DNA from: Streptomyces tsukubensis
GTDB taxonomy: Bacteria > Actinomycetota > Actinomycetes > Streptomycetales > Streptomycetaceae
Assembly: GCF_009296025.1 (NCBI RefSeq)
Contig: NZ_CP045178.1
Location: forward strand, 930,001-994,000
Length of the DNA stretch: 64,000 nt
Direction of reading: 5' to 3'
Part shown: piece by piece, positions 1-64,000 of the stretch
Numbering within the stretch: position 1 is the first letter of the stretch
How the letters are laid out: each line of letters starts with the position of its first letter
Position numbers and translations under genes: made by a program
Notes under the pieces: generated by a model
Told to the model about the DNA's origin: nothing
The model's input: the letters and a program-made list of their open reading frames with translations, nothing else
Databases searched by the model: none

Positions 1-1176
1 GCCGAGGCCGCCCGTCTCCGCGAGCTGGGCGACGTGGTTGCCGTCGAGCTGCCCGGCGGGATACGGGCCTGGGCACCGACCCGGCACCGGGTCCTCAAGG
101 ACCTCATAAACAACCCCCTGGTCAGCAAGGACCCTCGGCTGCACTGGCCGCTGTGGAACAGCGAGTGGATAGCCGAGCGCCCGGAGGCGCACTGGATATA
201 CACCTGGTGCGGGGTGCGGAACATGTTCACCTCGTACGGCGTGGATCACCGGCGGCTGCGCACGCTGATAGCCCCGGCGTTCACCTCGCGGCGCACCCGC
301 GCCATGCAGCCGGTCATCTCGCGTATCACCGATGAGCTGCTGCGGGGACTGCGGGATGTGCCCGCAGGGGAGAGCGTCGACCTGCGGAAACGTTTCGCTT
401 ACCCCTTGCCGATGGGGGTCATCTGCGAGCTCTTCGGGCTGAACGAGGACGAGCGCCACACCGTCGCGGGGGCGCTGGAGAAGGTCATGGACACCACGGT
501 CTCCCCGGAGGTCGCGGGGCAGGTCCTGGAGAACGCCAGGACGGCGCTGGGCGCCCTCGTCGCCCGCAAGCGCGTCTCCCCCGGAAATGACCTCACCAGC
601 GACCTGATCGAGGCCCGCGACGGATCGGACCGGCTCGACGAGGGTGAGCTGGTCGACACCTTGATCCTGGTCCTCACGGCCGGCCACGAGACGACCGTCA
701 ACCTCATCGGCAACGCGGTGGTGGCCCTCCTCGAACACCCGGACCAGCTCGCGGCCGTACTGGCGGGGGACGTCCCGTGGGAGAACGTCATCGAGGAGAC
801 CCTCCGCTGGGCGCCCTCCATCACCAGTCTTCCCGTGCGGTTCGCCACGGAGACCATAGAGGTGGCCGACGTCACCATCGAGCGTGGCGACGCCATACTG
901 GCCACTTTCGGCATCGTCGGCTGGGACCCGGACTACCACGGCGAGCAGGCCGGAGAGTTCAACGTCCGCCGCGCCCCCGGCAAACACCTGGCCTTCGGCC
1001 ACGGCGTCCACCGCTGCCTCGGCGCCCCCCTCGCCCAGGCCGAGGCGCTGACCGCCCTGCCCGCACTGTTCGCCGCCTTCCCGAACATCGCCCTGGTGCC
1101 GGGCCAGAGCATGGAGCGCTACCCCAGCTTCATCGCGCACGGCCATAAGGCGCCGCTGGTGTGGCTACGTGGCTGA
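1..1176 (+). CDS. Cytochrome P450, 5' end outside window
   Basis: This is a heme-thiolate monooxygenase that oxidises a small molecule using electrons from ferredoxin; the substrate cannot be told from sequence. The reading frame is open from base 1 and the protein reads sensibly upstream of the GTG at 34 (residues AEAARLRELGDV), so the true start lies before the window. The I-helix oxygen-binding motif AGHETT, the K-helix ExxR as EETLR and the heme loop FGHGVHRCLG with the axial Cys are all present, and the C-terminus is complete. The short soluble form resembles bacterial CYP107/CYP105-type enzymes. Only the downstream neighbour is visible, and it gives no pathway. Confidence 0.93.
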   Translation, partial: AEAARLRELGDVVAVELPGGIRAWAPTRHRVLKDLINNPLVSKDPRLHWPLWNSEWIAERPEAHWIYTWCGVRNMFTSYGVDHRRLRTLIAPAFTSRRTRAMQPVISRITDELLRGLRDVPAGESVDLRKRFAYPLPMGVICELFGLNEDERHTVAGALEKVMDTTVSPEVAGQVLENARTALGALVARKRVSPGNDLTSDLIEARDGSDRLDEGELVDTLILVLTAGHETTVNLIGNAVVALLEHPDQLAAVLAGDVPWENVIEETLRWAPSITSLPVRFATETIEVADVTIERGDAILATFGIVGWDPDYHGEQAGEFNVRRAPGKHLAFGHGVHRCLGAPLAQAEALTALPALFAAFPNIALVPGQSMERYPSFIAHGHKAPLVWLRG

Positions 1177-1444
1177 ACTGATGTGCGGTTGACGGACGTG
1201 TGACCGATGGTGCGGAGGGGCGGTTCACCCGCCAGGTTCGGCCGGTACGCGGGGCGGGACCGGGTGTGGGCGGGACCGGGCGTGGATTGGGCGAGGCGTC
1301 CGCCCCTCCCCCGGGGCGCGGTCACGCTGTGCGATCCGTCGGTCACCAGCCTCGTTCAGGCCGCCGACCTGCGAAGCTGGAGGGTGCACCGCACTCGCAC
1401 CCACCGGCTTCGCCGGTATCCGGTATCGGAGGAAGAGCCTCACC

Positions 1445-2110
1445 ATGCGCCTGTTGTTGGTCCGCCACGGCCAGACACCGTCCAACGTCAGCCACTCGCT
1501 CGACACCGCGGCCCCGGGCCCACGGCTCACCGGGCTGGGCGAGAAGCAGGCCGCGGCGCTGCCTGCGGCGCTGGCGGCGGAGGACATCGGTGTGCTCTAC
1601 GCCTCCCCCCTGATCCGTACCCAGCTGACGGCGGCACCGCTGGCCACGGAGCGTGGCCTTGAGGTGCGGGTGCGGCCCGGGATCGCGGAACTGACCGCGG
1701 GTGATCTTGAGATGCGCTCCGACAAGGAGGCCGCCGCCCAGTACCTGCGCGTCGCCTTCGCCTGGTCGGCGGGTGACACGGCACTGCGGATGCCGGGCGG
1801 CGAGAGCGGCGAGGAAGCCCTGGCCCGCTACGACGAGGTCGTCAGCGAGGCCGCCGCCACCGGGGCCGGCACCGCGGTCCTGGTCAGCCACGGCGCCGCG
1901 ATCCGCATGTGGACGGCGGCCCGCGCCGCCAACGTGACGGTGGAGTTCGCCATGGCCCACGCACTCGACAACACGGGCGTGGTCGTACTCGAAGGCGCAC
2001 CCGGCTCCGGCTGGCACGCGCTGACCTGGGCGGGTAAACCGCTCGGCCCCGCCTTCCCCGCCCCGGGCGACCAGGACGCGGGCCCGGCAGGCCGCCCCCT
2101 CCAGCCGTAG
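1445..2110 (+). CDS. Histidine phosphatase family protein
   Basis: A 221-residue member of the phosphoglycerate-mutase-like superfamily, which hydrolyses phosphate esters through a phospho-His. The catalytic RHG motif is at the extreme N-terminus (LLVRHGQTPSN) and the second catalytic His is in VSHGAAIR. The Shine-Dalgarno GGAGGA at 1428-1433 sits 11 bases before the ATG and fixes the start. The substrate is unknown: the family covers sugar phosphates, cobalamin precursors and phosphoproteins. It stands alone between the P450 and the kinase, with about 270 and 230 bp of non-coding DNA on either side. Confidence 0.9.
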   Translation: MRLLLVRHGQTPSNVSHSLDTAAPGPRLTGLGEKQAAALPAALAAEDIGVLYASPLIRTQLTAAPLATERGLEVRVRPGIAELTAGDLEMRSDKEAAAQYLRVAFAWSAGDTALRMPGGESGEEALARYDEVVSEAAATGAGTAVLVSHGAAIRMWTAARAANVTVEFAMAHALDNTGVVVLEGAPGSGWHALTWAGKPLGPAFPAPGDQDAGPAGRPLQP

Positions 2111-2337
2111 CGGGAGCCGTCGCGGACATGGAACCGGCCTACGCCCGGCGCACGCCCACGACGTGAAACCGGCGCGCGCACGGTCTGCCGCGCCCCGAGC
2201 ACCCCCGACGGATCGGGGTGTTAAAACGAGCACCCTGTGAGGGTTCTGAGGCGGTCCTCGCGAAGGACTGTGCGTTTGTTCCCTGGTCGGTACACTCCGT
2301 CACTGTCCGCAACCATGTGTGAGGCGGGGAAGTTGGA

Positions 2338-4326
2338 GTGAGGGTGCTGGTGACACCGGGGGCCGGGTACAGAATCGCCAATCGGTATCTCTTGGAGAAG
2401 ACCATCGGCGAAGGCGGGATGGGCGTCGTCTGGCTGGCCTGGGACGAGACGCTGAGGCGGCGCGTCGCGGTCAAGTGCGCGCGACCCGACGACGGTGAGG
2501 CCGCGAAGCGGCTCAAGAAGGAGGCGCAGTACGCCGCGCGGCTGCACCATCCGAACATCGTGCCCGTCTTCGACTTCGTCGAGGAGGAGAGTGCCTGCTG
2601 GATCGTCATGGAGTACGTGCCCTCGCGCAGCCTCGCACAACTGGTCCGGGAAAGCGGTCTGTTGACGCCCGAGGACGCCGGTTCGATCGGTTGTCAGATC
2701 GCGGCGGCGCTGGCGAGGTCCCACACCGAAGGTGTGGTGCACGGCGACGTCACCCCCGAGAACGTCCTCGTCACGGAGGAGGGCGTCGCCCGGTTGATGG
2801 ACTTCGGGATCGCCCGCGCCCTGTGGAGCGACGCCACGCAGACGCACACCGTGACGGGCACGGTACGGGGAAAGCCCAAGTATCTGGCGCCCGAGGTGGC
2901 CAAGGGCGAACACGGTGACGAGAAGGCCGACGTGTTCTCTCTCGGTGCGTCCCTGTACGCGGCGGTCAAGGGGCGGTCCCCGTACGGGGAGGCCGAGCAC
3001 CCCATGGCCTACCTGGTGCGGGCGATCGAGGGACATATCGAGACCCCGGAGGGTGTCGGCCCGCTCGCCGCTCCGCTGACGGAGCTGCTCACACCGGACC
3101 CCCGGCACCGGCCCGGCGCCGCCGAGGCGTACAAGCTGCTGACGCGCGCCGCGCCGCCGTCCCCGAACGTCCAGGAATTACTGCGGGACGGCCACACCCT
3201 GCCGCTCTCGCTCGGCTCCCTGACGCTGCGCCTGCCCAGGCCCCTGCGCCGTCGGCGCCGCACCCTGGCTCTCTCGGCGGTGACGCTGATCGCGGTGGCG
3301 GCGCTCACGACGGGCCTCGTCGTGTTCCTCCCCGGCGACGACAAGGGCGCCACGAAGGACGCGACCGGCGAGAGTGGGCAGGCCGGTACGGACGCCAAGT
3401 CATCGACGTCCGCGGCGGTTTCCGGACCGGGGACGGCGGGTGCCATCGGCGTCGCCCGTACCGCCGATCCCTGCGCTCTGCTCGACGCCCCCTCCCTGAG
3501 CCGTTTCGGGGACACCGAACGGGATCCGAGCTATGGGCGCTTCGAGCGCTGTGACGTCCTGGTGAAGAGCAAGGGCGGCAACGAAGTGGCCGGGGTCCAG
3601 GTGGACCTCGACAAGAATCCGGCCGAGTTCGGGGACGACGTGTCCACCAGGCGGGTCGGCAACGTCACGGTCGGGACGATGCCGCGCGACGGGGACGAGT
3701 GTGTGCGCGTCATCTCGACCGCCGACAGCAAGCAGATCGTGGTCGTCGCGGAGCGGTACGACTCCCCGTCCCCCGATCCGTGCCGGCTGGCCGACGCCGC
3801 CACGGATCACGCCGTGAGCGTCCTGGACAGGGGTGCTGTCCCCCGGCGCACGACGACGACGGCCGCGAACTCCCTGGCCAGGCTCGACGCCTGCGACCTG
3901 CTGGACGCCGCCGCGCTCAAGCGGCTGCCCGGCGTCGACCCGCGCGATCCTGAACCCGACTTCGGCGACTGGGGCTGTGACTGGAGCAGCCCGGACGGCG
4001 CCACGGGGGCGCAGCTGGTGTTCAACCGGGACAATGACCTCTCGGACGACGGAGACCCGACCGTCGTCGCGGGGCGCAGGAGTTACGTGTCGCCCCGGGA
4101 GTCCGGCGACGACGACTGCGTCGTACGGACGCCGCACCGCTCCTACACGAACTCCGTCGGGGACGAGACCATCGAGCATCTGATGGTGACCGTGCACGGG
4201 CCGGGATCCGCCGGTCGGCTGTGCGACACCGCCAAGGCCCTCGCGACCACGGCCACGGAGAACGTCACGAAGGATCTGAAGGACCTCAAGGGTCGGAAAG
4301 ATCAGAAGGGTCTCAACGAGAAATGA
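2338..4326 (+). CDS. Transmembrane Ser/Thr kinase, non-RD, with duplicated Cys-rich ectodomain
   Basis: A 662-residue receptor-like protein kinase. Residues about 13-270 form the kinase: glycine loop GEGGMG (24-29), ATP-anchoring Lys46, catalytic loop HGDVTPEN (135-142), DFG (155-157) and APE (184-186). The catalytic loop is unusual: the Arg before Asp137 is Gly, and the Lys two residues after it is Thr. A basic stretch and one membrane helix follow (about 303-331). The outside part holds two related modules beginning DPCALLDAPSLSRF and LDACDLLDAAALKRL, each with four Cys (379/405/454/482 and 519/547/594/629), resembling DUF3558-like sensor domains. Leu281 is a TTA codon, so bldA tRNA may be needed. 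The start GTG has only a weak ribosome site. Its stop overlaps the FHA gene. Confidence 0.9.
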   Translation: MRVLVTPGAGYRIANRYLLEKTIGEGGMGVVWLAWDETLRRRVAVKCARPDDGEAAKRLKKEAQYAARLHHPNIVPVFDFVEEESACWIVMEYVPSRSLAQLVRESGLLTPEDAGSIGCQIAAALARSHTEGVVHGDVTPENVLVTEEGVARLMDFGIARALWSDATQTHTVTGTVRGKPKYLAPEVAKGEHGDEKADVFSLGASLYAAVKGRSPYGEAEHPMAYLVRAIEGHIETPEGVGPLAAPLTELLTPDPRHRPGAAEAYKLLTRAAPPSPNVQELLRDGHTLPLSLGSLTLRLPRPLRRRRRTLALSAVTLIAVAALTTGLVVFLPGDDKGATKDATGESGQAGTDAKSSTSAAVSGPGTAGAIGVARTADPCALLDAPSLSRFGDTERDPSYGRFERCDVLVKSKGGNEVAGVQVDLDKNPAEFGDDVSTRRVGNVTVGTMPRDGDECVRVISTADSKQIVVVAERYDSPSPDPCRLADAATDHAVSVLDRGAVPRRTTTTAANSLARLDACDLLDAAALKRLPGVDPRDPEPDFGDWGCDWSSPDGATGAQLVFNRDNDLSDDGDPTVVAGRRSYVSPRESGDDDCVVRTPHRSYTNSVGDETIEHLMVTVHGPGSAGRLCDTAKALATTATENVTKDLKDLKGRKDQKGLNEK

Positions 4327-5168
4327 CCGTACGGGGAGTCTCCACGGGTGCGACCGGCCGGGCCGGGGCCCCGGAGTGGGCCGGGCGGCCCGTGGTGGAC
4401 GGCCGGGTACTGCCTGCCGGTCATGGCAGCCTCGCCCGTGGTGTCCGCGCGACGGTGCCGGGCACGGTCTTCGCGCTCTCGCTGACCGGGGGGATGACGC
4501 TGGGGCCCGGGGCCGGTCGTGAGCTCCTCTTCGGCCGCAACAGGCCCGAGACGCACGTCTGTCTGGGCGAGGACGACCCCCAGGTCAGCCGCCACCAGGG
4601 GACGCTCACCCACCGCGGCGGCCAGTGGTGGGTGAGCAACGCCGGACGCCTGCCGATCCGGTGCGCCGGGGGCCGGTTGCTGTTCCGGGACGAGGAGCCG
4701 TTGCCGCTCGACGCGGGGTACACGCCCTTGTTCGTCCGGGGTTCGCGGGGGCGCGAGCACCTGATGGAAGCGTTCGTGAGCGGCGCGGAGGGTGTACGTC
4801 CAGTGCCGCTGCACGGCGATGTCACCCGCCCGCCCCGCGTGTGGGTACTCAGCGCATCGGAGAAGCTGGCCCTTGTCGTACTCGGCAGGCGCTATCTGCT
4901 GCACGAGCCGAGGCCGCAGCCCCTGACGTGGCGGCAGGCCGCCGCCGAGCTGGCCGAGTTGCAGCCGGCCGAGGGCTGGCGGGAGAAGCGCGTGGAGCAC
5001 ATGGTCAACGGGGTGCGCCTGCGTCTCTCCCGTGACGGCGAGCCGTGGCTGACCCGTGAGGAGGTCGGCGAGCCGGTCGGCAACGCGCTCAACGACCATC
5101 TGATCCGGGCGCTGCTGACGTCGACCACGCTCGTCCCGACGGACCTGGCGTTGACAGGCGTCGTCTGA
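4323..5168 (+). CDS. FHA domain protein, translationally coupled to the kinase
   Basis: A 281-residue protein. The ATG at 4323 overlaps the kinase stop as ATGA and has AGAAGGG upstream, so it was preferred to earlier in-frame codons. The FHA domain covers about residues 55-105, with LLFGRN and the phosphothreonine-binding core QVSRHQG, followed by WWVSNAG. FHA domains bind phosphothreonine, so this is likely a substrate or reader of the adjoining kinase. The C-terminal half (about 160-260) is helical, with a WREKRVEHMVNGVRLRL segment that resembles the winged-helix-like tail of actinomycete FHA proteins; that part is inferred. No signal peptide or membrane segment is seen, so it is cytoplasmic. 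Confidence 0.88.
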   Translation: MTVRGVSTGATGRAGAPEWAGRPVVDGRVLPAGHGSLARGVRATVPGTVFALSLTGGMTLGPGAGRELLFGRNRPETHVCLGEDDPQVSRHQGTLTHRGGQWWVSNAGRLPIRCAGGRLLFRDEEPLPLDAGYTPLFVRGSRGREHLMEAFVSGAEGVRPVPLHGDVTRPPRVWVLSASEKLALVVLGRRYLLHEPRPQPLTWRQAAAELAELQPAEGWREKRVEHMVNGVRLRLSRDGEPWLTREEVGEPVGNALNDHLIRALLTSTTLVPTDLALTGVV

Positions 5169-5269
5169 CGTACGGGTACGCGGCACGTAGGCCCGTTGTC
5201 CCCTGCCTCTCCGCTGCCTCTCCTCTCCCCGCTATCGGGCCCCTCCCCCGGTCCCGTGGACACGTCACC

Positions 5270-5345
5270 CGCGTATCCGTGGGCGGGCGCGTACCCGTGT
5301 GGACACCCGCGTACCCGTCGTCACCCGCGTACCCGTGGACACGTC
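5270..5345 (+). repeat. Degenerate short repeats (CGCGTACCCGT)
   Basis: Four imperfect copies of CGCGTACCCGT, separated by GTGGACAC-like spacers, lie between the FHA gene and the beta-helix gene. No start or ribosome site in them is convincing, so they are taken as non-coding. Confidence 0.6.
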
Positions 5346-5421
5346 AGGACGCCTGAAGCCGCGTCAACCCGACGGCCGGGTTCGGGACCGCTCCCGGCGG
5401 AGACGCCTAGGGTCACGCACC

Positions 5422-6270
5422 ATGACGACCCACCAGCAAAGCTCCGCCCGGCGAAGGGCCCGCGCACGGCTCGTATCCATGGGCCTCGCGCTGTTCGCGA
5501 CTCTCGCAGCCGTGGCCACTCCGTCGCCCGCGGCGCCCTCCGGCCCCTCGGCCCCGGCCGTCCACAAGGACACCGCCGCCCGGCTGGTGATCACCAAGGG
5601 CGGCACCGCCGAGCACCCGGCCGTCCACCGAGGAGGGGGCAGGACCGTCGGTGGCATCACCGTCGAGGCCGACCATGTCGTGGTGGAGGGCTACCGGGTC
5701 GACAGGCCGGAGGCGCCGGGCATCGAGATCACCGGAGACGACATCACGGTGCGGGACAACACCGTCAGCCATCCGCACGGCGGTGACGGCGACGGTCTGC
5801 GCTTCTTCGGCGACGACCTGAAGATCCAGCGCAACACCCTCAAGGGGATGTCGAACCGGTACGGCCACGCCGACTGCATGCAGACCTTCGCCGACGACAC
5901 CCCGCCGAGCCGACGGGTTCTGATCGAGGGCAACCGCTGCGAGGACACCGACAACATGTGCCTGATGGCGGAGGGCCCCAACGACGGGGAGGGTGACGGC
6001 CACGGGGTCACCTCCGACTTCACCGTCAGGAACAATCACTGCGCGACACGTAAGGCCTCCCAGGCCCTGATGTTCGAGGACGTGCGGAACACCACCATCA
6101 CCGGCAACACCTTCCCCGCTGGACCGCATCACGCGATCGGTCTCGCCATCGGCTCGACGGGCGCCCACGTCGACGGCAACACGGTGAGCCCCCGCATCAC
6201 GTACGAGGTCGGCATCGACTCCTCCTCACGACCGGGATACGAGGGCCCTGAGCCCGGCGGCGCACCCTGA
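5422..6270 (+). CDS. Secreted right-handed parallel beta-helix protein
   Basis: About 282 residues. The N-terminus has a basic region (SARRRARARL), a hydrophobic stretch (MGLALFATLAAVATP) and an Ala-Pro cleavage region, so it is a Sec-exported protein. The mature part has the short periodic strands of a pectate-lyase-like helix, for example VVEGYRVDRP, ITVRDNTVSHP, IQRNTLKG, VLIEGNRCEDT, FTVRNNHCAT and ITGNTF. Such proteins bind or cleave polysaccharides, but no catalytic set was identified. The ATG at 5422 was chosen because an earlier start would place repeat-derived sequence before the signal peptide; a start at the internal Met in the hydrophobic stretch is possible. Confidence 0.8.
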   Translation: MTTHQQSSARRRARARLVSMGLALFATLAAVATPSPAAPSGPSAPAVHKDTAARLVITKGGTAEHPAVHRGGGRTVGGITVEADHVVVEGYRVDRPEAPGIEITGDDITVRDNTVSHPHGGDGDGLRFFGDDLKIQRNTLKGMSNRYGHADCMQTFADDTPPSRRVLIEGNRCEDTDNMCLMAEGPNDGEGDGHGVTSDFTVRNNHCATRKASQALMFEDVRNTTITGNTFPAGPHHAIGLAIGSTGAHVDGNTVSPRITYEVGIDSSSRPGYEGPEPGGAP

Positions 6271-6432
6271 GCGGACGGGGATCGCCGACGGGCACAGCGG
6301 CGGCCGTCAAAAGGCTCCGGCCTCGGCGACGCCGGCGGTGATCGGCGCCCGGGGCGTCCGTACGGCGTGACCCAGCCGAACCCATGGTCACCGCACACCC
6401 CCGGAGGGGACGACGCGCCCCGTCTGAGGTGG

Positions 6433-6461
6433 TTACAGGTGGCCGCACCCGCACCTACACT
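6433..6461 (+). promoter_or_regulatory. Candidate promoter for the PlsC-type gene
   Basis: TTACAG (6433-6438) and TACACT (6456-6461) are 17 bases apart and resemble a housekeeping sigma promoter. The gene starts 75 bases downstream. Confidence 0.5.
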
Positions 6462-6535
6462 GAGCAGCCCCAACAGGGCCGCCACCAGCGGGAAAGCGGC
6501 CCGAGGGCGGCCCACGTACTGACGGGAGCGGCCCC

Positions 6536-7255
6536 GTGTTCTACTACGTGCTCAAATACGTGCTCCTCGGCCCGCTGTTGCGGCTCATGTTCCGGCCCAG
6601 AATCGAGGGGCTCGACCACGTTCCCGCCGAGGGGGCGGCCATCATCGCGGGGAACCATCTGTCGTTCTCCGATCACTTCGTGATGCCGGCGATCCTCAAA
6701 CGGCGGATCACCTTCCTGGCCAAGGCCGAGTACTTCACAGGGCCGGGCGTCCGGGGCAGGCTCACCGCCTGGTTCTTCCGCAGCGCCGGGCAGATCCCCG
6801 TGGACCGCTCGGGCAAGGAGGCGGGCCGCGCGGCGGTGAGGGAAGGGCTCGGCGTGCTGGCACGGGGTGAACTGCTCGGCATCTATCCGGAGGGGACCCG
6901 CTCGCACGACGGCCGGCTCTACAAGGGGAAGGTCGGGGTGGCCGCGATGGCCATCGGGGCGGGGGTGCCCGTGGTGCCCTGCGCGATGATCGGCACGTTC
7001 GACGCACAGCCGCCCGGCCAGAAACTGCCGAGCATCCGCAAGATCACCATCCGGTTCGGCCCCGCACTGGACTTCTCGCGTTACGAGGGCATGGAGGGCG
7101 AGAAGGCGGCCCTGCGCGCGGTGACCGACGAGATCATGTACGAGGTGCTGCGGCTGTCGGGGCAGGAGTACGTGGACCGTTACGCGGCCGATGTGAAGGC
7201 CGAAGCGGCCAAGGCCAAAGCCCGCAGGTTCCGGCGCAGGCCCCCGGTGTCATGA
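6536..7255 (+). CDS. 1-acyl-sn-glycerol-3-phosphate acyltransferase family (PlsC)
   Basis: A 239-residue acyltransferase that would add an acyl chain to lysophosphatidic acid or a related lysolipid at the membrane. The HX4D catalytic motif is GNHLSFSDH, and the glycerophosphate-binding motif is YPEGTRSHDGRLYKGK. The later conserved VPVVPC motif is also present. The start is GTG at 6536 (VFYYVLKYVLLGPLL), giving a hydrophobic N-terminus as in homologues. Streptomyces carry several PlsC paralogues, so the exact acceptor is not certain. Confidence 0.93.
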   Translation: MFYYVLKYVLLGPLLRLMFRPRIEGLDHVPAEGAAIIAGNHLSFSDHFVMPAILKRRITFLAKAEYFTGPGVRGRLTAWFFRSAGQIPVDRSGKEAGRAAVREGLGVLARGELLGIYPEGTRSHDGRLYKGKVGVAAMAIGAGVPVVPCAMIGTFDAQPPGQKLPSIRKITIRFGPALDFSRYEGMEGEKAALRAVTDEIMYEVLRLSGQEYVDRYAADVKAEAAKAKARRFRRRPPVS

Positions 7256-7422
7256 CGGTCACGCACCTGGCGGGAACCACCGGCCGCGCAAGGGGGCCCC
7301 ACATCGCACGAGGCGCCCATCCGCCGCCGCCATCAAGGGATTTGGTACCTCACAGGCATGGTCCGGCCAACGCTGGTAATCCGCATACAACAGGCACGGC
7401 CGATCCCATACAAGGAGATGTC

Positions 7423-7701
7423 ATGACCGGTTACGGACAGAGCGGCGCCCGTTCTCGCAGCGGGGCGAGCGGCCTCGCGATCGCTTCCCTGGTCTGCGGC
7501 ATCGTAGGACTCTTCTTCCTCAGTATCGTCCTCGGTCCGCTCGCCATCATCTTCGGTGGAGTGACGCTGCGCCAGCGCCGCGGTGGCGGCGCGGGGATGG
7601 CGAAGGCCGGTCTCGTCCTGGGTGTGGTGGATGTCGTGTTGTTCGTCGTCCTTCTGGTGGCCGCGTCGAGCGGCGGGTTCAGCTGGTACGTCGGCGGCTG
7701 A
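7423..7701 (+). CDS. DUF4190 small membrane protein
   Basis: A 92-residue protein with two membrane segments: GLAIASLVCGIVGLFFLSIVLG and a second around VLGVVDVVLFVVLLVAA. They are joined by a basic loop (RQRRGGGAG), as in the DUF4190 family of unknown role. AAGGAG at 7412-7417 sits 5 bases before the ATG and sets the start; earlier in-frame codons lack such a site. The last codons and the stop are repeated downstream. Confidence 0.85.
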   Translation: MTGYGQSGARSRSGASGLAIASLVCGIVGLFFLSIVLGPLAIIFGGVTLRQRRGGGAGMAKAGLVLGVVDVVLFVVLLVAASSGGFSWYVGG

Positions 7702-7776
7702 CCTCAACCGGCAGGTCGGCGGCTGACCTCAACCGGCAGGTCGGCGGCTGACCTCAACCGGTACGTCGGCGGCTGA
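7690..7776 (+). repeat. 25-bp tandem repeat spanning a stop codon
   Basis: Three 25-bp units (7690-7714, 7715-7739, 7740-7764) and a partial fourth (to 7776). Each contains GTCGGCGGCTGA, the last three codons and stop of the DUF4190 gene. The unit grew out of the gene end by duplication. Confidence 0.95.
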
Positions 7777-7828
7777 GCCGAAGCACCGTCGGTGGGCCTT
7801 TCCTCCCGGCCTCCCCCGGCCCTCCGCC

Positions 7829-8596
7829 TCAGCAGTTCAGCGTCTGTGCCGCCTCGTCGAGAAGGCGGCGCAGACGCAGTGCGTCCGGCGCCACCGCGGT
7901 GACCAGAGCGGCGGGCCCCGGCAGCGGGAGGAGCGCCGCGTGTTCCCCGAGCGGGCCCGCGGTCACCGGATTCCTGGCAAACTCCGGCCGTACGACCACG
8001 AGTTGCCCGACATTTCGCAGCCCGGCCAGGACCGCGGGGCCACCCCAGCCGCCGGGCGCGTCGGGGCCGCAGTTCAACTCCTGGTCGAGTACCGGGCGTC
8101 CCGCCACCCGGACGGTGAGCCGGCTGCTGAGACGGCCGGTCTCCTCGCCGCTGCGGCCGAGCACCTGCTCCTCACGCAGCACGAGCCTGCCGCCCCGGGC
8201 CACGTCCGCCCTGGTCGTCGTCCGCAGTTCGCTGGCGGCCGCCGAAATCAACTGCTCAGGCAGCCAGTACAGTTCGGCTTCCTCTTCCACGGTGAGCCGT
8301 ACGTCGTAACGGGCCTCGCCCTTCGCCTGTCCCGGCAGGGCGAGGGTGGCGGCGGCCGAACCGATGAGCAGCCGCGCGCCGGTCCCGGCCGACGCCTCGA
8401 CCGCGAGACGGTCGCCGCCGAGCGGCCCGCTCATCGCGCCGACGATCATGACGTGCGCCCCGGATCCAGCGGAGCGGACCCGGCGCAGCGCGAGCGGCCC
8501 CTCACCGTCGAGTACCGGCAGGGACGTACCGCCTCGGCCGTCGGTCCGTGCGATGACGCGGGCCGTCGCCGTGACTCCGGCGCCCCCGTCGCTCAT
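7829..8596 (-). CDS. ureD: Urease accessory protein UreD
   Basis: Last gene of the urease operon, 255 residues. UreD is the scaffold that, with UreF and UreG, opens apo-urease for nickel and carbamate delivery. The sequence has the typical [16 protein letters not shown] and YWLPEQLI segments and the C-terminal [11 protein letters not shown]. The start ATG (complement of 8594-8596) overlaps the ureG stop as ATGA; an upstream in-frame GTG at 8611 is less likely. It is convergent with the DUF4190 gene. Confidence 0.92.
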
Positions 8597-9276
8597 GTGC
8601 GGGACGTCCACGCGGAGTGCTGCTCGCGGACCCAGTCGGCGATGGGCTTCACCCCGGTCTCCGTACGCAGCGACTGGAGGATGACGGGGAGTTCACCGCG
8701 CTGGGACGCGGCGTCCGACGCCATGCGGTCGAGGTCCGAGCCGACGTACGGTGCCAGGTCGGTCTTGTTGATGACAAGCAGGTCGGCGGTGGTGACTCCG
8801 GGCCCGCCCTTGCGTGGGATGTCGTCGCCGCCCGCCACGTCGATGACGAAGACCTGGGCGTCCACCAGACCGCGCGAGAAGGTCGCGGTGAGGTTGTCAC
8901 CGCCGGACTCGACGAGTATCAGGTCGAGCGGACCGATCTCGTCCTCCAGGTCTTCGACGGCTTCGAGATTGGCGGAGATGTCGTCGCGGATGGCGGTGTG
9001 CGGGCAGGCGCCCGTCTCCACGGCGGTGATCCGCTCGGGGGGCAGTACCGCCTCGCGCAGCAGAAACTCCGCGTCCTCCCTCGTGTAGATGTCGTTGGTG
9101 ACGACGGCCATGGAGAGGGTGTCGCGCAGTTCGCGGCAGAGGGCGGCGACCGTGGCGGTCTTGCCCGACCCCACGGGCCCTCCGAGGCCGATACGGAGGG
9201 CGCGCCTGGCTCCGTCGGGGCGGTGGGCGTCAGCGCTGACGGCGGCGGGTCCATCGTGGGAATGGTCGAGATGCAT
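8593..9276 (-). CDS. ureG: Urease accessory GTPase UreG
   Basis: A 227-residue SIMIBI GTPase that powers nickel insertion into urease. It has the P-loop GGPVGSGKT (32-40), the switch segment [11 protein letters not shown], the metal-binding CPH motif (91-93), ESGGDNL and the guanine-specificity NKTD. The N-terminus has three His (MHLDHSHDG), a much shorter His tract than in UreG/UreE systems that store nickel. No ureE is present in this operon. Confidence 0.97.
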
Positions 9277-9311
9277 GGTGCGGCTCCAATGGGGCTGGGA
9301 CGCGAATGGGT

Positions 9312-9986
9312 TCAGGAGGCGAAGAGACGTACGGGCCAGGCAGCGTGGGCCTGTGCGCCGATCTCCAGCAGCGGGGCGGAGGCGGCGGGCAGCGTGTCGG
9401 CGCCCTCGGTGAGGGCGAGCCGGGCGCGTGAGGCCGCTTCCTTGACGAGGGTGTCGATGTCCGGGGCGAGCCCCGCCAGTACGGCGGTGGCGTCGAACGG
9501 GTCGAGGCTGAGCAGCCTGACGGTGGCGGTGGCGGGGCCGCTGATGGCCTCGTACGCCGAGCAGTAGGCGGCGTCCTCGGGTCCGAGCCCCGCGGACCTG
9601 GCGGTGAGACCGAGTACGACGGGCTGGTGTGCGCCGCGCGGCCGTGCGTCGGCGAGGGCGTCCAGCTCGGCGTGCGGCCAGGTGGCCCGCGCGGCCCGCA
9701 TGAGCTGCCTGCCCAGTCTGCGGGCGGCCGTGCGCAGGGCGGGGGACGGGGTGCGGGCGTCGGCGGCCTCGTCCAGGGCGAGCGGGTCGACGCCGAGGGC
9801 GGCGGCTGCCGCGAGGGTGGCGGAGACCAGTCCCGTGGTGTGCAGCCTTCCCCGGCAGAACTCGCCGAGGTCGGCCGCGCCGGTGACACGGCCTGCCTTG
9901 ACGGCGGCTTCCGCCCCGCCGGAGTGGGCGTGGCCGCCTGCGGGGAAGCGGCCGTCCGCGAGGACGAGGAGTGCGGCTCTGCTCAC
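9312..9986 (-). CDS. ureF: Urease accessory protein UreF
   Basis: An all-helical, 224-residue protein. UreF bridges UreD and UreG and acts as a GTPase gate for nickel loading. Recognisable parts are the N-terminal [19 protein letters not shown], the [10 protein letters not shown] region and the C-terminal segment ending in WPVRLFAS. It lies between ureC and ureG with gaps of 109 and 35 bp, and no sign of a separate promoter was found. Confidence 0.93.
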
Positions 9987-10095
9987 CTGGCCCTCCTCGT
10001 CCTGTGCCGCTCCCCCGCCCCTGGTGCCCGAGTCGCTTCCGGTCTCCGCGTCGCTGCTGGTGTGCGAGTGGGGCTGTCTGCTTTCACGGTGGCCA

Positions 10096-11839
<1,744 letters not shown>

Positions 11840-11847
<8 letters not shown>

Positions 11848-12217
11848 CTGTGGCTCCGTTCGTCTCGTCGTCGGCCGCGCCGCTGCGGGGGCCGTCCATG
11901 GCGCCGGGCCCGTCCAGGGGGCCGGCGATCTGCCCTCGCAGTCCGAATACGAGGCGCAGCCCGCCGATGGGGACGAGGGCGACCTCCACCGGGATGCCGG
12001 GCTCGAAACGTACGGCGGTCCCCGCGGCGATGTGCAGCCGCAGGCCGTGCGCGGCGGCCCTGTCGAACTCCAGGCCGGGGTTGGCCTCGGCGAAGTGGTA
12101 GTGCGAGCCGACCTGTACGGGGCGGTCCGCCGCGTTGAGGACGGTGAGCAGGGTGACGGGGCGTCCCTCGTTGAAGGGGACCGGCGTCCGGGCGAAGAGG
12201 ATCTCTCCGGGGATCAC
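11840..12217 (-). CDS. ureB: Urease beta subunit
   Basis: A 125-residue structural subunit. It begins MIPGEILF and has the conserved [26 protein letters not shown] core and the RFEPG motif. It forms the (alpha-beta-gamma)3 enzyme with UreA and UreC. It overlaps ureA by 4 bases and ureC by 8, which indicates tight translational coupling. The C-terminal tail after GLRGQIAG is longer than the core fold and rich in Gly, Asp and Ala. Confidence 0.96.
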
Positions 12218-12537
12218 GCGCCTTCACTCCCTCGCGGGACTATCGGGGCGTGGACGGTGACGAGCTTGGTGCCGTCCGGGAAGGTGGCCTCGACCTGCAC
12301 GTCGGGGATCATCTCGGGGATGCCGTCCATGACGTCCGCGTCGGTGAGCACCGCACGTCCCGAGGACATCAGCTCGGCCACCGTGCGTCCGTCCCTGGCG
12401 CCTTCGAGGATGTGCGAGGTGATCAGGGCGACCGCTTCCGGGTGGTTGAGCCGGAGCCCGCGTTCGCGGCGCCTGCGGGCCACGTCAGCGGCCACATGAA
12501 TGAGAAGTTTTTCCTGTTCGTGCGGGGTCAAGTGCAC
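12214..12537 (-). CDS. ureA: Urease gamma subunit
   Basis: First gene of the operon. At 107 residues it is slightly longer than the family norm of about 100. It has [14 protein letters not shown], the NHPEAVALI segment and [13 protein letters not shown]. As the first gene it should carry the operon promoter, which must lie in the AT-richer stretch just beyond 12595. Confidence 0.97.
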
Positions 12538-12607
12538 GCGTCCACCTCACAGTCCTCGCTCCGGACCTGGCGGCCGGGCTGTCGTGGTCACCACGACGGC
12601 TATAGAT

Positions 12608-12630
12608 GTAACACACATTTGAAATGGTGT
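12608..12630. promoter_or_regulatory. Palindromic low-GC element upstream of ureA
   Basis: CATTTGAAATG (12616-12626) is a palindrome around a central G, flanked by AACACA and GTGTT so that the symmetry continues with one offset. A GTAAC word starts at 12608. The surrounding 50 bp are markedly AT-rich for this genome and lie about 70-90 bp before ureA, where an operator or promoter is expected. GlnR controls urease in Streptomyces, but the spacing here does not fit its GTnAC-n6-GAAAC box. Confidence 0.45.
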
Positions 12631-12986
12631 TTTATCCGCACCCCTGGGGACTCGCGCCAGTGGCGATTTCGGGGAGCGGCGCCGCGTACGAATGACAGTG
12701 GTGCCGTCTGTGAGGTTAGCCGCGCGGGATTTCCACGGAGTTAACTGCGGTGACATGAGCGGGGGGTGGCGCCGTGCGACGGACAATCGGCTCCGGAATT
12801 GGGGCCGATGCCTTGTCACTACTGGCATCCGAGGAGGTACGGGACGGGGAGGTGCACGGAGCGGGGTTCGCACCACTCTCCGGTGGGATAAGGTGAATGC
12901 ACTCAGAGGTGGTGCTTTCCGGAGGTATGCCGCAGAGCGGAGCCACGGCTCGCACGCGTCGCGCGCCCCATGGGGCTCTGGAAATT

Positions 12987-13002
12987 TGGCAACTGTTTGC
13001 CA
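12987..13002. promoter_or_regulatory. Inverted repeat TGGCAA-N4-TTGCCA
   Basis: Perfect 6-bp arms separated by CTGT, in an AT-rich setting (AAATTTGGCAACTG). The size is typical of an operator for a helix-turn-helix dimer. It lies between the phd gene and the urease operon and serves no gene that can be named. Confidence 0.4.
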
Positions 13003-13245
13003 TATCCGTACCGTGCGCCGACCTACGACAACCAGGGCGCCGTACGCGCCAGTTGCGCCGGGGCGCACCGCTCGCCCAGAGCGGCCCCGCACCCCTTGGT
13101 GGCTGTCGTCGCGCTCCCGCCGGGGTTTGCGGGACAGTCCTCAGCCGGACCGCCATGGGTGAGGCCGCGCGCCGAAGTGGTGAGCCGACGGGCGCCGTCG
13201 CTCCGCGGTGCCGTACCGGCGAGGACCTCGAAGGCGGCGCGCCCG

Positions 13246-13539
13246 TCAGTGCGGGCGGGGCCCCTGGTACTCGGCGGCGATGCCGAAGCGGCCCGGCTCC
13301 GGCGAGGCGGGGGCGGCGGTTCGGGTGGCGGAGAGTGAGCTGATGACCGGCGGCGCCGCAGTCTCCTCCTCCCCCGCGCTGTCCGCTTCCTCCAGCCGGT
13401 CCAGGTCGGCCGAGGAGACCAGGGCGACGAGCGGCTTGCCGTGCCGCGTGACGACGACACGTTCACCGCCGTACACGACCCGGTTGATCAGGTCGGCGAG
13501 TTCAGCGCGGGCTTGCGTCACCGGAATCTCATAGGCCAT
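13246..13539 (-). CDS. Phd/YefM-family antitoxin, no toxin partner visible
   Basis: A 97-residue protein. The first 55 residues are a typical Phd/YefM DNA-binding antitoxin: YEIPVTQARAELADLINRV, then GERVVVTRHGKPLVALVSSADLDRLE. The rest is low-complexity Ala/Pro-rich sequence. Such antitoxins bind their own promoter and neutralise a toxin usually encoded directly downstream. Here the 700 bp downstream hold no RelE, Doc or PIN-like gene. It may be a solitary regulator or the relic of a pair. Confidence 0.85.
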   Translation of the reverse strand: MAYEIPVTQARAELADLINRVVYGGERVVVTRHGKPLVALVSSADLDRLEEADSAGEEETAAPPVISSLSATRTAAPASPEPGRFGIAAEYQGPRPH

Positions 13540-13810
13540 ACCTCCAGCTTAAGCGCCGTCCGACCCCACTCCCGCGGACTGTGCGGAACCGCTGAAAGGC
13601 AGGTCGGAGCCGCCCGTGACGGGCCCGCCTCGTAGGCACGTCCGCCCCGTCTTTCCCGCCCCGCCACTGATCCGTCCGCCACCGGCTTCACCCGCTCCCG
13701 CCCCGGCCCGTGGGACGACCCCGCGGCGGTTCGCTGAGGGCGGACGCCCCGACGGCGGGGCCCTGTTGACTCCCCAGCCGCCAGCCACGAGGCTCAGTCC
13801 CACCACCTTC

Positions 13811-13825
13811 TGTACGTCCTGTACA
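13811..13825. promoter_or_regulatory. Inverted repeat TGTAC-N5-GTACA before the clpP-like gene
   Basis: A perfect 5-5-5 inverted repeat (TGTACGTCCTGTACA), 38 bases before the GTG start of the ClpP paralogue and next to a short T-tract. Its position suits an operator near the transcription start. It does not match the published PopR or ClgR boxes known for Streptomyces clp genes. Confidence 0.45.
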
Positions 13826-13862
13826 TTTTTCACAGACCGCAGCAGCCGAGGAGACCTGTCCC

Positions 13863-14498
13863 GTGAAGCGACCGTTCGCCCGCCACGTCCTGCCCTCCTT
13901 CACCGAGCGCACCAGCTCCGGAGCCCGGACCCTCGATCCGTACTCCAAGCTGCTGGAGGAGCGGATCATCTTCCTCGGCTCCCCCATCGACGACACATCG
14001 GCCACCGACGTGATCGCCCAGTTCATGCACCTCGAACACGCCGCACCCGACCGCGACATCTCCGTGTACATCAATTCACCGGGCGGCTCGTTCGACGCGA
14101 TGACGGCGATCTACGACACCATGCGGTACGTCTCGTGCGAGGTGGAGACGGTATGCCTGGGGCAGGCCGCGTCCTGCGCCGCCGTCCTGCTCGCGGCCGG
14201 CGCCCCGGGCAAGCGGGGCGCGCTTCCGGGGGCGCGCGTACTGCTGTGCCAGCCCTCCCTGCCGGAGCCGATCGAGGGGCCACACACCGATCTGGAGATC
14301 CACGCCGCCGAGATCGCGCGCGTCAAGACGCTCCAGGAGGTATTGCTCTCCCGGCACACCGGGAGGACCCGTGAGCGCGTCGCGGCCGATATCGAGCGCG
14401 ACCACATCCTCACCGCACAGGAGGGAGTGGAGTACGGACTCGTGGACCGGGTGGTGACGAGCCGCAAGAAGTCGACCGCGACGGCCGGGGCGAAGTGA
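13863..14498 (+). CDS. ClpP-family protein lacking the catalytic His
   Basis: A 211-residue ClpP paralogue. The fold is clear: [21 protein letters not shown], the nucleophile region GQAASCAAV (Ser104) and [17 protein letters not shown] (Asp180). In the strand that normally reads RVMIHQP the sequence is RVLLCQP, so the triad His is Cys129, and the following glycines are replaced by Pro-rich sequence. It is probably weak or inactive alone and could serve as a partner subunit in a mixed ring with another ClpP, as known for multi-ClpP actinobacteria. GAGGAG at 13848-13853 supports the GTG start. No Clp ATPase or second clpP is next to it. Confidence 0.9.
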
Positions 14499-14825
14499 GG
14501 CCCCTCCAGGAGCGAGGTTCTCCGCGTCCGGTCGGCGACGCAAACGCACCAGAAGAGGTACCCCCAACGGCGTAGACAGCGACGGGCGCGGGGAACCACC
14601 GCGGTTGCGCGACACGCTCACCTCGCCCCCCCTTCAGTACGCTTCGTCGCTGGTGCGGGGCTCGACGGCCGTCCCGTACCCGAACCCGGGACAGCGCCGT
14701 CCACCCCAATGGGGCAAAGGTGACGAAACTCACATAGCGACGATTCAACTCGGAACCGGCTGCGTTCGTGCGTGAAGATCCCAGCGACGACAAGCCCCCG
14801 TCACAAGAGACGGGGCGGTCCGGGC
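14499..14825. other. Non-coding stretch before the riboswitch
   Basis: There is no supportable gene. A CCCCGTC-N6-GACGGGG hairpin at 14796-14815 stands directly in front of the aptamer. The promoter of the NlpC/P60 transcript should lie here but was not assigned. Confidence 0.5.
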
Positions 14826-15005
14826 GGACGCCGAGTCCTGCCGCTGCCCGGATGTCCGGTCGACATCAGTGGATCGGCAGGAGTGGAGGACCCAGGCACA
14901 GCGGGCCGCCCTGAGCAGTTCAGGACCGGCCCTTGGGGTGAAGCCGCATACAGCGGCCGGGCATCTTCGCCAGCCCGAACCCGACAGGTCACCCTTCACA
15001 GGCGG
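14826..15005 (+). ncRNA. c-di-AMP riboswitch (ydaO/yuaA class)
   Basis: The conserved blocks occur in the right order: CCGAGTCCTGCCG (14831-14843), CGGCAGGAG then GGAGGACCCAGGCACAGCGG (14875-14904), CCTTGGGGTGAAGCCG (14931-14946), CTTCGCCAGCCCGAACCCGA (from about 14964) and a closing AGGCGG that can pair with ACGCC at the 5' end. In Streptomyces this RNA binds cyclic di-AMP and turns off cell-wall hydrolase genes such as rpfA and NlpC/P60 genes. It ends about 18 bases before the ATG of exactly such a gene. The class was recognised from memory of the consensus. Confidence 0.92.
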
Positions 15006-15022
15006 TTGACGAAGGGTTACGC

Positions 15023-15496
15023 ATGACCCCGCGGAATCGTGTCCCCGCATTGCTGACCAGGGCCGGAACGGCATCGGCTCTCACCCTCGCCGCCATCGGT
15101 GGCACGGTCGTGGCGCCAGGCGCCCTGACCGAGGCCCAGGCCGCCCCCGTCTCGGCGAAGGCCGTCAAGATCGCCGCCTCCAAGAAGGGCGCTCCCTACA
15201 GGTACGGCGCCACGGGCCCACACCGCTTCGACTGCTCCGGCCTGACGCTCTACTCGTTCAAGCGGGCGGGCAAGAAGCTGCCTCGTACCGCAGCCGCCCA
15301 GTACAACAAGACGCGCCACATCTCATCGAGCAGGCGCAGCAAGGGAGATCTGGTCTTCTTCCATTCCGGCCGCAATGTCTACCACGTCGGGATCTACGCG
15401 GGTGGGGGCCGTATCTGGCACTCCCCCAAGACCGGTGCCGTGGTACGGCTCGAACGCATCTGGTCCAGGAGCGTCTGGTACGGGCGCGTGCGCTGA
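15023..15496 (+). CDS. Secreted NlpC/P60 peptidoglycan endopeptidase
   Basis: A 157-residue protein with a signal peptide (cleavage likely after AQA, residue about 39) and one NlpC/P60 domain. The catalytic Cys is in FDCSGLTLYSF, the His in YHVGIYAGGG and the third polar residue in IWHSPKTG. It would cut peptide stems in peptidoglycan during growth or spore germination. It has no LysM, SH3 or coiled-coil targeting part. Expression is expected to fall when c-di-AMP is high, because of the riboswitch in its leader. Confidence 0.93.
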   Translation: MTPRNRVPALLTRAGTASALTLAAIGGTVVAPGALTEAQAAPVSAKAVKIAASKKGAPYRYGATGPHRFDCSGLTLYSFKRAGKKLPRTAAAQYNKTRHISSSRRSKGDLVFFHSGRNVYHVGIYAGGGRIWHSPKTGAVVRLERIWSRSVWYGRVR

Positions 15497-15512
15497 GATT
15501 CCTCGTGCCCCG

Positions 15513-15542
15513 GGCGGCGTACGGATCTGTCCGTACGCCGCC
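15513..15542. terminator. Bidirectional terminator hairpin
   Basis: Perfect 13-bp arms (GGCGGCGTACGGA) with a TCTG loop, placed between two convergent genes (NlpC/P60 and HATPase). Confidence 0.85.
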
Positions 15543-15671
15543 GCACCCATGTCCGCGTCCTCGGCCGGTGCCGGCGCGGATACCCCTCGACGGCGTGGGC
15601 GCAACGTTTCCGCAGCGAGGGCGTCGAGGGCATCGCATGGAAACACGTCTCGACCTCCTCGTCCGTCCGGA

Positions 15672-16115
15672 TCATCCAGCCACGGGAATGACGGGGCCAA
15701 CCGTCCAGGGGAGAGTGATCCAGACGGTCTTGCCGCCCTCCGCCGTGGGGACGACCGAGAAACCGCCGCCGCATTCGGCGGTGAGCCAGCGGATGATGAC
15801 AAGACCTCGGCCGTTGTCCTGCCGCACGGCGGCGGGCAGCCGCTGCGGCCAGCGAGGATGGCTGTCCGTGACGCCGATCCTCAGCCTCTCGTCCCGGTCC
15901 AGCTCCACCGTGATGGTGAAGTAGGGGGACTGTCCGAACGTGTGCTGGACAGCGTTGGTGGCCAGTTCGGAGACGATGAGCCGCACGGTGTCCGCTGCCC
16001 CCGTCTCCGGAGGCAGCCCCCACTCGGCGAGCGTCGTGCTCACGAATCTGCGCGCCGTCGGTACCGAGGCCGCATCGCTCGGCAGAGTGACGGACGCTTC
16101 CTGGTGATCGGCCAT
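15672..16115 (-). CDS. RsbW-like HATPase (anti-sigma-type ATP-binding protein)
   Basis: A 147-residue GHKL-fold protein. The N-box is ELATNAVQHT, the G1 box DSHPRWPQ and the G2 box NGRGLVII. In Streptomyces such single-domain HATPases act as anti-sigma factors or as members of the WhiJ/AbaA-type modules. It is divergent from an XRE-DUF5753 gene that is followed by a DUF397 gene, the usual company of this family. No sigma factor gene is near. Confidence 0.88.
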   Translation of the reverse strand: MADHQEASVTLPSDAASVPTARRFVSTTLAEWGLPPETGAADTVRLIVSELATNAVQHTFGQSPYFTITVELDRDERLRIGVTDSHPRWPQRLPAAVRQDNGRGLVIIRWLTAECGGGFSVVPTAEGGKTVWITLPWTVGPVIPVAG

Positions 16116-16240
16116 GGCGAGGTTTTTCCCTTCCCACCGGGACCGAAGCGCGGCACGCTTTTGCTACGCCGAGGGGGACCCGGACCGGTGCTTGCGACAG
16201 ACTGCCACTCCCGCACCCACCACGTGGGGCGATCCGCCGC

Positions 16241-16300
16241 GATATGCATATATCTGTCGCTCGAAGCGGTGAACTCTCCGACGACCGAGCGTATTTACGC
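16241..16300. promoter_or_regulatory. Two palindromes between the HATPase and XRE genes
   Basis: GATAT-GCAT-ATATC (16241-16254) and GCGTA-TT-TACGC (16289-16300) lie in the 265-bp divergent region, close to the XRE start. They are plausible binding sites for the adjacent XRE protein. Confidence 0.4.
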
Positions 16301-16380
16301 GAGAGACTGTGAATGCCCGAGGACCCAGCCGGACCCGGGTGAACCACGGCCGTGGTGAACTCGCACCGAGGAAAAGGAAT

Positions 16381-17253
16381 ATGACACACGGACCTGCCGT
16401 ACGCCGACGGAAACTCGGCAGCGAATTGCGCACCCTGCGCGGCCGCGCGGGGCTCACCAGCGGCCAGGCCGCGGTGCTCGCGGGCTGGCACCAGTCCAAG
16501 GTGAGCCGGATCGAGACAGGACGAAGCGGCGCCAAGGCGGAGGACGTGCGCCGGTTACTCGATGTCTACGGGGTGCGGGAACTCGAATCGCGCCGGCTCC
16601 TCCAGGCGCTGGCCGGCCCGGAGAACGAGAGCGACAGACACCACTGGTGGTACTCCTACCGGGAGTTGCTGCCGACCGCCTACCGGGATTTCATCAGACT
16701 GGAGGCCCAGGCCGGGGCCATGCGGACCCTGGAGACCTCGGTAGTACCCGGCCTTCTCCAGACCCGCGACTACGCACGGGCGGTGACCCGGGCGGCCCTC
16801 ACCGGCCTGCCCGCGCCTCTCAACGACGAGCAGGTGGACGCCCTCGTCGACGTACGGCTCGCCCGCCAGGAAGTGCTGCACAGGGAATCGCCGCTGGAGT
16901 TGACCGCCGTCCTCGATGAAGCGGTACTGCGCAGGAGGGTCGGTGGAAATGGCGTAATGAGAAGCCAGTTGCTCCGACTGCTCCAGCAGACGGAGCTGCC
17001 CAACCTCCGCCTCCAAGTGCTCCCTTTCGCGGCGGGGGAACATGTGGGCATCACAGGGCCGTTCGTAATTTTTTCATTTTCGGTCATTACTGATCTGGAT
17101 GTGGTCATCCTCGACCACTTGGCGAGTAGCGTGCATCTCGAACAGAGAGAGGACATCCGGGCGTACGGCGACGCGTTCGCGCTCCTTCAGGAGCACGCGC
17201 TCTCGCCCGGGAAATCATCGGATCTCATCGCCGAGATCAGCGACGGCGCGTAA
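16381..17253 (+). CDS. XRE/DUF5753 regulator (WhiJ-like), TTA-containing
   Basis: A 290-residue protein. The N-terminal helix-turn-helix covers about residues 10-65 (LRTLRGRAGLTSGQAAVLAG, then HQSKVSRIETGRSG). The C-terminal DUF5753 region runs from about 95 to 280, with the typical LETSVVPGLLQT and LPFAAGEHVG segments. AGGAAAAGG before the ATG at 16381 sets the start; an upstream in-frame ATG at 16309 has no such site. Codon 59 is TTA, so translation should depend on the bldA tRNA. Proteins of this family work with the DUF397 protein encoded next door. Confidence 0.92.
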   Translation: MTHGPAVRRRKLGSELRTLRGRAGLTSGQAAVLAGWHQSKVSRIETGRSGAKAEDVRRLLDVYGVRELESRRLLQALAGPENESDRHHWWYSYRELLPTAYRDFIRLEAQAGAMRTLETSVVPGLLQTRDYARAVTRAALTGLPAPLNDEQVDALVDVRLARQEVLHRESPLELTAVLDEAVLRRRVGGNGVMRSQLLRLLQQTELPNLRLQVLPFAAGEHVGITGPFVIFSFSVITDLDVVILDHLASSVHLEQREDIRAYGDAFALLQEHALSPGKSSDLIAEISDGA

Positions 17254-17263
17254 GGGGGCACCC

Positions 17264-17491
17264 ATGGGTGCACTGCCTCGGTACGTATCCTCCAGCACCA
17301 CTCTGCACAGCGCACACTGGCGGCGCAGCAGCCACAGCACCGGCGCGAACAACTGCGTCGAGACGGCAGTGGCGGATGAGACCCCCTGGGCGGGTCTTCT
17401 GGCCGTGCGCGACTCGAAGACCGCGGCGGGGCCCGCCCTGCTCTTCACCCCACGGGCCTGGCGGCGGTTCCTCACCACCGTGACGGACTGA
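17264..17491 (+). CDS. DUF397 protein
   Basis: A 75-residue DUF397 protein with the family pattern WRRSSHSTGANNCVE, then LLAVRDSK and ALLFTPRAWRRFL. It follows the XRE gene by 10 bases, with AAGGGGG as ribosome site, so the two form an operon. Known counterparts act as antagonist or antitoxin-like partners of the XRE-DUF5753 protein; that role is inferred here. Confidence 0.92.
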   Translation: MGALPRYVSSSTTLHSAHWRRSSHSTGANNCVETAVADETPWAGLLAVRDSKTAAGPALLFTPRAWRRFLTTVTD

Positions 17492-17523
17492 CCTCGTCCC
17501 GCTCCACGCCACACGGCCGGTGG

Positions 17524-17560
17524 CCGGTGTGCCCGCGGTGCGTCACCGCGGGCACACCGG
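17524..17560 (+). terminator. Strong terminator after DUF397
   Basis: Perfect 17-bp arms (CCGGTGTGCCCGCGGTG) with a 3-base loop, 33 bases after the DUF397 stop. Confidence 0.88.
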
Positions 17561-17686
17561 GCCGCACGCGGCGCATACAGGGCGAACAGAGGTCAACTCC
17601 TGGCCCTGGGAAGGGATCCGGGCCAGCATGGGATCTTCCGCAGCGCCTTCCGGCTTGAAGGAGGGCATGAAAGAAGAGGAGTCCCC

Positions 17687-18577
17687 ATGGCCGGCGAATT
17701 CCGGTTCGGCGTCAACATGATCACCCCTGGCGGCGCGGACGAGTGGCGCGCGAAGTGCCGGAGGGCCGAAGAACTCGGGTTCGACGTGATCCTCGTGGCC
17801 GACCACCTCGGGATGCCGTCGCCGTTCCCGGCGCTGGTGGCCGCGGCGGAGGCGACGCGACGGCCCCGGGTCGGCACCTTCGTCCTCAACGCCGGCTTCT
17901 GGAACCCCGCGCTGCTCGCCCGTGAGGTCGCGACGACGGACGCGCTGACCGGCGGGCGGCTCGAACTCGGCCTGGGCACCGGATACGTGCGGGCCGAGCA
18001 CGACACCGCCGGGCTGCCCTGGGGTTCACCCGGCCAGCGGGTCGACCACCTTCGGCACGTCGTCGAGGAGCTGGACCGGTTGTTCGACTCCGCCGAGTAT
18101 CGCCCGAGGCCCGTACAGCGCCCTCGGCCTCCCTTGCTGATCGGCGGCAACGGGAACCGCGTGCTGGGGCTCGCCGCGGAACGCGCGGACACGACGGCGT
18201 TCACCGGAGCGCGTTCCGTCCCCGGCGACAAGGACGGCAGGCTCCAGCACATCACCCCCGAGGAACTGGACGAGCGGGTCGCCTTCCACGGCGGGGCCGC
18301 GGCCGACCGCGAGACACCGCCCGAGCTGAATCTCCTGGTCCAGCTGGTCGCCGTCACCGACGACAGGCGCGCGGGGATCCAGTCCTTCAAAGAACACCTC
18401 CCCGACCTCGGCGAGGAGGAGATCCTCGCGCTTCCCCTGCTGCTCGTCGGAACCGTCCGCGAGATCGCGGATCAGGTGCGTGCCCAGCGGGAGCGGTACG
18501 GCTTCACCTACATCACCGTCCTTGAGCCGTATCTGGAGATGTTCGGCGCGGTGATCAAGGAGCTTCGCACCGGCTGA
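17687..18577 (+). CDS. LLM-class F420-dependent oxidoreductase
   Basis: A 296-residue luciferase-like TIM-barrel enzyme. It has FGVNMITPGG at the start, ILVADHLGMPSPF, TFVLNAGFWNPALLAREVAT and LELGLGTGYVRAEHD, which fit the F420 subfamily with a C-terminal FTYITVLEPYLEMFG segment. It would transfer hydride between reduced F420 (less likely FMN) and an unknown substrate. The gene is monocistronic: a terminator lies before it and about 310 bp of spacer after. Confidence 0.88.
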   Translation: MAGEFRFGVNMITPGGADEWRAKCRRAEELGFDVILVADHLGMPSPFPALVAAAEATRRPRVGTFVLNAGFWNPALLAREVATTDALTGGRLELGLGTGYVRAEHDTAGLPWGSPGQRVDHLRHVVEELDRLFDSAEYRPRPVQRPRPPLLIGGNGNRVLGLAAERADTTAFTGARSVPGDKDGRLQHITPEELDERVAFHGGAAADRETPPELNLLVQLVAVTDDRRAGIQSFKEHLPDLGEEEILALPLLLVGTVREIADQVRAQRERYGFTYITVLEPYLEMFGAVIKELRTG

Positions 18578-18813
18578 CCCGCGCCGTCGCGGCTGGAAGC
18601 GAAGCGCGGCCACGCGCGTACGGGGCCCGGCGCGGGCGGTGGGGTGTCGTGGGCGCGGGGACAAGGGCGCGGGCGGCGCGGGCGTGGGACGCGGAGGAAG
18701 GGCGGCTTGCCCTCTCGGGAACGAAAGCGGGAGCGCACGGACTTTGCTGACCCTTTACTATGGTTGACTCACCGCGTCATCCGACATCTCCCGAAAGGTG
18801 TGAGCGTCCGCCC
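18578..18813 (+). other. Leader region of the CNNM/CBS operon
   Basis: There is no gene up to the small leader ORF. Near its end ACATCT-N6-AGGTGT (about 18783-18801) can form a hairpin just before the leader ORF, and the bases around 18750-18770 are AT-richer, suggesting the promoter. This looks like a regulated leader but fits no riboswitch class that I can name. Confidence 0.4.
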
Positions 18814-18891
18814 ATGGGCGAGCCTCCCAGTACCAGCCATCGCGCGTCCCTCTCCTCCCCCACGGTTCCCGGGACGGGGGTGACCCGATGA
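18814..18891 (+). CDS. 25-residue leader ORF overlapping the CNNM gene
   Basis: ATG at 18814 opens a 25-codon frame beginning MGEPPSTSHRAS and rich in Ser, Pro and Thr. Its TGA (18889-18891) overlaps the ATG of the transporter gene as ATGA. Translation of the transporter would then depend on ribosomes finishing the leader. A weak AAAGGTG lies about 14 bases upstream. It could be a leader peptide sensing ions or charged tRNA, or chance. Confidence 0.5.
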   Translation: MGEPPSTSHRASLSSPTVPGTGVTR

Positions 18892-20267
18892 CCGAAGTGC
18901 TCCTGCTCGCCGTCGCGGTGCTGCTCTCGCTCGCGTGCGGGGCGTTCGTCGCCGCCGAGTTCTCCCTCACCACCGTCGAGCGCGGCGAACTCGAACGGGC
19001 CGTTGAACGCGGGGACCGGGGCGCCGCCGGCGCTCTGAAGGCCGCGCGGAATCTCACCTTCGAGCTCTCCGGCGCACAGCTCGGCATCACCGTGACCAAT
19101 CTGGTCGTCGGCATGCTCTCCGAGCCCTCCATCGCCAAGCTGCTCGCCGGGCCGCTGCGCTCGCTCGGCCTCACGGGAACCGCCGCGTCCTCGGTCTCAC
19201 TGCTGCTGGGCACCGCGCTGTCGACGGTGTTCCTGATGGTCGTCGGGGAGCTGGTCCCCAAGAACTGGGCGATCTCCTCCCCGCTGGCCGTCGCCCGGCG
19301 GGTGGCGACCCCGCAACGCTGGTTCAGCGCCGTCTTCCGGCCGTTCATCACCCACCTCAACAACACGGCCAACCGGTTCGTACGCCGTTTCGGCCTGGAG
19401 CCGGCCGAGGAGCTGGCCTCCGCGCGCGGCCCTCAGGAGCTGGCCGCCCTGGCCAGGCACTCGGCGAGGACGGGCACGCTGGAGGCGGACACCGCCGAGC
19501 TGTTCGTACGCACCCTCAATCTCGCCGATCTGACCGCGGAGAACGTGATGACCCCGCGCGTCCGGGTCATCGCCCTCGACTCCTCGGCGACCTGCGAGGA
19601 CGTGGCCGCGGCGACCCGCGCCACCGGGCTCTCCCGTTTCCCTGTGCACCGGGGCGGCCTCGACTCGGTGAGCGGTGTCGTCCACATCAAGGACGTACTG
19701 GCCGTGCCCGCCTCCCGCAGGGCACACGTCCAGGTCGCCGAGCTGATGCGCCCGCCTCTGTTCGTACCGGAGACGCTGACCGTGGACCGGCTGCTCGACC
19801 GGCTCTCCGGTCGGCAGACCATGGCCGTCGTCATCGACGAGTACGGCGGGACGGCCGGGGTCGCCACGCTGGAGGACATCGTCGAAGAGGTCGTCGGCGA
19901 GGTACGCGACGAGCACGACCCGCACGAGACGCCGGGGATCGCCCCGGCGGGCGAGGACGGGTCGGGACGGAGGCTGTACTCGGCGGACGGCTCGGCCCGC
20001 ACCGACCAGCTCATGCGGATCGGGCTCCGGGTGCCGGACGGCCCGTACGAGACGCTGGCCGGGCTCATGGCCACGGAACTCGGCAGGATCCCCACACCGG
20101 GCGACAGCGTCGAGGTGGCCGGCTGGCGGCTTGATGTCGCCGACGCCTCGGGGCGCAGGGCCGCCCGCGTGACGCTGCACGCTCCCGCGGGACCCGACCC
20201 CGCCACGGACGACGTGGTCGGCGCAGACGAGGGTCCGTACACCATTGACTCCGGGGACCCGCGATGA
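18888..20267 (+). CDS. CNNM/CBS/CorC-type transporter (hemolysin family)
   Basis: A 459-residue membrane protein. The CNNM/DUF21 domain covers about residues 1-190 (AAEFSLTTVERGEL, QLGITVTNLVVGML, VVGELVPKNWA), then a CBS pair (about 215-345, NVMTPRVRVIALDSS to YGGTAGVATLEDIVEEVVG) and a C-terminal CorC/HlyC domain. Family members are linked to Mg2+ or Co2+ export, with nucleotide sensing by CBS. The name hemolysin is historical. It overlaps both the leader ORF and the next paralogue by 4 bases. Confidence 0.92.
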   Translation: MTEVLLLAVAVLLSLACGAFVAAEFSLTTVERGELERAVERGDRGAAGALKAARNLTFELSGAQLGITVTNLVVGMLSEPSIAKLLAGPLRSLGLTGTAASSVSLLLGTALSTVFLMVVGELVPKNWAISSPLAVARRVATPQRWFSAVFRPFITHLNNTANRFVRRFGLEPAEELASARGPQELAALARHSARTGTLEADTAELFVRTLNLADLTAENVMTPRVRVIALDSSATCEDVAAATRATGLSRFPVHRGGLDSVSGVVHIKDVLAVPASRRAHVQVAELMRPPLFVPETLTVDRLLDRLSGRQTMAVVIDEYGGTAGVATLEDIVEEVVGEVRDEHDPHETPGIAPAGEDGSGRRLYSADGSARTDQLMRIGLRVPDGPYETLAGLMATELGRIPTPGDSVEVAGWRLDVADASGRRAARVTLHAPAGPDPATDDVVGADEGPYTIDSGDPR

Positions 20268-21277
20268 CCGTTCTGCAACTCCTCATCGGCCTGGCCACCC
20301 TCGTCGTCAACGCCTTCTTCGTCGGCGCGGAATTCGCGCTGATCTCCGTCAGGCGCTCCCAGATCGAACCGCACGCCGAAGAGGGCGACCGGCGCGCCCG
20401 AAGGGTCCTGTGGGGGCTCCAGCACGTCTCCCACCTGATGGCGGCCGCCCAGCTCGGCATCACCCTGTGCACCCTCGTCCTCGGTATCGTGGCCGAGCCC
20501 GCCATCGCGCACCTGCTCGAACCGGTCTTCGGGCTGGTCGGCGTGGCGCACGGACTCGTCCATCCGATCGCGTTCGTCGTCGCGCTCGCGGTGGCCACGT
20601 ATCTGCACATGCTGCTCGGCGAGATGATCCCGAAGAACATCGCACTGGCGGAGCCGGTACGCAGCGCCCTGCTGCTCGGTCCGCCGCTCGTGGCCCTCAC
20701 CCGGGCCCTGCGGCCGGTGATCTTCACCGTCAACGCCGTCGCCAACGCGCTGCTGAAGCTGTTGCGCGTGGAAGTGAAGGACGAGGTGGCCGCCGCGTTC
20801 TCGGACACCGAGCTGGCCCGTCTCGTCAAGGACTCCAGCGCGGCGGGGCTGCTGGACGAGCGGGCCACCGAGCGGCTGCACGACGCCCTTGAGCTGGGCC
20901 GCAGGCCGGTCGCCGATGTGGTGGTGCCTCTGGAGCGGGTGGTACACGCGCAGGTCGGTGTCACCCCCGAGCAGTTGGAGGCGCTGTCGGCGGAGTCGGG
21001 TTTCTCGCGGTTCCCCGTGGTCGACGGCCGGCTGAGGATCGTCGGCTATCTGCACGTCAAGGACGCGCTGGACGCCATGCCGGCGGACCTGCCCTTCCGC
21101 ATCCCCGACATGCGCTTCATCGCCCGGGTACGGGCGACCACTCCGCTCGACGACGTACTCACCGCCATGCGCGCGAGCCGTACGCACCTCGCGGCGGTCA
21201 TCGGCACGGACGGCACACTGGCGGGTCTGGTGACGATGGAGGACGTCCTGCGCGAACTGTTCGCCAGGCAGGTGTGA
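20264..21277 (+). CDS. Second CNNM/CBS transporter subunit, lacking CorC domain
   Basis: A 337-residue paralogue of the preceding gene. It has the same CNNM core (GAEFALISVRRSQIE, AAQLGITLCTLVLGI, LGEMIPKNIA) and CBS motifs (FSRFPVVDG, LAGLVTMEDVLRELF), but ends right after the CBS pair. The stop of the first gene overlaps its ATG, so the two are co-translated and probably form a heterodimer, as CNNM proteins are dimers. Confidence 0.92.
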   Translation: MTVLQLLIGLATLVVNAFFVGAEFALISVRRSQIEPHAEEGDRRARRVLWGLQHVSHLMAAAQLGITLCTLVLGIVAEPAIAHLLEPVFGLVGVAHGLVHPIAFVVALAVATYLHMLLGEMIPKNIALAEPVRSALLLGPPLVALTRALRPVIFTVNAVANALLKLLRVEVKDEVAAAFSDTELARLVKDSSAAGLLDERATERLHDALELGRRPVADVVVPLERVVHAQVGVTPEQLEALSAESGFSRFPVVDGRLRIVGYLHVKDALDAMPADLPFRIPDMRFIARVRATTPLDDVLTAMRASRTHLAAVIGTDGTLAGLVTMEDVLRELFARQV

Positions 21278-21303
21278 GACGCGGCGGGCGGAGAAGGCCA
21301 TGA

Positions 21304-21344
21304 GGAGGTGCGGGCCCCGTCGCCGGACGCGGGTCCGCACCTCC
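21304..21344 (+). terminator. Hairpin after the CNNM pair
   Basis: Perfect 10-bp arms GGAGGTGCGG / CCGCACCTCC, 27 bases after the stop. Confidence 0.75.
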
Positions 21345-21393
21345 CGGCCGTGGACGGTCGGGCTCCATACCCAGGACGACGGAGGTGTGTGAC

Positions 21394-23106
<1,713 letters not shown>

Positions 23107-23149
23107 CGCCCCCCGCGTGCAGGGGGCGGGCGGGCGCGGATCGCGCCCG
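23107..23149 (+). terminator. Two hairpins after the ABC-F gene
   Basis: CGCCCCC/GGGGGCG (about 23107-23128) is followed by CGGGCGCG-GAT-CGCGCCCG (23131-23149). Either could terminate the ABC-F transcript. Confidence 0.7.
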
Positions 23150-23255
23150 ACTCCGGCCGGCCCTTTCCCCCGGCCGTGCCGGTGGCCAGCGGGCCGGTGG
23201 GGCAGGTGGGGCAGGTGGCCCCGGGGTTCACCGACTCGCTACCATCACTCCCGCC

Positions 23256-24056
23256 ATGCAGACCAACACCACCTACACCAGCCTCGTCGCGGTAGGCGAC
23301 AGCTTCACCGAGGGCATGTCGGACCAGCTTCCCGACGGCTCCTACCGAGGGTGGGCCGATCTGCTCGCCACGCGGATGGCGGCCACCACCCCCGGATTCC
23401 GCTACGCCAACCTCGCCGTACGGGGCAAGCTCATCGGGCAGATCGTCGAGGAGCAGGTGGGCCCCGCCGCCGCGATGGGCGCCGATGTCGTGACCCTCGT
23501 GGGCGGCCTCAACGACACTCTGCGGCCCAAGTGCGACATGGGACGGGTGCGGGGGCTCCTTGAGGAGGCCGTGGAACGGCTGGCCCCCTCGTGCGAGCGG
23601 CTCGTGCTGATGCGCAGCCCCGGACGTCAGGGCCCGGTCCTCGAACGGTTCAAGCCGCGCATGGAGGAACTGTTCGCCTGCGTCGACGAGCTGGCCGCGC
23701 GGCACGACGCCGTCGTGGTCGACCTGTACGGCTCGGCCGCGCTCGCCGATCCGAGGCTGTGGGGTGTGGACCGGCTGCATCTGACGGCCGAGGGCCACCG
23801 CAGGGTCGCGGAGGCCGTCTGGCAGGCGCTCGGGCTCGACGCGGAGAACGACTGGCGGGCTCCGCTGCCAGCCGCCGTGGCTCCCGGATGGCTGGCGAGG
23901 CGTTCCGCCGACGCGAGCTTCACCCGCCAGCACCTCCTGCCGTGGGTCGGCCGCAGGCTGACAGGCCGTTCCTCGGGCGACGGCAGGAGCGCGAAACGTC
24001 CCGACCTGCTGCCGTACGTGCGGGAGCGCGCGGCCGACGAAGCTCCGCCCTCGTAG
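23256..24056 (+). CDS. SGNH/GDSL hydrolase
   Basis: A 266-residue esterase/lipase of the SGNH fold. The four blocks are visible: AVGDSFTEGM with the nucleophile Ser, NLAVRGKLIGQ with Gly, GGLNDTLRP with Asn, and DRLHLTAEGHRRV with Asp and His. No signal peptide is seen, so it acts in the cytoplasm. The substrate is unknown. A TACCAT -10-like box at 23240-23245 places the transcript start close to the ATG. Confidence 0.92.
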   Translation: MQTNTTYTSLVAVGDSFTEGMSDQLPDGSYRGWADLLATRMAATTPGFRYANLAVRGKLIGQIVEEQVGPAAAMGADVVTLVGGLNDTLRPKCDMGRVRGLLEEAVERLAPSCERLVLMRSPGRQGPVLERFKPRMEELFACVDELAARHDAVVVDLYGSAALADPRLWGVDRLHLTAEGHRRVAEAVWQALGLDAENDWRAPLPAAVAPGWLARRSADASFTRQHLLPWVGRRLTGRSSGDGRSAKRPDLLPYVRERAADEAPPS

Positions 24057-24354
24057 CGGTCGGCCGCTGTTGCGGTCCGCCTCGCAGCAGACCGCCTCTG
24101 TAGCGGTCCGCCTCGCAGCAGACACCCGCTTAGCGGTCCGCCGCGTAGCGGTGCGCCTCTCGGCGTCGCCGAGTCACCGACGGCACTGGGGACCACCGGG
24201 CCCACGGGAGGGTCGGCGCCGCGTTTCACGCCGGCCCGCGCCCGATGCCCCGGGCGCTCTCCCCCGGTCCCCCTTCTCGTACTTCTCGCACTTCTCGTAC
24301 TTCTCGTAGCTTCCGACGAACAGGGGCGCGGCGCGGGCCTGAACGAACCGCCAG
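24057..24354. repeat. Intergenic repeats before purB
   Basis: Imperfect copies of TAGCGGTCCGCCTCGCAGCA occupy about 24056-24150. A 9-bp repeat (TACTTCTCG, CACTTCTCG, TACTTCTCG) lies around 24280-24308. No gene was found. Confidence 0.7.
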
Positions 24355-24360
24355 TAGACT
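24355..24360 (+). promoter_or_regulatory. -10 box of a probable leaderless purB promoter
   Basis: TAGACT ends 8 bases before the GTG start of purB, so transcription should begin at or within a base or two of the start codon. No Shine-Dalgarno is present. A convincing -35 box was not seen. Confidence 0.6.
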
Positions 24361-24368
24361 GGCCCATC

Positions 24369-25802
24369 GTGACTGCGAAGCCCCGTATCCCGAACGTCCT
24401 GGCAGGCCGCTACGCCTCCACCGAGCTGGCGACCGTCTGGTCGCCCGAGCAGAAGGTGAAGCTGGAGCGACAGCTCTGGCTCGCCGTGCTCCGCGCGCAG
24501 AAGGACCTCGGCATCGAGGTGCCCGACGCGGCCATCACCGACTACGAGCGCGTCATCGACCAGGTCGACCTGGCCTCGATCGCCGAGCGCGAGAAGGTCA
24601 CCCGGCACGACGTGAAGGCGCGGATCGAGGAGTTCAACGCCCTCGCCGGCCATGAGCACGTCCACAAGGGCATGACCTCGCGCGACCTCACCGAGAACGT
24701 GGAGCAGCTCCAGATCAGGCTCTCCCTCGAACTGGTCCGCGACAGGACCGTGGCGGTCCTCGCCAGGCTCGGCAAGCTGGCCGGTGAGTACGGCGAGCTG
24801 GTGATGGCGGGACGCTCGCACAACGTCGCCGCGCAGGCCACGACGCTCGGCAAGCGGTTCGCCACGGGCGCCGACGAGCTGTTCGTGGCGTACGCGAGGG
24901 TCGAGGAGCTGCTCGGCCGCTACCCGCTGCGCGGTATCAAGGGCCCCGTCGGGACCGCCCAGGACATGCTTGACCTCCTCGGCGGCGACGCGGGCAGGCT
25001 CGCCGACCTGGAGCAGCGCATCGCCGGGCACCTGGGCTTCGGGCAGGCGTTCACCTCGGTCGGGCAGGTCTACCCCCGCTCGCTCGACTACGAGGTGGTG
25101 ACCTCGCTGGTGCAGCTCGCCGCGGCCCCTTCGTCGCTGGCGAAGACCATCCGGCTGATGGCGGGCCACGAGCTGGTCACCGAGGGTTTCAAGCCGGGGC
25201 AGGTCGGCTCCTCCGCGATGCCGCACAAGATGAACACGCGCTCCTGCGAGCGGGTCAACGGCCTCATGGTCATCCTGCGCGGGTACGCCTCGATGACGGG
25301 CGAGCTGGCCGGCGACCAGTGGAACGAGGGCGATGTCTCCTGCTCCGTGGTACGGCGCGTGGCGCTCCCCGACGCGTTCTTCGCTCTCGACGGACTGCTG
25401 GAGACCTTCCTGACCGTGCTTGACGAGTTCGGGGCGTTCCCGGCCGTCGTCGCGCGGGAACTCGACCGGTATCTTCCGTTCCTCGCCACGACGAAGGTCC
25501 TGATGGGCGCGGTGCGGGCCGGTGTGGGCCGCGAGCTGGCCCACGAGGCCATCAAGGAGAACGCCGTCGCGACGGCGCTGGCCATGCGTGAGCGGGGCGC
25601 CGACCGCAACGACCTGCTGGACAAGTTCGCGGCGGACGAGCGGATTCCGCTGGACCGGGCGGAGCTGGACGCGCTGATGGCCGACAAGCTCTCCTTCACG
25701 GGCGCCGCCGCCGACCAGGTGGCCGCCGTGGTCGCCAGGATCGACGAGCTGGTCAAGGAGCGTCCGGTCGCCGCCGGTTACACGCCGGGAGCGATCCTCT
25801 GA
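24369..25802 (+). CDS. purB: Adenylosuccinate lyase
   Basis: A 477-residue lyase of the fumarase/aspartase superfamily. It cleaves SAICAR and adenylosuccinate in purine synthesis. The signature GSSAMPHKMN is present, as are the catalytic regions AGRSHNVAAQATT and KGMTSRDLTENV. The length matches the actinobacterial enzyme. The start is GTG with no ribosome site, consistent with a leaderless mRNA. The stop overlaps the start of the next gene. Confidence 0.97.
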   Translation: MTAKPRIPNVLAGRYASTELATVWSPEQKVKLERQLWLAVLRAQKDLGIEVPDAAITDYERVIDQVDLASIAEREKVTRHDVKARIEEFNALAGHEHVHKGMTSRDLTENVEQLQIRLSLELVRDRTVAVLARLGKLAGEYGELVMAGRSHNVAAQATTLGKRFATGADELFVAYARVEELLGRYPLRGIKGPVGTAQDMLDLLGGDAGRLADLEQRIAGHLGFGQAFTSVGQVYPRSLDYEVVTSLVQLAAAPSSLAKTIRLMAGHELVTEGFKPGQVGSSAMPHKMNTRSCERVNGLMVILRGYASMTGELAGDQWNEGDVSCSVVRRVALPDAFFALDGLLETFLTVLDEFGAFPAVVARELDRYLPFLATTKVLMGAVRAGVGRELAHEAIKENAVATALAMRERGADRNDLLDKFAADERIPLDRAELDALMADKLSFTGAAADQVAAVVARIDELVKERPVAAGYTPGAIL

Positions 25803-26350
25803 CCCCCGAGGAACTGGACGCCGCCCGCGGCCGTCTCGTACCCGATGTGGTGGCGGACGGTCTGCGGGTGCTGTTCTGCGGTATCAACCCCGGGCTGATG
25901 ACGGCCGTCACGGGCCACCACTTCGCACGGCCGGGCAATCGGTTCTGGCCGGTGCTGCACCGCTCGGGTTTCACACCCGGGCAGTTGAAGCCCGCGGAGC
26001 AGGAGGAACTGCTCACGTACGGTCTCGGCATCACCAATGTGGTGTCGCGCGCCAGTGCGCGGGCGGACGAACTCACCGCGGCGGAGTACCGCGAGGGTGG
26101 CAGGCTCCTCGCGGCGAAGGTGGAGCGGCTCGCCCCTGAGTGGCTGGCCGTCGTCGGCGTCACCGCCTACCGCGCCGCCTTCGGCGACCGGGCCGCGGTC
26201 ATCGGGCGGCAGGAGCGGACCATCGGCGGCAGCAAGGTGTGGGTGCTGCCCAATCCGAGCGGGCTCAACGCCCATTGGAGCCCTGCGGCCATGGCCGAGG
26301 AGTACGGCAGGCTGCGGAAAGCCGCTGAGGGCGACGGGCCCGAGCGCTGA
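25799..26350 (+). CDS. mug: Mug-type G/U mismatch DNA glycosylase, probable CTG start
   Basis: A uracil-DNA-glycosylase superfamily enzyme that removes uracil or related bases from mispairs. The motif GINPGL and the PNPSGLN loop near the C-terminus are diagnostic. The frame continues upstream of the first GTG (25847) with TPEELDAARGRLVPD, which matches the family N-terminus. The only start that includes it is CTG at 25799, overlapping the purB stop as CTGA, with GGGAG (25787-25791) 7 bases before. This gives 183 residues; from GTG it would be 167. Confidence 0.88.
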   Translation: MTPEELDAARGRLVPDVVADGLRVLFCGINPGLMTAVTGHHFARPGNRFWPVLHRSGFTPGQLKPAEQEELLTYGLGITNVVSRASARADELTAAEYREGGRLLAAKVERLAPEWLAVVGVTAYRAAFGDRAAVIGRQERTIGGSKVWVLPNPSGLNAHWSPAAMAEEYGRLRKAAEGDGPER

Positions 26351-26351
26351 G

Positions 26352-26410
26352 CGGGCCGACCGGTCGGTGGGCCGTCCGGTAGGTGGGCCGACTGGTCGGT
26401 GGGCCGCGAC
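26352..26410. repeat. Short GGTCGGTGGGCCG repeats
   Basis: Three imperfect copies of a GGTCGGTGGGCCGAC-like unit start directly after the mug stop. The rest of the interval to 26607 contains no gene. Confidence 0.6.
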
Positions 26411-26607
26411 GGCTTGGGCCGTTGGTGACCCGACGGCCGGGTCCCATGCCCCTTGGTGACCCCGGCGGCCATGAGCCCCCGAGCCCGTTACTGAACCCGG
26501 CGGCCAGGCCCGTACCAGGACCGGACGGTCCGCCCCCGGCACAGGACCGATCGGCCGGTCCCGCCTCCGAACCGGGCAAGCCCGTGCGGGCGGGTCCCCT
26601 GCCCCAC

Positions 26608-27396
26608 TCACGGCTTGCGGGCCACGGCGCCGAACTGGGCTACTTCCTGCGGGAGTCGCCCGTCCGTCGTGGTGGTGGCGCGCCAGCGGGCGCAGGAGAC
26701 CAGGCCCGGTTCGACCAGCTCCCATCCCGCGAAGAACGAGGCGATCTCGTCGCGGCTGCGGGCGGTGATGGGCGGTGTCGCGTTCTTGTTCCAGAAGGCC
26801 ATCGCCTCGGCGTTGCCCTCGCCGCCCAGCTCCAGGGTGGGGTGGGTCAGCGCGAGGTGGCTGCCGGACGGCAGGGCGTCGAGGAGGGTGCGTACCACGG
26901 AGCGTGCGGTGGCCGTGTCCGGGACGAAGTTGAGGATGCCGAGCATCATGACCGCCACGGGTCTGTCGAGGTCCAGGGTGTCGGCCGCCGCCCGGAGGAT
27001 CTTCTCCGGGTCCCGCGCGTCCGCGTCCAGGTAGCTCGTGGCGCCCTCGGGTGAGCTGGTCAGCAGGGCGCGGGCATGGGTGAGTACGGTCGGGTCGTTG
27101 TCGACGTAGACCACGCGCGCGTCATCGGCGACGCGCTGGGCGACCTGGTGGGTGTTGTCGGCGGTGGGCAGCCCCGTGCCTATGTCGAGGAACTGGCGCA
27201 CACCCGCCTCGACCGCCAGATACTCCACCGCTCTGCGCAGGAAGTCACGGTCGGCGCGCGCCACTTCACCGATGCTCGGATACATCGAGGTGACCGTGTT
27301 CCCGACCTGCTCGTCAATGGGGTAGTGGTCCTTGCCGCCCAGCCAGTAGTTCCACACCCGGGCGTTGTGCGCGGTGCGCCCGCTGTTGTCGCTCAC
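26608..27396 (-). CDS. S-adenosyl methyltransferase (DUF574 / PF04672 family)
   Basis: A 262-residue protein. It begins SDNSGRTAHNARVWNYWLGG, the hallmark of this actinomycete family, and has the SAM-binding FLDIGTGLPTADN and the VVYVDNDPTVL segment. The substrate is unknown; these genes are numerous in Streptomyces and often monocistronic. GTG (complement of 27394-27396) with AGGGGA upstream was chosen over a longer frame whose N-terminus is not conserved-looking. Confidence 0.92.
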   Translation of the reverse strand: MSDNSGRTAHNARVWNYWLGGKDHYPIDEQVGNTVTSMYPSIGEVARADRDFLRRAVEYLAVEAGVRQFLDIGTGLPTADNTHQVAQRVADDARVVYVDNDPTVLTHARALLTSSPEGATSYLDADARDPEKILRAAADTLDLDRPVAVMMLGILNFVPDTATARSVVRTLLDALPSGSHLALTHPTLELGGEGNAEAMAFWNKNATPPITARSRDEIASFFAGWELVEPGLVSCARWRATTTTDGRLPQEVAQFGAVARKP

Positions 27397-27476
27397 GCTG
27401 TCTCCCCTGACACCTGGTCCCAAGGGCCCATCCTGGCACGGGGCTTGACAGGCTGCACGCCTGTCCCGCAGCGGAG

Positions 27477-28139
27477 TCACGGCGGGTCCGTGAGGGTGGC
27501 GAACACCAGCAGGCGGAACGGGTCCTCGCCGCCGCCGTGGGCGATCCCGAGTCCCACCCAGCGTCCGTCCCAGTGCCACAGGTGCAGGTCGGGGACGCAC
27601 TCGCTCAACGCGGCCCACGGGTCAGGGATCACCTCCCCGGTCACGTGTGGGGTTCCGTCGCGGTCGTACGCGGCCCACGGGCCAGGGACGGCGTCCCCCT
27701 CGGGTGCGTCCCCCCGCGTCGCACCCGCCGCCGTCCTGGCCCGCAGACTCCAGAGGCTGAACACATGGGGCTCGCCCCAGCGCCGGGTCAGGAGCGCCGT
27801 GAGCCCGTCGCGTTCCGCCTCGAACTGCTCCTGGACGGCGTCGCGGTCGGCGCTGTCACCGTTCAGGAATTCCTCACTCGTCAGCAGCGTCTCGACGCGG
27901 TGTGCGGGGCCGTCCGCCAACCGCGTCTCGACCCGGTGCGCGGGTCCGTCCGCCGACTTCTCGGAGCGGGCGGGCTCCGCCGGGGCCTCACCGGAACGGC
28001 CGGGCTCCACCTGGGACCCCCCGAGGCCGCCGGACTCCGCCGCGGACTCCCCAGGACAGCCGCGCTGCGCGGGGAACTCCCTGGAGCACAGCGCCCCTAT
28101 GGTCGCCAGGTGCTGTGCGGTGCTCGTGGCGGTGCTCAT
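27477..28139 (-). CDS. Hypothetical protein with internal 12-residue duplication
   Basis: A protein of about 220 residues that I do not recognise. The C-terminal half is compositionally normal (FSLWSLRARTAAG, DLHLWHWDGRWVGLGIAHGG, EDPFRLLVFATL), while residues about 30-70 are Ser/Gly/Pro/Glu-rich. A 12-residue block occurs twice in a row (ADGPAHRVETRL, ADGPAHRVETLL). No membrane segment or signal peptide. The start ATG (28137-28139 complement) gives MSTATSTAQHLATIG; a longer start at 28169 is possible. Confidence 0.7.
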   Translation of the reverse strand: MSTATSTAQHLATIGALCSREFPAQRGCPGESAAESGGLGGSQVEPGRSGEAPAEPARSEKSADGPAHRVETRLADGPAHRVETLLTSEEFLNGDSADRDAVQEQFEAERDGLTALLTRRWGEPHVFSLWSLRARTAAGATRGDAPEGDAVPGPWAAYDRDGTPHVTGEVIPDPWAALSECVPDLHLWHWDGRWVGLGIAHGGGEDPFRLLVFATLTDPP

Positions 28140-28245
28140 GCCCTCAAGTAAACCGCTCACCACTGACAATTGCGGGTCCGTCAGGTCGGCGGCCCACCGC
28201 CGGCTGCCGGGCGGCCGGCTCCCGCGCCGCCGGTCGGCCCGAGTA

Positions 28246-28968
28246 TCAGGCGTCCCTGCGGCGCAGTGACCACCAGCCGGCGAGCAGCGCCACCGCGCTC
28301 CAGGCCGCGGTCACCGCCAGTCCGGTCCACGGTCCGATGGTCGCGCCCTGGTCGAGGTGGAGTACCTGACGGCCCGCCTGGTCCGGCAGGTAGCCGGCCA
28401 CACCGGAGGTGGCGTCGCCGAGGACGAAGGAGAGCATGAGGGTCAGGGGTACGAGGATGGCCAGCACGGCGACGCCGCTGCGCACTACGGCGGCCAGCCC
28501 GGCGGCGAGGAGCGCCATCAGTGCCAGGTAGATTCCACAGCCCAGGGCGGCCCGCGCCCCTGCCGAGGAGGTCGGGGAGACCGCCGGGTCGTCGAGGACG
28601 AGCGAGCCGAGTGCGAGCGTGGCGAACCCCGTGACCACGCCGATGGCCAGGGCGCAGCCGCCGACCACCGTCGTCTTCGCCGTGAACCAGAGCCCCCTGC
28701 GGGGCACCGCGGCGAGCGCGATCCTGATGCCACCGCCCGCGTATTCGCTGGTGACGGCCATGGCGCCGAAGACGATGACGGCGACCTGCCCGAAGTTGAC
28801 GCCGAGAAAGGCCGAGTACAGCGGGTCGAGACCGTCGTCGCCCGCGTCCAGGTTCGACAGCGCGCCGAAGAGGGGCGTGGCCACGAGGACCGCGAGGAGG
28901 CTGATGACGAGTGAGCGCAGCGAGCGGAACTTGATCCATTCCGAGGCGACGACCGCGGTGAGCGTCAT
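28246..28968 (-). CDS. ABC-2 type transporter permease
   Basis: A 240-residue membrane protein with about six hydrophobic segments. It begins MTLTAVVASEWIKFRSLRS, the typical start of ABC-2 permeases, and ends LLAGWWSLRRRDA. It pairs with the ATPase gene upstream, whose stop overlaps its ATG as ATGA. The complex is an exporter; the cargo (drug, lipid or peptide) is unknown. Confidence 0.88.
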   Translation of the reverse strand: MTLTAVVASEWIKFRSLRSLVISLLAVLVATPLFGALSNLDAGDDGLDPLYSAFLGVNFGQVAVIVFGAMAVTSEYAGGGIRIALAAVPRRGLWFTAKTTVVGGCALAIGVVTGFATLALGSLVLDDPAVSPTSSAGARAALGCGIYLALMALLAAGLAAVVRSGVAVLAILVPLTLMLSFVLGDATSGVAGYLPDQAGRQVLHLDQGATIGPWTGLAVTAAWSAVALLAGWWSLRRRDA

Positions 28969-29912
28969 GTCGATGTCCCTTGCTTCGTGGTGTGTGCCGA
29001 CTCCCGCTCCGATCGGTGGGAGGTGTGCTCGGCCGTCAGATCGAAGTAGGCCTCCTCCAACGTCCCCTCTTGCGCGGTGAGTTCGAGGACGGCCACCCCG
29101 GCGTCGGCCGCCACGGCGCCGACCTCCTCGACGGCGGCGCCCTCGACCTCCCAGTAGCCGCCCTCGGCGGCGACCGCCTCGTGGCCGCGGGCCCGCAGTA
29201 CCTCCCGCAGCCGTTCGCCGTCGGCGCTGCGTACCCGTACACGTGGCCGTACGCGGGAGTCGATGAAGGCGCGCGTCGAGGTGTCCGCGAGGAGCCGGCC
29301 CCGGCCGAGCACGACCAGGTGGTCGGCGAAGGACGCCGTCTCGTTCATGAGATGGCTGGAGACCAGGACCGTACGGCCCCCCGCGGCGAGGTCGCGCAGC
29401 AGCTCCCGTATCCACGCGATGCCTTCGGGATCGAGCCCGTTGGAGGGTTCGTCGAGGAGCAGGACGGCGGGATCGCCGAGGAGTGCAGCGGCCACACCCA
29501 GACGCTGGCGCATGCCGAGGGAGTACGTCTTCACCCGGTCTCCCGCGACCCGTGCCAGCCCGACCTGTTCCAGTACCTCGTCGGCGCGTCCCGCGGGGAT
29601 GCCGTTGCCGACGGCGAGCGCCCTGAGGTGTGCGCGGGCGCTGCGTGAACCGTGCGCGGCGCCCGCGTCGAGGAGCGCTCCGACATGGCGCAGCGGTGCG
29701 CGCAGCGTGGCGTAGGCACGGCCGCCGATGGTGGCGGTGCCCGCGGTGGGCCGGTCGAGGCCGAGGACGAGTCGCATGGTGGTGGACTTGCCCGACCCGT
29801 TGGGTCCGAGGAAGCCGGTGACACGGCCCGGCTCGACGCGGAAGGTCAGGTGGTCCACCGCGCGGGTCCTGCCGTACTCCTTGGTGAGCTCGTGGACGTC
29901 GATGCGGGTCAT
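28965..29912 (-). CDS. ABC transporter ATP-binding protein (DrrA/CcmA type)
   Basis: A 315-residue ATPase with Walker A GPNGSGKST, signature YSLGMRQRLGVAAAL, Walker B LLLDEPSNGLD and H-loop SSHLMNE. The C-terminal 80 residues form the extra domain common to drug-export ATPases (LRARGHEAVAAEGGYWEVEG). ATG at 29912 was chosen over the longer frame. It is transcribed away from a two-component system, a common Streptomyces layout in which the response regulator controls the exporter. Confidence 0.92.
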   Translation of the reverse strand: MTRIDVHELTKEYGRTRAVDHLTFRVEPGRVTGFLGPNGSGKSTTMRLVLGLDRPTAGTATIGGRAYATLRAPLRHVGALLDAGAAHGSRSARAHLRALAVGNGIPAGRADEVLEQVGLARVAGDRVKTYSLGMRQRLGVAAALLGDPAVLLLDEPSNGLDPEGIAWIRELLRDLAAGGRTVLVSSHLMNETASFADHLVVLGRGRLLADTSTRAFIDSRVRPRVRVRSADGERLREVLRARGHEAVAAEGGYWEVEGAAVEEVGAVAADAGVAVLELTAQEGTLEEAYFDLTAEHTSHRSERESAHTTKQGTST

Positions 29913-29945
29913 GACCCTCACTCTGCCGGGCGGGAGAGCCGTGTG

Positions 29946-29986
29946 CCTCCCCCGTGGGAGGGGAAGGTCTCCCCCGCCCGGGGGAG
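29946..29986. promoter_or_regulatory. Two tandem inverted repeats between ABC exporter and two-component system
   Basis: CCTCCC-N4-GGGAGG (29946-29961) and CTCCCCC-N4-GGGGGAG (29969-29986) lie in the 108-bp divergent region. Similar sequence and close spacing suggest paired sites for a NarL-type regulator; the response regulator at 31322 is the obvious candidate. Confidence 0.55.
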
Positions 29987-30020
29987 CCGTGAACCCGGCG
30001 CTTCCTGGGAGGATGCGGGG

Positions 30021-31187
30021 ATGCGCCGGCTCCTTCGCCCTCTGGTCCGCCCGGTGACGTACACGCGGTGGCTGCACCTCTTCATCGCTTCGGTGTGGCC
30101 GGGCGTCTGGCTGTTCATCGACAGTTCGCACATGTACCTGGCGGCGGTGTTGCTGGCCCTCGCCGGGCTCGTGCCCGGTCTGCGGCTCGCGGAGACCATG
30201 CAGGCGCGGCTGTTGCTGATAGGCCATGGCCCCGATGTCCCCGACCCCGGGATCGCGGCCGTCCCCTCACGGACGTGGCCGGATCGCGGGCGGCTCGCCG
30301 TGTGGCTGCAGATCCGGCTGGTCCTCGGCACCGCGGTGGCCGTATCGACGGTCCATCTCCCCGCGCTCGCCGAGTGCCTGATCAGACGGCGGGACTACGA
30401 GGTCGTGGACACCACTGTCGTCGCGCTGCCCGGCGCGCACTGGTGGTACTTCGCGCTGGCGCCGCTGCCGATCCTCGCGCTGTACGCGGTGGTGGTGTGG
30501 GCCGGCGCCCTCATGGCGTGGCTCGCCCCGAGGCTGCTCGGGCCGTCCTCGGCCGAACGCCTCGCGGCGCTGGAGGAAAGGACGGAACAGCTGCTCGAAC
30601 GCACCAGGCTCGCCCGTGAGCTGCACGACTCGGTGGGGCACGCGCTGACCGTCGCCGTGGTGCAGGCGGGCGCCGCGCGGGCCGCGGGCAGCGCGGAGTT
30701 CACCGACCGCGCGCTCGGCGTCATCGAGGAGACGGGCAGGGCCGCGCTGGAGGACCTCGACCGCGTACTGCGGATACTGCGTGAGCCGGAGCGGCCCGCG
30801 AGCGGGCGGCCCACGCTGGCGGAGGCCGACCGGCTCTTCGACTCCGCCAGGGGCGCCGGCGCCGAGGTGCGTGCGGAGCTTTCCGGGCCACTGGAGACGG
30901 TGCCCGGCCCCGTGTCACGCGAGGGCTACCGCATCCTTCAGGAGTCGCTGACCAACGTCCTGCGGCACTCGGGCACGGTACCGGTCGCGGTCCGGATAGC
31001 CGTCGCGGACACCGCGCTCGAACTGGAGGTACGCAATCCACTGCCGGTGCCGCTGCCGCCGCCCGAACGTGGCGGCGGCAGCGGCCTTCGCGGGATCAGG
31101 GAGCGCGCCGCGCTGCTCGGCGGCGCGGCGGAGACGGGAGCGCTGGAGGACGAGTGGCGGGTCCGCGTGATGCTTCCCCTGAGCTGA
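30021..31187 (+). CDS. Two-component sensor histidine kinase (NarL-partner type)
   Basis: A 388-residue kinase with about four membrane segments in residues 15-170. It then has a HisKA_3 dimerisation helix with phospho-acceptor His202 (RLARELHDSVGHALT) and a HATPase domain (N-box QESLTNVLRHS, G-box GGGSGLRGIRERAALLGG). No large extracellular sensor domain is present, so the stimulus is probably sensed in the membrane. GGGAGGA is placed well before the ATG at 30021. Confidence 0.92.
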   Translation: MRRLLRPLVRPVTYTRWLHLFIASVWPGVWLFIDSSHMYLAAVLLALAGLVPGLRLAETMQARLLLIGHGPDVPDPGIAAVPSRTWPDRGRLAVWLQIRLVLGTAVAVSTVHLPALAECLIRRRDYEVVDTTVVALPGAHWWYFALAPLPILALYAVVVWAGALMAWLAPRLLGPSSAERLAALEERTEQLLERTRLARELHDSVGHALTVAVVQAGAARAAGSAEFTDRALGVIEETGRAALEDLDRVLRILREPERPASGRPTLAEADRLFDSARGAGAEVRAELSGPLETVPGPVSREGYRILQESLTNVLRHSGTVPVAVRIAVADTALELEVRNPLPVPLPPPERGGGSGLRGIRERAALLGGAAETGALEDEWRVRVMLPLS

Positions 31188-31309
31188 GCGGACGGCCTCG
31201 CGCGGCGCCCCGGCGGGACACGTCGTACGCCGCACACCGCTGGGCGGACACCACCGCACGGCGCCGGGCCGAGCCCTCCGTCGCCCGCTTCCGCCTCGGG
31301 GCCGGCCCT

Positions 31310-31315
31310 TACCCT
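31310..31315 (+). promoter_or_regulatory. -10-like box of a possible leaderless start
   Basis: TACCCT ends 6 bases before the GTG of the response regulator. No Shine-Dalgarno is seen there, so a second, leaderless promoter inside the operon is plausible. Confidence 0.4.
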
Positions 31316-31321
31316 GAGCCG

Positions 31322-31972
31322 GTGAAACTTACTGTCCTCCTCGTGGACGACGAACCCCTGGTACGGGCCGGCCTGCGCGCGATCCTTGAGGCGCAGGCCG
31401 ACATAGAGGTGGTGGGCGAGGCCGGGGACGGTGCCGCCGTGATGGCCCTGGTGCGGTCCATCCGTCCCGACGTGGTGCTCATGGATGTACGGATGCCGCT
31501 GATGGACGGCATCGAGGCGACGAGGGCGCTGCTGCGGGCCGCACAGGACCCGCCGAAGATCATCGTGGTGACGACGTTCGAGAACGACGAGTACGTGTAC
31601 GGGGCGCTGCGCGCGGGAGCCGACGGGTTCCTGCTGAAGCGGGCGCGGCCCGCGGAGATCGTGCACGCCGTACGGCTGGTGGCCGAGGGGGAATCGCTGC
31701 TGTTCCCCGCCGCGGTCCGGGCGCTCGCGGTGGAACACGCGAACCCCGCGGCGCGCACGGCGTTGGCTCGGGCGGCGCTGACCGAGCGCGAGGCCGAGGT
31801 CCTGCGGCTGATGGCGCGCGGGCTGTCCAACGCGGAGATAGCGGGCGATCTGGTGGTGGGCGGCGAGACCGTCAAGACGCACGTCAGCGCGGTACTGGCC
31901 AAACTGGGCGCCAGGGACAGGACCCAGGCGGTCATCGCGGCCTACGAGTCCGGTTTCGTCTCCCCCCGGTGA
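31322..31972 (+). CDS. NarL/LuxR-family response regulator
   Basis: A 216-residue regulator. The receiver domain covers residues 1-120 (acidic pair in VDDEP, phospho-Asp55 in VVLMDVRMP, Lys in FLLKRARP), and the LuxR helix-turn-helix about 150-212 (LTEREAEVLRLMARGLSNAE, then VKTHVSAVLAKLGARDRTQAV). It is the partner of the preceding kinase. GTG at 31322 begins VKLTVLLVDDEP, matching the fold start; a longer frame upstream is not used. Confidence 0.95.
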   Translation: MKLTVLLVDDEPLVRAGLRAILEAQADIEVVGEAGDGAAVMALVRSIRPDVVLMDVRMPLMDGIEATRALLRAAQDPPKIIVVTTFENDEYVYGALRAGADGFLLKRARPAEIVHAVRLVAEGESLLFPAAVRALAVEHANPAARTALARAALTEREAEVLRLMARGLSNAEIAGDLVVGGETVKTHVSAVLAKLGARDRTQAVIAAYESGFVSPR

Positions 31973-32092
31973 GACCTCCCGGAGGATGGACGGCAAACGG
32001 GCCGAAAGGACCAGGCACGACGTCGCTCTCGCCGCCGCACGCGCCGCCTTGTACGATCCGGCGCATACGCGCGCGAGCTGGGAGGACGGACG

Positions 32093-33247
32093 TTGGGACT
32101 GACCGGCGGGGACCCCTCTCTCCTGCGGAGGATCAATTCCGCGGTGGTGCTGCACGCGATGCGTGGCGGCACCCTCGCCACGCTCACCGAGATCACCCGG
32201 GTGACCGGGCTGTCGCGCCCCACGGTCGAGGGGGTGATCGAGGGACTCATCGAGGCCGGCCTCGTCGTGGAGACGGCGGCCGAGGAGGGCACCGCCAGGC
32301 GCCAGGGCCGTCCTGCCCGCAGGTTCCGCTTCCGGGCCGAGGCCGGCCATCTGCTCGGCCTGGAGATCGGGGCGCACCGGGTCGCCGCGATGGTCTCCGA
32401 TCTCGACGGCCGGGTGCTCTCCACCGCCTCGAAGGAGGTGGAACCCTCGGACTGCGCGGACGACCGGCTGGAGCGGCTGCGCGGCACGGTGGCCGAGTTG
32501 CTGCGGCGCGCGGGGGTGGCACGCGGATCGCTGCGGGCGGTGGGGGTGGGCAGCCCCGGCATCGTGGAGGCCGACGGGACCGTGCGGCTGGGTACGGCGC
32601 TGCCCGGGTGGACGGGTCTCCAGCTCGGTGAGCGGCTGCGGCGCTCGTTCCGCTGCCCCGTGCTGGTGGAGAACGACGCGAACGCCGCCGCCGTCGCCGA
32701 GCACTGGAAAGGCATGGCCGGTGGCTCCGACGACATCGTCTTCGTCCTGGCGGGGCTGAGTCCGGGGGCGGGCTCGCTGATCGGCGGCCGGCTGCACCGG
32801 GGGTACGGCGGGGCGGCGGGTGAGATCGGCGCGCTGCATCTGCTCGGCCAGGAGGACACCCCGGAGACGCTGCTCTCCACGACGGGCCGACCGCTGCATC
32901 CACTGGACGAGAAGGCCGTCAGCGAGGTCTTCGACTTGGCGCGTGGCGGTGACGCGCGGGCGCGGGCCGCGATGGACCGTTTCATCCAGCGGCTCGTGCA
33001 CGATGTGGCCGCCCTCGTCCTGGCGCTCGACCCCGAACTGGTCGTCGTCGGCGGCTGGGCCGCGGGGCTCGACGGCGTACTGGGGCCATTGCGCGCCGAG
33101 TTGGAGCGTTTCTGTCTGCGCCCGCCGCGCGTCGAGCTGTCGGTACTCGGCGAGGCGGCGGTGGCGACCGGGGCGCTGCGTATCGCGCTCGACCACCTGG
33201 AGGAGCAGCTCTTCGCCGTGGAGAGCACGGTGACGGCACGGCGCTGA
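32093..33247 (+). CDS. ROK-family transcriptional regulator without zinc motif
   Basis: A 384-residue regulator. The N-terminal winged helix covers about residues 8-70 (TLTEITRVTGLSRPTVEGVI). It is followed by the sugar-kinase-like ROK domain (GLEIGAHRVAAMVSDLDG, GVGSPGIVEADG, ENDANAAAVAEH). The consensus CxCGxxGCxE cluster is missing: the region reads GEIGALHLLGQEDTPE. It may bind its sugar differently or have lost kinase activity. The start is TTG, supported by GGAGGAC 5-7 bases upstream. No sugar transport or catabolic gene is adjacent. Confidence 0.9.
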   Translation: MGLTGGDPSLLRRINSAVVLHAMRGGTLATLTEITRVTGLSRPTVEGVIEGLIEAGLVVETAAEEGTARRQGRPARRFRFRAEAGHLLGLEIGAHRVAAMVSDLDGRVLSTASKEVEPSDCADDRLERLRGTVAELLRRAGVARGSLRAVGVGSPGIVEADGTVRLGTALPGWTGLQLGERLRRSFRCPVLVENDANAAAVAEHWKGMAGGSDDIVFVLAGLSPGAGSLIGGRLHRGYGGAAGEIGALHLLGQEDTPETLLSTTGRPLHPLDEKAVSEVFDLARGGDARARAAMDRFIQRLVHDVAALVLALDPELVVVGGWAAGLDGVLGPLRAELERFCLRPPRVELSVLGEAAVATGALRIALDHLEEQLFAVESTVTARR

Positions 33248-33502
33248 GAGCCCGCGTGCGGATGAGAGGCCGCGTGCCGCTGAGAGCCCGCGAGCCACTG
33301 AGAACCCGCACGGCTTCAGAACCGCACGGCTTCAGAACCCGGGCAGCTTCAGAGCCCGTGGCAGCTGAGAGGCCGCGCAGCTTGATGGGCCGCACAGCTT
33401 GATGGGCCGCACAGCTTGATGGGCCGCACAGCTTGATGGCCAGCACCGCCCAGCGGCCCGGCGGCCGCTCAGCGCCTTGACCCTGGCTCGCTCCCGGCGG
33501 GG
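33248..33502. repeat. Intergenic repeats; 17-bp unit x4
   Basis: Four copies of the 17-bp unit GGCCGCACAGCTTGATG fill 33371-33438 (the first with one change). Looser repeats of GAGAGCCCGC and GCACGGCTTCAGAACC precede them. No gene; it separates two convergent regulators. Confidence 0.9.
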
Positions 33503-34261
33503 TCAGGAGGCCCGCCGCTCCTGGCGGTGGTCGATCTCGACGTGCGGAGTGTCTCCGAAGGTCAGCCGACAGGTGTCCGCACGGTAGGTGGCGACGGCGA
33601 CAGCGGCGGTGCGGCCCTCCGCGAAGAAGCGGGTGGTGACGACCAGCACGGGGGCGCCGGGGAGCCGGTCGAGTTCCCGTGCGTCATCGGCGCTCGCGGA
33701 ACCCAACTCGACGGAACGGTCCTCGCCCTCCAGCCCGAGGCGCTGGAGTTCACGCAGGACGGCACGGGCGCGCCCGGGGCCCGACGGCCCGTCGATGGAG
33801 GAGAGTTCGGCGACCGAGGAGACGGGCACGTAGAGGAGTTCTGCGGCTACGGGCCTGCCGTGACTGACGCGGGTCCTGCGTACGACGTGGACCGGCTCCT
33901 CCGAGTCGAGGAGATCGGCCACGGCCGCGGGGGCGCTGCCTCGCTCGCACCCGGCGGGCTGCCAGACGTCTCCCCTGGCGCCCGGCCACGAGTGGGCCCT
34001 GGACCCCTCGACGGCGACCCCCACGCGGGGCGGCGCGACCGTCGTGCCGACGCCTCTGCGGCGCTGGAGCCTGCCTTCCAGTTCGAGCTGTTCCAGTGCC
34101 TGGCGGAGTGTGGCGCGGGCCACCCCGAAGCGGGCGGCGAGATCGCGCTCGTTGGGAAGGATCTCCCCGACGGCGAACTCCGAGTCCAGCGCCTCTCCGA
34201 TCACCGTCTTCAGGTGCCAGTACTTGGGCTCCGGCACTGTCTGAAGCTGCGTGGTCCCCAC
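33503..34261 (-). CDS. GntR/HutC-family transcriptional regulator
   Basis: A 252-residue protein with a GntR winged helix (about 15-80, LPNERDLAARFGVARATLRQ, then RRRGVGTTVAPPRV) and a UTRA effector domain (about 95-245, ending CRLTFGDTPHVEIDHR). UTRA domains bind small sugars, amino-acid derivatives or fatty acids. GTG at 34261 is preceded by GGAGG, so it was chosen over the TTG 15 bases earlier. An inverted repeat lies just upstream. No target operon is visible beside it. Confidence 0.92.
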   Translation of the reverse strand: MGTTQLQTVPEPKYWHLKTVIGEALDSEFAVGEILPNERDLAARFGVARATLRQALEQLELEGRLQRRRGVGTTVAPPRVGVAVEGSRAHSWPGARGDVWQPAGCERGSAPAAVADLLDSEEPVHVVRRTRVSHGRPVAAELLYVPVSSVAELSSIDGPSGPGRARAVLRELQRLGLEGEDRSVELGSASADDARELDRLPGAPVLVVTTRFFAEGRTAAVAVATYRADTCRLTFGDTPHVEIDHRQERRAS

Positions 34262-34315
34262 CCTGATCCTCCGCAATCGCCGTGTCCCGGCGGCTTTTTA
34301 CGCTTCTTTTTACGT

Positions 34316-34335
34316 GACCTTCTTTATTAAAGGTC
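34316..34335. promoter_or_regulatory. Inverted repeat GACCTT-N8-AAGGTC upstream of gntR
   Basis: Perfect 6-bp arms around CTTTATTA, in the lowest-GC stretch of the area, 55-75 bp before the GntR start. Placement suits autoregulation. Confidence 0.5.
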
Positions 34336-34609
34336 CTTGCACTATGGGCGACCATAAGCCCGTCCCCACCCTTGGTCAAGACCAATCCTCGCGGCGGTCA
34401 CGGGCGGCGCACGGCTTCCGCCACAGAGCGTTCACAGGGTGTTCGTACGGGGCACACGAAGGGGTTCGGGCAGGCCGGCGGGGCCACGCCGGGCGAGGCC
34501 GAGGGGGCATCCCTGAGGTGAGCCGGGGCGCGCCCCGGCACCCCTCGGGAGTCCCCCTCCAGGAGGTGCCCTACGGACGATCGCCCCGACTCGCGACCGG
34601 CTACGGACC

Positions 34610-34672
34610 ACCGGCTACCGGCTACCGGCTACCGGCTACCGGCTACCGACTACCGACTACCGACTACCGAGT
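34610..34672. repeat. Heptanucleotide repeat ACCGGCT/ACCGACT x9
   Basis: Five copies of ACCGGCT, three of ACCGACT and one ACCGAGT follow without gaps. The TAG stop of the sigma factor gene (34664-34666, minus strand) lies inside the array. The unit is not a multiple of three. Confidence 0.97.
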
Positions 34673-35575
34673 CACCGGACGGTCGAAGCCTGCCAGCTTG
34701 TCCGGGTTGCGGAGGACGTAGAGACGCTGGATGAGGCCGTCGGCGACCTCCACCTGGAGAACGGTGCTGAGCACGCCTTCGGAGTACAAGAGCAGGGCGG
34801 GGGCCCCGTTGACCTCGGTGAAGCCGAACTCCGCCGAGGGCAGCCGTTCCTGGGACACGGCGACGAGGAACCGGCCGACCTTGTCCGCCGTGGTCATGAT
34901 CCGCAGTGGGGCCTTGGTCTTGCCGCCGCTGTCGCTCAGGAGCGTGACATCCGGGGCCAGCACCGCCAGCAGGCCGTCCAGGTCGCCGCCCGACGCCGCA
35001 GCGAGGAAGCGTTCCGTGAGGTCACGGCGTGCGCGCGGATCCACGTCGTAGCGCGGCCGGCCTTCCTCGACGTGGCCGCGGGCCCGGACAGCCAGCCGCC
35101 GTACGGCCGGTTCCCCCCGGTCGAGGATGGACGCGATCTCCGCGAAGGGGAGACCGAACGCCTCCCGCAGTACGAACACAGCGCGCTCCAGCGGGGACAG
35201 CGACTCCAGGACGACCAGGACGGCGAGGGAAACGGTGTCGCTGAGGACGGCGCGCTCAGCGGTGTCGGGCGCCTGGTCGCCGAAGTCCGTGACGACCGGC
35301 TCGGGGAGCCACGTCCCCACGTAATCCTCACGGCGTGATCGCGCCTGCCGGAGCCGGTCGATGGCGAGCCTGGTCGTGATCCGCACCAGGAAGGAACGGG
35401 GGCTGCGCACATCGGCCCGGTCCGCGGCGGACCATCTCAGCCACGCCTCCTGGACGATGTCCTCGGCGTCGGCGGCGAGGCCCAGCATGCGGTAGGCCAC
35501 GCCGGTCAGTACGGCCCTGTGTTCCTCGAAGACGTCGGTCGCCGTATCCCTGTCCACCCGACCATCCCAGCCCAT
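34664..35575 (-). CDS. ECF sigma factor, SigJ/ECF41 group
   Basis: A 303-residue sigma factor with sigma2 (VFEEHRAVLTGVAYRMLG, DAEDIVQEAWLRW) and sigma4 (LSPLERAVFVLREAFGLPFAEIA). The linker carries WLPEP, and a SnoaL-like C-terminal domain ends with NPDKL, both hallmarks of ECF41. In this group the fused domain takes the place of an anti-sigma factor and modulates activity. The usual glycine-rich motif of that domain reads DSGGKTK. The typical neighbour, a carboxymuconolactone-decarboxylase-like gene, is absent. ATG at 35575 was chosen; an in-frame GTG six codons in is an alternative. Confidence 0.93.
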   Translation of the reverse strand: MGWDGRVDRDTATDVFEEHRAVLTGVAYRMLGLAADAEDIVQEAWLRWSAADRADVRSPRSFLVRITTRLAIDRLRQARSRREDYVGTWLPEPVVTDFGDQAPDTAERAVLSDTVSLAVLVVLESLSPLERAVFVLREAFGLPFAEIASILDRGEPAVRRLAVRARGHVEEGRPRYDVDPRARRDLTERFLAAASGGDLDGLLAVLAPDVTLLSDSGGKTKAPLRIMTTADKVGRFLVAVSQERLPSAEFGFTEVNGAPALLLYSEGVLSTVLQVEVADGLIQRLYVLRNPDKLAGFDRPVTR

Positions 35576-35697
35576 CGCTCGCGCGGTGTCCAGGCCCCGC
35601 CGCCCCCGGCTCGCCCGCCTCCCTAACACAGGGCCCGCGGGGTTGCGGCGGGGCTGTCACCGTGAAGGCTGATCGGCGTACCCATGGCGCGGCGGCG

Positions 35698-37320
35698 TCA
35701 CTGACCCACGCGCCCCGGGTGCAGGACCTTGGTGAACAGGACGCCGCCGCCTTCCTCCCGCAGCCGTACGGTGAGATCACCACTGCCACCGTCGATGTCG
35801 ACCTCACCGAAGTACGGCGGTGTCTCGGCGGGTGAGGTGTTGGCGCGGTCGGGGGCCTTGATGAACTCCTGGCGGGGCCCGAAGGTGGCGTCGAGCCGGG
35901 TCGCCTGGAAGCCGCCCGCCGCCAAGGGTCCCGAGACGAACTCCCAGAACGGCTCGAAGTCCTTGAAGGCCGCGCGCGAAGGGTCGTAGTGCTGGGCCGA
36001 GGTGTAGTGGACATCCGCGGTCAGCCACAGGGTGCCGGTGATACGGCGGTGCTTGATGTGGCGCAGCAGTTCCGCGATCTGGAGTTCGCGGCCCAGCGGG
36101 GCCCCCGGATCGCCCTGGGCGACGGCTTCGAAGTCGGTGGCGCCGTCGGTGACGACCAGCCCCAGCGGCATGTCGGAGGCGATGACCTTCCAGGTCGCCC
36201 GGGACGCGGCAAGTTCCCTCTTGAGCCAGGCGAGTTGCCGCGCTCCGAGGATGCCGGTGCTGTCGTCGGGGTTGCGTCCTGGCGAGTTGGCGTCACGGTA
36301 GGTCCGCATGTCCAGCACGAAGACGTCGAGAAGGGGGCCGTGGTGTACGACGCGGTGGACGCGCCCGTCCTTGTCGCCCGCGGGGAAGGTGGAGAGGGGG
36401 AAGTACTCGCTGAACGCGCGGAGCGAGCGCGCGGCGAGCACGTCGACGTTCTTCTCCGTGTAGCGGTCGTCGTCGAGGATCTGGCCCGGATACCAGTTGT
36501 TGTGGACCTCGTGATCGTCCCACTGGGTGATGGTCGGGACAGTCGCGTTGAAGGCGCGGAGGTTGTGGTCGAGGAGGTTGTAGCGGAACGCGCCGCGGAA
36601 TTCAGCGAGTTCCTCGGCGACCTTGGACTTCTCCTCGGTGACGACATTGCGCCAGATCCGCCCGTCGGGCAGTGTCACGCTGGGCAGGATGGGGCTGTCC
36701 GCGTAGATGTTGTCACCACTACAGAGGAAGAAATCCGGGTCCCGTCGGCGCATCTCGTCGTAGACGCGGTAGCCACCTCGGTCGGGGTTGATACCCCATC
36801 CCTGCCCCGCGATATCCCCCGACCACAGGAACCGCACGTCGTGACGGCGTCCTTCCGGTGCCGTACGGAACGTGCCGGAGACGGGGCGTCCGGTTCTGCG
36901 GGGGTCGTCGGGGTCCGACAGGAGCACCCGGTAGTGGATCTGTTCACCGGCGGGCAGACGGTGCAGCGGGGTCGTGCCGGTGAAGTCCGTTCCGGGGCCG
37001 AGCAGTGGCCCCCGCCATCTGCGGACCTTACGGAAGGACTCGGTCGCGGAGGTCTCCACGACCATGCGCGCCGGCCGGTCGGAGCGCGCCCAGATCAGTC
37101 CGGAGGAGGTGGTGACGTCCCCGGCCTGGACACCCCACTCGGCCTGCGGCCGGCCGGCCAGGGCCTGCGCGGGCGCGGCGGACCCGAGCGCGGGCAGCGA
37201 GAGCGCGGCGGAGGCGGCGAGCGAGCCGCGCAGCACGGCCCGGCGGCCGGGTGACGTGAGGGAGAAAGCTCCCTGGCCGGAGGAACCGGAGGGGCCGGGG
37301 TGCGGCGGGCGGTGCGGCAT
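35698..37320 (-). CDS. phoD: PhoD-type alkaline phosphatase, Tat-exported
   Basis: A 540-residue phosphodiesterase/phosphomonoesterase. Residues 25-55 hold a twin-arginine signal (PGRRAVLRGSLAAS, then a hydrophobic stretch and AxA). The N-terminal PhoD domain is followed by the metallophosphatase core with metal-binding SGDIAG, CSGDNIYAD, WDDHEVHNNW and TADVHYT. It uses Ca2+/Fe3+ in known members and releases phosphate outside the cell. AGGAG upstream fixes the ATG. Pho-box sequences were not recognised upstream, where a repeat region lies. Confidence 0.93.
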   Translation of the reverse strand: MPHRPPHPGPSGSSGQGAFSLTSPGRRAVLRGSLAASAALSLPALGSAAPAQALAGRPQAEWGVQAGDVTTSSGLIWARSDRPARMVVETSATESFRKVRRWRGPLLGPGTDFTGTTPLHRLPAGEQIHYRVLLSDPDDPRRTGRPVSGTFRTAPEGRRHDVRFLWSGDIAGQGWGINPDRGGYRVYDEMRRRDPDFFLCSGDNIYADSPILPSVTLPDGRIWRNVVTEEKSKVAEELAEFRGAFRYNLLDHNLRAFNATVPTITQWDDHEVHNNWYPGQILDDDRYTEKNVDVLAARSLRAFSEYFPLSTFPAGDKDGRVHRVVHHGPLLDVFVLDMRTYRDANSPGRNPDDSTGILGARQLAWLKRELAASRATWKVIASDMPLGLVVTDGATDFEAVAQGDPGAPLGRELQIAELLRHIKHRRITGTLWLTADVHYTSAQHYDPSRAAFKDFEPFWEFVSGPLAAGGFQATRLDATFGPRQEFIKAPDRANTSPAETPPYFGEVDIDGGSGDLTVRLREEGGGVLFTKVLHPGRVGQ

Positions 37321-37835
37321 GGGGGCGACTCCTGTGCCGGGGACGGGTGCGGGCCCGTCAGTGTGCCTCTTCGGTCCCCGCGGGGCACCGGAGCACACGT
37401 GGGAATATCGGATGAACAGCCGGGTTCCGGCCACGCAAGTCCACGGAGGGTCCCGGTCCCGTAAGCCCCCGGCCCTCCACGAGCCCCGAGCGGCCTTCGC
37501 GAGACCCTGTCCGGCCTCCGTCACCAGTCCCTGGCGGGCCTCCGCGCACCCCTGTCCGGCCTCCGCGCACTCCGGTCCGGTCCCCGCGCACCCCTGGCGG
37601 GCCTCCGCGCACTCCTGTCCGGCCTCCGTCAGCCACTGGCGGGCGTCCTGGTGCCCCGACGGGCCTCCGTCAGTCCCTGGCCGCCCTCCGTTCACCCCGA
37701 CGGAGGTCCGTCAGTCCTTGACGGGCCTCCGTCAGCAGCTCGCTGGTGTCCGCAGGGGCGCACGACGCCCTTGAGGTCGCGCGACCCGGTCGGGCGAGAC
37801 GGGACATCCGGTCACGCCCCCGGTGACGCGTCCAG
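37321..37835. repeat. Minisatellite upstream of phoD, about 21-bp degenerate unit
   Basis: From about 37490 to 37740 the sequence is built of variants of GGCCTCCGCGCACCCCTGTCC and GGCCTCCGTCAGTCCCTGG. On the minus strand these would encode a 7-residue repeat like EAGQGCA, but there is no ribosome site and the frame is fused to phoD only by chance openness. No gene is called in this 515-bp interval. Confidence 0.8.
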
Positions 37836-38315
37836 TCACGATCCCGCTCCCTCCGCGAGCAGCCCGTCGACGGCGCGGCCGAACATGTGGCGCCCCGCCG
37901 CCGCGAGTGGCGTGTCGAAGAGCGGGGGAAGGAACCGTACCCCCAGGGACTCACGCCACAGGACGCTGGAGCCCGAGCCGTGCGGGGCCACTTCGATCTC
38001 GGCCCAGCCGAGGACGAGGGAGCCGCGTTTCTCCAGGCGGCAGCGGCCCGGAGTATCGCTGGCCCCGCCCGGACTGTCGCTGGCCCCGGCGGACTCCGGT
38101 GGCTGCCATTCGACCACCTCCATGGGGTCGTCGAAGCGGACGGGCCCCACTCCGGTTCTGGCCACGAAGAGCGTGCCGATGTGGGTCGGCGGGGGCGTCG
38201 TCACGTCGACGCGGGTCAGGGGGACGACGTCGGCGTGCCGGTGCCAGTCGGTGAGGCGCCGCCACGCTTCCCGTACGGGCAGCGGCGAGATGCGTTCGAT
38301 CGTCAAGAGGGGCAC
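37836..38315 (-). CDS. SRPBCC-family protein
   Basis: A 159-residue START-like protein with a hydrophobic ligand cavity. The pattern is that of the polyketide cyclase/dehydrase-like family: LLTIERISPLPVREAWRRLTDW at the start, MEVVEWQPPE in the middle, SSVLWRESLGVRFLPPLFD and a C-terminal helix AAGRHMFGRAVDGLLAEG. The function is unknown. The segment around residues 75-85 contains a small SPGGASDTPG duplication. GTG at 38315 was chosen as the start. Confidence 0.8.
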   Translation of the reverse strand: MPLLTIERISPLPVREAWRRLTDWHRHADVVPLTRVDVTTPPPTHIGTLFVARTGVGPVRFDDPMEVVEWQPPESAGASDSPGGASDTPGRCRLEKRGSLVLGWAEIEVAPHGSGSSVLWRESLGVRFLPPLFDTPLAAAGRHMFGRAVDGLLAEGAGS

Positions 38316-38342
38316 GCGGGGATGGTAGGCGGGCGCAGGGCC

Positions 38343-38526
38343 GCGGGCGACGACGGCGCGCTCGGAGTGGCGCGGCCCCATGTCATCCGGCTCCCGTACT
38401 GGGCGCCCGTCCCCGTATCCGGCCCCGTCCCGGCGCGGGCGACGACGGCGCGCTCGGAGTGGCCCGGCCCCATGTCATCCGGCTCCCGTACTGGGCGCCC
38501 CTCCCCGCATTCGGCCCCGTCCCGGC
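38343..38526. repeat. Tandem 92-bp duplication
   Basis: 38343-38434 and 38435-38526 are near-identical, with only a handful of differences. The copies lie between the SRPBCC start and the end of the MerR gene. No ORF in them is supported. Confidence 0.95.
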
Positions 38527-38530
38527 GCGC

Positions 38531-39550
38531 TCAGCCCCCGGGCCCCGTGGTGGAGCTCTCGCAGATTCTGGTGAGTACGTCCACGGCCTCGCCCAGCCGC
38601 TGGGGCCGCAGTGTCCCCCGCAGATGCGGTCCGGCCCAGCCCGGCCCCGCGACCATGACGGCGGGCCCGAGCCTGGAGCCCCGTACCCCCCAGCCCGTAC
38701 CGCTCACGTGCTGCGCGAGGGGCCTGCTCGCGGTCGACCTGGACTGTGCCCAGAGCACCACGGCGCAGGGACCGGTACGGCGTACGGCCGCGTCCAGGGC
38801 AGGGGCGGGGACGGCGCCGCCGAACATCCTGACGGGCAGGCCCCGTTCGGCCAGCGAGGCGACCAGGGCCTCAATGGCGAGAGTGTGACCCTCGCCGGGT
38901 ACGCAGGCCAGCAGCACGGGCGCCCGGTCGCCCGCCTCCGACTTGTACGCGGGTCGCCGCAACGCTGTCGACACGTGCCAGGAGAGCAGGTGCTCGACCT
39001 CGACGTAACGGTCCCCGGCCGCAGCCCACTTGCGGCCCACCGCGCGCAGCGCGGGGACCATGACGTCCTCCCAGGTGGCGACGGTCCCGTACTCCGTGAG
39101 TGCCTCGTCGAGCAGCCGCTCCACGGTGGGCGCGTCGAGCCGGACGGCGGCCCGCCCGAGACCGCGGCTGATCTGCCGGGCGGCCGAGCCGGTCGGCCGT
39201 GTCCCCGGGCTCCACTCGTCCGGCAGTCGGGCCGCGGGAACCGTGCCGCCCGCCGGATCGGTGCGGCCGAACAGCAGGGCCACCTTGGCCGCCTCGGCCG
39301 TGGGTACCCCCGCGCTGGTGAGGCGGCACATCTCTTCCAGTACGAGGATGTCGGGCCCGGTCCAGCGCCGGTGTCCGCCCTCCCGTTGTCTGCTCGGCCC
39401 GATGCCGTAACGCCGGTCCCAGGAGCGGAGCGTGGCGGGGGACACCCCGATTCTTCGGGCTACGGTGCCCGTGGTGAGACCGCCTCCGGCTCCGGGGGAA
39501 GCCGCGGCGCGAGTGGCTGAGTTGTCCCTGGCGGGGGGCTGCTCGTTCAC
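38531..39550 (-). CDS. MerR regulator with cobalamin-binding domain (CarH/LitR type)
   Basis: A regulator of about 339 residues. The MerR helix-turn-helix covers about 25-95 (TTGTVARRIGVSPATLRSWDR). The helical B12-binding bundle covers about 125-205 with the conserved Trp and Glu-His (GRKWAAAGDRYVEVEHLL), and the Rossmann part carries the lower-ligand His in GEGHTLAIEAL. CarH/LitR proteins bind adenosylcobalamin, repress in the dark and let go in light. The Gly after the ligand motif is Ala here, so light response should be tested. GTG at 39550 is the likely start, within a 14-bp palindrome; TTG at 39574 is possible. Confidence 0.88.
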   Translation of the reverse strand: MNEQPPARDNSATRAAASPGAGGGLTTGTVARRIGVSPATLRSWDRRYGIGPSRQREGGHRRWTGPDILVLEEMCRLTSAGVPTAEAAKVALLFGRTDPAGGTVPAARLPDEWSPGTRPTGSAARQISRGLGRAAVRLDAPTVERLLDEALTEYGTVATWEDVMVPALRAVGRKWAAAGDRYVEVEHLLSWHVSTALRRPAYKSEAGDRAPVLLACVPGEGHTLAIEALVASLAERGLPVRMFGGAVPAPALDAAVRRTGPCAVVLWAQSRSTASRPLAQHVSGTGWGVRGSRLGPAVMVAGPGWAGPHLRGTLRPQRLGEAVDVLTRICESSTTGPGG

Positions 39551-39562
39551 ACTCCGGAGTGT
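39549..39562. promoter_or_regulatory. 14-bp perfect palindrome at the MerR start
   Basis: ACACTCCGGAGTGT overlaps the GTG start codon of the B12-MerR gene. A protein bound here would block its own transcription or translation. Confidence 0.5.
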
Positions 39563-39662
39563 AGCGACGCACAACCGGTGCGCATCGCCGTACGCCGGGA
39601 TTGCCAGGCGAGGTGCTACCGACGGCGCGTGTGGACCCAGCGGCGGGTCGGTGAGGTGAAAA

Positions 39663-39679
39663 ACGACCGATTCGGTCGT
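39663..39679. promoter_or_regulatory. 17-bp palindrome between the MerR and ACT-GNAT genes
   Basis: ACGACCGATTCGGTCGT has perfect 8-bp arms around one T. It is followed within 45 bp by the related words ACCGACCGGATCGAC and ACCGATCAGT. It lies 105 bp from the ATG of the acetyltransferase and 113 bp from the MerR start, in an AT-rich stretch, so it may serve both. Confidence 0.6.
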
Positions 39680-39767
39680 AACAACTTTTTACCGACCGGA
39701 TCGACACTTAACCGATCAGTCACAGCGCGTTCGCGATCACGCAATACCGGCCCCGCACTGTGGCCTC

Positions 39768-41222
39768 ATGAAACCTGAGACCACTCCCGTGACCACCACG
39801 AAGACACCTTCCGTCACCACCGCGCCCCACCGCTCCCACCACTGGCGCCGAGACCTGGTCGAACTGGCGGCGCTTTTCACCGCTGTGGCCGTCGCGGACG
39901 GCATCGCGAATCTGGTCGCCCACGGCCCGAGCGGGCCAGGACTCCTCATGGTCTCCGCCGCGGTACTGGCGGCCACGGCCGCCTTCCACACCTGGTGGGC
40001 ACGGCGTCACCCGCACGCTCCCCCGGCAGGTGACAGCGGCGCCCCGCCGCCCGTCCCCCTCACCGAGGGCCCGGCCGACGAGTGGAGCGACGAGACGGCG
40101 CTGTGGCGGATGCGCACCACCGTGGCCGACGAGCCCGGTTCCCTGGCCGCGCTGTGCACGGCGCTCGCCCGCGCGCGCGTCGACATCCTGAGCCTCCAGA
40201 CCCATCCGCTGGCCGAGGGCACCGTGGACGAGTTCCTGCTGCGCGCCCCGCGGGGCTTCTCCGGAGCCGACCTGGCCACCGCCGCGGCGCACGCGGGAGG
40301 CCGCGACACCTGGACCGAACGGGCGGACGCCCACGACCTCGTGGACGCACCCGCCAGGATCCTCCAGCTCGCCACACGTACCGCGCTCGACTCCGCGGAA
40401 CTCCCCCTCGCACTCCGTTCGTTGCTCGGCCGCTGCACCATCCGTTCCCGCCCGGCGGGCGGAGGCGACTGCGGGCAGGAAGGCGCCCTTGAGGGGACCG
40501 TGCTGCGGCTGCGCGCTCCCGAGGGCGGGGAGATCACCGTGGAACGGCCTCATCTGCCGTTCACTCCGACCGAGTTCGCGCGGGCCAGGGCGCTGGTCGG
40601 GCTTGACGCCCGGCTCGGGCCGAGGGTCCCGCGCGGCCAGGACCTCTACCGGCTGCCCGAGGGAGCGGCGCTCACCGTACGCCGCGCCGACCACGCCGAT
40701 CACGAAGCGGCCCGCGCCCTGCACGACCGCTGCACCGCGCGCACCCTCGGGCTGCGCTACCACGGCCCCGTCAGGGACGCCGACCGCTACCTCGACCACC
40801 TGCTCAGCCCCCGTTTCGGCAGGACCCTCGCGGTCTTCACCCCGGCCGGTCGCGCCATCGCCCTCGGCCACCTCCTGTGGGACGGCGAGGAGACGGAGGT
40901 GGCGCTGCTCGTCGAGGACGAGTGGCAGGGCCGCGGTGTCGGCACGGACCTGCTGGCCCGGCTGGTGGCGATGGCCGTGGAGACCGGCAGCGCCGGGGTG
41001 TACGCGGTCACCCAGGCGTCCAACACCGCCATGGTCGCCGCGATGCGCGGCCTCGGCCTGCCTCTCGACTACCAGATCGAGGAGGGCACGCTCGTCATCA
41101 CCGCTCGGCTTGGCACGGACGGCGCGGCCGACGCGCACGCGGTATCCGCTCCGGTCAACGCCCCGGCCGACGCGCCGATCGACGCACCGGTCGACGCGGC
41201 GACCGGACGCTCGGAGGCGTAG
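39768..41222 (+). CDS. Membrane-anchored ACT-GNAT acetyltransferase
   Basis: A 484-residue protein. Two membrane helices lie at about 30-52 and 57-77, and an ACT domain at about 111-185 (LWRMRTTVADEPGSLAALC, then RVDILSLQTHPL). A C-terminal GNAT domain at about 310-445 has acetyl-CoA motif VEDEWQGRGVGTDLL. Actinobacterial GNATs with ACT domains are amino-acid-regulated protein lysine acetyltransferases; this one adds a membrane anchor. The last 30 residues are an Ala/Asp/Pro repeat tail. The gene is divergent from the cobalamin-MerR regulator. Confidence 0.87.
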   Translation: MKPETTPVTTTKTPSVTTAPHRSHHWRRDLVELAALFTAVAVADGIANLVAHGPSGPGLLMVSAAVLAATAAFHTWWARRHPHAPPAGDSGAPPPVPLTEGPADEWSDETALWRMRTTVADEPGSLAALCTALARARVDILSLQTHPLAEGTVDEFLLRAPRGFSGADLATAAAHAGGRDTWTERADAHDLVDAPARILQLATRTALDSAELPLALRSLLGRCTIRSRPAGGGDCGQEGALEGTVLRLRAPEGGEITVERPHLPFTPTEFARARALVGLDARLGPRVPRGQDLYRLPEGAALTVRRADHADHEAARALHDRCTARTLGLRYHGPVRDADRYLDHLLSPRFGRTLAVFTPAGRAIALGHLLWDGEETEVALLVEDEWQGRGVGTDLLARLVAMAVETGSAGVYAVTQASNTAMVAAMRGLGLPLDYQIEEGTLVITARLGTDGAADAHAVSAPVNAPADAPIDAPVDAATGRSEA

Positions 41223-41255
41223 AGCGCTCAGAGCACGCCCCGGCCGAGCACGCGC

Positions 41256-41340
41256 CCGACCGGGGCCCGGTACGCGCGGGACAGGCCGGAACGCCGAGCA
41301 CACACCCCGCCAGGGCACGGTACGCGCGGGACAGGCCGGG
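41256..41340. repeat. Two copies of a GGTACGCGCGGGACAGGCCG unit
   Basis: Two direct repeats about 60 bp apart between the acetyltransferase and the DUF885 gene. The 205-bp interval holds no gene. Confidence 0.75.
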
Positions 41341-41427
41341 GCCGACTGCACCCCGCAGAGGCGCGGCGGGGCAGCGGGAGCCGCACCCGTGGTGACGCGG
41401 GGCCCCGGCCTGTACGACGATGTCCGC

Positions 41428-43110
41428 ATGTCAGACACGAAGAATCCGCTGCCCCGCGAGGTCGCCGACGCCTATGTCGACGAGCTCATCGCCCTCGACC
41501 CGATCTCCGGCACCTACCTCGGTCTGAAGGGAAGCTCAGGCAAGCTCCCCGACTTCTCCCCCTCGGGCAGCGAGGCGTTCGCGGCGCTGGCCCGCGACAC
41601 CCTCGCCAGGCTCGCCGAAGCGGAGCTGCTGCCGGGCGCGGACAGCGACATCGAGCGCCGCTGCGCGCGCCTGCTGCGTGAACGGCTCACCGCCGAGCTG
41701 GCCGTGCACGAGGCCGACGAGAGTCTGCGGGCGGTCGGCAACATGCACTCGCCCGCCCACTCCGTGCGGGAGGTCTTCACCGTCACCCCGGCGGATACGG
41801 ACGAGGACTGGGCAGCCATCGCCGAGCGGCTGCGGGCCGTCCCCGCGGCCCTGGGCGGCTACCGCGCTTCGCTCGAACTCGGCCTGGAACGGGGACTGTT
41901 GGCGGCCCCACGTCAGACGACCACTTTTATCGAGCAGCTCGACGAGTGGACGGCGGGGGACAACGGCTGGTTCGGGGAGTTCGCCTCCGCGGGCCCCGAG
42001 CAGCTCCGCGCCGAACTGGACGGCGCGGCCCGCTCCGCCAACGACGCGGTGGCGGCTCTGCGCGACTGGATGCGGGATGTGTACGCCCCGGCCGTCAAGG
42101 ACGCCCCGCCGGTGGTGGGTCGCGAGCGGTACGCCCGTTGGGCCCGCTACTACAACGGCACGGACCTCGACCTGGACGAGGCGTACGCGTACGGCTGGTC
42201 GGAGTTCCACCGGATCCTCGGAGAGATGCGGACGGAGGCCGAGAAGATCCTCCCTGGCGCGGCCACCCCGTGGGCCGCCCTCAGCCACCTGGATGAGCAC
42301 GGCACACACATCGAGGGTGTGGAGGAGGTACGTGACTGGCTCCAGGGGCTGATGGACGAGGCGATCGAGGCTCTCGACGGTACCCACTTCGAACTCGCGG
42401 AGCGGGTAAGGAAGGTGGAGGCGAGGATCGCACCGCCGGGAGGGGCCGCCGCTCCGTACTACACGCCTCCGTCCGAGGACTTCTCCCGGCCGGGCAGGAC
42501 GTGGCTGCCGACGATGGGCGAGACCCGCTTCCCCGCCTACGACCTGGTGTCGACCTGGTACCACGAGGGTGTTCCCGGGCATCATCTCCAGCTCGCCCAG
42601 TGGGCCCACGTGGCGGAGGATCTCTCCCGCTACCAGGCCGGTGTCGGTATGGTCAGCGCCAACCTTGAGGGCTGGGCCCTCTACGCGGAACGGCTGATGG
42701 ACGAGTTGGGCTATCTGACCGACCCGGAGCGGCGGCTCGGCTACCTCGACGCGCAGATGATGCGGGCGGCGCGGGTCATCGTCGACATCGGCATGCACCT
42801 GGAGCTGACGATCCCCTCCGACTCGCCCTTCCACCCCGGGGAGCGCTGGACTCCGGAGCTCGCGCAGGAGTTCTTCGGGACACACAGCAGCCGCCCCGCG
42901 GCGTTCGTGGAGAGCGAGATGATCCGTTACCTGTCGATGCCGGGGCAGGCCATCGGCTACAAGCTCGGCGAGCGTGCCTGGCTGCTCGGCCGGGAGGCGG
43001 CGCGCGCCCGGCACGGTGACGCGTTCGACGCGAAGGCGTGGCACATGGCGGCGCTCTCGCAGGGGTCGCTGGGCCTGGACGACCTGGTGGACGAGTTGTC
43101 GAAGCTGTGA
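41428..43110 (+). CDS. DUF885 family putative metallopeptidase
   Basis: A 560-residue cytoplasmic protein of the DUF885 family, related to zinc peptidases. The HExxxHH-like motif is YHEGVPGHHLQ and the downstream Glu region is GWALYAERLMDELGYL. The C-terminal block AFVESEMIRYLSMPGQAIGYKLGE is strongly conserved in the family. The substrate is unknown. No signal peptide. The ATG at 41428 starts MSDTKNPLPREVADAYVDE, which matches the family start. Confidence 0.9.
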   Translation: MSDTKNPLPREVADAYVDELIALDPISGTYLGLKGSSGKLPDFSPSGSEAFAALARDTLARLAEAELLPGADSDIERRCARLLRERLTAELAVHEADESLRAVGNMHSPAHSVREVFTVTPADTDEDWAAIAERLRAVPAALGGYRASLELGLERGLLAAPRQTTTFIEQLDEWTAGDNGWFGEFASAGPEQLRAELDGAARSANDAVAALRDWMRDVYAPAVKDAPPVVGRERYARWARYYNGTDLDLDEAYAYGWSEFHRILGEMRTEAEKILPGAATPWAALSHLDEHGTHIEGVEEVRDWLQGLMDEAIEALDGTHFELAERVRKVEARIAPPGGAAAPYYTPPSEDFSRPGRTWLPTMGETRFPAYDLVSTWYHEGVPGHHLQLAQWAHVAEDLSRYQAGVGMVSANLEGWALYAERLMDELGYLTDPERRLGYLDAQMMRAARVIVDIGMHLELTIPSDSPFHPGERWTPELAQEFFGTHSSRPAAFVESEMIRYLSMPGQAIGYKLGERAWLLGREAARARHGDAFDAKAWHMAALSQGSLGLDDLVDELSKL

Positions 43111-43205
43111 GGTCGAGCGGTGCGGCCACCGCGGTGACGTCCATGACCTGAGGGCGAGGGCGGGGCGGGCGGGCAGCGCGCCCCGGCCCTGGCCCCGGCC
43201 CGGAA

Positions 43206-43230
43206 CCTTGGCCTTGGCCTTGGCCTTGGC
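43206..43230. repeat. Hexanucleotide repeat CCTTGG x4
   Basis: Four perfect copies in the convergent gap between DUF885 and sbcC. No gene in 43111-43375. Confidence 0.9.
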
Positions 43231-43375
43231 GGAGTTCAAGGTCGCCGCACCGCCGCCCACCGAACCGCCGCACGTCGAGGGGGGACGAGCGTTACCGTCG
43301 CGCCCGTCCCCCTACCGCCCGTGTCCCTCACCGACCGTCCCGCCACCGCCCGCGCGCCTCACCGTCCCGCGCGCG

Positions 43376-46369
43376 TCACCCCCGTACCGCCTGCCTGACG
43401 ACAGACCCGGAGCGTCCCTTCACCACTTCGAGCTGGGCGTGCACCCGGCGGCGCAGGTCCGCGACATGGCTGACGATGCCCACGCTGCGGTCGCGTTCCC
43501 GCAGGGAGTCGAGGACATCGAGTACTTCGTCGAGCGTCTGGTCGTCGAGGCTGCCGAACCCCTCGTCGATGAAGAGGGTGTCGAGCCGTACGCCGCCCGC
43601 CTCGTCGGTCACCACGTCGGCGAGGCCGAGGGCCAGCGCGAGGGAGGCGAAGAAGGTCTCCCCTCCGGAGAGTGTCGCGGTGTCCCGTTCGCGGCCGGTC
43701 CAGGCGTCGACCACGTGGAGCCCGAGACCGGAACGTCCGCGTCCGGAGCGGCCGTCCGAGTGGACCAGGGTGTAGCGGTGACCCGACATGGAGCGCAGCC
43801 GTACCGAGGCCGCGGCGGCGACCTGTTCGAGCCGGGCCGCGAGTACATAGGACTCCAGCCGCATCTTGCGGTCGTTGTCGGCGGAGGTGCCCGCCGCGAG
43901 CCCCGCGAGCCCCGCGACCCGCTCGTACTCCGTGCGCAGCGGGCCGAGAGCGCGGGCCTCGGATGTCGCCTCCTCGGAGAGCCGGTCGAGTTCGACGCAG
44001 CGGCGCGCGGCTCTGTCGTGGGCGGCGACCGCGTCGTCCGCACGACGCTCCGCGTGGGCCGCCCGCCGCCGCGCGCCCTCGGGGTCGGCGGACGGCCGCC
44101 CGGCCGCGTCGGCCGTGTCCGGCTCGGCGAGGACGGCCCGCACGGCGGTCTCCTCGTGCTGCCACGCGTCGATCCTGTGCTGAAGCGCACGGTGGGCAGA
44201 GTCGTCGAGGAGCGCCACCGAGGCCGCGTCGGGGGTGTCGAATCCGGCACGGAAGGCCGCGTCGGCGAGGGCCGCGTCCGCCTTCTTGAGTCTCTCCGCG
44301 GTGTCCTGAGCGGCTCGCGCGGCTTCCGCGCCGTCGGTCAACAAGGCTGCTCTGCGCTCCAGTTGGGAGGTGCGCGCGGCGACACTGCCCAGCTCGCCCC
44401 GGCCCTGCGCCAACTCCTCTTCCAGCGTGACCCGTTCGCGGTCCAGCGCGTCCCTGGCCGTGGACCTGGAGGTGGCGCGGGTGGCTGTCTCCTGCCGTAC
44501 GCCGAGCCGGTGCTGGTGTTCGCGCTCCGCGCGGGCGAGGGCCTCACGGGCCGCGTGCAGCCCCGCGGCGAGGCTGCGCGCCTCCGCGTGTCCTGCACGT
44601 ACCTCTTCGACGTGTGCGGCGAGCCGTCCGGCGGGCTCGTCGCCGGCCTCGTCCCTCGCCGCCGTCAACGCGGCACGCAGGGAGGCGAGTTGTCCCTCCG
44701 CGGCGGAACGGTCCCGCTCCGCCTCCTGGTGGACGGTGAGCGCGGTCTCCTCAGCGGCCCGGTCGACGTGGTCGGTATCCCTGCGGGTGGGCGCGGGGTG
44801 TTCTGTGGCGCCGCAGACGGCGCACGGTTCGCCTTCCGTGAGGCCCGCTGCCAGTTCCGCGGCGATGCCGAGAAGCCGCTGTTCCTTGAGGGCGAGCCAC
44901 CGTTCGTGGGCGTCCCCTGCGCGTTGCCTGGCGTCGAGGAGCGTCCGTTCCGCGCGTTCCGTGTCGGCGGCGAGTGTGTCCCTGCGGCGGGCCGAGGTCA
45001 GCTTTCGCGTCGCGGGTTCGAGGCGGCCCGCGAGGTGTTCCGCGCGGGTGGCGGCCTCCTGGGCGGACTCGACGCGGTCCTGGAGGGCGGCGCGGCGCTC
45101 CTCCCAGCCGTCCAGCCAGCCGGTGGCCTCCTGCTGTACCTCCTCGTCGGCGCCTTCCTGGCGTGCCAGCTCGGCGCGTTCCCCGGCCAGCGCGGTGAGG
45201 CGGCGTTCCGCGCGCCTGGCCGATTCGAGTCCGCCCAGCTCTTCGAGGGCGGCGCGGGCCGCTGCGGAGAGGCCCGCGGCTCCGGCGTCCGCGTGGGCGT
45301 GCGGAAGTGCGGCCCTGGCCCGTTCCTCCGCCGCGGTGGCCGCCCGGTGCTCCGAGGTGGCGGCGTCGTACAGGCCGAGGGCAGGGGCGACCGCCGCTGC
45401 CTTGCGGGCCCGCTCCATACGGTTCAGATCGTGGCGGTGCTCCTCGGAGCGTGCCTCCAGGGTCGCGGCCCGCCCCGCGGCTTCGGCCGCACGCTGCTGG
45501 AGGCGGTGGAGTTCGCGTACGCCGTCGAGTGAGCGCCTGACATCGGCGAGGCCGGCGCGCGCCTCGGCCCTGCGGATCTCCGCGCCCGTGAGGTGTTCGC
45601 GGGCGCCGGCGCGGGCGACCGCGGCCCACTCCAGTACCCGCCCCGCGAGGCCGGGGTCGCCGGGGGACGCGTCGGGCAGCGGGAGTTCGACGCCGTCGCC
45701 CGCGGCCTGGCTCATCCGGTGGGCCATGGCCAGCAGCCGGTCGTCACCCTCCCTCACCTCCGCCTCACTGCGGCGGCGCAGTTCGGCAAGGCGCTGTTCG
45801 ACGGCGGCGAAGCGGCGGGTGTCGAAGAGCCGGCCGAGTAGTTTGCCGCGTGCTTCCGCGTCGGCGCGCAGGAAACGGGCGAAGTCACCCTGCGGCAGGA
45901 GCACCACCTGGCAGAACTGTTCCTTGCTCATCCCGAGGAGCTGGGTGATCTCTTCGCCGGTCTCGGCGTGGGAACGGCTGAGGTCACGCGGCCCGTGCAC
46001 CGGGTCGTGCTCGCGCAGCCAGCTCTGCGCCTTCTCCGTGGTGGTGCCGTGCCCGCGTTTCTTGGGCCGTTCCCAGGGCGGCTGGCGGGTGATTTCGAGG
46101 CGACGTCCCGCGACGGTCAGTTCCAGGCACACCTCGGTGCGGACGTTCGGCGCCGCGTGGTCGCTGCGCAGGGTGGCGTTCTGGCCCTGTCTGGCGCCGG
46201 GCAGCGAGCCGTACAGGGCGTAGCAGACCGCGTCCAGTACGGAGGTCTTCCCCGCTCCGGTCTGGCCGTGCAGCAGGAAGAGACCGGCACCCGACAACTC
46301 GTCGAAGTCGATCTCCTGCTCGCCCGCGAACGGCCCGAAGGCGCTGATACGGAGCCGGTGCAGCCTCAT
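43376..46369 (-). CDS. sbcC: Exonuclease SbcC (SMC-like ATPase)
   Basis: A 997-residue Rad50-like ATPase. The N-terminal half-ATPase has Walker A GQTGAGKT and the Q-loop region VVLLPQGDFARFLRA. Long coiled coils flank a zinc hook CAVCGATEHP (about residues 515-525). The C-terminal half has signature TLSGGETFFASLALALGLAD and Walker B LFIDEGFGSLD. With SbcD it processes hairpins and blocked DNA ends. Its ATG overlaps the sbcD stop. Confidence 0.96.
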   Translation of the reverse strand: MRLHRLRISAFGPFAGEQEIDFDELSGAGLFLLHGQTGAGKTSVLDAVCYALYGSLPGARQGQNATLRSDHAAPNVRTEVCLELTVAGRRLEITRQPPWERPKKRGHGTTTEKAQSWLREHDPVHGPRDLSRSHAETGEEITQLLGMSKEQFCQVVLLPQGDFARFLRADAEARGKLLGRLFDTRRFAAVEQRLAELRRRSEAEVREGDDRLLAMAHRMSQAAGDGVELPLPDASPGDPGLAGRVLEWAAVARAGAREHLTGAEIRRAEARAGLADVRRSLDGVRELHRLQQRAAEAAGRAATLEARSEEHRHDLNRMERARKAAAVAPALGLYDAATSEHRAATAAEERARAALPHAHADAGAAGLSAAARAALEELGGLESARRAERRLTALAGERAELARQEGADEEVQQEATGWLDGWEERRAALQDRVESAQEAATRAEHLAGRLEPATRKLTSARRRDTLAADTERAERTLLDARQRAGDAHERWLALKEQRLLGIAAELAAGLTEGEPCAVCGATEHPAPTRRDTDHVDRAAEETALTVHQEAERDRSAAEGQLASLRAALTAARDEAGDEPAGRLAAHVEEVRAGHAEARSLAAGLHAAREALARAEREHQHRLGVRQETATRATSRSTARDALDRERVTLEEELAQGRGELGSVAARTSQLERRAALLTDGAEAARAAQDTAERLKKADAALADAAFRAGFDTPDAASVALLDDSAHRALQHRIDAWQHEETAVRAVLAEPDTADAAGRPSADPEGARRRAAHAERRADDAVAAHDRAARRCVELDRLSEEATSEARALGPLRTEYERVAGLAGLAAGTSADNDRKMRLESYVLAARLEQVAAAASVRLRSMSGHRYTLVHSDGRSGRGRSGLGLHVVDAWTGRERDTATLSGGETFFASLALALGLADVVTDEAGGVRLDTLFIDEGFGSLDDQTLDEVLDVLDSLRERDRSVGIVSHVADLRRRVHAQLEVVKGRSGSVVRQAVRG

Positions 46370-47529
46370 CGGGCCACCTCGTCCCGCGCGTCGGCGGCGC
46401 GTACGTGGTCGAGGGCGGCCCGCAGCACGGCCCGTTCCTCCCCGTCGGGGTCCGCGCCTCGTACATGACCCACGAAGTCCTCGGCGATCTGCTGGTCGGT
46501 GCGGTCCCGCAGCCGCTGCGCGTACGAGACGAGCGGGTCGTCGGCTGCCCGGTCAGGGGCGAAGACGAGGCTGAGGGCGTACGGGAAGCGCGCGGAGAGC
46601 CGCGCCATGGGTTCCGGGGGGCGTACGGGGTCGGTGAGGGTGGCCTCCACCCATGAGTTCTCGTGGCGGGTGAGTTCCGGGTCGGCGAGGAGTTCTTCGA
46701 GGGGGCCCGCGATCCTGGCGAGGGCGCGCGGTACGGGGCAGTCGATTCGGGTGGCTTCGATCTCACCGCCGGGACCGAGGTCCACGAGCCACATGGTCTT
46801 GCGGTGTCCTGACTCCGAGAAGGAGTACGGGAGGGGGGAGCCCGAGTAGCGGACGCGCTCGCTGATGGTCTGGCTTCCGTGCAGGTGGCCGAGGGCCACG
46901 TAGTCGACGCCCGCGAAGACGGCGGCGGGCACGGAGGCGACGCCGCCGACGGTGATGTCGCGTTCACTGTCGCTCGGCTCGCCGCCGGTGACGAAGGCGT
47001 GGGCGAGGACGACGGAGCGGGTGTCTGCGGGGCGGGCCGCGAGGTCGGCGCGGACACGGTCCATGGCCGCTCCGAGCACCCCCTCGTGGTCGGCCTTGGC
47101 CGCGCTGAACTCGTCCTTCACCAGGGCGGGTTCGAGGTAGGGAAGCCCGTAGAAGGCGACGTCTCCGTGGGCGTCCCCGAGGATCACCGGGTCGGCGCAG
47201 GCGGCGGGAGCGGTCCTCAGATGGATGCCCGCGCGGCCCATGAGCCCCGCTCCCACGCCGAGTCTGCGGGCCGAGTCGTGGTTGCCGGAGATCATCACCG
47301 TCGGCACGTCGAGCCCGGCGAGCCGGTGGAGCGCGTCGTCGAAGAGTTCCACGGCGCTGAGCGACGGCACGGCCCTGTCGTACAGGTCACCGGCGACCAC
47401 CACCACGTCCACCCGGTGCTCGCGGACCGCCTCCACGAGATGAGTGACGAAGGCCGCCTGCGCGTCGGCCATGCTGACCCGGTGGAAGGACCTGCCGAGG
47501 TGCCAGTCCGACGTGTGGAGAATCCTCAA
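46366..47529 (-). CDS. sbcD: Exonuclease SbcD (Mre11-like nuclease)
   Basis: A 387-residue nuclease with the metallophosphoesterase motifs HTSDWHLGR, VVAGDLYDR, ISGNHDSARR, VLAHAF and ALGHLHG, and a C-terminal capping domain. The start is TTG (complement of 47527-47529) with GGAG 8 bases upstream; the protein then begins RILHTSDWHLG. It is the first gene of the sbcDC operon, and its promoter should lie in 47530-47700. Confidence 0.96.
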   Translation of the reverse strand: MRILHTSDWHLGRSFHRVSMADAQAAFVTHLVEAVREHRVDVVVVAGDLYDRAVPSLSAVELFDDALHRLAGLDVPTVMISGNHDSARRLGVGAGLMGRAGIHLRTAPAACADPVILGDAHGDVAFYGLPYLEPALVKDEFSAAKADHEGVLGAAMDRVRADLAARPADTRSVVLAHAFVTGGEPSDSERDITVGGVASVPAAVFAGVDYVALGHLHGSQTISERVRYSGSPLPYSFSESGHRKTMWLVDLGPGGEIEATRIDCPVPRALARIAGPLEELLADPELTRHENSWVEATLTDPVRPPEPMARLSARFPYALSLVFAPDRAADDPLVSYAQRLRDRTDQQIAEDFVGHVRGADPDGEERAVLRAALDHVRAADARDEVAR

Positions 47530-48095
47530 GAAACAGCTCCGCCCCGCGTGGTCTTCTCGTCTCCGCCCCCGCCCGCTGTCCCCGGGCTCCCCGGAGGCCC
47601 CGGGGATGAGCACGGACCACGCTAGCGCCGCGCGGCACACCGCCCGCCACGGACCTCCGTTTTTCACCGGGCCGGAGACCAAGGTCACGCGTGGGACGCT
47701 TCCGCGAGGTGCCGGTGCGGAGAGGGTGACCGTGGCGGTGCGGTGCCTACGAGGTGCGGGCGCCGGACCGGCCGGGCTTCGCCGTGAGGCGCCGGTGACA
47801 TGCCGTCCGGTCCCGGTCCCGGTGTGAGCCGGCGGCGGGACGCGTGCCTGAGGTGACGCCCGTACGAGGTGACTGCGGGACTCGCGTACGCGGTGGCGGC
47901 ACGGCTCCGGCGTGCGCCGTCGGGGTTGTCCTCGGGTGTGTCACGTCGAACCTCCCCCGGCCTCCCCGAACAGCTCGGGACGGACCCCGCATCGGGCGCT
48001 GCCCACGCGAAGCGCCCGCTTTCACGGAAATGGCCCACCGGACCCGCCCTCAAGTGTCCAGGCATACCCCCCGCTGCCGGGCTAGCGTGGGCGAT
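47530..48095. other. 566-bp divergent interval
   Basis: No gene is supported. It must hold the sbcD promoter (minus) and the cupin promoter (plus). TAGCGT at 48083-48088 ends 7 bases before the cupin ATG and looks like the -10 of a leaderless transcript. Confidence 0.5.
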
Positions 48096-48506
48096 ATGTC
48101 CATACCTTCGCAGGAAACCGGAACCTCGATCACGACGCTCGACACGCGGCGGCCGCCGTTCCTCCCGGAGGCGGCCGACATGATGACCGTACGGATCGAG
48201 ATTCCGCCGGGCGACTCCGGCACACCGCCCCACCGGCACTCCGGCCCCGTATTCGGTTATCTGCTCGAAGGCGAGATGCTCTTCGAGCTGGAGGGCGAGC
48301 CGGAGCGGGTGATCCGGGCAGGCGAGGCCTTCTGGGAACCGGGTGGCGATGTCATCCACTACCGGGCGGCCAACGCGTCGCCCGACCGATGGTGCCGGTT
48401 CGTCGCCGTGATGGCCTGCGTTCCCGGCGAGCCGATGCTCGTCCTCGTGGGCGAGGACGAACTCAAGACCCGGCGACACCTCCGCGCACCGCGTCCGACA
48501 CAGTAG
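48096..48506 (+). CDS. Cupin domain protein
   Basis: A 136-residue single-cupin protein. The two cupin motifs are PPHRHSGPVFGYLLEGEM and EPGGDVIHYRAANAS, giving the usual His-rich metal site. The role is open: oxygenase, isomerase or sensor. It is followed 43 bp later by a sugar-nucleotide-epimerase-like gene, with which it probably forms an operon. Confidence 0.88.
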   Translation: MSIPSQETGTSITTLDTRRPPFLPEAADMMTVRIEIPPGDSGTPPHRHSGPVFGYLLEGEMLFELEGEPERVIRAGEAFWEPGGDVIHYRAANASPDRWCRFVAVMACVPGEPMLVLVGEDELKTRRHLRAPRPTQ

Positions 48507-48549
48507 CCACGCGGGGCTCACGCCCCACCCCCACGAAAGGCTTCGAACA

Positions 48550-49404
48550 ATGCGTATCTTCCTGGCCGGCGCGACCGGCGTCATCGGCAGGCGGCTCGTC
48601 CCCCTGCTCCTCGCGCAGGGCCACGAGGTCACCGGGCTGGCACGGAGCGAAGCGGCCGGGGAGCGGCTGCGCACCCAGGGCGCGGAGGTGGCAGTCGCCG
48701 ATGTCCTCGACCCCGACGCGCTCGCGGAGGCGGTCGGGTCGGCGGCGCCCGACACGGTCGTCCACCAGCTCACCGCGCTCGGTTCGGGCGACCTCACCGC
48801 CAACGCGGCGCTCCGCATCGACGGCACCCGCAACCTGGTGGACGCGGCGCGGGCCGCTGGAGTACGGCGCGTGGTGGCGCAGAGCATCGCGTGGGCGTAC
48901 ACGCCGGGGATGGAACCGGCGATCGAGAGCAAGCCGCTCGATCTGGGTGCGGAGGAGCCTCGGCTGACGACGGTCATGGGCGCGGCGACACTGGAGCGCA
49001 CGGTCCAGGAGATGCCGGAGTGGGTCGTCCTGCGCTACGGAATGCTGTACGGGCCCGAGACGTGGTACTCGCCCGGCGGGCTGATGGCGGACAAGGCGCG
49101 GGCCGGAGAACTGGTCGCCGACACCGATGTGACCAGCTTCGCGCACATCGAGGACGCGGCCGTCGCCGCACTGGCCGCTCTCGAATGGCCTTCCGGCGTG
49201 GTGAACATCTGCGACAACGAGCCCGCGACCGGCCTCGACTGGCTGCCGGTCTTCTGTGAGGCCGTCGGCGCGCCGGCTCCGCGGGCGGACGCCACGACCG
49301 AGCGGCAGGGCTGGGCGCGTGGCGCGGACAACACCTACGCCAGGGAGGAACTCGGCTGGACACCGCTGCACCCCACGTGGCGCGACGGGTTCGGCACGGC
49401 CTGA
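48550..49404 (+). CDS. NAD-dependent epimerase/dehydratase family protein
   Basis: A 284-residue extended-SDR protein with Rossmann motif LAGATGVIGRRLVPLL. Family-typical segments are IDGTRNLVDAARAAGVRRVV and VLRYGMLYGPETWYSPGG. The catalytic YxxxK pattern is not evident: the corresponding region reads SIAWAYTPG, as in the atypical SDR a5 group, so dehydrogenase activity is uncertain. A CGAAAGG lies before the ATG. Confidence 0.88.
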   Translation: MRIFLAGATGVIGRRLVPLLLAQGHEVTGLARSEAAGERLRTQGAEVAVADVLDPDALAEAVGSAAPDTVVHQLTALGSGDLTANAALRIDGTRNLVDAARAAGVRRVVAQSIAWAYTPGMEPAIESKPLDLGAEEPRLTTVMGAATLERTVQEMPEWVVLRYGMLYGPETWYSPGGLMADKARAGELVADTDVTSFAHIEDAAVAALAALEWPSGVVNICDNEPATGLDWLPVFCEAVGAPAPRADATTERQGWARGADNTYAREELGWTPLHPTWRDGFGTA

Positions 49405-49431
49405 GCCGGGTCCGGCACGGCCTGAGCGGAA
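49388..49431 (+). repeat. 21-bp duplication of the epimerase 3' end
   Basis: CGGGTTCGGCACGGCCTGAG at the gene end, containing the TGA stop, is followed at once by a copy with one base change. Confidence 0.93.
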
Positions 49432-49438
49432 CGCCCGG

Positions 49439-49467
49439 CCCCGCTCAGGCCGTCAGCCCGAGCGGGG
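49439..49467. terminator. Terminator between convergent genes
   Basis: Arms CCCCGCTC / GAGCGGGG with a 13-base loop, between the epimerase stop and the YigZ stop. Confidence 0.65.
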
Positions 49468-49593
49468 GCTCGTACCACCTGCCGAGCGGCAGCCCGCGCG
49501 ACACCGCACGGGACACGAGAGGCGTACGGAACACGGGAGGGCGTGACCGGGAGGCCGACCGCTGAACGAGAGGCATGACCGGCAGGGCCGCTC

Positions 49594-50226
49594 TCACTTC
49601 TCGACCTCGCCGTACGCCTCTGGGCCGAGCTCAAGCAGAGCCTCGCCCGCCGTCGCGTCCGCGAGCCAGCCACGGAAGGCGTCGACCTCCGCGTCGGGGA
49701 GCCCGATCTCGATGGTGACCCGCTCGCCGTAGCGCACCTCGGTCACCGAACGGCCCGTGGTGCGCAGATCGTTCTCGATACGGCCGGCCCGCTGATGGTC
49801 CACGGTCAGGGTGACCCGACGGAACCGGCGCAGGGTGCGGGTGCCGACCGCGTCCAGGGCCTCCCCCACCGCCCCGCCGTACGCCCGGATGAGTCCGCCC
49901 GCGCCGAGCTTGACCCCGCCGTAGTAACGGGTGACGACAGCGACGGCGTACCGCACCTCGCGCCGCAACAGCATCTGGAGCATCGGAACGCCTGCGGTGC
50001 CCCCGGGTTCCCCGTCGTCGCTCGCCTTCTGTACGGAGGCGTCGGCCCCGATGACGTAGGCGAAGCAGTTGTGGGTGGCGTCGGCGTGCTCACGGCGGAC
50101 CCGGGCGACGAACTCCTGAGCCTCCCGTTCGGTCGCGGCGGGCGCGAGGGAGCACAAGAACCGTGAACGGTTGATCTCGGTCTCGTGCACACCCTCACGG
50201 GCCACGGTGCGGTACTCGTCCTGCAT
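49594..50226 (-). CDS. YigZ/IMPACT family protein
   Basis: A 210-residue protein of the UPF0029/IMPACT family. Diagnostic segments are SRFLCSLAPAATEREAQEFV, DGEPGGTAGVPMLQML and VVTRYYGGVKLGAGGLIRAY. Eukaryotic relatives act in translation control; the bacterial role is unsettled. ATG at 50226 begins MQDEYRTVAREGVHE, the usual family start. Confidence 0.92.
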   Translation of the reverse strand: MQDEYRTVAREGVHETEINRSRFLCSLAPAATEREAQEFVARVRREHADATHNCFAYVIGADASVQKASDDGEPGGTAGVPMLQMLLRREVRYAVAVVTRYYGGVKLGAGGLIRAYGGAVGEALDAVGTRTLRRFRRVTLTVDHQRAGRIENDLRTTGRSVTEVRYGERVTIEIGLPDAEVDAFRGWLADATAGEALLELGPEAYGEVEK

Positions 50227-50395
50227 CGGGCCAGGGTATGCGGTGCTGGGGGGCGGGGACGGCGCCGGTCGGGGGGCGCGGCCGGGGCGAACGCGGCCCG
50301 TCGCCGGAACCGGGCACTCGGCACCCGTCACCCGGCACCCGTCACCCGGCGACGGGACCCGGGAATGCTCCCCGTCCCCGGTCCGTTGCCCTGGC

Positions 50396-50812
50396 ATGTA
50401 CGCAGACGATGAGACGATCCGCAGGATTCTGACCTCGACGGGCGACACGTGGGCGGTGGTGGGGCTCTCGGGCAACCAGGGCCGCGCGGCCTACGGCGTC
50501 GCCGGGGTGCTCCAGCGGTTCGGCAAGCGCGTGGTCCCGGTCCACCCGAAGGCGGAGACGGTCCACGGCGAACAGGGCTACGCCTCGCTGGCGGACATCC
50601 CCTTCCCCGTCGACGTGGTGGACGTCTTCGTCAACAGCGACCTCGCGGGAGCAGTCGCCGACGAGGCGACAGCCATCGGGGCGAAGGCGGTCTGGTTCCA
50701 GCTGGGAGTGATCGACGAGAACGCGTGGGAGCGGACCCGCGCGGCCGGGCTCGACATGGTGATGGATCGTTGCCCGGCCATTGAGATCCCGAAGCTGGGC
50801 ACGGGGGCCTGA
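50396..50812 (+). CDS. CoA-binding domain protein
   Basis: A 138-residue protein with a succinyl-CoA-synthetase-like CoA-binding Rossmann fold. Key segments are WAVVGLSGNQGRAAYGV, VVPVHPKAETVHGEQGYAS and the C-terminal MDRCPAIEIPKLG. The function is unknown; the family binds CoA or acts as a small redox-linked regulator. ATG at 50396 gives MYADDETIRRIL. Confidence 0.9.
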   Translation: MYADDETIRRILTSTGDTWAVVGLSGNQGRAAYGVAGVLQRFGKRVVPVHPKAETVHGEQGYASLADIPFPVDVVDVFVNSDLAGAVADEATAIGAKAVWFQLGVIDENAWERTRAAGLDMVMDRCPAIEIPKLGTGA

Positions 50813-50910
50813 GCGGGAAGCCCCCGCGAGAGGCCAGGTGAACGGGGGGCGGCCGAGCGGGCCCGTGGGGCTCCGGCGGGCGCCACCGCACAACCCCCGC
50901 GCGCCTCGCC

Positions 50911-51465
50911 TCAGACCCCCAGCCCCTCCACCACAACCGCGTTCGGCAGCTCCGCGAACGCCTTGCCGGGGATGAGGAGTTTGCCGCGCCTGCGTCCGCT
51001 GCCGACGAGGACGTAACGCAGGTCGATCACGGCGGAGTCGACCAGCACCGGCCATGCCTCGGGGAGCCCCAGGGGGGTGATGCCGCCGTACTCCATACCG
51101 CTCTCCTGGACCGCCGTGTCCATCGACGCGAAGGACGCCTTGCGGACATCGAGCTGTTTGCGTACGGCGCCGTTGACGTCAACTCGGGTGTGGGAGAGGA
51201 CCACGCAGGCGGCGAGCGTGGTGACACCCGCCCGCTTGCCCGCCACGATCACGCAGTTGGCGGACTGCCGCAGCAGCTCCTCGCCGTAGTGCTCCACGAA
51301 GGTGGCGGTGTCGGCCCACTCGGGATTGGTGTCGACGTGGATCAGTTCGCCGGCCGGCACACTGCCCCGCCAGCCCCTTACGGCCTCGGCGACGGGCTCC
51401 ACGAGGTCGTCGAGGCAGTCGGGTGCGGGTGTGACGATGTCGAACTCTCCGATGGGTGCGCGCAT
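50911..51465 (-). CDS. YbaK/EbsC-type aminoacyl-tRNA deacylase
   Basis: A 184-residue member of the YbaK/ProX editing superfamily, which hydrolyses mischarged tRNA in trans. Visible motifs are NCVIVAGKRAGVTTLAACVV, VRKQLDVRKASFAS and GGITPLGLPEAWPVLVDSAV. The amino acid it edits cannot be told from the sequence. Confidence 0.9.
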   Translation of the reverse strand: MRAPIGEFDIVTPAPDCLDDLVEPVAEAVRGWRGSVPAGELIHVDTNPEWADTATFVEHYGEELLRQSANCVIVAGKRAGVTTLAACVVLSHTRVDVNGAVRKQLDVRKASFASMDTAVQESGMEYGGITPLGLPEAWPVLVDSAVIDLRYVLVGSGRRRGKLLIPGKAFAELPNAVVVEGLGV

Positions 51466-51544
51466 GGCGGCACGCTAACAGCCCCCACGGGGCCCTCGAT
51501 CCGGATTCGGGATCCGGGAGCCGGAGCAGGGGCCAGGGTTTCGC

Positions 51545-52132
51545 TCAGCGGACGAACGGCACCGAGACGGCCATGGTCAGCTCCATCGGTTCTGTGCCCT
51601 CGTTGCGGTAGGCGTGCGGGGCGTCGGCCTCGAAGGTGGCGCTGGCCCCGGCGGGGACCAGATGTTCGACGTCGGCGACGACGAGGGTCAGCTCGCCCGC
51701 GGTGACATGGAGGAGTTCGACGGTGCCGCTCGGGTGCGGGTCGGAACCGCTGCCCTCACCCGGCATCAACCGCCAGAACCACATCTCCAGAGGGCCGGGC
51801 GCCTCGGTGCCCGCGAGCAGTTGGTTGTAGCTGCCGGTCTCGGTCTTCCAGAGCCGCACCGCCTCTTCCGGCGGGACGACCCGGACTTTCGGGCCCTGTT
51901 CGTAGTCGAGCAGGGTAGTGATGCTGACGCCGAGCGCGTCACCGATCTTGACCACGGTGCCGAGGCTGGGGTTGGTGCGGGCCTGCTCGATCTGGATCAG
52001 CATGCCGCGGCTGACCCCCGCGCGGGAGGCGAGGGCGTCCAGGGTGAAGCCGCGCTCGGCTCGCCATCGTTTGACGTTGCGTCCCAGCGACTGGGTGAGC
52101 AGATCAAGATCTGACACAGACCGTCCATCCAT
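51545..52132 (-). CDS. XRE-cupin transcriptional regulator
   Basis: A 195-residue protein with an N-terminal XRE helix-turn-helix (about 12-72, RGFTLDALASRAGVSRGML, then QIEQARTNPS) and a C-terminal cupin (about 115-190, GTVELLHVTAGELTLVVAD, FEADAPHAYRNEG). It is divergent from an EamA-family exporter with only 79 bp between the starts. A perfect 16-bp palindrome overlaps its start codon, so it probably represses itself and the exporter until the cupin binds a ligand. Confidence 0.93.
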   Translation of the reverse strand: MDGRSVSDLDLLTQSLGRNVKRWRAERGFTLDALASRAGVSRGMLIQIEQARTNPSLGTVVKIGDALGVSITTLLDYEQGPKVRVVPPEEAVRLWKTETGSYNQLLAGTEAPGPLEMWFWRLMPGEGSGSDPHPSGTVELLHVTAGELTLVVADVEHLVPAGASATFEADAPHAYRNEGTEPMELTMAVSVPFVR

Positions 52133-52146
52133 CCAATATATTGGAT
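52131..52146. promoter_or_regulatory. 16-bp perfect palindrome between XRE-cupin and EamA genes
   Basis: ATCCAATATATTGGAT is fully symmetric, AT-rich and overlaps the start codon of the XRE-cupin gene. It is the best operator candidate in the window. Confidence 0.75.
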
Positions 52147-52211
52147 TACAGAGTTCATTAAGTTGCACTATCGTGGTAGTGGGTTCATCGCACTGTACTG
52201 CGAGGTCATGA

Positions 52212-53279
52212 ATGACTGCACTGTTCGCCCTGGCCACAAGCCTGTTGTTGGGCCTCTCCGACTTCGGCGGCGGCATACTCGCGAGGCGCTTGCCCGCACT
52301 CACGGTCGTGGTCGTCTCCCAGTGCCTCGCCGCTCTCGTGCTGGGCGTCATGGTGCTGGCGACCGGAGCCTGGGGCGAGGCGGATCCTCGGCTGTGGTTC
52401 GCCGTGGGCGCCGGGTTCGTCGGCCCGGTGGCGATGCTCGTCTTCTATCAGGCGCTGTCCCGCGGCCCGATGGGCGTCGTCTCGCCGCTCAGTTCCCTGG
52501 GCGTGGTGGTACCGATGAGCGTGGGACTGGCTCTGGGCGAGCGGCCAGGACTCTGGCAGTACATGGGGATCACGGTCGCGATCGTCGGCATCGTGCTCGC
52601 GGGCGGCCCCGAACCGCACGGCGCTCCGGTGCGGCGAATGGCTGTTGGCCTGACGCTCCTCGCCGCTCTCGGTTTCGGCGGGGTGATGGCCCTGATCTCC
52701 GAGGCCTCCACGACCGTCACAGGGCTGCTCCTCGCGCTCTTCGTCCAGCGCTGCACCAACGTCCTCGCGGGTGGAGCGATCCTGTGGGTGTCGGCCCGCC
52801 GCGGGCACTCGGTACTGCCCGACCTCGGCCCCTGCCCCGACGTGGACCCGACTCCCGACGCGACAACTCCGGACCACGCCGAGTGGGCCACCGCCTCCGC
52901 TGCGGGGGCCGCCGCTCCATGGGCCGACGTGACGCCACCGTCCGGGCCGAGCGCAGGCACAGGCGCAGGCACAGGCACAGGCACGACGAGTACCGCCGTT
53001 CTTCCGCCCCTCAACGATGCGCGCGCCGCCGGACTACGGATGCTGGGCCGCGCGCTGCCCGCGCTCACCTTCGTGGGCCTCACCGATGTCGCGGCCAACG
53101 GCACCTATGTTCTGGCCACCCAGTACGGCCCCGTCATCGTCGCCGCCGTGCTCGCCTCGCTCTACCCCGTGGTGACCGCCGTCGCTGCCCGCTGCGTGCT
53201 GGGCGAACGGCTGCGCACCGTCCAAGCGGCGGGCTCGGCTCTCGCCCTGCTCGGCACGGTGCTGCTCGCGGCCGGCTGA
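52212..53279 (+). CDS. EamA/DMT-family exporter with Gly-Thr-rich loop
   Basis: A 355-residue membrane protein with about ten hydrophobic segments in two EamA halves (SDFGGGILARRLPALTVVVV, and LTFVGLTDVAANGTYVLATQ). Between the halves lies an unusually long polar insert of about 65 residues (200-265), rich in Pro, Ala, Gly and Thr, with a GAGTGTGT tract. DMT proteins export metabolites such as amino acids. The ATG at 52212 gives MTALFALATSLLLGLSD; an ATG at 52208 is out of frame. Confidence 0.9.
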   Translation: MTALFALATSLLLGLSDFGGGILARRLPALTVVVVSQCLAALVLGVMVLATGAWGEADPRLWFAVGAGFVGPVAMLVFYQALSRGPMGVVSPLSSLGVVVPMSVGLALGERPGLWQYMGITVAIVGIVLAGGPEPHGAPVRRMAVGLTLLAALGFGGVMALISEASTTVTGLLLALFVQRCTNVLAGGAILWVSARRGHSVLPDLGPCPDVDPTPDATTPDHAEWATASAAGAAAPWADVTPPSGPSAGTGAGTGTGTTSTAVLPPLNDARAAGLRMLGRALPALTFVGLTDVAANGTYVLATQYGPVIVAAVLASLYPVVTAVAARCVLGERLRTVQAAGSALALLGTVLLAAG

Positions 53280-53305
53280 ACCCGCGCGCCCGCCCCGGCG
53301 GGGAG

Positions 53306-54274
53306 TCAGCCTTCGGGACGGGCCGCTCCGGGGCCGGGGACCGCCCCGGACGCGGAGCCGGGTGCGGTCCCGGCCGCCCCGGACGCGGAGCCGGGTGCGG
53401 TCCCGGCCGCCCCGGACGCGGAGCCGGGTGCGGTCCCGGCCGCCCCGGACGCGGAGGAGGGAACGGTCCCGGCCGCCGCGGGCTCGGAGCCTGGGGTGTT
53501 CCCGGCCGTCCCGGACACCCCATCGAGTTCTTCGAGATCCCGCAGTTGCGCGGGGGTGGTCCCCTCGGGGACCGGTACGGGCGCCGGGGTGCGAAGGGGT
53601 GGCTGCCACCCCGCATCGGGGTCCCACCGGCGTACGACTCTGGCGGGCGCCCCCGCCACCACCGCGTGGTCGGGCACCTCGCCGCGGACCACGGCTCCCG
53701 CCGCCACCACCACATTGCGCCCGATGTTCGCACCGGGCAGGATCACCGCCCCGGTACCGATCCAGCAGCCGGGCCCGATACTCACCGGCTCCATGCGCGG
53801 CCACTGTTTGCCGACCGGCTGGTGCGGGTCGTCGTAACTGTGGTTGGTGCTGGTCACGTAGACATAGGGGCCGAAGAAGCAGTTGTCACCGATGGTCACC
53901 GTCGTATCGGCGATGACATGGCTGCCCCGACCGAGTACGACACCGTCGCCGAGGCGGAGGATCGCGTCGGGGCCGAGGTCGAGTCCTGGCATCAGCCCCG
54001 CGGTGAGGGTGACCTGCTCGGCGATGACGCAGTGCTCACCCAGGTGGATCCACGGTTCGCCGAAGACGGTTCCCTGCGGGAAGGCCAGCCTGGTGGCGGC
54101 GCCCAGCGATCCGAAGCGGAGTCTGCCGGGGTGCTCCGCGGTGACGGCCCCCGCCTCACGGACCCAGCGCAGCCCCGCGTGGACCGCCCGGTGGGCCAGG
54201 CGGCGCCGGAGCGCGGCAAGCGATGAGAACGTGTTCCTCTTCCTCGGCACCCGCTTACCGTACTGAGGGTTCAC
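53306..54274 (-). CDS. Hexapeptide-repeat acyltransferase with repetitive tail
   Basis: A 322-residue protein. Residues about 65-215 form the left-handed beta helix of the LbetaH acetyltransferases (GEHCVIAEQVTL, IGDNCFFGPYVYV, NHSYDDPHQPVG, IGPGCWIGTGAVILPGANIG, GAVVRGEVPDHAVVAGAPARVV). The acceptor could be a sugar or cell-surface polymer. The last 65 residues repeat GAAGTAPGSAS and are likely disordered. It is convergent with the exporter gene, only 26 bp apart. Confidence 0.88.
   Translation of the reverse strand: MNPQYGKRVPRKRNTFSSLAALRRRLAHRAVHAGLRWVREAGAVTAEHPGRLRFGSLGAATRLAFPQGTVFGEPWIHLGEHCVIAEQVTLTAGLMPGLDLGPDAILRLGDGVVLGRGSHVIADTTVTIGDNCFFGPYVYVTSTNHSYDDPHQPVGKQWPRMEPVSIGPGCWIGTGAVILPGANIGRNVVVAAGAVVRGEVPDHAVVAGAPARVVRRWDPDAGWQPPLRTPAPVPVPEGTTPAQLRDLEELDGVSGTAGNTPGSEPAAAGTVPSSASGAAGTAPGSASGAAGTAPGSASGAAGTAPGSASGAVPGPGAARPEG
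53346..53477. repeat. 33-bp repeats encoding the tail of the acyltransferase
   Basis: Units start at 53346, 53379, 53412 and 53445; the last is diverged. On the minus strand each encodes 11 residues (GAAGTAPGSAS). Confidence 0.95.
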
Positions 54275-54461
54275 CGGTCCGCCGCCGCGGGGTCCTGTGA
54301 TCCGCCTCTCGTAGCGCCGTCCTCGTCCGGATCGCTCCTACGGAGGTGCCACCCCGGCCCGGCGCGCTCTCCCCGGGCCGCCGCCCAGCCTGAGTTGTCT
54401 TCCCCGGGCCGTCGTACCGGCCTGGGTCATTCCGCTCGGGACGCCGTCCCCAGCCGCAGCT

Positions 54462-54989
54462 TCACTCCTGACCCACTTCGCGGTGGGCGCGCGCGAGTCC
54501 GACGTAGACCTCCGCGTTCAGGGTGACGCCCTGCCGTTCCTCCTCGGTCAGTTCCCGCTTGACCTTGGCGGGCACCCCCGCGACCAGTGATCCCGGCGGC
54601 ACACGCATCCCCTGGGGTACGAGGGACTGGGCCGCGACCAGGGAACCCGTGCCGATGTGGGCGCCGTTGAGGACGGTGGCGCCCATGCCGATGAGTACGT
54701 CGTCCTCGATGGTGCAGCCGTGCAGGACCGCGTTGTGGCCGACGGACACCCGCTCCCCGATGGTGACGGGACTTCCGATGTCGACGTGCACGGTGGAGTT
54801 GTCCTGGATGTTGCTGCACGCGCCGACGGTGATCGGTCCGCCGTCGGCGCGCAGGACGGTGTGGTACCAAACGCTGGCTCCGGCCGCGAGGGTCACCTCA
54901 CCGAGGACCACGGACGTGGGTGCCGTGAAGGCGTCCGCGTCCACGGCCGGCTTCTTGTCGCCGAGCCCCGAGATCAACGCCTCTGCCAT
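54462..54989 (-). CDS. Gamma-class carbonic anhydrase-like protein
   Basis: A 175-residue LbetaH protein. The zinc-ligand pattern is present: NSTVHVD, and VGHNAVLHGC with two His. Other family segments are SVWYHTVLRAD and GSLVAGVPAKVKRELTEEE. These proteins interconvert CO2 and bicarbonate, or are inactive relatives. ATG at 54989 begins MAEALISGLGDKKP. An LbetaH acyltransferase gene lies just downstream. Confidence 0.9.
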   Translation of the reverse strand: MAEALISGLGDKKPAVDADAFTAPTSVVLGEVTLAAGASVWYHTVLRADGGPITVGACSNIQDNSTVHVDIGSPVTIGERVSVGHNAVLHGCTIEDDVLIGMGATVLNGAHIGTGSLVAAQSLVPQGMRVPPGSLVAGVPAKVKRELTEEERQGVTLNAEVYVGLARAHREVGQE

Positions 54990-55151
54990 CGCCACTCCAC
55001 TCCTCGTGCGCCCCACCGCGCCCGCGGCCCCGCGGCCGCAGGACACGCGCCGACGCGAACGGTCGCCCACGTCGACCGCCACCGTATGCGGCGGCCTCCA
55101 CGACGCAGGGAGCGGGGCGCGATCAAGGCCGCCCTGCTGGGCGGCGGGCGC

Positions 55152-55859
55152 TCACTCGCCGGCGGTGACCGGCGTCTTCTCGTCGGACCCACCGGAACCG
55201 TCGGACCCACCGGAACCGTCGGATCCTTCGGACGCGCCGGCCTCCTCTGCGGCCTGCGTGGCCTTCTTGGCGCGCCGCTTGACCATGAGCGTCGCGCCGA
55301 GCCCGATGAGGACGGCGACGAGGAGACCGAGCCACGAGAACCGGCTGATCCACTCCTCGGCGACCACACCGACGTAGTAGATGACAGCGGTGGTTCCGCC
55401 GGCCCAGACAGCACCGCCGAGGACGTTGGCGATGAGGAACTTCCAGTAGGGCATGTGCAGGACGCCCGCGAGGGGCCCGGCGAAGATGCGCAGGAGGGCG
55501 ACGAAGCGGCCGAAGAAGACCGCCCACATGCCCCACTTCTTGAAGGAGTTCTCCGCGGTCGCCACATGGCCGGCGCTGAAGTGTGAGGGGAATTTCCCGC
55601 CGAGCCAGGCCAGCAGCGGTCTGCCGCCCTTGCGCCCGATGGCGTACCCGATGGAGTCGCCGATCACCGCTCCCGCCGTGGCGCACGCACCGAGTATCAC
55701 CGGGTCGACGTGGCCCTGTTGGGAGGAGAGCAGGGCGGCGGCGATCAGAACGATCTCGCCCGGCAACGGAATTCCCAGGCTTTCCACCCCGATGACGAGG
55801 CCCACCAGGATGTAGATACTGACCGCAGGTACGGTCTCCAGCCATTCCTGGACGTGCAA
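55152..55859 (-). CDS. DedA family membrane protein
   Basis: A 235-residue protein. It has the DedA/VTT motifs GIPLPGEIVLIAAALLSSQQ, GDSIGYAIGRKGG, FGRFVALLRIFAGPLAGVLH and about five membrane segments. DedA proteins are linked to lipid-carrier flipping and envelope stability. TTG at 55859, with GGGAGG 6 bases upstream, is the start. The C-terminal cytoplasmic tail is basic, then has a GSDGSGGSDGSGG repeat. Confidence 0.92.
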   Translation of the reverse strand: MHVQEWLETVPAVSIYILVGLVIGVESLGIPLPGEIVLIAAALLSSQQGHVDPVILGACATAGAVIGDSIGYAIGRKGGRPLLAWLGGKFPSHFSAGHVATAENSFKKWGMWAVFFGRFVALLRIFAGPLAGVLHMPYWKFLIANVLGGAVWAGGTTAVIYYVGVVAEEWISRFSWLGLLVAVLIGLGATLMVKRRAKKATQAAEEAGASEGSDGSGGSDGSGGSDEKTPVTAGE

Positions 55860-56022
55860 CGCCGGCCTCCCGCTTCCGTGTGCTGGTTCCCTGCCGAACC
55901 CGTCGCGCGCTCGCGCGTACGCACGCCGGGCAGCCTACTGGACGCGGGCGAACGGGACACAAGTGCGACGGCGGCTCCCGGTTTCTCCTCCCGCCACATC
56001 CGATCGGGATCAGGTATGCGGA

Positions 56023-56475
56023 TCAGGTGTGGGGCCGCAGGGTCCAGACGACGTTCATCTCGCCGGTCACCGCGCCGTCCTCGCGCGTGATCTCCACGGC
56101 TACGGGGAATTCGGGGCGCTGCCCGGCATCGAGTTCGGCGACCACCTCGGCGGCGGGCCGACCGAGGGTGGCCGTCGCCGTCACGGGCCCCATGGCGAGC
56201 TTGCGGTAGGCGATGTCGGCGCTGACGGCGAGCGGTACGGCCCGGGAGAGCTGGTCGCCGAAGGCGGCGAGGACGATGGCGCCACTGGCCGACTCCCCCA
56301 GCGTGAACATCGCTCCTGCGTGCGGCCCGCCCACGTGATTGTGGTAGTCGGCCTGGTCGGGCAGGTGGACCACGGCCCGCTCAGGCGATGTCTCGGTGAA
56401 TTCGAGACGCAGGGTGCGTGCCATCGGCACGGTGGCGGCGAGCATGTCGCCGATCGACATCCGGTCAGTGCTCAT
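56023..56475 (-). CDS. Hotdog-fold thioesterase-like protein (DUF4442/PaaI type)
   Basis: A 150-residue hotdog protein with family core NHVGGPHAGAMFTLGESASG and C-terminal strand GEMNVVWTLRP. It may hydrolyse acyl-CoA or be a non-catalytic relative. The ATG at 56475 is followed by a Met-rich start (MSTDRMSIGDM). It is divergent from the next gene across a purine-rich tract. Confidence 0.87.
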   Translation of the reverse strand: MSTDRMSIGDMLAATVPMARTLRLEFTETSPERAVVHLPDQADYHNHVGGPHAGAMFTLGESASGAIVLAAFGDQLSRAVPLAVSADIAYRKLAMGPVTATATLGRPAAEVVAELDAGQRPEFPVAVEITREDGAVTGEMNVVWTLRPHT

Positions 56476-56564
56476 ACCGAGATGTTACCCACGAGTAGCG
56501 ACGCTTGACCAGGCCCTCTCACCCGCCCGTCCATACGACTGGGGGCGTCCCGGCCTCCGGAGCG

Positions 56565-56680
56565 AGAACACCCGAACAGAGAGGAAGGCAGGAGAAGGCA
56601 AGTGGCAAGTCGAGAGAAAGAGAAGAAGGGGAGAGAGAGGCCGGGCGGGAGAAAAGAAGAAGCTCCGGAACACGGGGCAG
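56565..56680 (+). other. Polypurine tract of about 110 bp
   Basis: Runs of G and A dominate the plus strand (AGAGAAAGAGAAGAAGGGGA and similar) within a 378-bp gap (56476-56853) that has no gene. This strand asymmetry is unusual for the genome and could form triplex DNA. Confidence 0.7.
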
Positions 56681-56853
56681 CGGCAGGGCACATCACCCAA
56701 CCCGCGCACCGATAAGGGGCGTTGGCCGGGGAGCCCGACCCCATCCACGGTGAGAGCCGCCCCCGCGAGCCGGTTCCGCACCCGGCCCCGACGGGCTCCG
56801 GTCCTGGGTCTGTCCATGCCAACACCGGATCGGTACCCGTATCGTGTCCGCCC

Positions 56854-57981
56854 ATGTGGCCAGGACAGCAGCCGCCCGGGGGCGAGCAGAACCCGCAGGA
56901 CCCGAACGACAACCCATACCAGCAGGCGGGGTACCAGCAGCCGAATCCGTATCAGCAGCCGGGCTATCAGCAGCCCAACCCCTATCAGCAGCCCGCAGGA
57001 CAGCCTGCGCCGCAGCCCGGCCAGCAGCAGCCCGGCCCGCAGATGCAGGGGCAGCAGCCCGGCTACCCGCCGCCGCCCTATGCGGCGCAGCAGCAGCCGG
57101 GGCAGCAGTGGGGCGCGCCGACGATGCCCTCGGGTGCGCGGCCGCCCGGTGGGGGCGGTGGGAAGAAGACGAAGGTCGTGGCGATCGTCGCCGCGTCGGC
57201 GGTGGTCGTGGCGGCGGCCGTGACAGGTGTCCTGGTGCTCGGTGGCGGCGGCGAGGACGACGAGGCGGGGAGGAAGCCCGCTGTGTCGAAGGCTCCGACA
57301 CACTCGTCCAAGGAGAAGCGGGACGCCGGGGGCTCGACGGACGACAGCAACCCGCGTGGCAACAACGGCGGTGTGAAGCCGGTGATCATCGGCTGGCAGG
57401 TGGTGGTCAACCAGCGTTTCGGCACCGTCTTCGACGTGCCCCCGGGCTGGGAGTTGGCCAGCACCGACACGAGTGTCGGCTTCGAGTGGGACGAGGACGG
57501 CAAGACCGACCGGACGTCGGTCACGGCGCCGGCCTATCTCCAGTCGAAGTGGTGCACCGGCGAGGCCGACAAGGACGGCAGGAAGGAGGACACCGCTCTG
57601 GCGGTCACCGGCACGCGCGGCGAGAACGGGGCCAAGGACGCGGCGAGCGCGGCCATCGCCCGCGTTCCGTGGTGGGTCTTCGGCGGCTATACCCAGCCCG
57701 ACCGCAAGAGCATCACTTTCACCAAGCAGGCGAAGCCGTACACGACCAAGTCCGGGCTTGAGGGCAGCGTCACCACCGCCGAGTCGGCCCACACCCCGCA
57801 GCACGAGAAGTGCGACAGCGACGGAAAGGCGATCACGTTCGCCTTCACCAACAGCGCGGGCGACATCGTGAGCTGGAATCTCTACGGGGCCAAGGGCGTC
57901 AAGGACGAGCTGGACGACGCGACCATCAGGAAGATCCTCAGCTCGGTCCGCCTCTCGGAGGAGGAGCCCACGGGCTCCTGA
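56854..57981 (+). CDS. Pro/Gln-rich single-pass membrane protein
   Basis: A 375-residue protein. Residues 1-100 are Pro/Gln/Tyr-rich with the repeats NPYQQPGYQQP. One membrane helix follows (KVVAIVAASAVVVAAAVTGV, about 107-127), then an extracellular domain with a hydrophilic linker and a folded part (VNQRFGTVFDVPPGWELAS, VPWWVFGGYTQPD, two Cys). The organisation is common in actinomycete surface proteins whose N-terminus faces the cytoplasm. I do not recognise the outer domain. Confidence 0.82.
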   Translation: MWPGQQPPGGEQNPQDPNDNPYQQAGYQQPNPYQQPGYQQPNPYQQPAGQPAPQPGQQQPGPQMQGQQPGYPPPPYAAQQQPGQQWGAPTMPSGARPPGGGGGKKTKVVAIVAASAVVVAAAVTGVLVLGGGGEDDEAGRKPAVSKAPTHSSKEKRDAGGSTDDSNPRGNNGGVKPVIIGWQVVVNQRFGTVFDVPPGWELASTDTSVGFEWDEDGKTDRTSVTAPAYLQSKWCTGEADKDGRKEDTALAVTGTRGENGAKDAASAAIARVPWWVFGGYTQPDRKSITFTKQAKPYTTKSGLEGSVTTAESAHTPQHEKCDSDGKAITFAFTNSAGDIVSWNLYGAKGVKDELDDATIRKILSSVRLSEEEPTGS

Positions 57982-58321
57982 GCTTGTCTTTTCCGGGGCC
58001 GGCCCGGACGCAGACGCAGAGACCTTCGCCTTGTTCCAATGCCCCTGCGCCCCTGTGCCCCTGTGCCCCTGTGGTCCGTCGCAGAGGCACAGGAACGGCG
58101 AACGCCGTGGGCGTGAGTGTGGTGCGCCAGGGTGTCCGGGGCGATGCCGCCTCGGGCGCCCGAGGTGAGTGCCGCCAGGTACGTGCCGCCAGGTGCGTGC
58201 GGCCGGGCGAGTCGCCGGTGCTGCCGACGGCTGCCCGCCGTCCGCGCGGGACGCCGTGCTCGCGGGACGCCGGACGCGCGGGACGCCGGGCGAGGCAAGC
58301 CACCGTGCGTGCGCAAACGGT
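57982..58321. other. Intergenic stretch with short repeats
   Basis: It contains TGCCCCTG repeats (about 58038-58073) and four copies of a GCGGGACGCCG unit (about 58236-58290). No gene was supported. Confidence 0.6.
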
Positions 58322-58351
58322 TTGGCAGCTCGGGGCCGTGGCGGCGATAGT
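58322..58351 (+). promoter_or_regulatory. Promoter of the MFS gene, leaderless
   Basis: TTGGCA (58322-58327) and GATAGT (58346-58351) are 18 bases apart. GATAGT ends 6 bases before the GTG start and no Shine-Dalgarno is present, so the mRNA probably starts at the GTG. Confidence 0.65.
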
Positions 58352-58357
58352 CGGCGG

Positions 58358-59728
58358 GTGACCACCTCCGCCTCTCCGTACCGCCCCCGCAGACCCGCCT
58401 GGGCCGGCCGTAACTACACCCTGCTCACCGCCGCCGCGATCGTGACCAACCTGGGCAGCCAGGGCGCACTGATCGCGGCGGCCTTCGCGGTCCTGGAGTC
58501 GGGTGGCGACGGCGGTGACGTGGGGCTGGTCGCGGCGGCCCGTACGCTCCCGCTCGTTCTCTTCCTGCTGATCGGTGGGGCGGTCGCCGACCGGCTGCCC
58601 CGGCACCGGGTGATGGTCGCGGCCAACGCCCTGAACTGTGTCTCGCAGGCCGTCTTCGCCGCGCTCGTCCTCGCGGGCGAGGCCAGGCTCTGGCAGATGA
58701 TGCTGCTGGCCGCGCTCGGCGGCACGGGCCAGGCCTTCTTCTCGCCCGCCTCCGAGGGCATGCTCCTCTCCACCGTCGACGGTGAGCAGGCGGGGCAGGC
58801 CTTCGCCCTGTACCGGATGGCGATGAACGGCGCGGGCATCGGTGGCGCAGCGCTCGGCGGCGCACTGATCGCGATCGTCGGACCAGGCTGGGTACTGGCC
58901 GTCGACGCCGCCGCGTTCGCGCTGGCGGGAGGGTTGCGCGCCTTCCTCGACGTACGGCACATCCGGCCGCGCGAACCGGGCGGCGGGATGCTGGCCGACC
59001 TGCGCGAGGGCTGGCGTGAGGTGACGGGCAGGTCCTGGCTGTGGGCTGTCATCCTCCAGTTCGCGGTGGTCAACGCTGTCGTCGGCGCGGCAGAGGCCGT
59101 CTTCGGGCCGCTGGTGGCGCGCGAGAGTCTCGGTGGTCCTGGCCCCTGGGGGTTCGCGCTGGCCGCGTTCGGCGCGGGCACCGTAGGCGGGGCCGTCGTG
59201 ATGATGCGCTGGAAACCGCGGAGGCTGCTGCTGGCCGGAACCCTGTGCGTCTTCCCGCTCGCGCTGCCGTCGGCGGCGCTCGCCCTGCCTCTGCACGTGG
59301 CACCACTGACGGTGGTGATGTTCTTCTGCGGGGTCTCGGTCGAGGTGTTCGGGGTCTCGTGGATGACCGCGCTGCACCAGGAGATACCGGAGGAGAAGTT
59401 CTCCCGCGTCTCGGCCTACGACTGGCTGGGCTCCCTGGCGATGCTGCCCCTGGCCACCGCCCTCGCGGGCCCCGTCGAGTCGTCCTTCGGCATCTCCCCC
59501 GCACTGTGGGGCTGCTCCGCACTGGTCGTCCTGCTGACAGCCGCGGTGCTCCTGGTCCCTGACGTACGGAATCTGAGGCGCCGCACCTCCTCTCAGGAGA
59601 AGCACTCTGCCCCTCCGGAAGGTCCCGCCGTGGTGCTGCACGCGCCCGACGCCGGGGCCACGGGCCCGATGTCGGCGGGTGCGCCCGTCTCAGCCGATCC
59701 CGAAGGCCCCGCCGGGCGGCTCGGGTGA
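58358..59728 (+). CDS. MFS transporter, MFS_3/DHA3-like
   Basis: A 456-residue transporter with twelve hydrophobic segments. It has the motif RLPRHRVMVAAN after helix 2 and SVEVFGVSWMTALHQEIPEE typical of MFS_3 drug exporters. The last 45 residues are a polar tail. Its cargo is unknown. The 3' end overlaps the convergent gene by 39 bases. Confidence 0.9.
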   Translation: MTTSASPYRPRRPAWAGRNYTLLTAAAIVTNLGSQGALIAAAFAVLESGGDGGDVGLVAAARTLPLVLFLLIGGAVADRLPRHRVMVAANALNCVSQAVFAALVLAGEARLWQMMLLAALGGTGQAFFSPASEGMLLSTVDGEQAGQAFALYRMAMNGAGIGGAALGGALIAIVGPGWVLAVDAAAFALAGGLRAFLDVRHIRPREPGGGMLADLREGWREVTGRSWLWAVILQFAVVNAVVGAAEAVFGPLVARESLGGPGPWGFALAAFGAGTVGGAVVMMRWKPRRLLLAGTLCVFPLALPSAALALPLHVAPLTVVMFFCGVSVEVFGVSWMTALHQEIPEEKFSRVSAYDWLGSLAMLPLATALAGPVESSFGISPALWGCSALVVLLTAAVLLVPDVRNLRRRTSSQEKHSAPPEGPAVVLHAPDAGATGPMSAGAPVSADPEGPAGRLG

Positions 59729-60547
59729 CGCCACCGCGTCGGCGTCCCGCACGGGGCGCGCGTCGCCGGTGAGCCCGCGCAGCGTTCCGCCGTACTCGAC
59801 GCGGGCGGGGAAAGCGTCCGCCGCGCAGCGCCTGCCGATGGTGGAGGTGTCGAAGGGGGTGTGGGCCGCGACGAGTACGGCGTTCCCGAACCTGCGGCCA
59901 CGCAGGACTGCGGGTTCCGCGATCACCGCGAGCTCTTCGAAGGCCACGCCGAGGGTGGCGAGCTGCGTGCCGAGGAAGGTGAAGGGCGCCCCGTCGGCGA
60001 GGTTGGCGATGTAGAGCCCTTCGTCGCGCAGCACCCGGGCGGCGGCCCGCGCGTACTCGACGGAGGTGAGGTGCGCGGGCACCCGCGAGCCGCCGAACAC
60101 ATCGGCGACGAGCACGTCGGCGGAGTCCTCGGGGGCCGCCTCCAGCCAGGCGCGGGCGTCCGCCGCGTGCACCTCGATCCCCGCGTCCCGCGCCACGGGG
60201 AGCCGCTCCCGTACCAGGTCGAGCAGGGCAGCGTCGGCCTCCACGACGTCCTGCCTGGAGCCTGGCCTGGTCGCCGCGGTGTATCTGGGCAGGGTGAACG
60301 CGCCACCGCCGAGGTGCAGTACGTCGAGCGGCGCCCCCGCGTCCGCCGCGCTGTCGATGACGTGCCCGATCCTGCGGGCGTACTCGAATTCGAGGTGGGT
60401 GGGGTCGTCGAGATCGACGTACGACTGGGGAGCGCCGTCCACGGTCAGCAGCCAGGCCCTGGGCCTGTCGATGTCCGGCATCAGCTTGGCTGTGCCCCCG
60501 TCCACGGTCCGGCTGACGGCCGCGGGCCCGTCCTCTTCCTCGTCCAC
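59690..60547 (-). CDS. Spermidine-synthase-like protein
   Basis: A 285-residue Rossmann-fold protein of the spermidine synthase/SpeE superfamily. The SAM-like site is DVLHLGGGAFTLPRY, then VVEADAALLDL and DSADVLVADVFGG. The polyamine motif is weak, so aminopropyl transfer is not assured; many actinomycete relatives have unknown roles. GTG at 60547 starts VDEEEDG. Confidence 0.87.
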   Translation of the reverse strand: MDEEEDGPAAVSRTVDGGTAKLMPDIDRPRAWLLTVDGAPQSYVDLDDPTHLEFEYARRIGHVIDSAADAGAPLDVLHLGGGAFTLPRYTAATRPGSRQDVVEADAALLDLVRERLPVARDAGIEVHAADARAWLEAAPEDSADVLVADVFGGSRVPAHLTSVEYARAAARVLRDEGLYIANLADGAPFTFLGTQLATLGVAFEELAVIAEPAVLRGRRFGNAVLVAAHTPFDTSTIGRRCAADAFPARVEYGGTLRGLTGDARPVRDADAVASPEPPGGAFGIG

Positions 60548-60575
60548 GCGTCCATTGTGCCGGTGGTGCGGGGCG

Positions 60576-60599
60576 CGGGCCCCGGCCGGTCGGGGCCCG
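60576..60599 (-). terminator. Terminator of tuf3
   Basis: Arms CGGGCCCCG / CGGGGCCCG (9 bp) with a 6-base loop, 78 bases after the tuf3 stop on the minus strand. Confidence 0.75.
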
Positions 60600-60677
60600 A
60601 GCCCCGGCCCGGCCGGGCCTTGGCGCTGGGGCCGCGGCCCCGCCGGTTACCGCTCCGGGTCCCGCGCCCCGTTCACT

Positions 60678-61847
60678 TCACAGCACCTCGATCACGGTGC
60701 CCGCCCCGACGGTGCGGCCGCCTTCGCGGATCGCGAAGCCGAGGCCCGCCTCCAGGGGCACCTCCCTGCTCAGCTCGACCGTCATGGTGACGGTCTCCCC
60801 CGGCCTGACCACCGCTGTCTCGCCGAGGTCGATGTCGCCGACCACGTCCGCGGTACGGATGTAGAACTGTGGCCGGTACCCCGTGGAGACCGCCGTGGTC
60901 CTGCCGCCCTCACGCGTCGACAGTACGTAGACCCGCGCGGTGAACCCGCGGCGCGGAACGACACTGCCGGGCGCCGCCACCACGTGACCCCTGCGGACCG
61001 CGTCGCGGGGAAGCCCGCGCAGGAGCAGCGCCACGTTGTCCCCGGCCTGGGCGGACTCCATCGGCTTGCCGAAGGTTTCGAGACCGGTGACGACGGTCTC
61101 GGTCTCCGCGCCCAGCACCGCGACCCGGTCGCCGACCCGCACGGTGCCGCGTTCGACGGCTCCGGTGACGACGGTGCCGCGTCCCGTGATCGTCAGGACG
61201 TTCTCGACCGGCAGCAGGAACGGGGCGTCGACATAGCGCTCCGGCATCGGCACATAGGTGTCGACGGCGTCGAGCAGCGCCTCGATCGCCGCAGTCCACC
61301 GGGGGTCGCCCTCCAGCGCGCGCAGTCCCGAGACCCGGACGACGGGCACGGTGTCGCCGCCGTAACCGTGCGCGGAGAGCAGTTCGCGTACCTCAAGTTC
61401 CACGAGGTCGGTGAGTTCGTCGTCACCGGCGTCCGCCTTGTTCAGCGCTACGACGATGTGGTCCACGCCCACCTGACGCGCCAGCAGGACGTGCTCGGAT
61501 GTCTGCGGCATGATGCCGTCGACCGCCGAGACGACGAGGATCGCCCCGTCGAGCTGGGCGGCGCCCGTGACCATGTTCTTCACATAGTCCGCGTGGCCTG
61601 GCATGTCGACATGCGCGTAGTGACGGGTGTCGGTCTCGTACTCGACGTGCGCGATGTTGATGGTGATCCCGCGCTGCGCCTCCTCGGGCGCGCGGTCGAT
61701 GCGGTCGAAGGGGACGAAGGTGCCGCTGCCGCGCTCGGCGAGCACCTTGGTGATGGCGGCGGTGAGGGTGGTCTTGCCGTGGTCGACGTGGCCCATGGTG
61801 CCGATGTTGAGGTGTGGCTTGGTGCGCACGTATGCCGTCTTGGGCAT
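60678..61847 (-). CDS. tuf3: Second elongation factor Tu (tuf3 type)
   Basis: A 389-residue EF-Tu with all GTPase motifs (GHVDHGKT 19-26, DMPGH 81-85, NKAD 136-139) and the C-terminal [16 protein letters not shown]. It is more divergent than a housekeeping EF-Tu: Cys of DCPGH is Met, and the effector region is shortened. It stands alone rather than after fusA, as tuf3 does in S. coelicolor, where it is induced in the stringent response. It may also supply elfamycin tolerance. GAAAGGAAC lies before the ATG. Confidence 0.95.
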
Positions 61848-61886
61848 GGCTGAGAGTGTTCCTTTCGGGAACGTGACGCGAAGGAG

Positions 61887-61925
61887 GAACCCCGGTGCCT
61901 CACCGACCCTCCCCCTGCGGGGTTC
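61887..61925 (-). other. Hairpin in the tuf3 leader
   Basis: Arms GAACCCCG / CGGGGTTC (8 bp), 40-78 bases upstream of the tuf3 start, in a leader that also has CGTCCGC-N4-GCGGACG at 61990-62007. A role in mRNA control is possible. Confidence 0.5.
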
Positions 61926-62215
61926 GCCGGACTGTCCGGGAAGGGTCAGCTTCGAGCGCCGTCGAAAGGAAAAGCGGCAGCCTCGGCAGCGTCCGCGGCT
62001 GCGGACGTAGCTGTATGTGAGGCGTACCGGAACATGTCTCCGATACTGTCCGAAGTGCCCCCGAGCGTCGACCGATTTATGCCCGCGCGGGTCCCGTACG
62101 ACGGCCGGGCCGTGCGCGGTCCGCCGGAGGCGCGGAGCGGGAACGGTGCGGGTGCGGTGCGGACGTGCACCACTCCATACGGCGATCACATGTCCATGTC
62201 GGTTAGTCTCCCCGG

Positions 62216-62920
62216 ATGTTCGAGCCTGTCGCCGCCCGCCCCGTGGGCATCGCCGGACGCTGTTCCAGGGTGCTGTTCTCGCCTTGGTCCCGGCTCTCCC
62301 TTCTCGTGGTTCTGCTGGCCTCGGCCGGTGCCTGTGTGCTGGTCTTCGAGCCGCAGAGACTGCTGGCGGGGGGCTGGCCCGAGCGGCTCACCGGCACACT
62401 CGCCGTCCTGGTGTTCGCCGTGGCCTACGGGGTGTGCACCGCGGCCTTCATGCCGAGGCCCCTGCTCAATCTGGCCGCGGGTGCGCTGTTCGGTTCGCAG
62501 GCGGGGCTCGCCGCGGCGATCGGGGGCACCGTCATCGGGGCCGGGATCGCCTTCGGTCTCGGCCGGATCCTCGGCCAGCGAGCGCTGAGGCCGTTGCTGC
62601 GCGGGCGGTGGCTGAAGGCGGCGGACGGGCAGCTCAGCGAGCACGGGTTCCGGTCGATGCTGGCGGCGAGGCTCTTCCCCGGTGTGCCGTTCTGGGCGGC
62701 GAACTACTGCGCCGCCGTCTCCCGGATGGGCTGGCTGCCCTTCCTGCTCGCCACGGCGCTGGGCTCCATCCCCAACACGGCCGCGTATGTCGTCGCGGGC
62801 AGCAGGGCGGCGACACCGACCTCGCCCACCTTCCTGATCGCGATGGGGTTCATCGCTCTCACCGGTCTGGGGGGCCTGATCGTGGCCTGGCGCAAGCGGC
62901 ATCATCTGCGCGAGCGCTGA
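62216..62920 (+). CDS. TVP38/TMEM64 (VTT) family membrane protein
   Basis: A 234-residue protein with about six membrane segments. It carries the VTT motif region [19 protein letters not shown], then [18 protein letters not shown] and [13 protein letters not shown]. Family members act in membrane lipid transfer. TAGTCT (62204-62209) lies 6 bases before the ATG, so the mRNA is probably leaderless. A DedA paralogue of the same fold lies at 55.2 kb. Confidence 0.9.
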
Positions 62921-62928
62921 GCGGGGGT

Positions 62929-62970
62929 GAAGCCGGGGCTGAGCAGGCAGAAGCCGGAGCTGAGCAGGGC
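62929..62970. repeat. Two 21-bp repeats after the VTT gene
   Basis: GAAGCCGGGGCTGAGCAGG and a copy with GAAGCCGGAGCTGAGCAGG, side by side. Confidence 0.75.
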
Positions 62971-63025
62971 GGAGACCGGTGCTCGGCAAGAGCCTGGACG
63001 CGGGGGAACCAAGAGCCTCAGCTCA

Positions 63026-63316
63026 GCCGGTACGCGCACCCTCGTCGCCGCGAGTATCGCGCGGCTACGCGGGCTGCCCGAGGTCAGGGTCGGCGACCGG
63101 TTGGGCGAGGGGGCGTGCCCCGGTGACACCTTCCGTTTCTGCCCGCCGAGTCTGGAGACAGTGGTCCGGCCACGGGCGGTGGGCCAGGAGGCGCGGCCGC
63201 ACGCGGCGCTGACGGCCCTGGCGGACGAGGACCCGCTGATCAGGACCAGGCCGGCCGGTGGCGGCGCCACTTCGGTCCTGCTGTACGGAGCGGTTCACAA
63301 GGACCCCTTAGCCCGC
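63026..63316 (+). pseudogene. Remnant of a TetM/OtrA-type ribosomal protection gene
   Basis: An open frame encodes three blocks that match the middle of tetracycline-resistance ribosomal protection proteins: IARLRGLPEVRVGDRLGEG, PPSLETVVRPRAVGQEARPH and ALTALADEDPLIRTR with GGATSVLLYGAVHKD. The N-terminal GTPase domain and the C-terminal domains are missing, so only about 95 of some 640 residues remain. The N-terminal part of this open frame is repeat-derived. Called a decayed gene copy. Confidence 0.85.
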
Positions 63317-63534
63317 ACGCGGGTGAGTCGGCGGGCTGAGGGCGGCGATCCGCCGTGACCAGCGCCACGCAACCTGCCCGGCGACCGCCATGAGGCAGAA
63401 GTCACAATTCCATGCCAGAGGTGATGTTTCAGAGCCAATTCGGCTGGTCAGGCGGGTTACCTCACCGCACGCACCGCGACTGTTCGTCGCCGCGGAGCAG
63501 CGGACCGTCACACCCAGCCCCTAAGCTTGCGGAC

Positions 63535-63714
63535 ATGTCCCCCAACCCTCTGACTCCCGGCCCCGTACGGTCCGCCTCCGCAGTGAACGAGCAGATCCGA
63601 AGTCTCTGGCTGCGGGCGGGCGGACACCTCACGACGGATCAGCGCGTGGAGTACGAACGGCTGGTGACCGAGTGGGCGGCGGCGGTACGCGCCGAGGTCG
63701 TCAGAGCGGCCTGA
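63535..63714 (+). CDS. Small hypothetical protein
   Basis: A 59-residue protein I do not recognise beyond seeing similar small ORFs in Streptomyces. It is a short, mostly helical protein (VNEQIRSLWLRAGGHL, RVEYERLVTEWAAAVRAE). TAAGCT ends 7 bases before the ATG and no ribosome site is seen, so a leaderless mRNA is likely. Base composition is typical of coding DNA here. Confidence 0.65.
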   Translation: MSPNPLTPGPVRSASAVNEQIRSLWLRAGGHLTTDQRVEYERLVTEWAAAVRAEVVRAA

Positions 63715-63813
63715 CACGGACCGTCTCGGACCCGCACGGCGGCCTGGCGCCCGCGGCCCCGAACCACCGCGTCCGACGGCCTGACCTCGGGCGTCCCCAG
63801 CCACTCGCTTTCC

Positions 63814-64000
63814 TCAGGCCCCGCTGCGCGCCGAAGCCTCGATCAGCCCGTCAACCAGCCCGGGGAGCTGGGTCAGGGAGTCGATACGCCAGTCCACGGC
63901 ATCGGCCACCGACGGGTCGTCGGCCCACCAGTGGCCCCAGGGGCCGCGTCTGATGTGTGCCACCCGCAGCCCCGCCGCCTTCGCGGGGAAGACGTCGTTG
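63814..64000 (-). CDS. HAD-family hydrolase, C-terminal part
   Basis: The minus strand from the window end to 63814 encodes 62 residues, ending in TGA (complement of 63814-63816). It begins NDVFPAKAAGLRVAHIRRGPWG, then WRIDSLTQLPGLVDGLIEA. The NDV-AKAAGL block is motif IV of HAD phosphatases (usually GDxxxxDVxxAKAAG). The catalytic Asp motif lies beyond the window. Confidence 0.75.
   Translation of the reverse strand, partial: NDVFPAKAAGLRVAHIRRGPWGHWWADDPSVADAVDWRIDSLTQLPGLVDGLIEASARSGA

What the first reader, a model, noticed from the sequence alone, without database searches (positions are those of the whole stretch)
38531..41222. Cobalamin photoreceptor-type regulator divergent from a membrane ACT-GNAT acetyltransferase
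CarH/LitR proteins respond to adenosylcobalamin and light. Their known targets are carotenoid genes. Here the divergent gene is an amino-acid-sensing lysine acetyltransferase anchored in the membrane. The intergenic region has a 17-bp palindrome (39663-39679) with related words nearby, and a 14-bp palindrome (39549-39562) covers the MerR start. A light- or B12-controlled protein acetylation switch would be new.
Basis: partly seen in the sequence, partly recalled or inferred. Interest (0 to 1): 0.78.

Follow-up and report, generated by a model that had tools for sequence, protein, structure and literature searches.

The report
Relocated LitR light-sensor beside acetyltransferase gene
A Streptomyces vitamin-B12 light-sensor gene lies next to a protein-acetylating enzyme gene, apparently through a genome rearrangement, and its likely DNA target sites are its own promoter and a sigma-factor gene about 111 kb away, so light-controlled acetylation is not supported.

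Summary
Both genes exist as described: a MerR protein with a complete CarH-type cobalamin domain and, divergent from it, an ACT-GNAT of the AAPatA type. The link between them is not supported. The acetyltransferase has a match in 198 of 199 genus genomes. Its upstream block is conserved in 29 other loci that have no MerR gene beside it. In the listed rows that homology starts at window 39691 or later, short of both palindromes. None of 109 loci with MerR relatives holds the acetyltransferase; many hold a photolyase, a sigma factor and a DUF2867 reductase. Their promoters share an element with 11-bp direct repeats (100 of 109). A pattern drawn from it has two perfect matches in this 8.63-Mb genome: the MerR promoter, and 140 bp before a sigma gene 111 kb away. 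Where relatives have regulator and sigma apart, 10 of 10 testable sigma genes keep their own site. The 14-bp palindrome is the -10 box plus start codon. The 17-bp one is private to this genome and sits at the breakpoint. Best reading: a LitR photoreceptor controlling itself and a LitS-like sigma factor, placed beside patA by rearrangement.

The parts
38531..39550 (-). litR/carH-type gene: MerR DNA-binding domain plus cobalamin-binding domain (likely GTG start at 39550-39548; the longest ORF starts at 39574)
   Evidence: start by comparison with relatives
39558..39563 (-). -10 element TACACT of the regulator gene; with the start codon it makes the 14-bp palindrome 39549-39562
   Evidence: relatives have TATAGT at this place
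39565..39589 (-). Operator-like element with two 11-bp direct repeats (GCACCG and GCGTCG), at the regulator's own promoter
   Evidence: 19.6 bits; perfect pattern match
39663..39679 (.). 17-bp palindrome, not found in 198 other genus genomes; lies at the edge of the homology of the acetyltransferase upstream region
39691..39767 (+). Genus-wide conserved upstream (promoter) region of the acetyltransferase gene, present in relatives without a regulator beside it
39768..41222 (+). patA-type gene: ACT-GNAT acetyltransferase (AAPatA type), a neighbour and probably not a target
   Evidence: PMC6434083
35698..37695 (-). PhoD-like phosphatase gene, here on the strand opposite to the acetyltransferase gene; in relatives read it lies upstream on the same strand, which marks the rearrangement

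Best explanation
The MerR protein is a LitR/CarH-type adenosylcobalamin light sensor. In the dark it most likely binds as an oligomer to 11-bp direct repeats (GCRYCG-N5-GCGKCG) that overlap its own promoter and lie about 140 bp upstream of a LitS-like sigma-factor gene; light changes or releases it, the sigma factor is made, and photoprotection genes such as photolyase are switched on. A rearrangement separated the regulator from its ancestral sigma-photolyase-reductase neighbourhood and left it divergent from, but not controlling, the conserved patA gene. Shown by sequence: protein family, cobalamin-site residues, the two operator-like sites, patA's upstream block conserved without the regulator, the pair not seen elsewhere. 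Inferred: DNA binding, B12 and light response, direction of regulation, sigma promoter specificity, the course of the rearrangement.
For: CarH fold and invariant W183, E194, H195, E228, H230 in 105 aligned relatives. 0 of 109 relative loci hold the acetyltransferase; neighbours include photolyase in 73, sigma in 63 and DUF2867 reductase in 48 loci. Shared promoter element in 100 of 109. Two perfect pattern matches in the whole genome, at the regulator's promoter and 140 bp before the sigma ATG. In relatives with the two genes apart, 10 of 10 testable sigma genes have their own site at 89-178 bp. patA upstream block conserved without the regulator.
Against: No binding or expression data. The pattern was written after both sites were seen; with one mismatch allowed it has 25 matches against 14 for the reversed control. 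The window site scores 19.6 bits, below typical relatives, and 1 of 200 shuffles of that stretch reached 16.7. The position equivalent to CarH His132 is Ala, so the light chemistry may differ. The 17-bp palindrome is locally unusual (P about 0.006) and stays unexplained. B12-binding hits elsewhere in the genome were not examined for further photoreceptors.
Confidence: 0.78

Rival explanations
1. One reading: the regulator binds the 17-bp palindrome or its own operator and thereby controls patA by light or B12, giving light-controlled protein acetylation in this species.
For: Divergent genes with start codons 217 bp apart; the 17-bp palindrome is locally unusual (P about 0.006) and lies between them; the regulator has a complete cobalamin site.
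Against: Pair not found in other loci; patA upstream block conserved without the regulator; palindrome not found in 198 other genus genomes; it scores -17.5 bits with the operator matrix; no sigma-type element in 30 of 30 patA upstream regions.
Confidence: 0.05
2. The regulator is a horizontally acquired or diverged copy with new targets, not the ancestral sigma-linked regulator moved to a new place.
For: Its median identity to relatives is 57.0%, at the low end of their mutual spread (first decile 57.1%), and it lies outside the usual neighbourhood.
Against: The sigma gene (about 50-67% to relatives) and patA (at most 77%) are also far from sampled species, so the lineage itself is divergent; its promoter element and the sigma site match each other and the relatives; no second close copy in the genome.
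Confidence: 0.15
3. The regulator is kept but no longer binds cobalamin or senses light, and only represses itself.
For: Ala at the CarH His132 position; B12-binding Pfam match below cut-off (24.8 against 32.1 bits).
Against: All five cobalamin-site residues kept; most relatives (102 of 105) also have Ala or Glu there; H132A variants of CarH have solved dark and light structures (titles).
Confidence: 0.1

Closest known systems
LitR-LitS system of Streptomyces coelicolor A3(2) (PMC12705666, passages seen)
   Same: MerR-type B12 light sensor acting on the promoter of a sigma-factor gene; here an operator-like site lies before a sigma gene; one relative locus (L114) also has phytoene synthase
   Different: Here the regulator is 111 kb from the sigma gene and beside patA; the S. 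coelicolor proteins themselves were not compared in any call
Thermus thermophilus CarH (5c8d and related entries)
   Same: Domain order, fold, cobalamin-site residues, 11-bp direct-repeat operator spacing
   Different: About 26-28% identical; Ala where CarH has His132; repeat words differ (GCRTCG-type, not TnnACA)
Pseudomonas class II LitR (PplR/PmlR) light-response cluster (PMC9758184, passages seen)
   Same: Similar gene set near the relatives: photolyase, short-chain dehydrogenase, FAD oxidoreductase, fatty-acid cyclopropane-type synthase
   Different: Class II proteins lack part of the cobalamin domain; this one has both parts
AAPatA / SvePatA (PMC6434083: abstract, section 16 and passages seen)
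   Same: ACT-GNAT order, Streptomyces, present in nearly all sampled genus genomes
   Different: In this species it has a litR-type gene beside it; no biochemistry done here

Membership tests
CarH/LitR class I photoreceptor | N-terminal MerR domain followed by both cobalamin-binding domains | tested here: met
   Pfam and PDB sequence matches; model and fold match to 5c8d. B12-binding alone is below its Pfam cut-off; NCBIfam CarH equivalog scores 70.6 against a cut-off of 400
CarH/LitR class I photoreceptor | Cobalamin-site residues (W, EH, ExH; motif recalled from CarH literature) | tested here: met
   W183, E194, H195, E228, H230, invariant in 105 relatives
CarH/LitR class I photoreceptor | His132 of CarH (light-state ligand; role recalled) | tested here: not met
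   Ala here; Glu 57, Ala 45, other 3 of 105 relatives. Not taken as family-defining
CarH/LitR class I photoreceptor | 11-bp direct-repeat operator | tested here: met
   Two repeats 11 bp apart at both sites; spacing from PMC9304148 passages. Binding not tested
CarH/LitR class I photoreceptor | AdoCbl binding and light response | not testable with these tools
   Needs purified protein
AAPatA (ACT-GNAT protein acetyltransferase) | ACT domain followed by GNAT domain | tested here: met
   GNAT above cut-off; ACT match at 117-150 below cut-off
AAPatA (ACT-GNAT protein acetyltransferase) | Asparagine-stimulated protein acetylation | not testable with these tools
   Known for Streptomyces members in PMC6434083

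The most novel reading that the evidence does not exclude
In this one species the rearrangement has wired patA to the light/B12 sensor, through the operator about 180-200 bp upstream of patA or through a new site at the 17-bp palindrome, giving a young, lineage-specific light-modulated protein acetylation.
Probability: 0.05. Interest if true: 0.6.

Novelty: new member of a known kind. Interest (0 to 1): 0.22.

Why it matters
Gene adjacency alone misled here: comparing promoters across relatives points to the regulator's probable targets, itself and a distant sigma gene. Loci in which regulator and sigma lie apart act as a natural experiment that ties the 11-bp repeat element to the sigma gene. 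This gives a concrete, testable operator for Streptomyces LitR-type regulators and a tentative promoter element for their sigma factor.

Full report
What is there. The window lies in an 8.63-Mb genome (G000:C2:930001-994000) that I take to be Streptomyces, since the 80 named relatives listed are. The minus-strand ORF ending at 38531 encodes a MerR protein with cobalamin domains, and the plus-strand ORF 39768-41222 an ACT-GNAT acetyltransferase. Both palindromes are exact at the stated places.

The acetyltransferase. It has the ACT-GNAT order of AAPatA (PMC6434083: abstract, section 16 and passages seen), whose Streptomyces members are asparagine-stimulated. 198 of 199 sampled genus genomes have a match, though some are weak. 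In 30 loci (this genome plus the 29 best others) only this genome has the MerR gene beside it; 17 of the 29 others have a PhoD match beside it within about 1.5 kb. The upstream block CTTtACC..tC.GTCACA.a.cGTTCGTGATCaCGCAACACc is conserved across the 29 others. With window 39500-40000 as a query, 196 of 395 genomes (mixed kinship) matched, and in each listed row other than this genome the alignment starts at query position 192 or later, i.e. window 39691 (further rows were not printed). The 17-bp palindrome with six flanking bases is absent, at up to 3 mismatches, from the 198 other genomes searched.

The pair is not conserved. A tblastn of the acetyltransferase against the 118 loci then held hit only two loci of this genome (L007, L008), and 0 of 109 loci of regulator relatives; 29 of those have about 1.5-kb flanks, most of the other 80 about 5 kb. 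Their neighbours include photolyase (73 loci), a sigma-70-family factor (63 loci) and a DUF2867 reductase (48 loci), with SPW, FAD-oxidoreductase and cyclopropane-type-synthase genes in fewer (families by Pfam). My ORF caller is a simple script and missed the regulator ORF itself in 11 loci, so these counts are rough. One relative locus (L114) holds a phytoene synthase gene.

The operator. Promoters of relatives share ATCAACTCGCATCGTTTCTGCGTCGTATAGTC, with a start codon a few bases later: 100 of 109 score over 12 bits with the matrix made from them. Two words, GCATCG and GCGTCG, lie exactly 11 bp apart, the spacing of CarH direct repeats (PMC9304148, passages). The window has the element at 39565-39589, minus strand (19.6 bits), then TACACT and a GTG start. 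In that 281-bp stretch the next score not overlapping it is -17.5 bits, at the 17-bp palindrome; 200 shuffles had a mean best of -14.4 and a maximum of 16.7. The 14-bp palindrome is thus the -10 box plus start codon.

The probable targets. GCRYCG-N-TT-S-TGCGKCG has two perfect matches in the genome, and 25 with up to one mismatch against 14 for the reversed control. I wrote the pattern after seeing both sites, so that they match is no test; that nothing else in 8.63 Mb matches perfectly is informative. One is the regulator's promoter. The other, C2:858077-858093, lies 140 bp before the ATG of a sigma gene (L188:8241) that is the best match (63%) to a relative's sigma; the DUF2867 reductase gene lies just upstream on the same strand (80-82% to relatives). 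In many relatives the order is sigma, regulator, photolyase, reductase, so regulator and photolyase look removed from between the other two. The photolyase is at C2:677305-678675 (72-74% to relatives) and a phytoene synthase at C2:134222.

A natural experiment. 89 loci hold both regulator and sigma; 75 are divergent neighbours and 14 are apart. In four of the 14 (L030, L052, L068, L074) 115 bp or less upstream of sigma is held. In the other 10, all have a site over 12 bits at 89-178 bp from the sigma start (9 of 10 over 15 bits; L091 has 14.4). A site at the regulator's promoter is present in 10 of the 14. The element stays with the sigma gene when the genes are apart, as expected of a functional site.

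Downstream. 15 of 32 photolyase upstreams of relatives have GCATCC-N16-CGGAA, all with the same spacer, against a shuffle mean of 0.1 and maximum of 2. This genome's photolyase has GCGTCC-N16-CGGAA. The element was written after seeing these upstreams, it is absent before this genome's reductase, and three other matches occur in the fetched own-genome stretches. None of 30 acetyltransferase upstreams has it. That it is the sigma factor's promoter is my inference.

How it probably works. By analogy with LitR-LitS of S. coelicolor (PMC12705666, passages) and CarH (PMC9304148, passages): dark AdoCbl-protein on the repeats, light changes it, sigma is made, photoprotection genes go on. Only the sequence anatomy is shown here. 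patA appears to be a bystander.

Limits. The sampled genomes hold no close sister of this species (best acetyltransferase 77%, best regulator match 64%), so the age and persistence of the rearrangement are unknown.

Noticed in passing
window 39691-39767; loci L120-L148: The ACT-GNAT (patA) gene has a strongly conserved upstream block (GTCACA..CGTTCGTGATCACGCAACAC) across the genus; its regulator is unknown to me and would be worth finding.
   Followed up: partly
regulator residue A184; 105 relatives: The position of CarH His132 is Glu or Ala in 102 of 105 Streptomyces relatives, so their light chemistry may differ from Thermus CarH.
   Followed up: partly
upstream of photolyase genes in relatives; L189 minus strand from 8800: GCATCC-N16-CGGAA about 40 bp before the start in many of the 15 cases: a candidate promoter of the LitS-like sigma factor.
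   Followed up: partly
upstream of SPW-domain genes in relatives, e.g. L011, L034: A shared AT-rich block around CTCTACACATAAAGG...AATAAG.GCAGAATG precedes many of the 28 SPW genes found.
   Followed up: no
window 52131-52146: An AT-rich 16-bp perfect palindrome ATCCAATATATTGGAT in a GC-rich genome.
   Followed up: no
window 37836-38381 minus: A 181-residue ORF between PhoD and the regulator with no Pfam or PHROGs match.
   Followed up: partly
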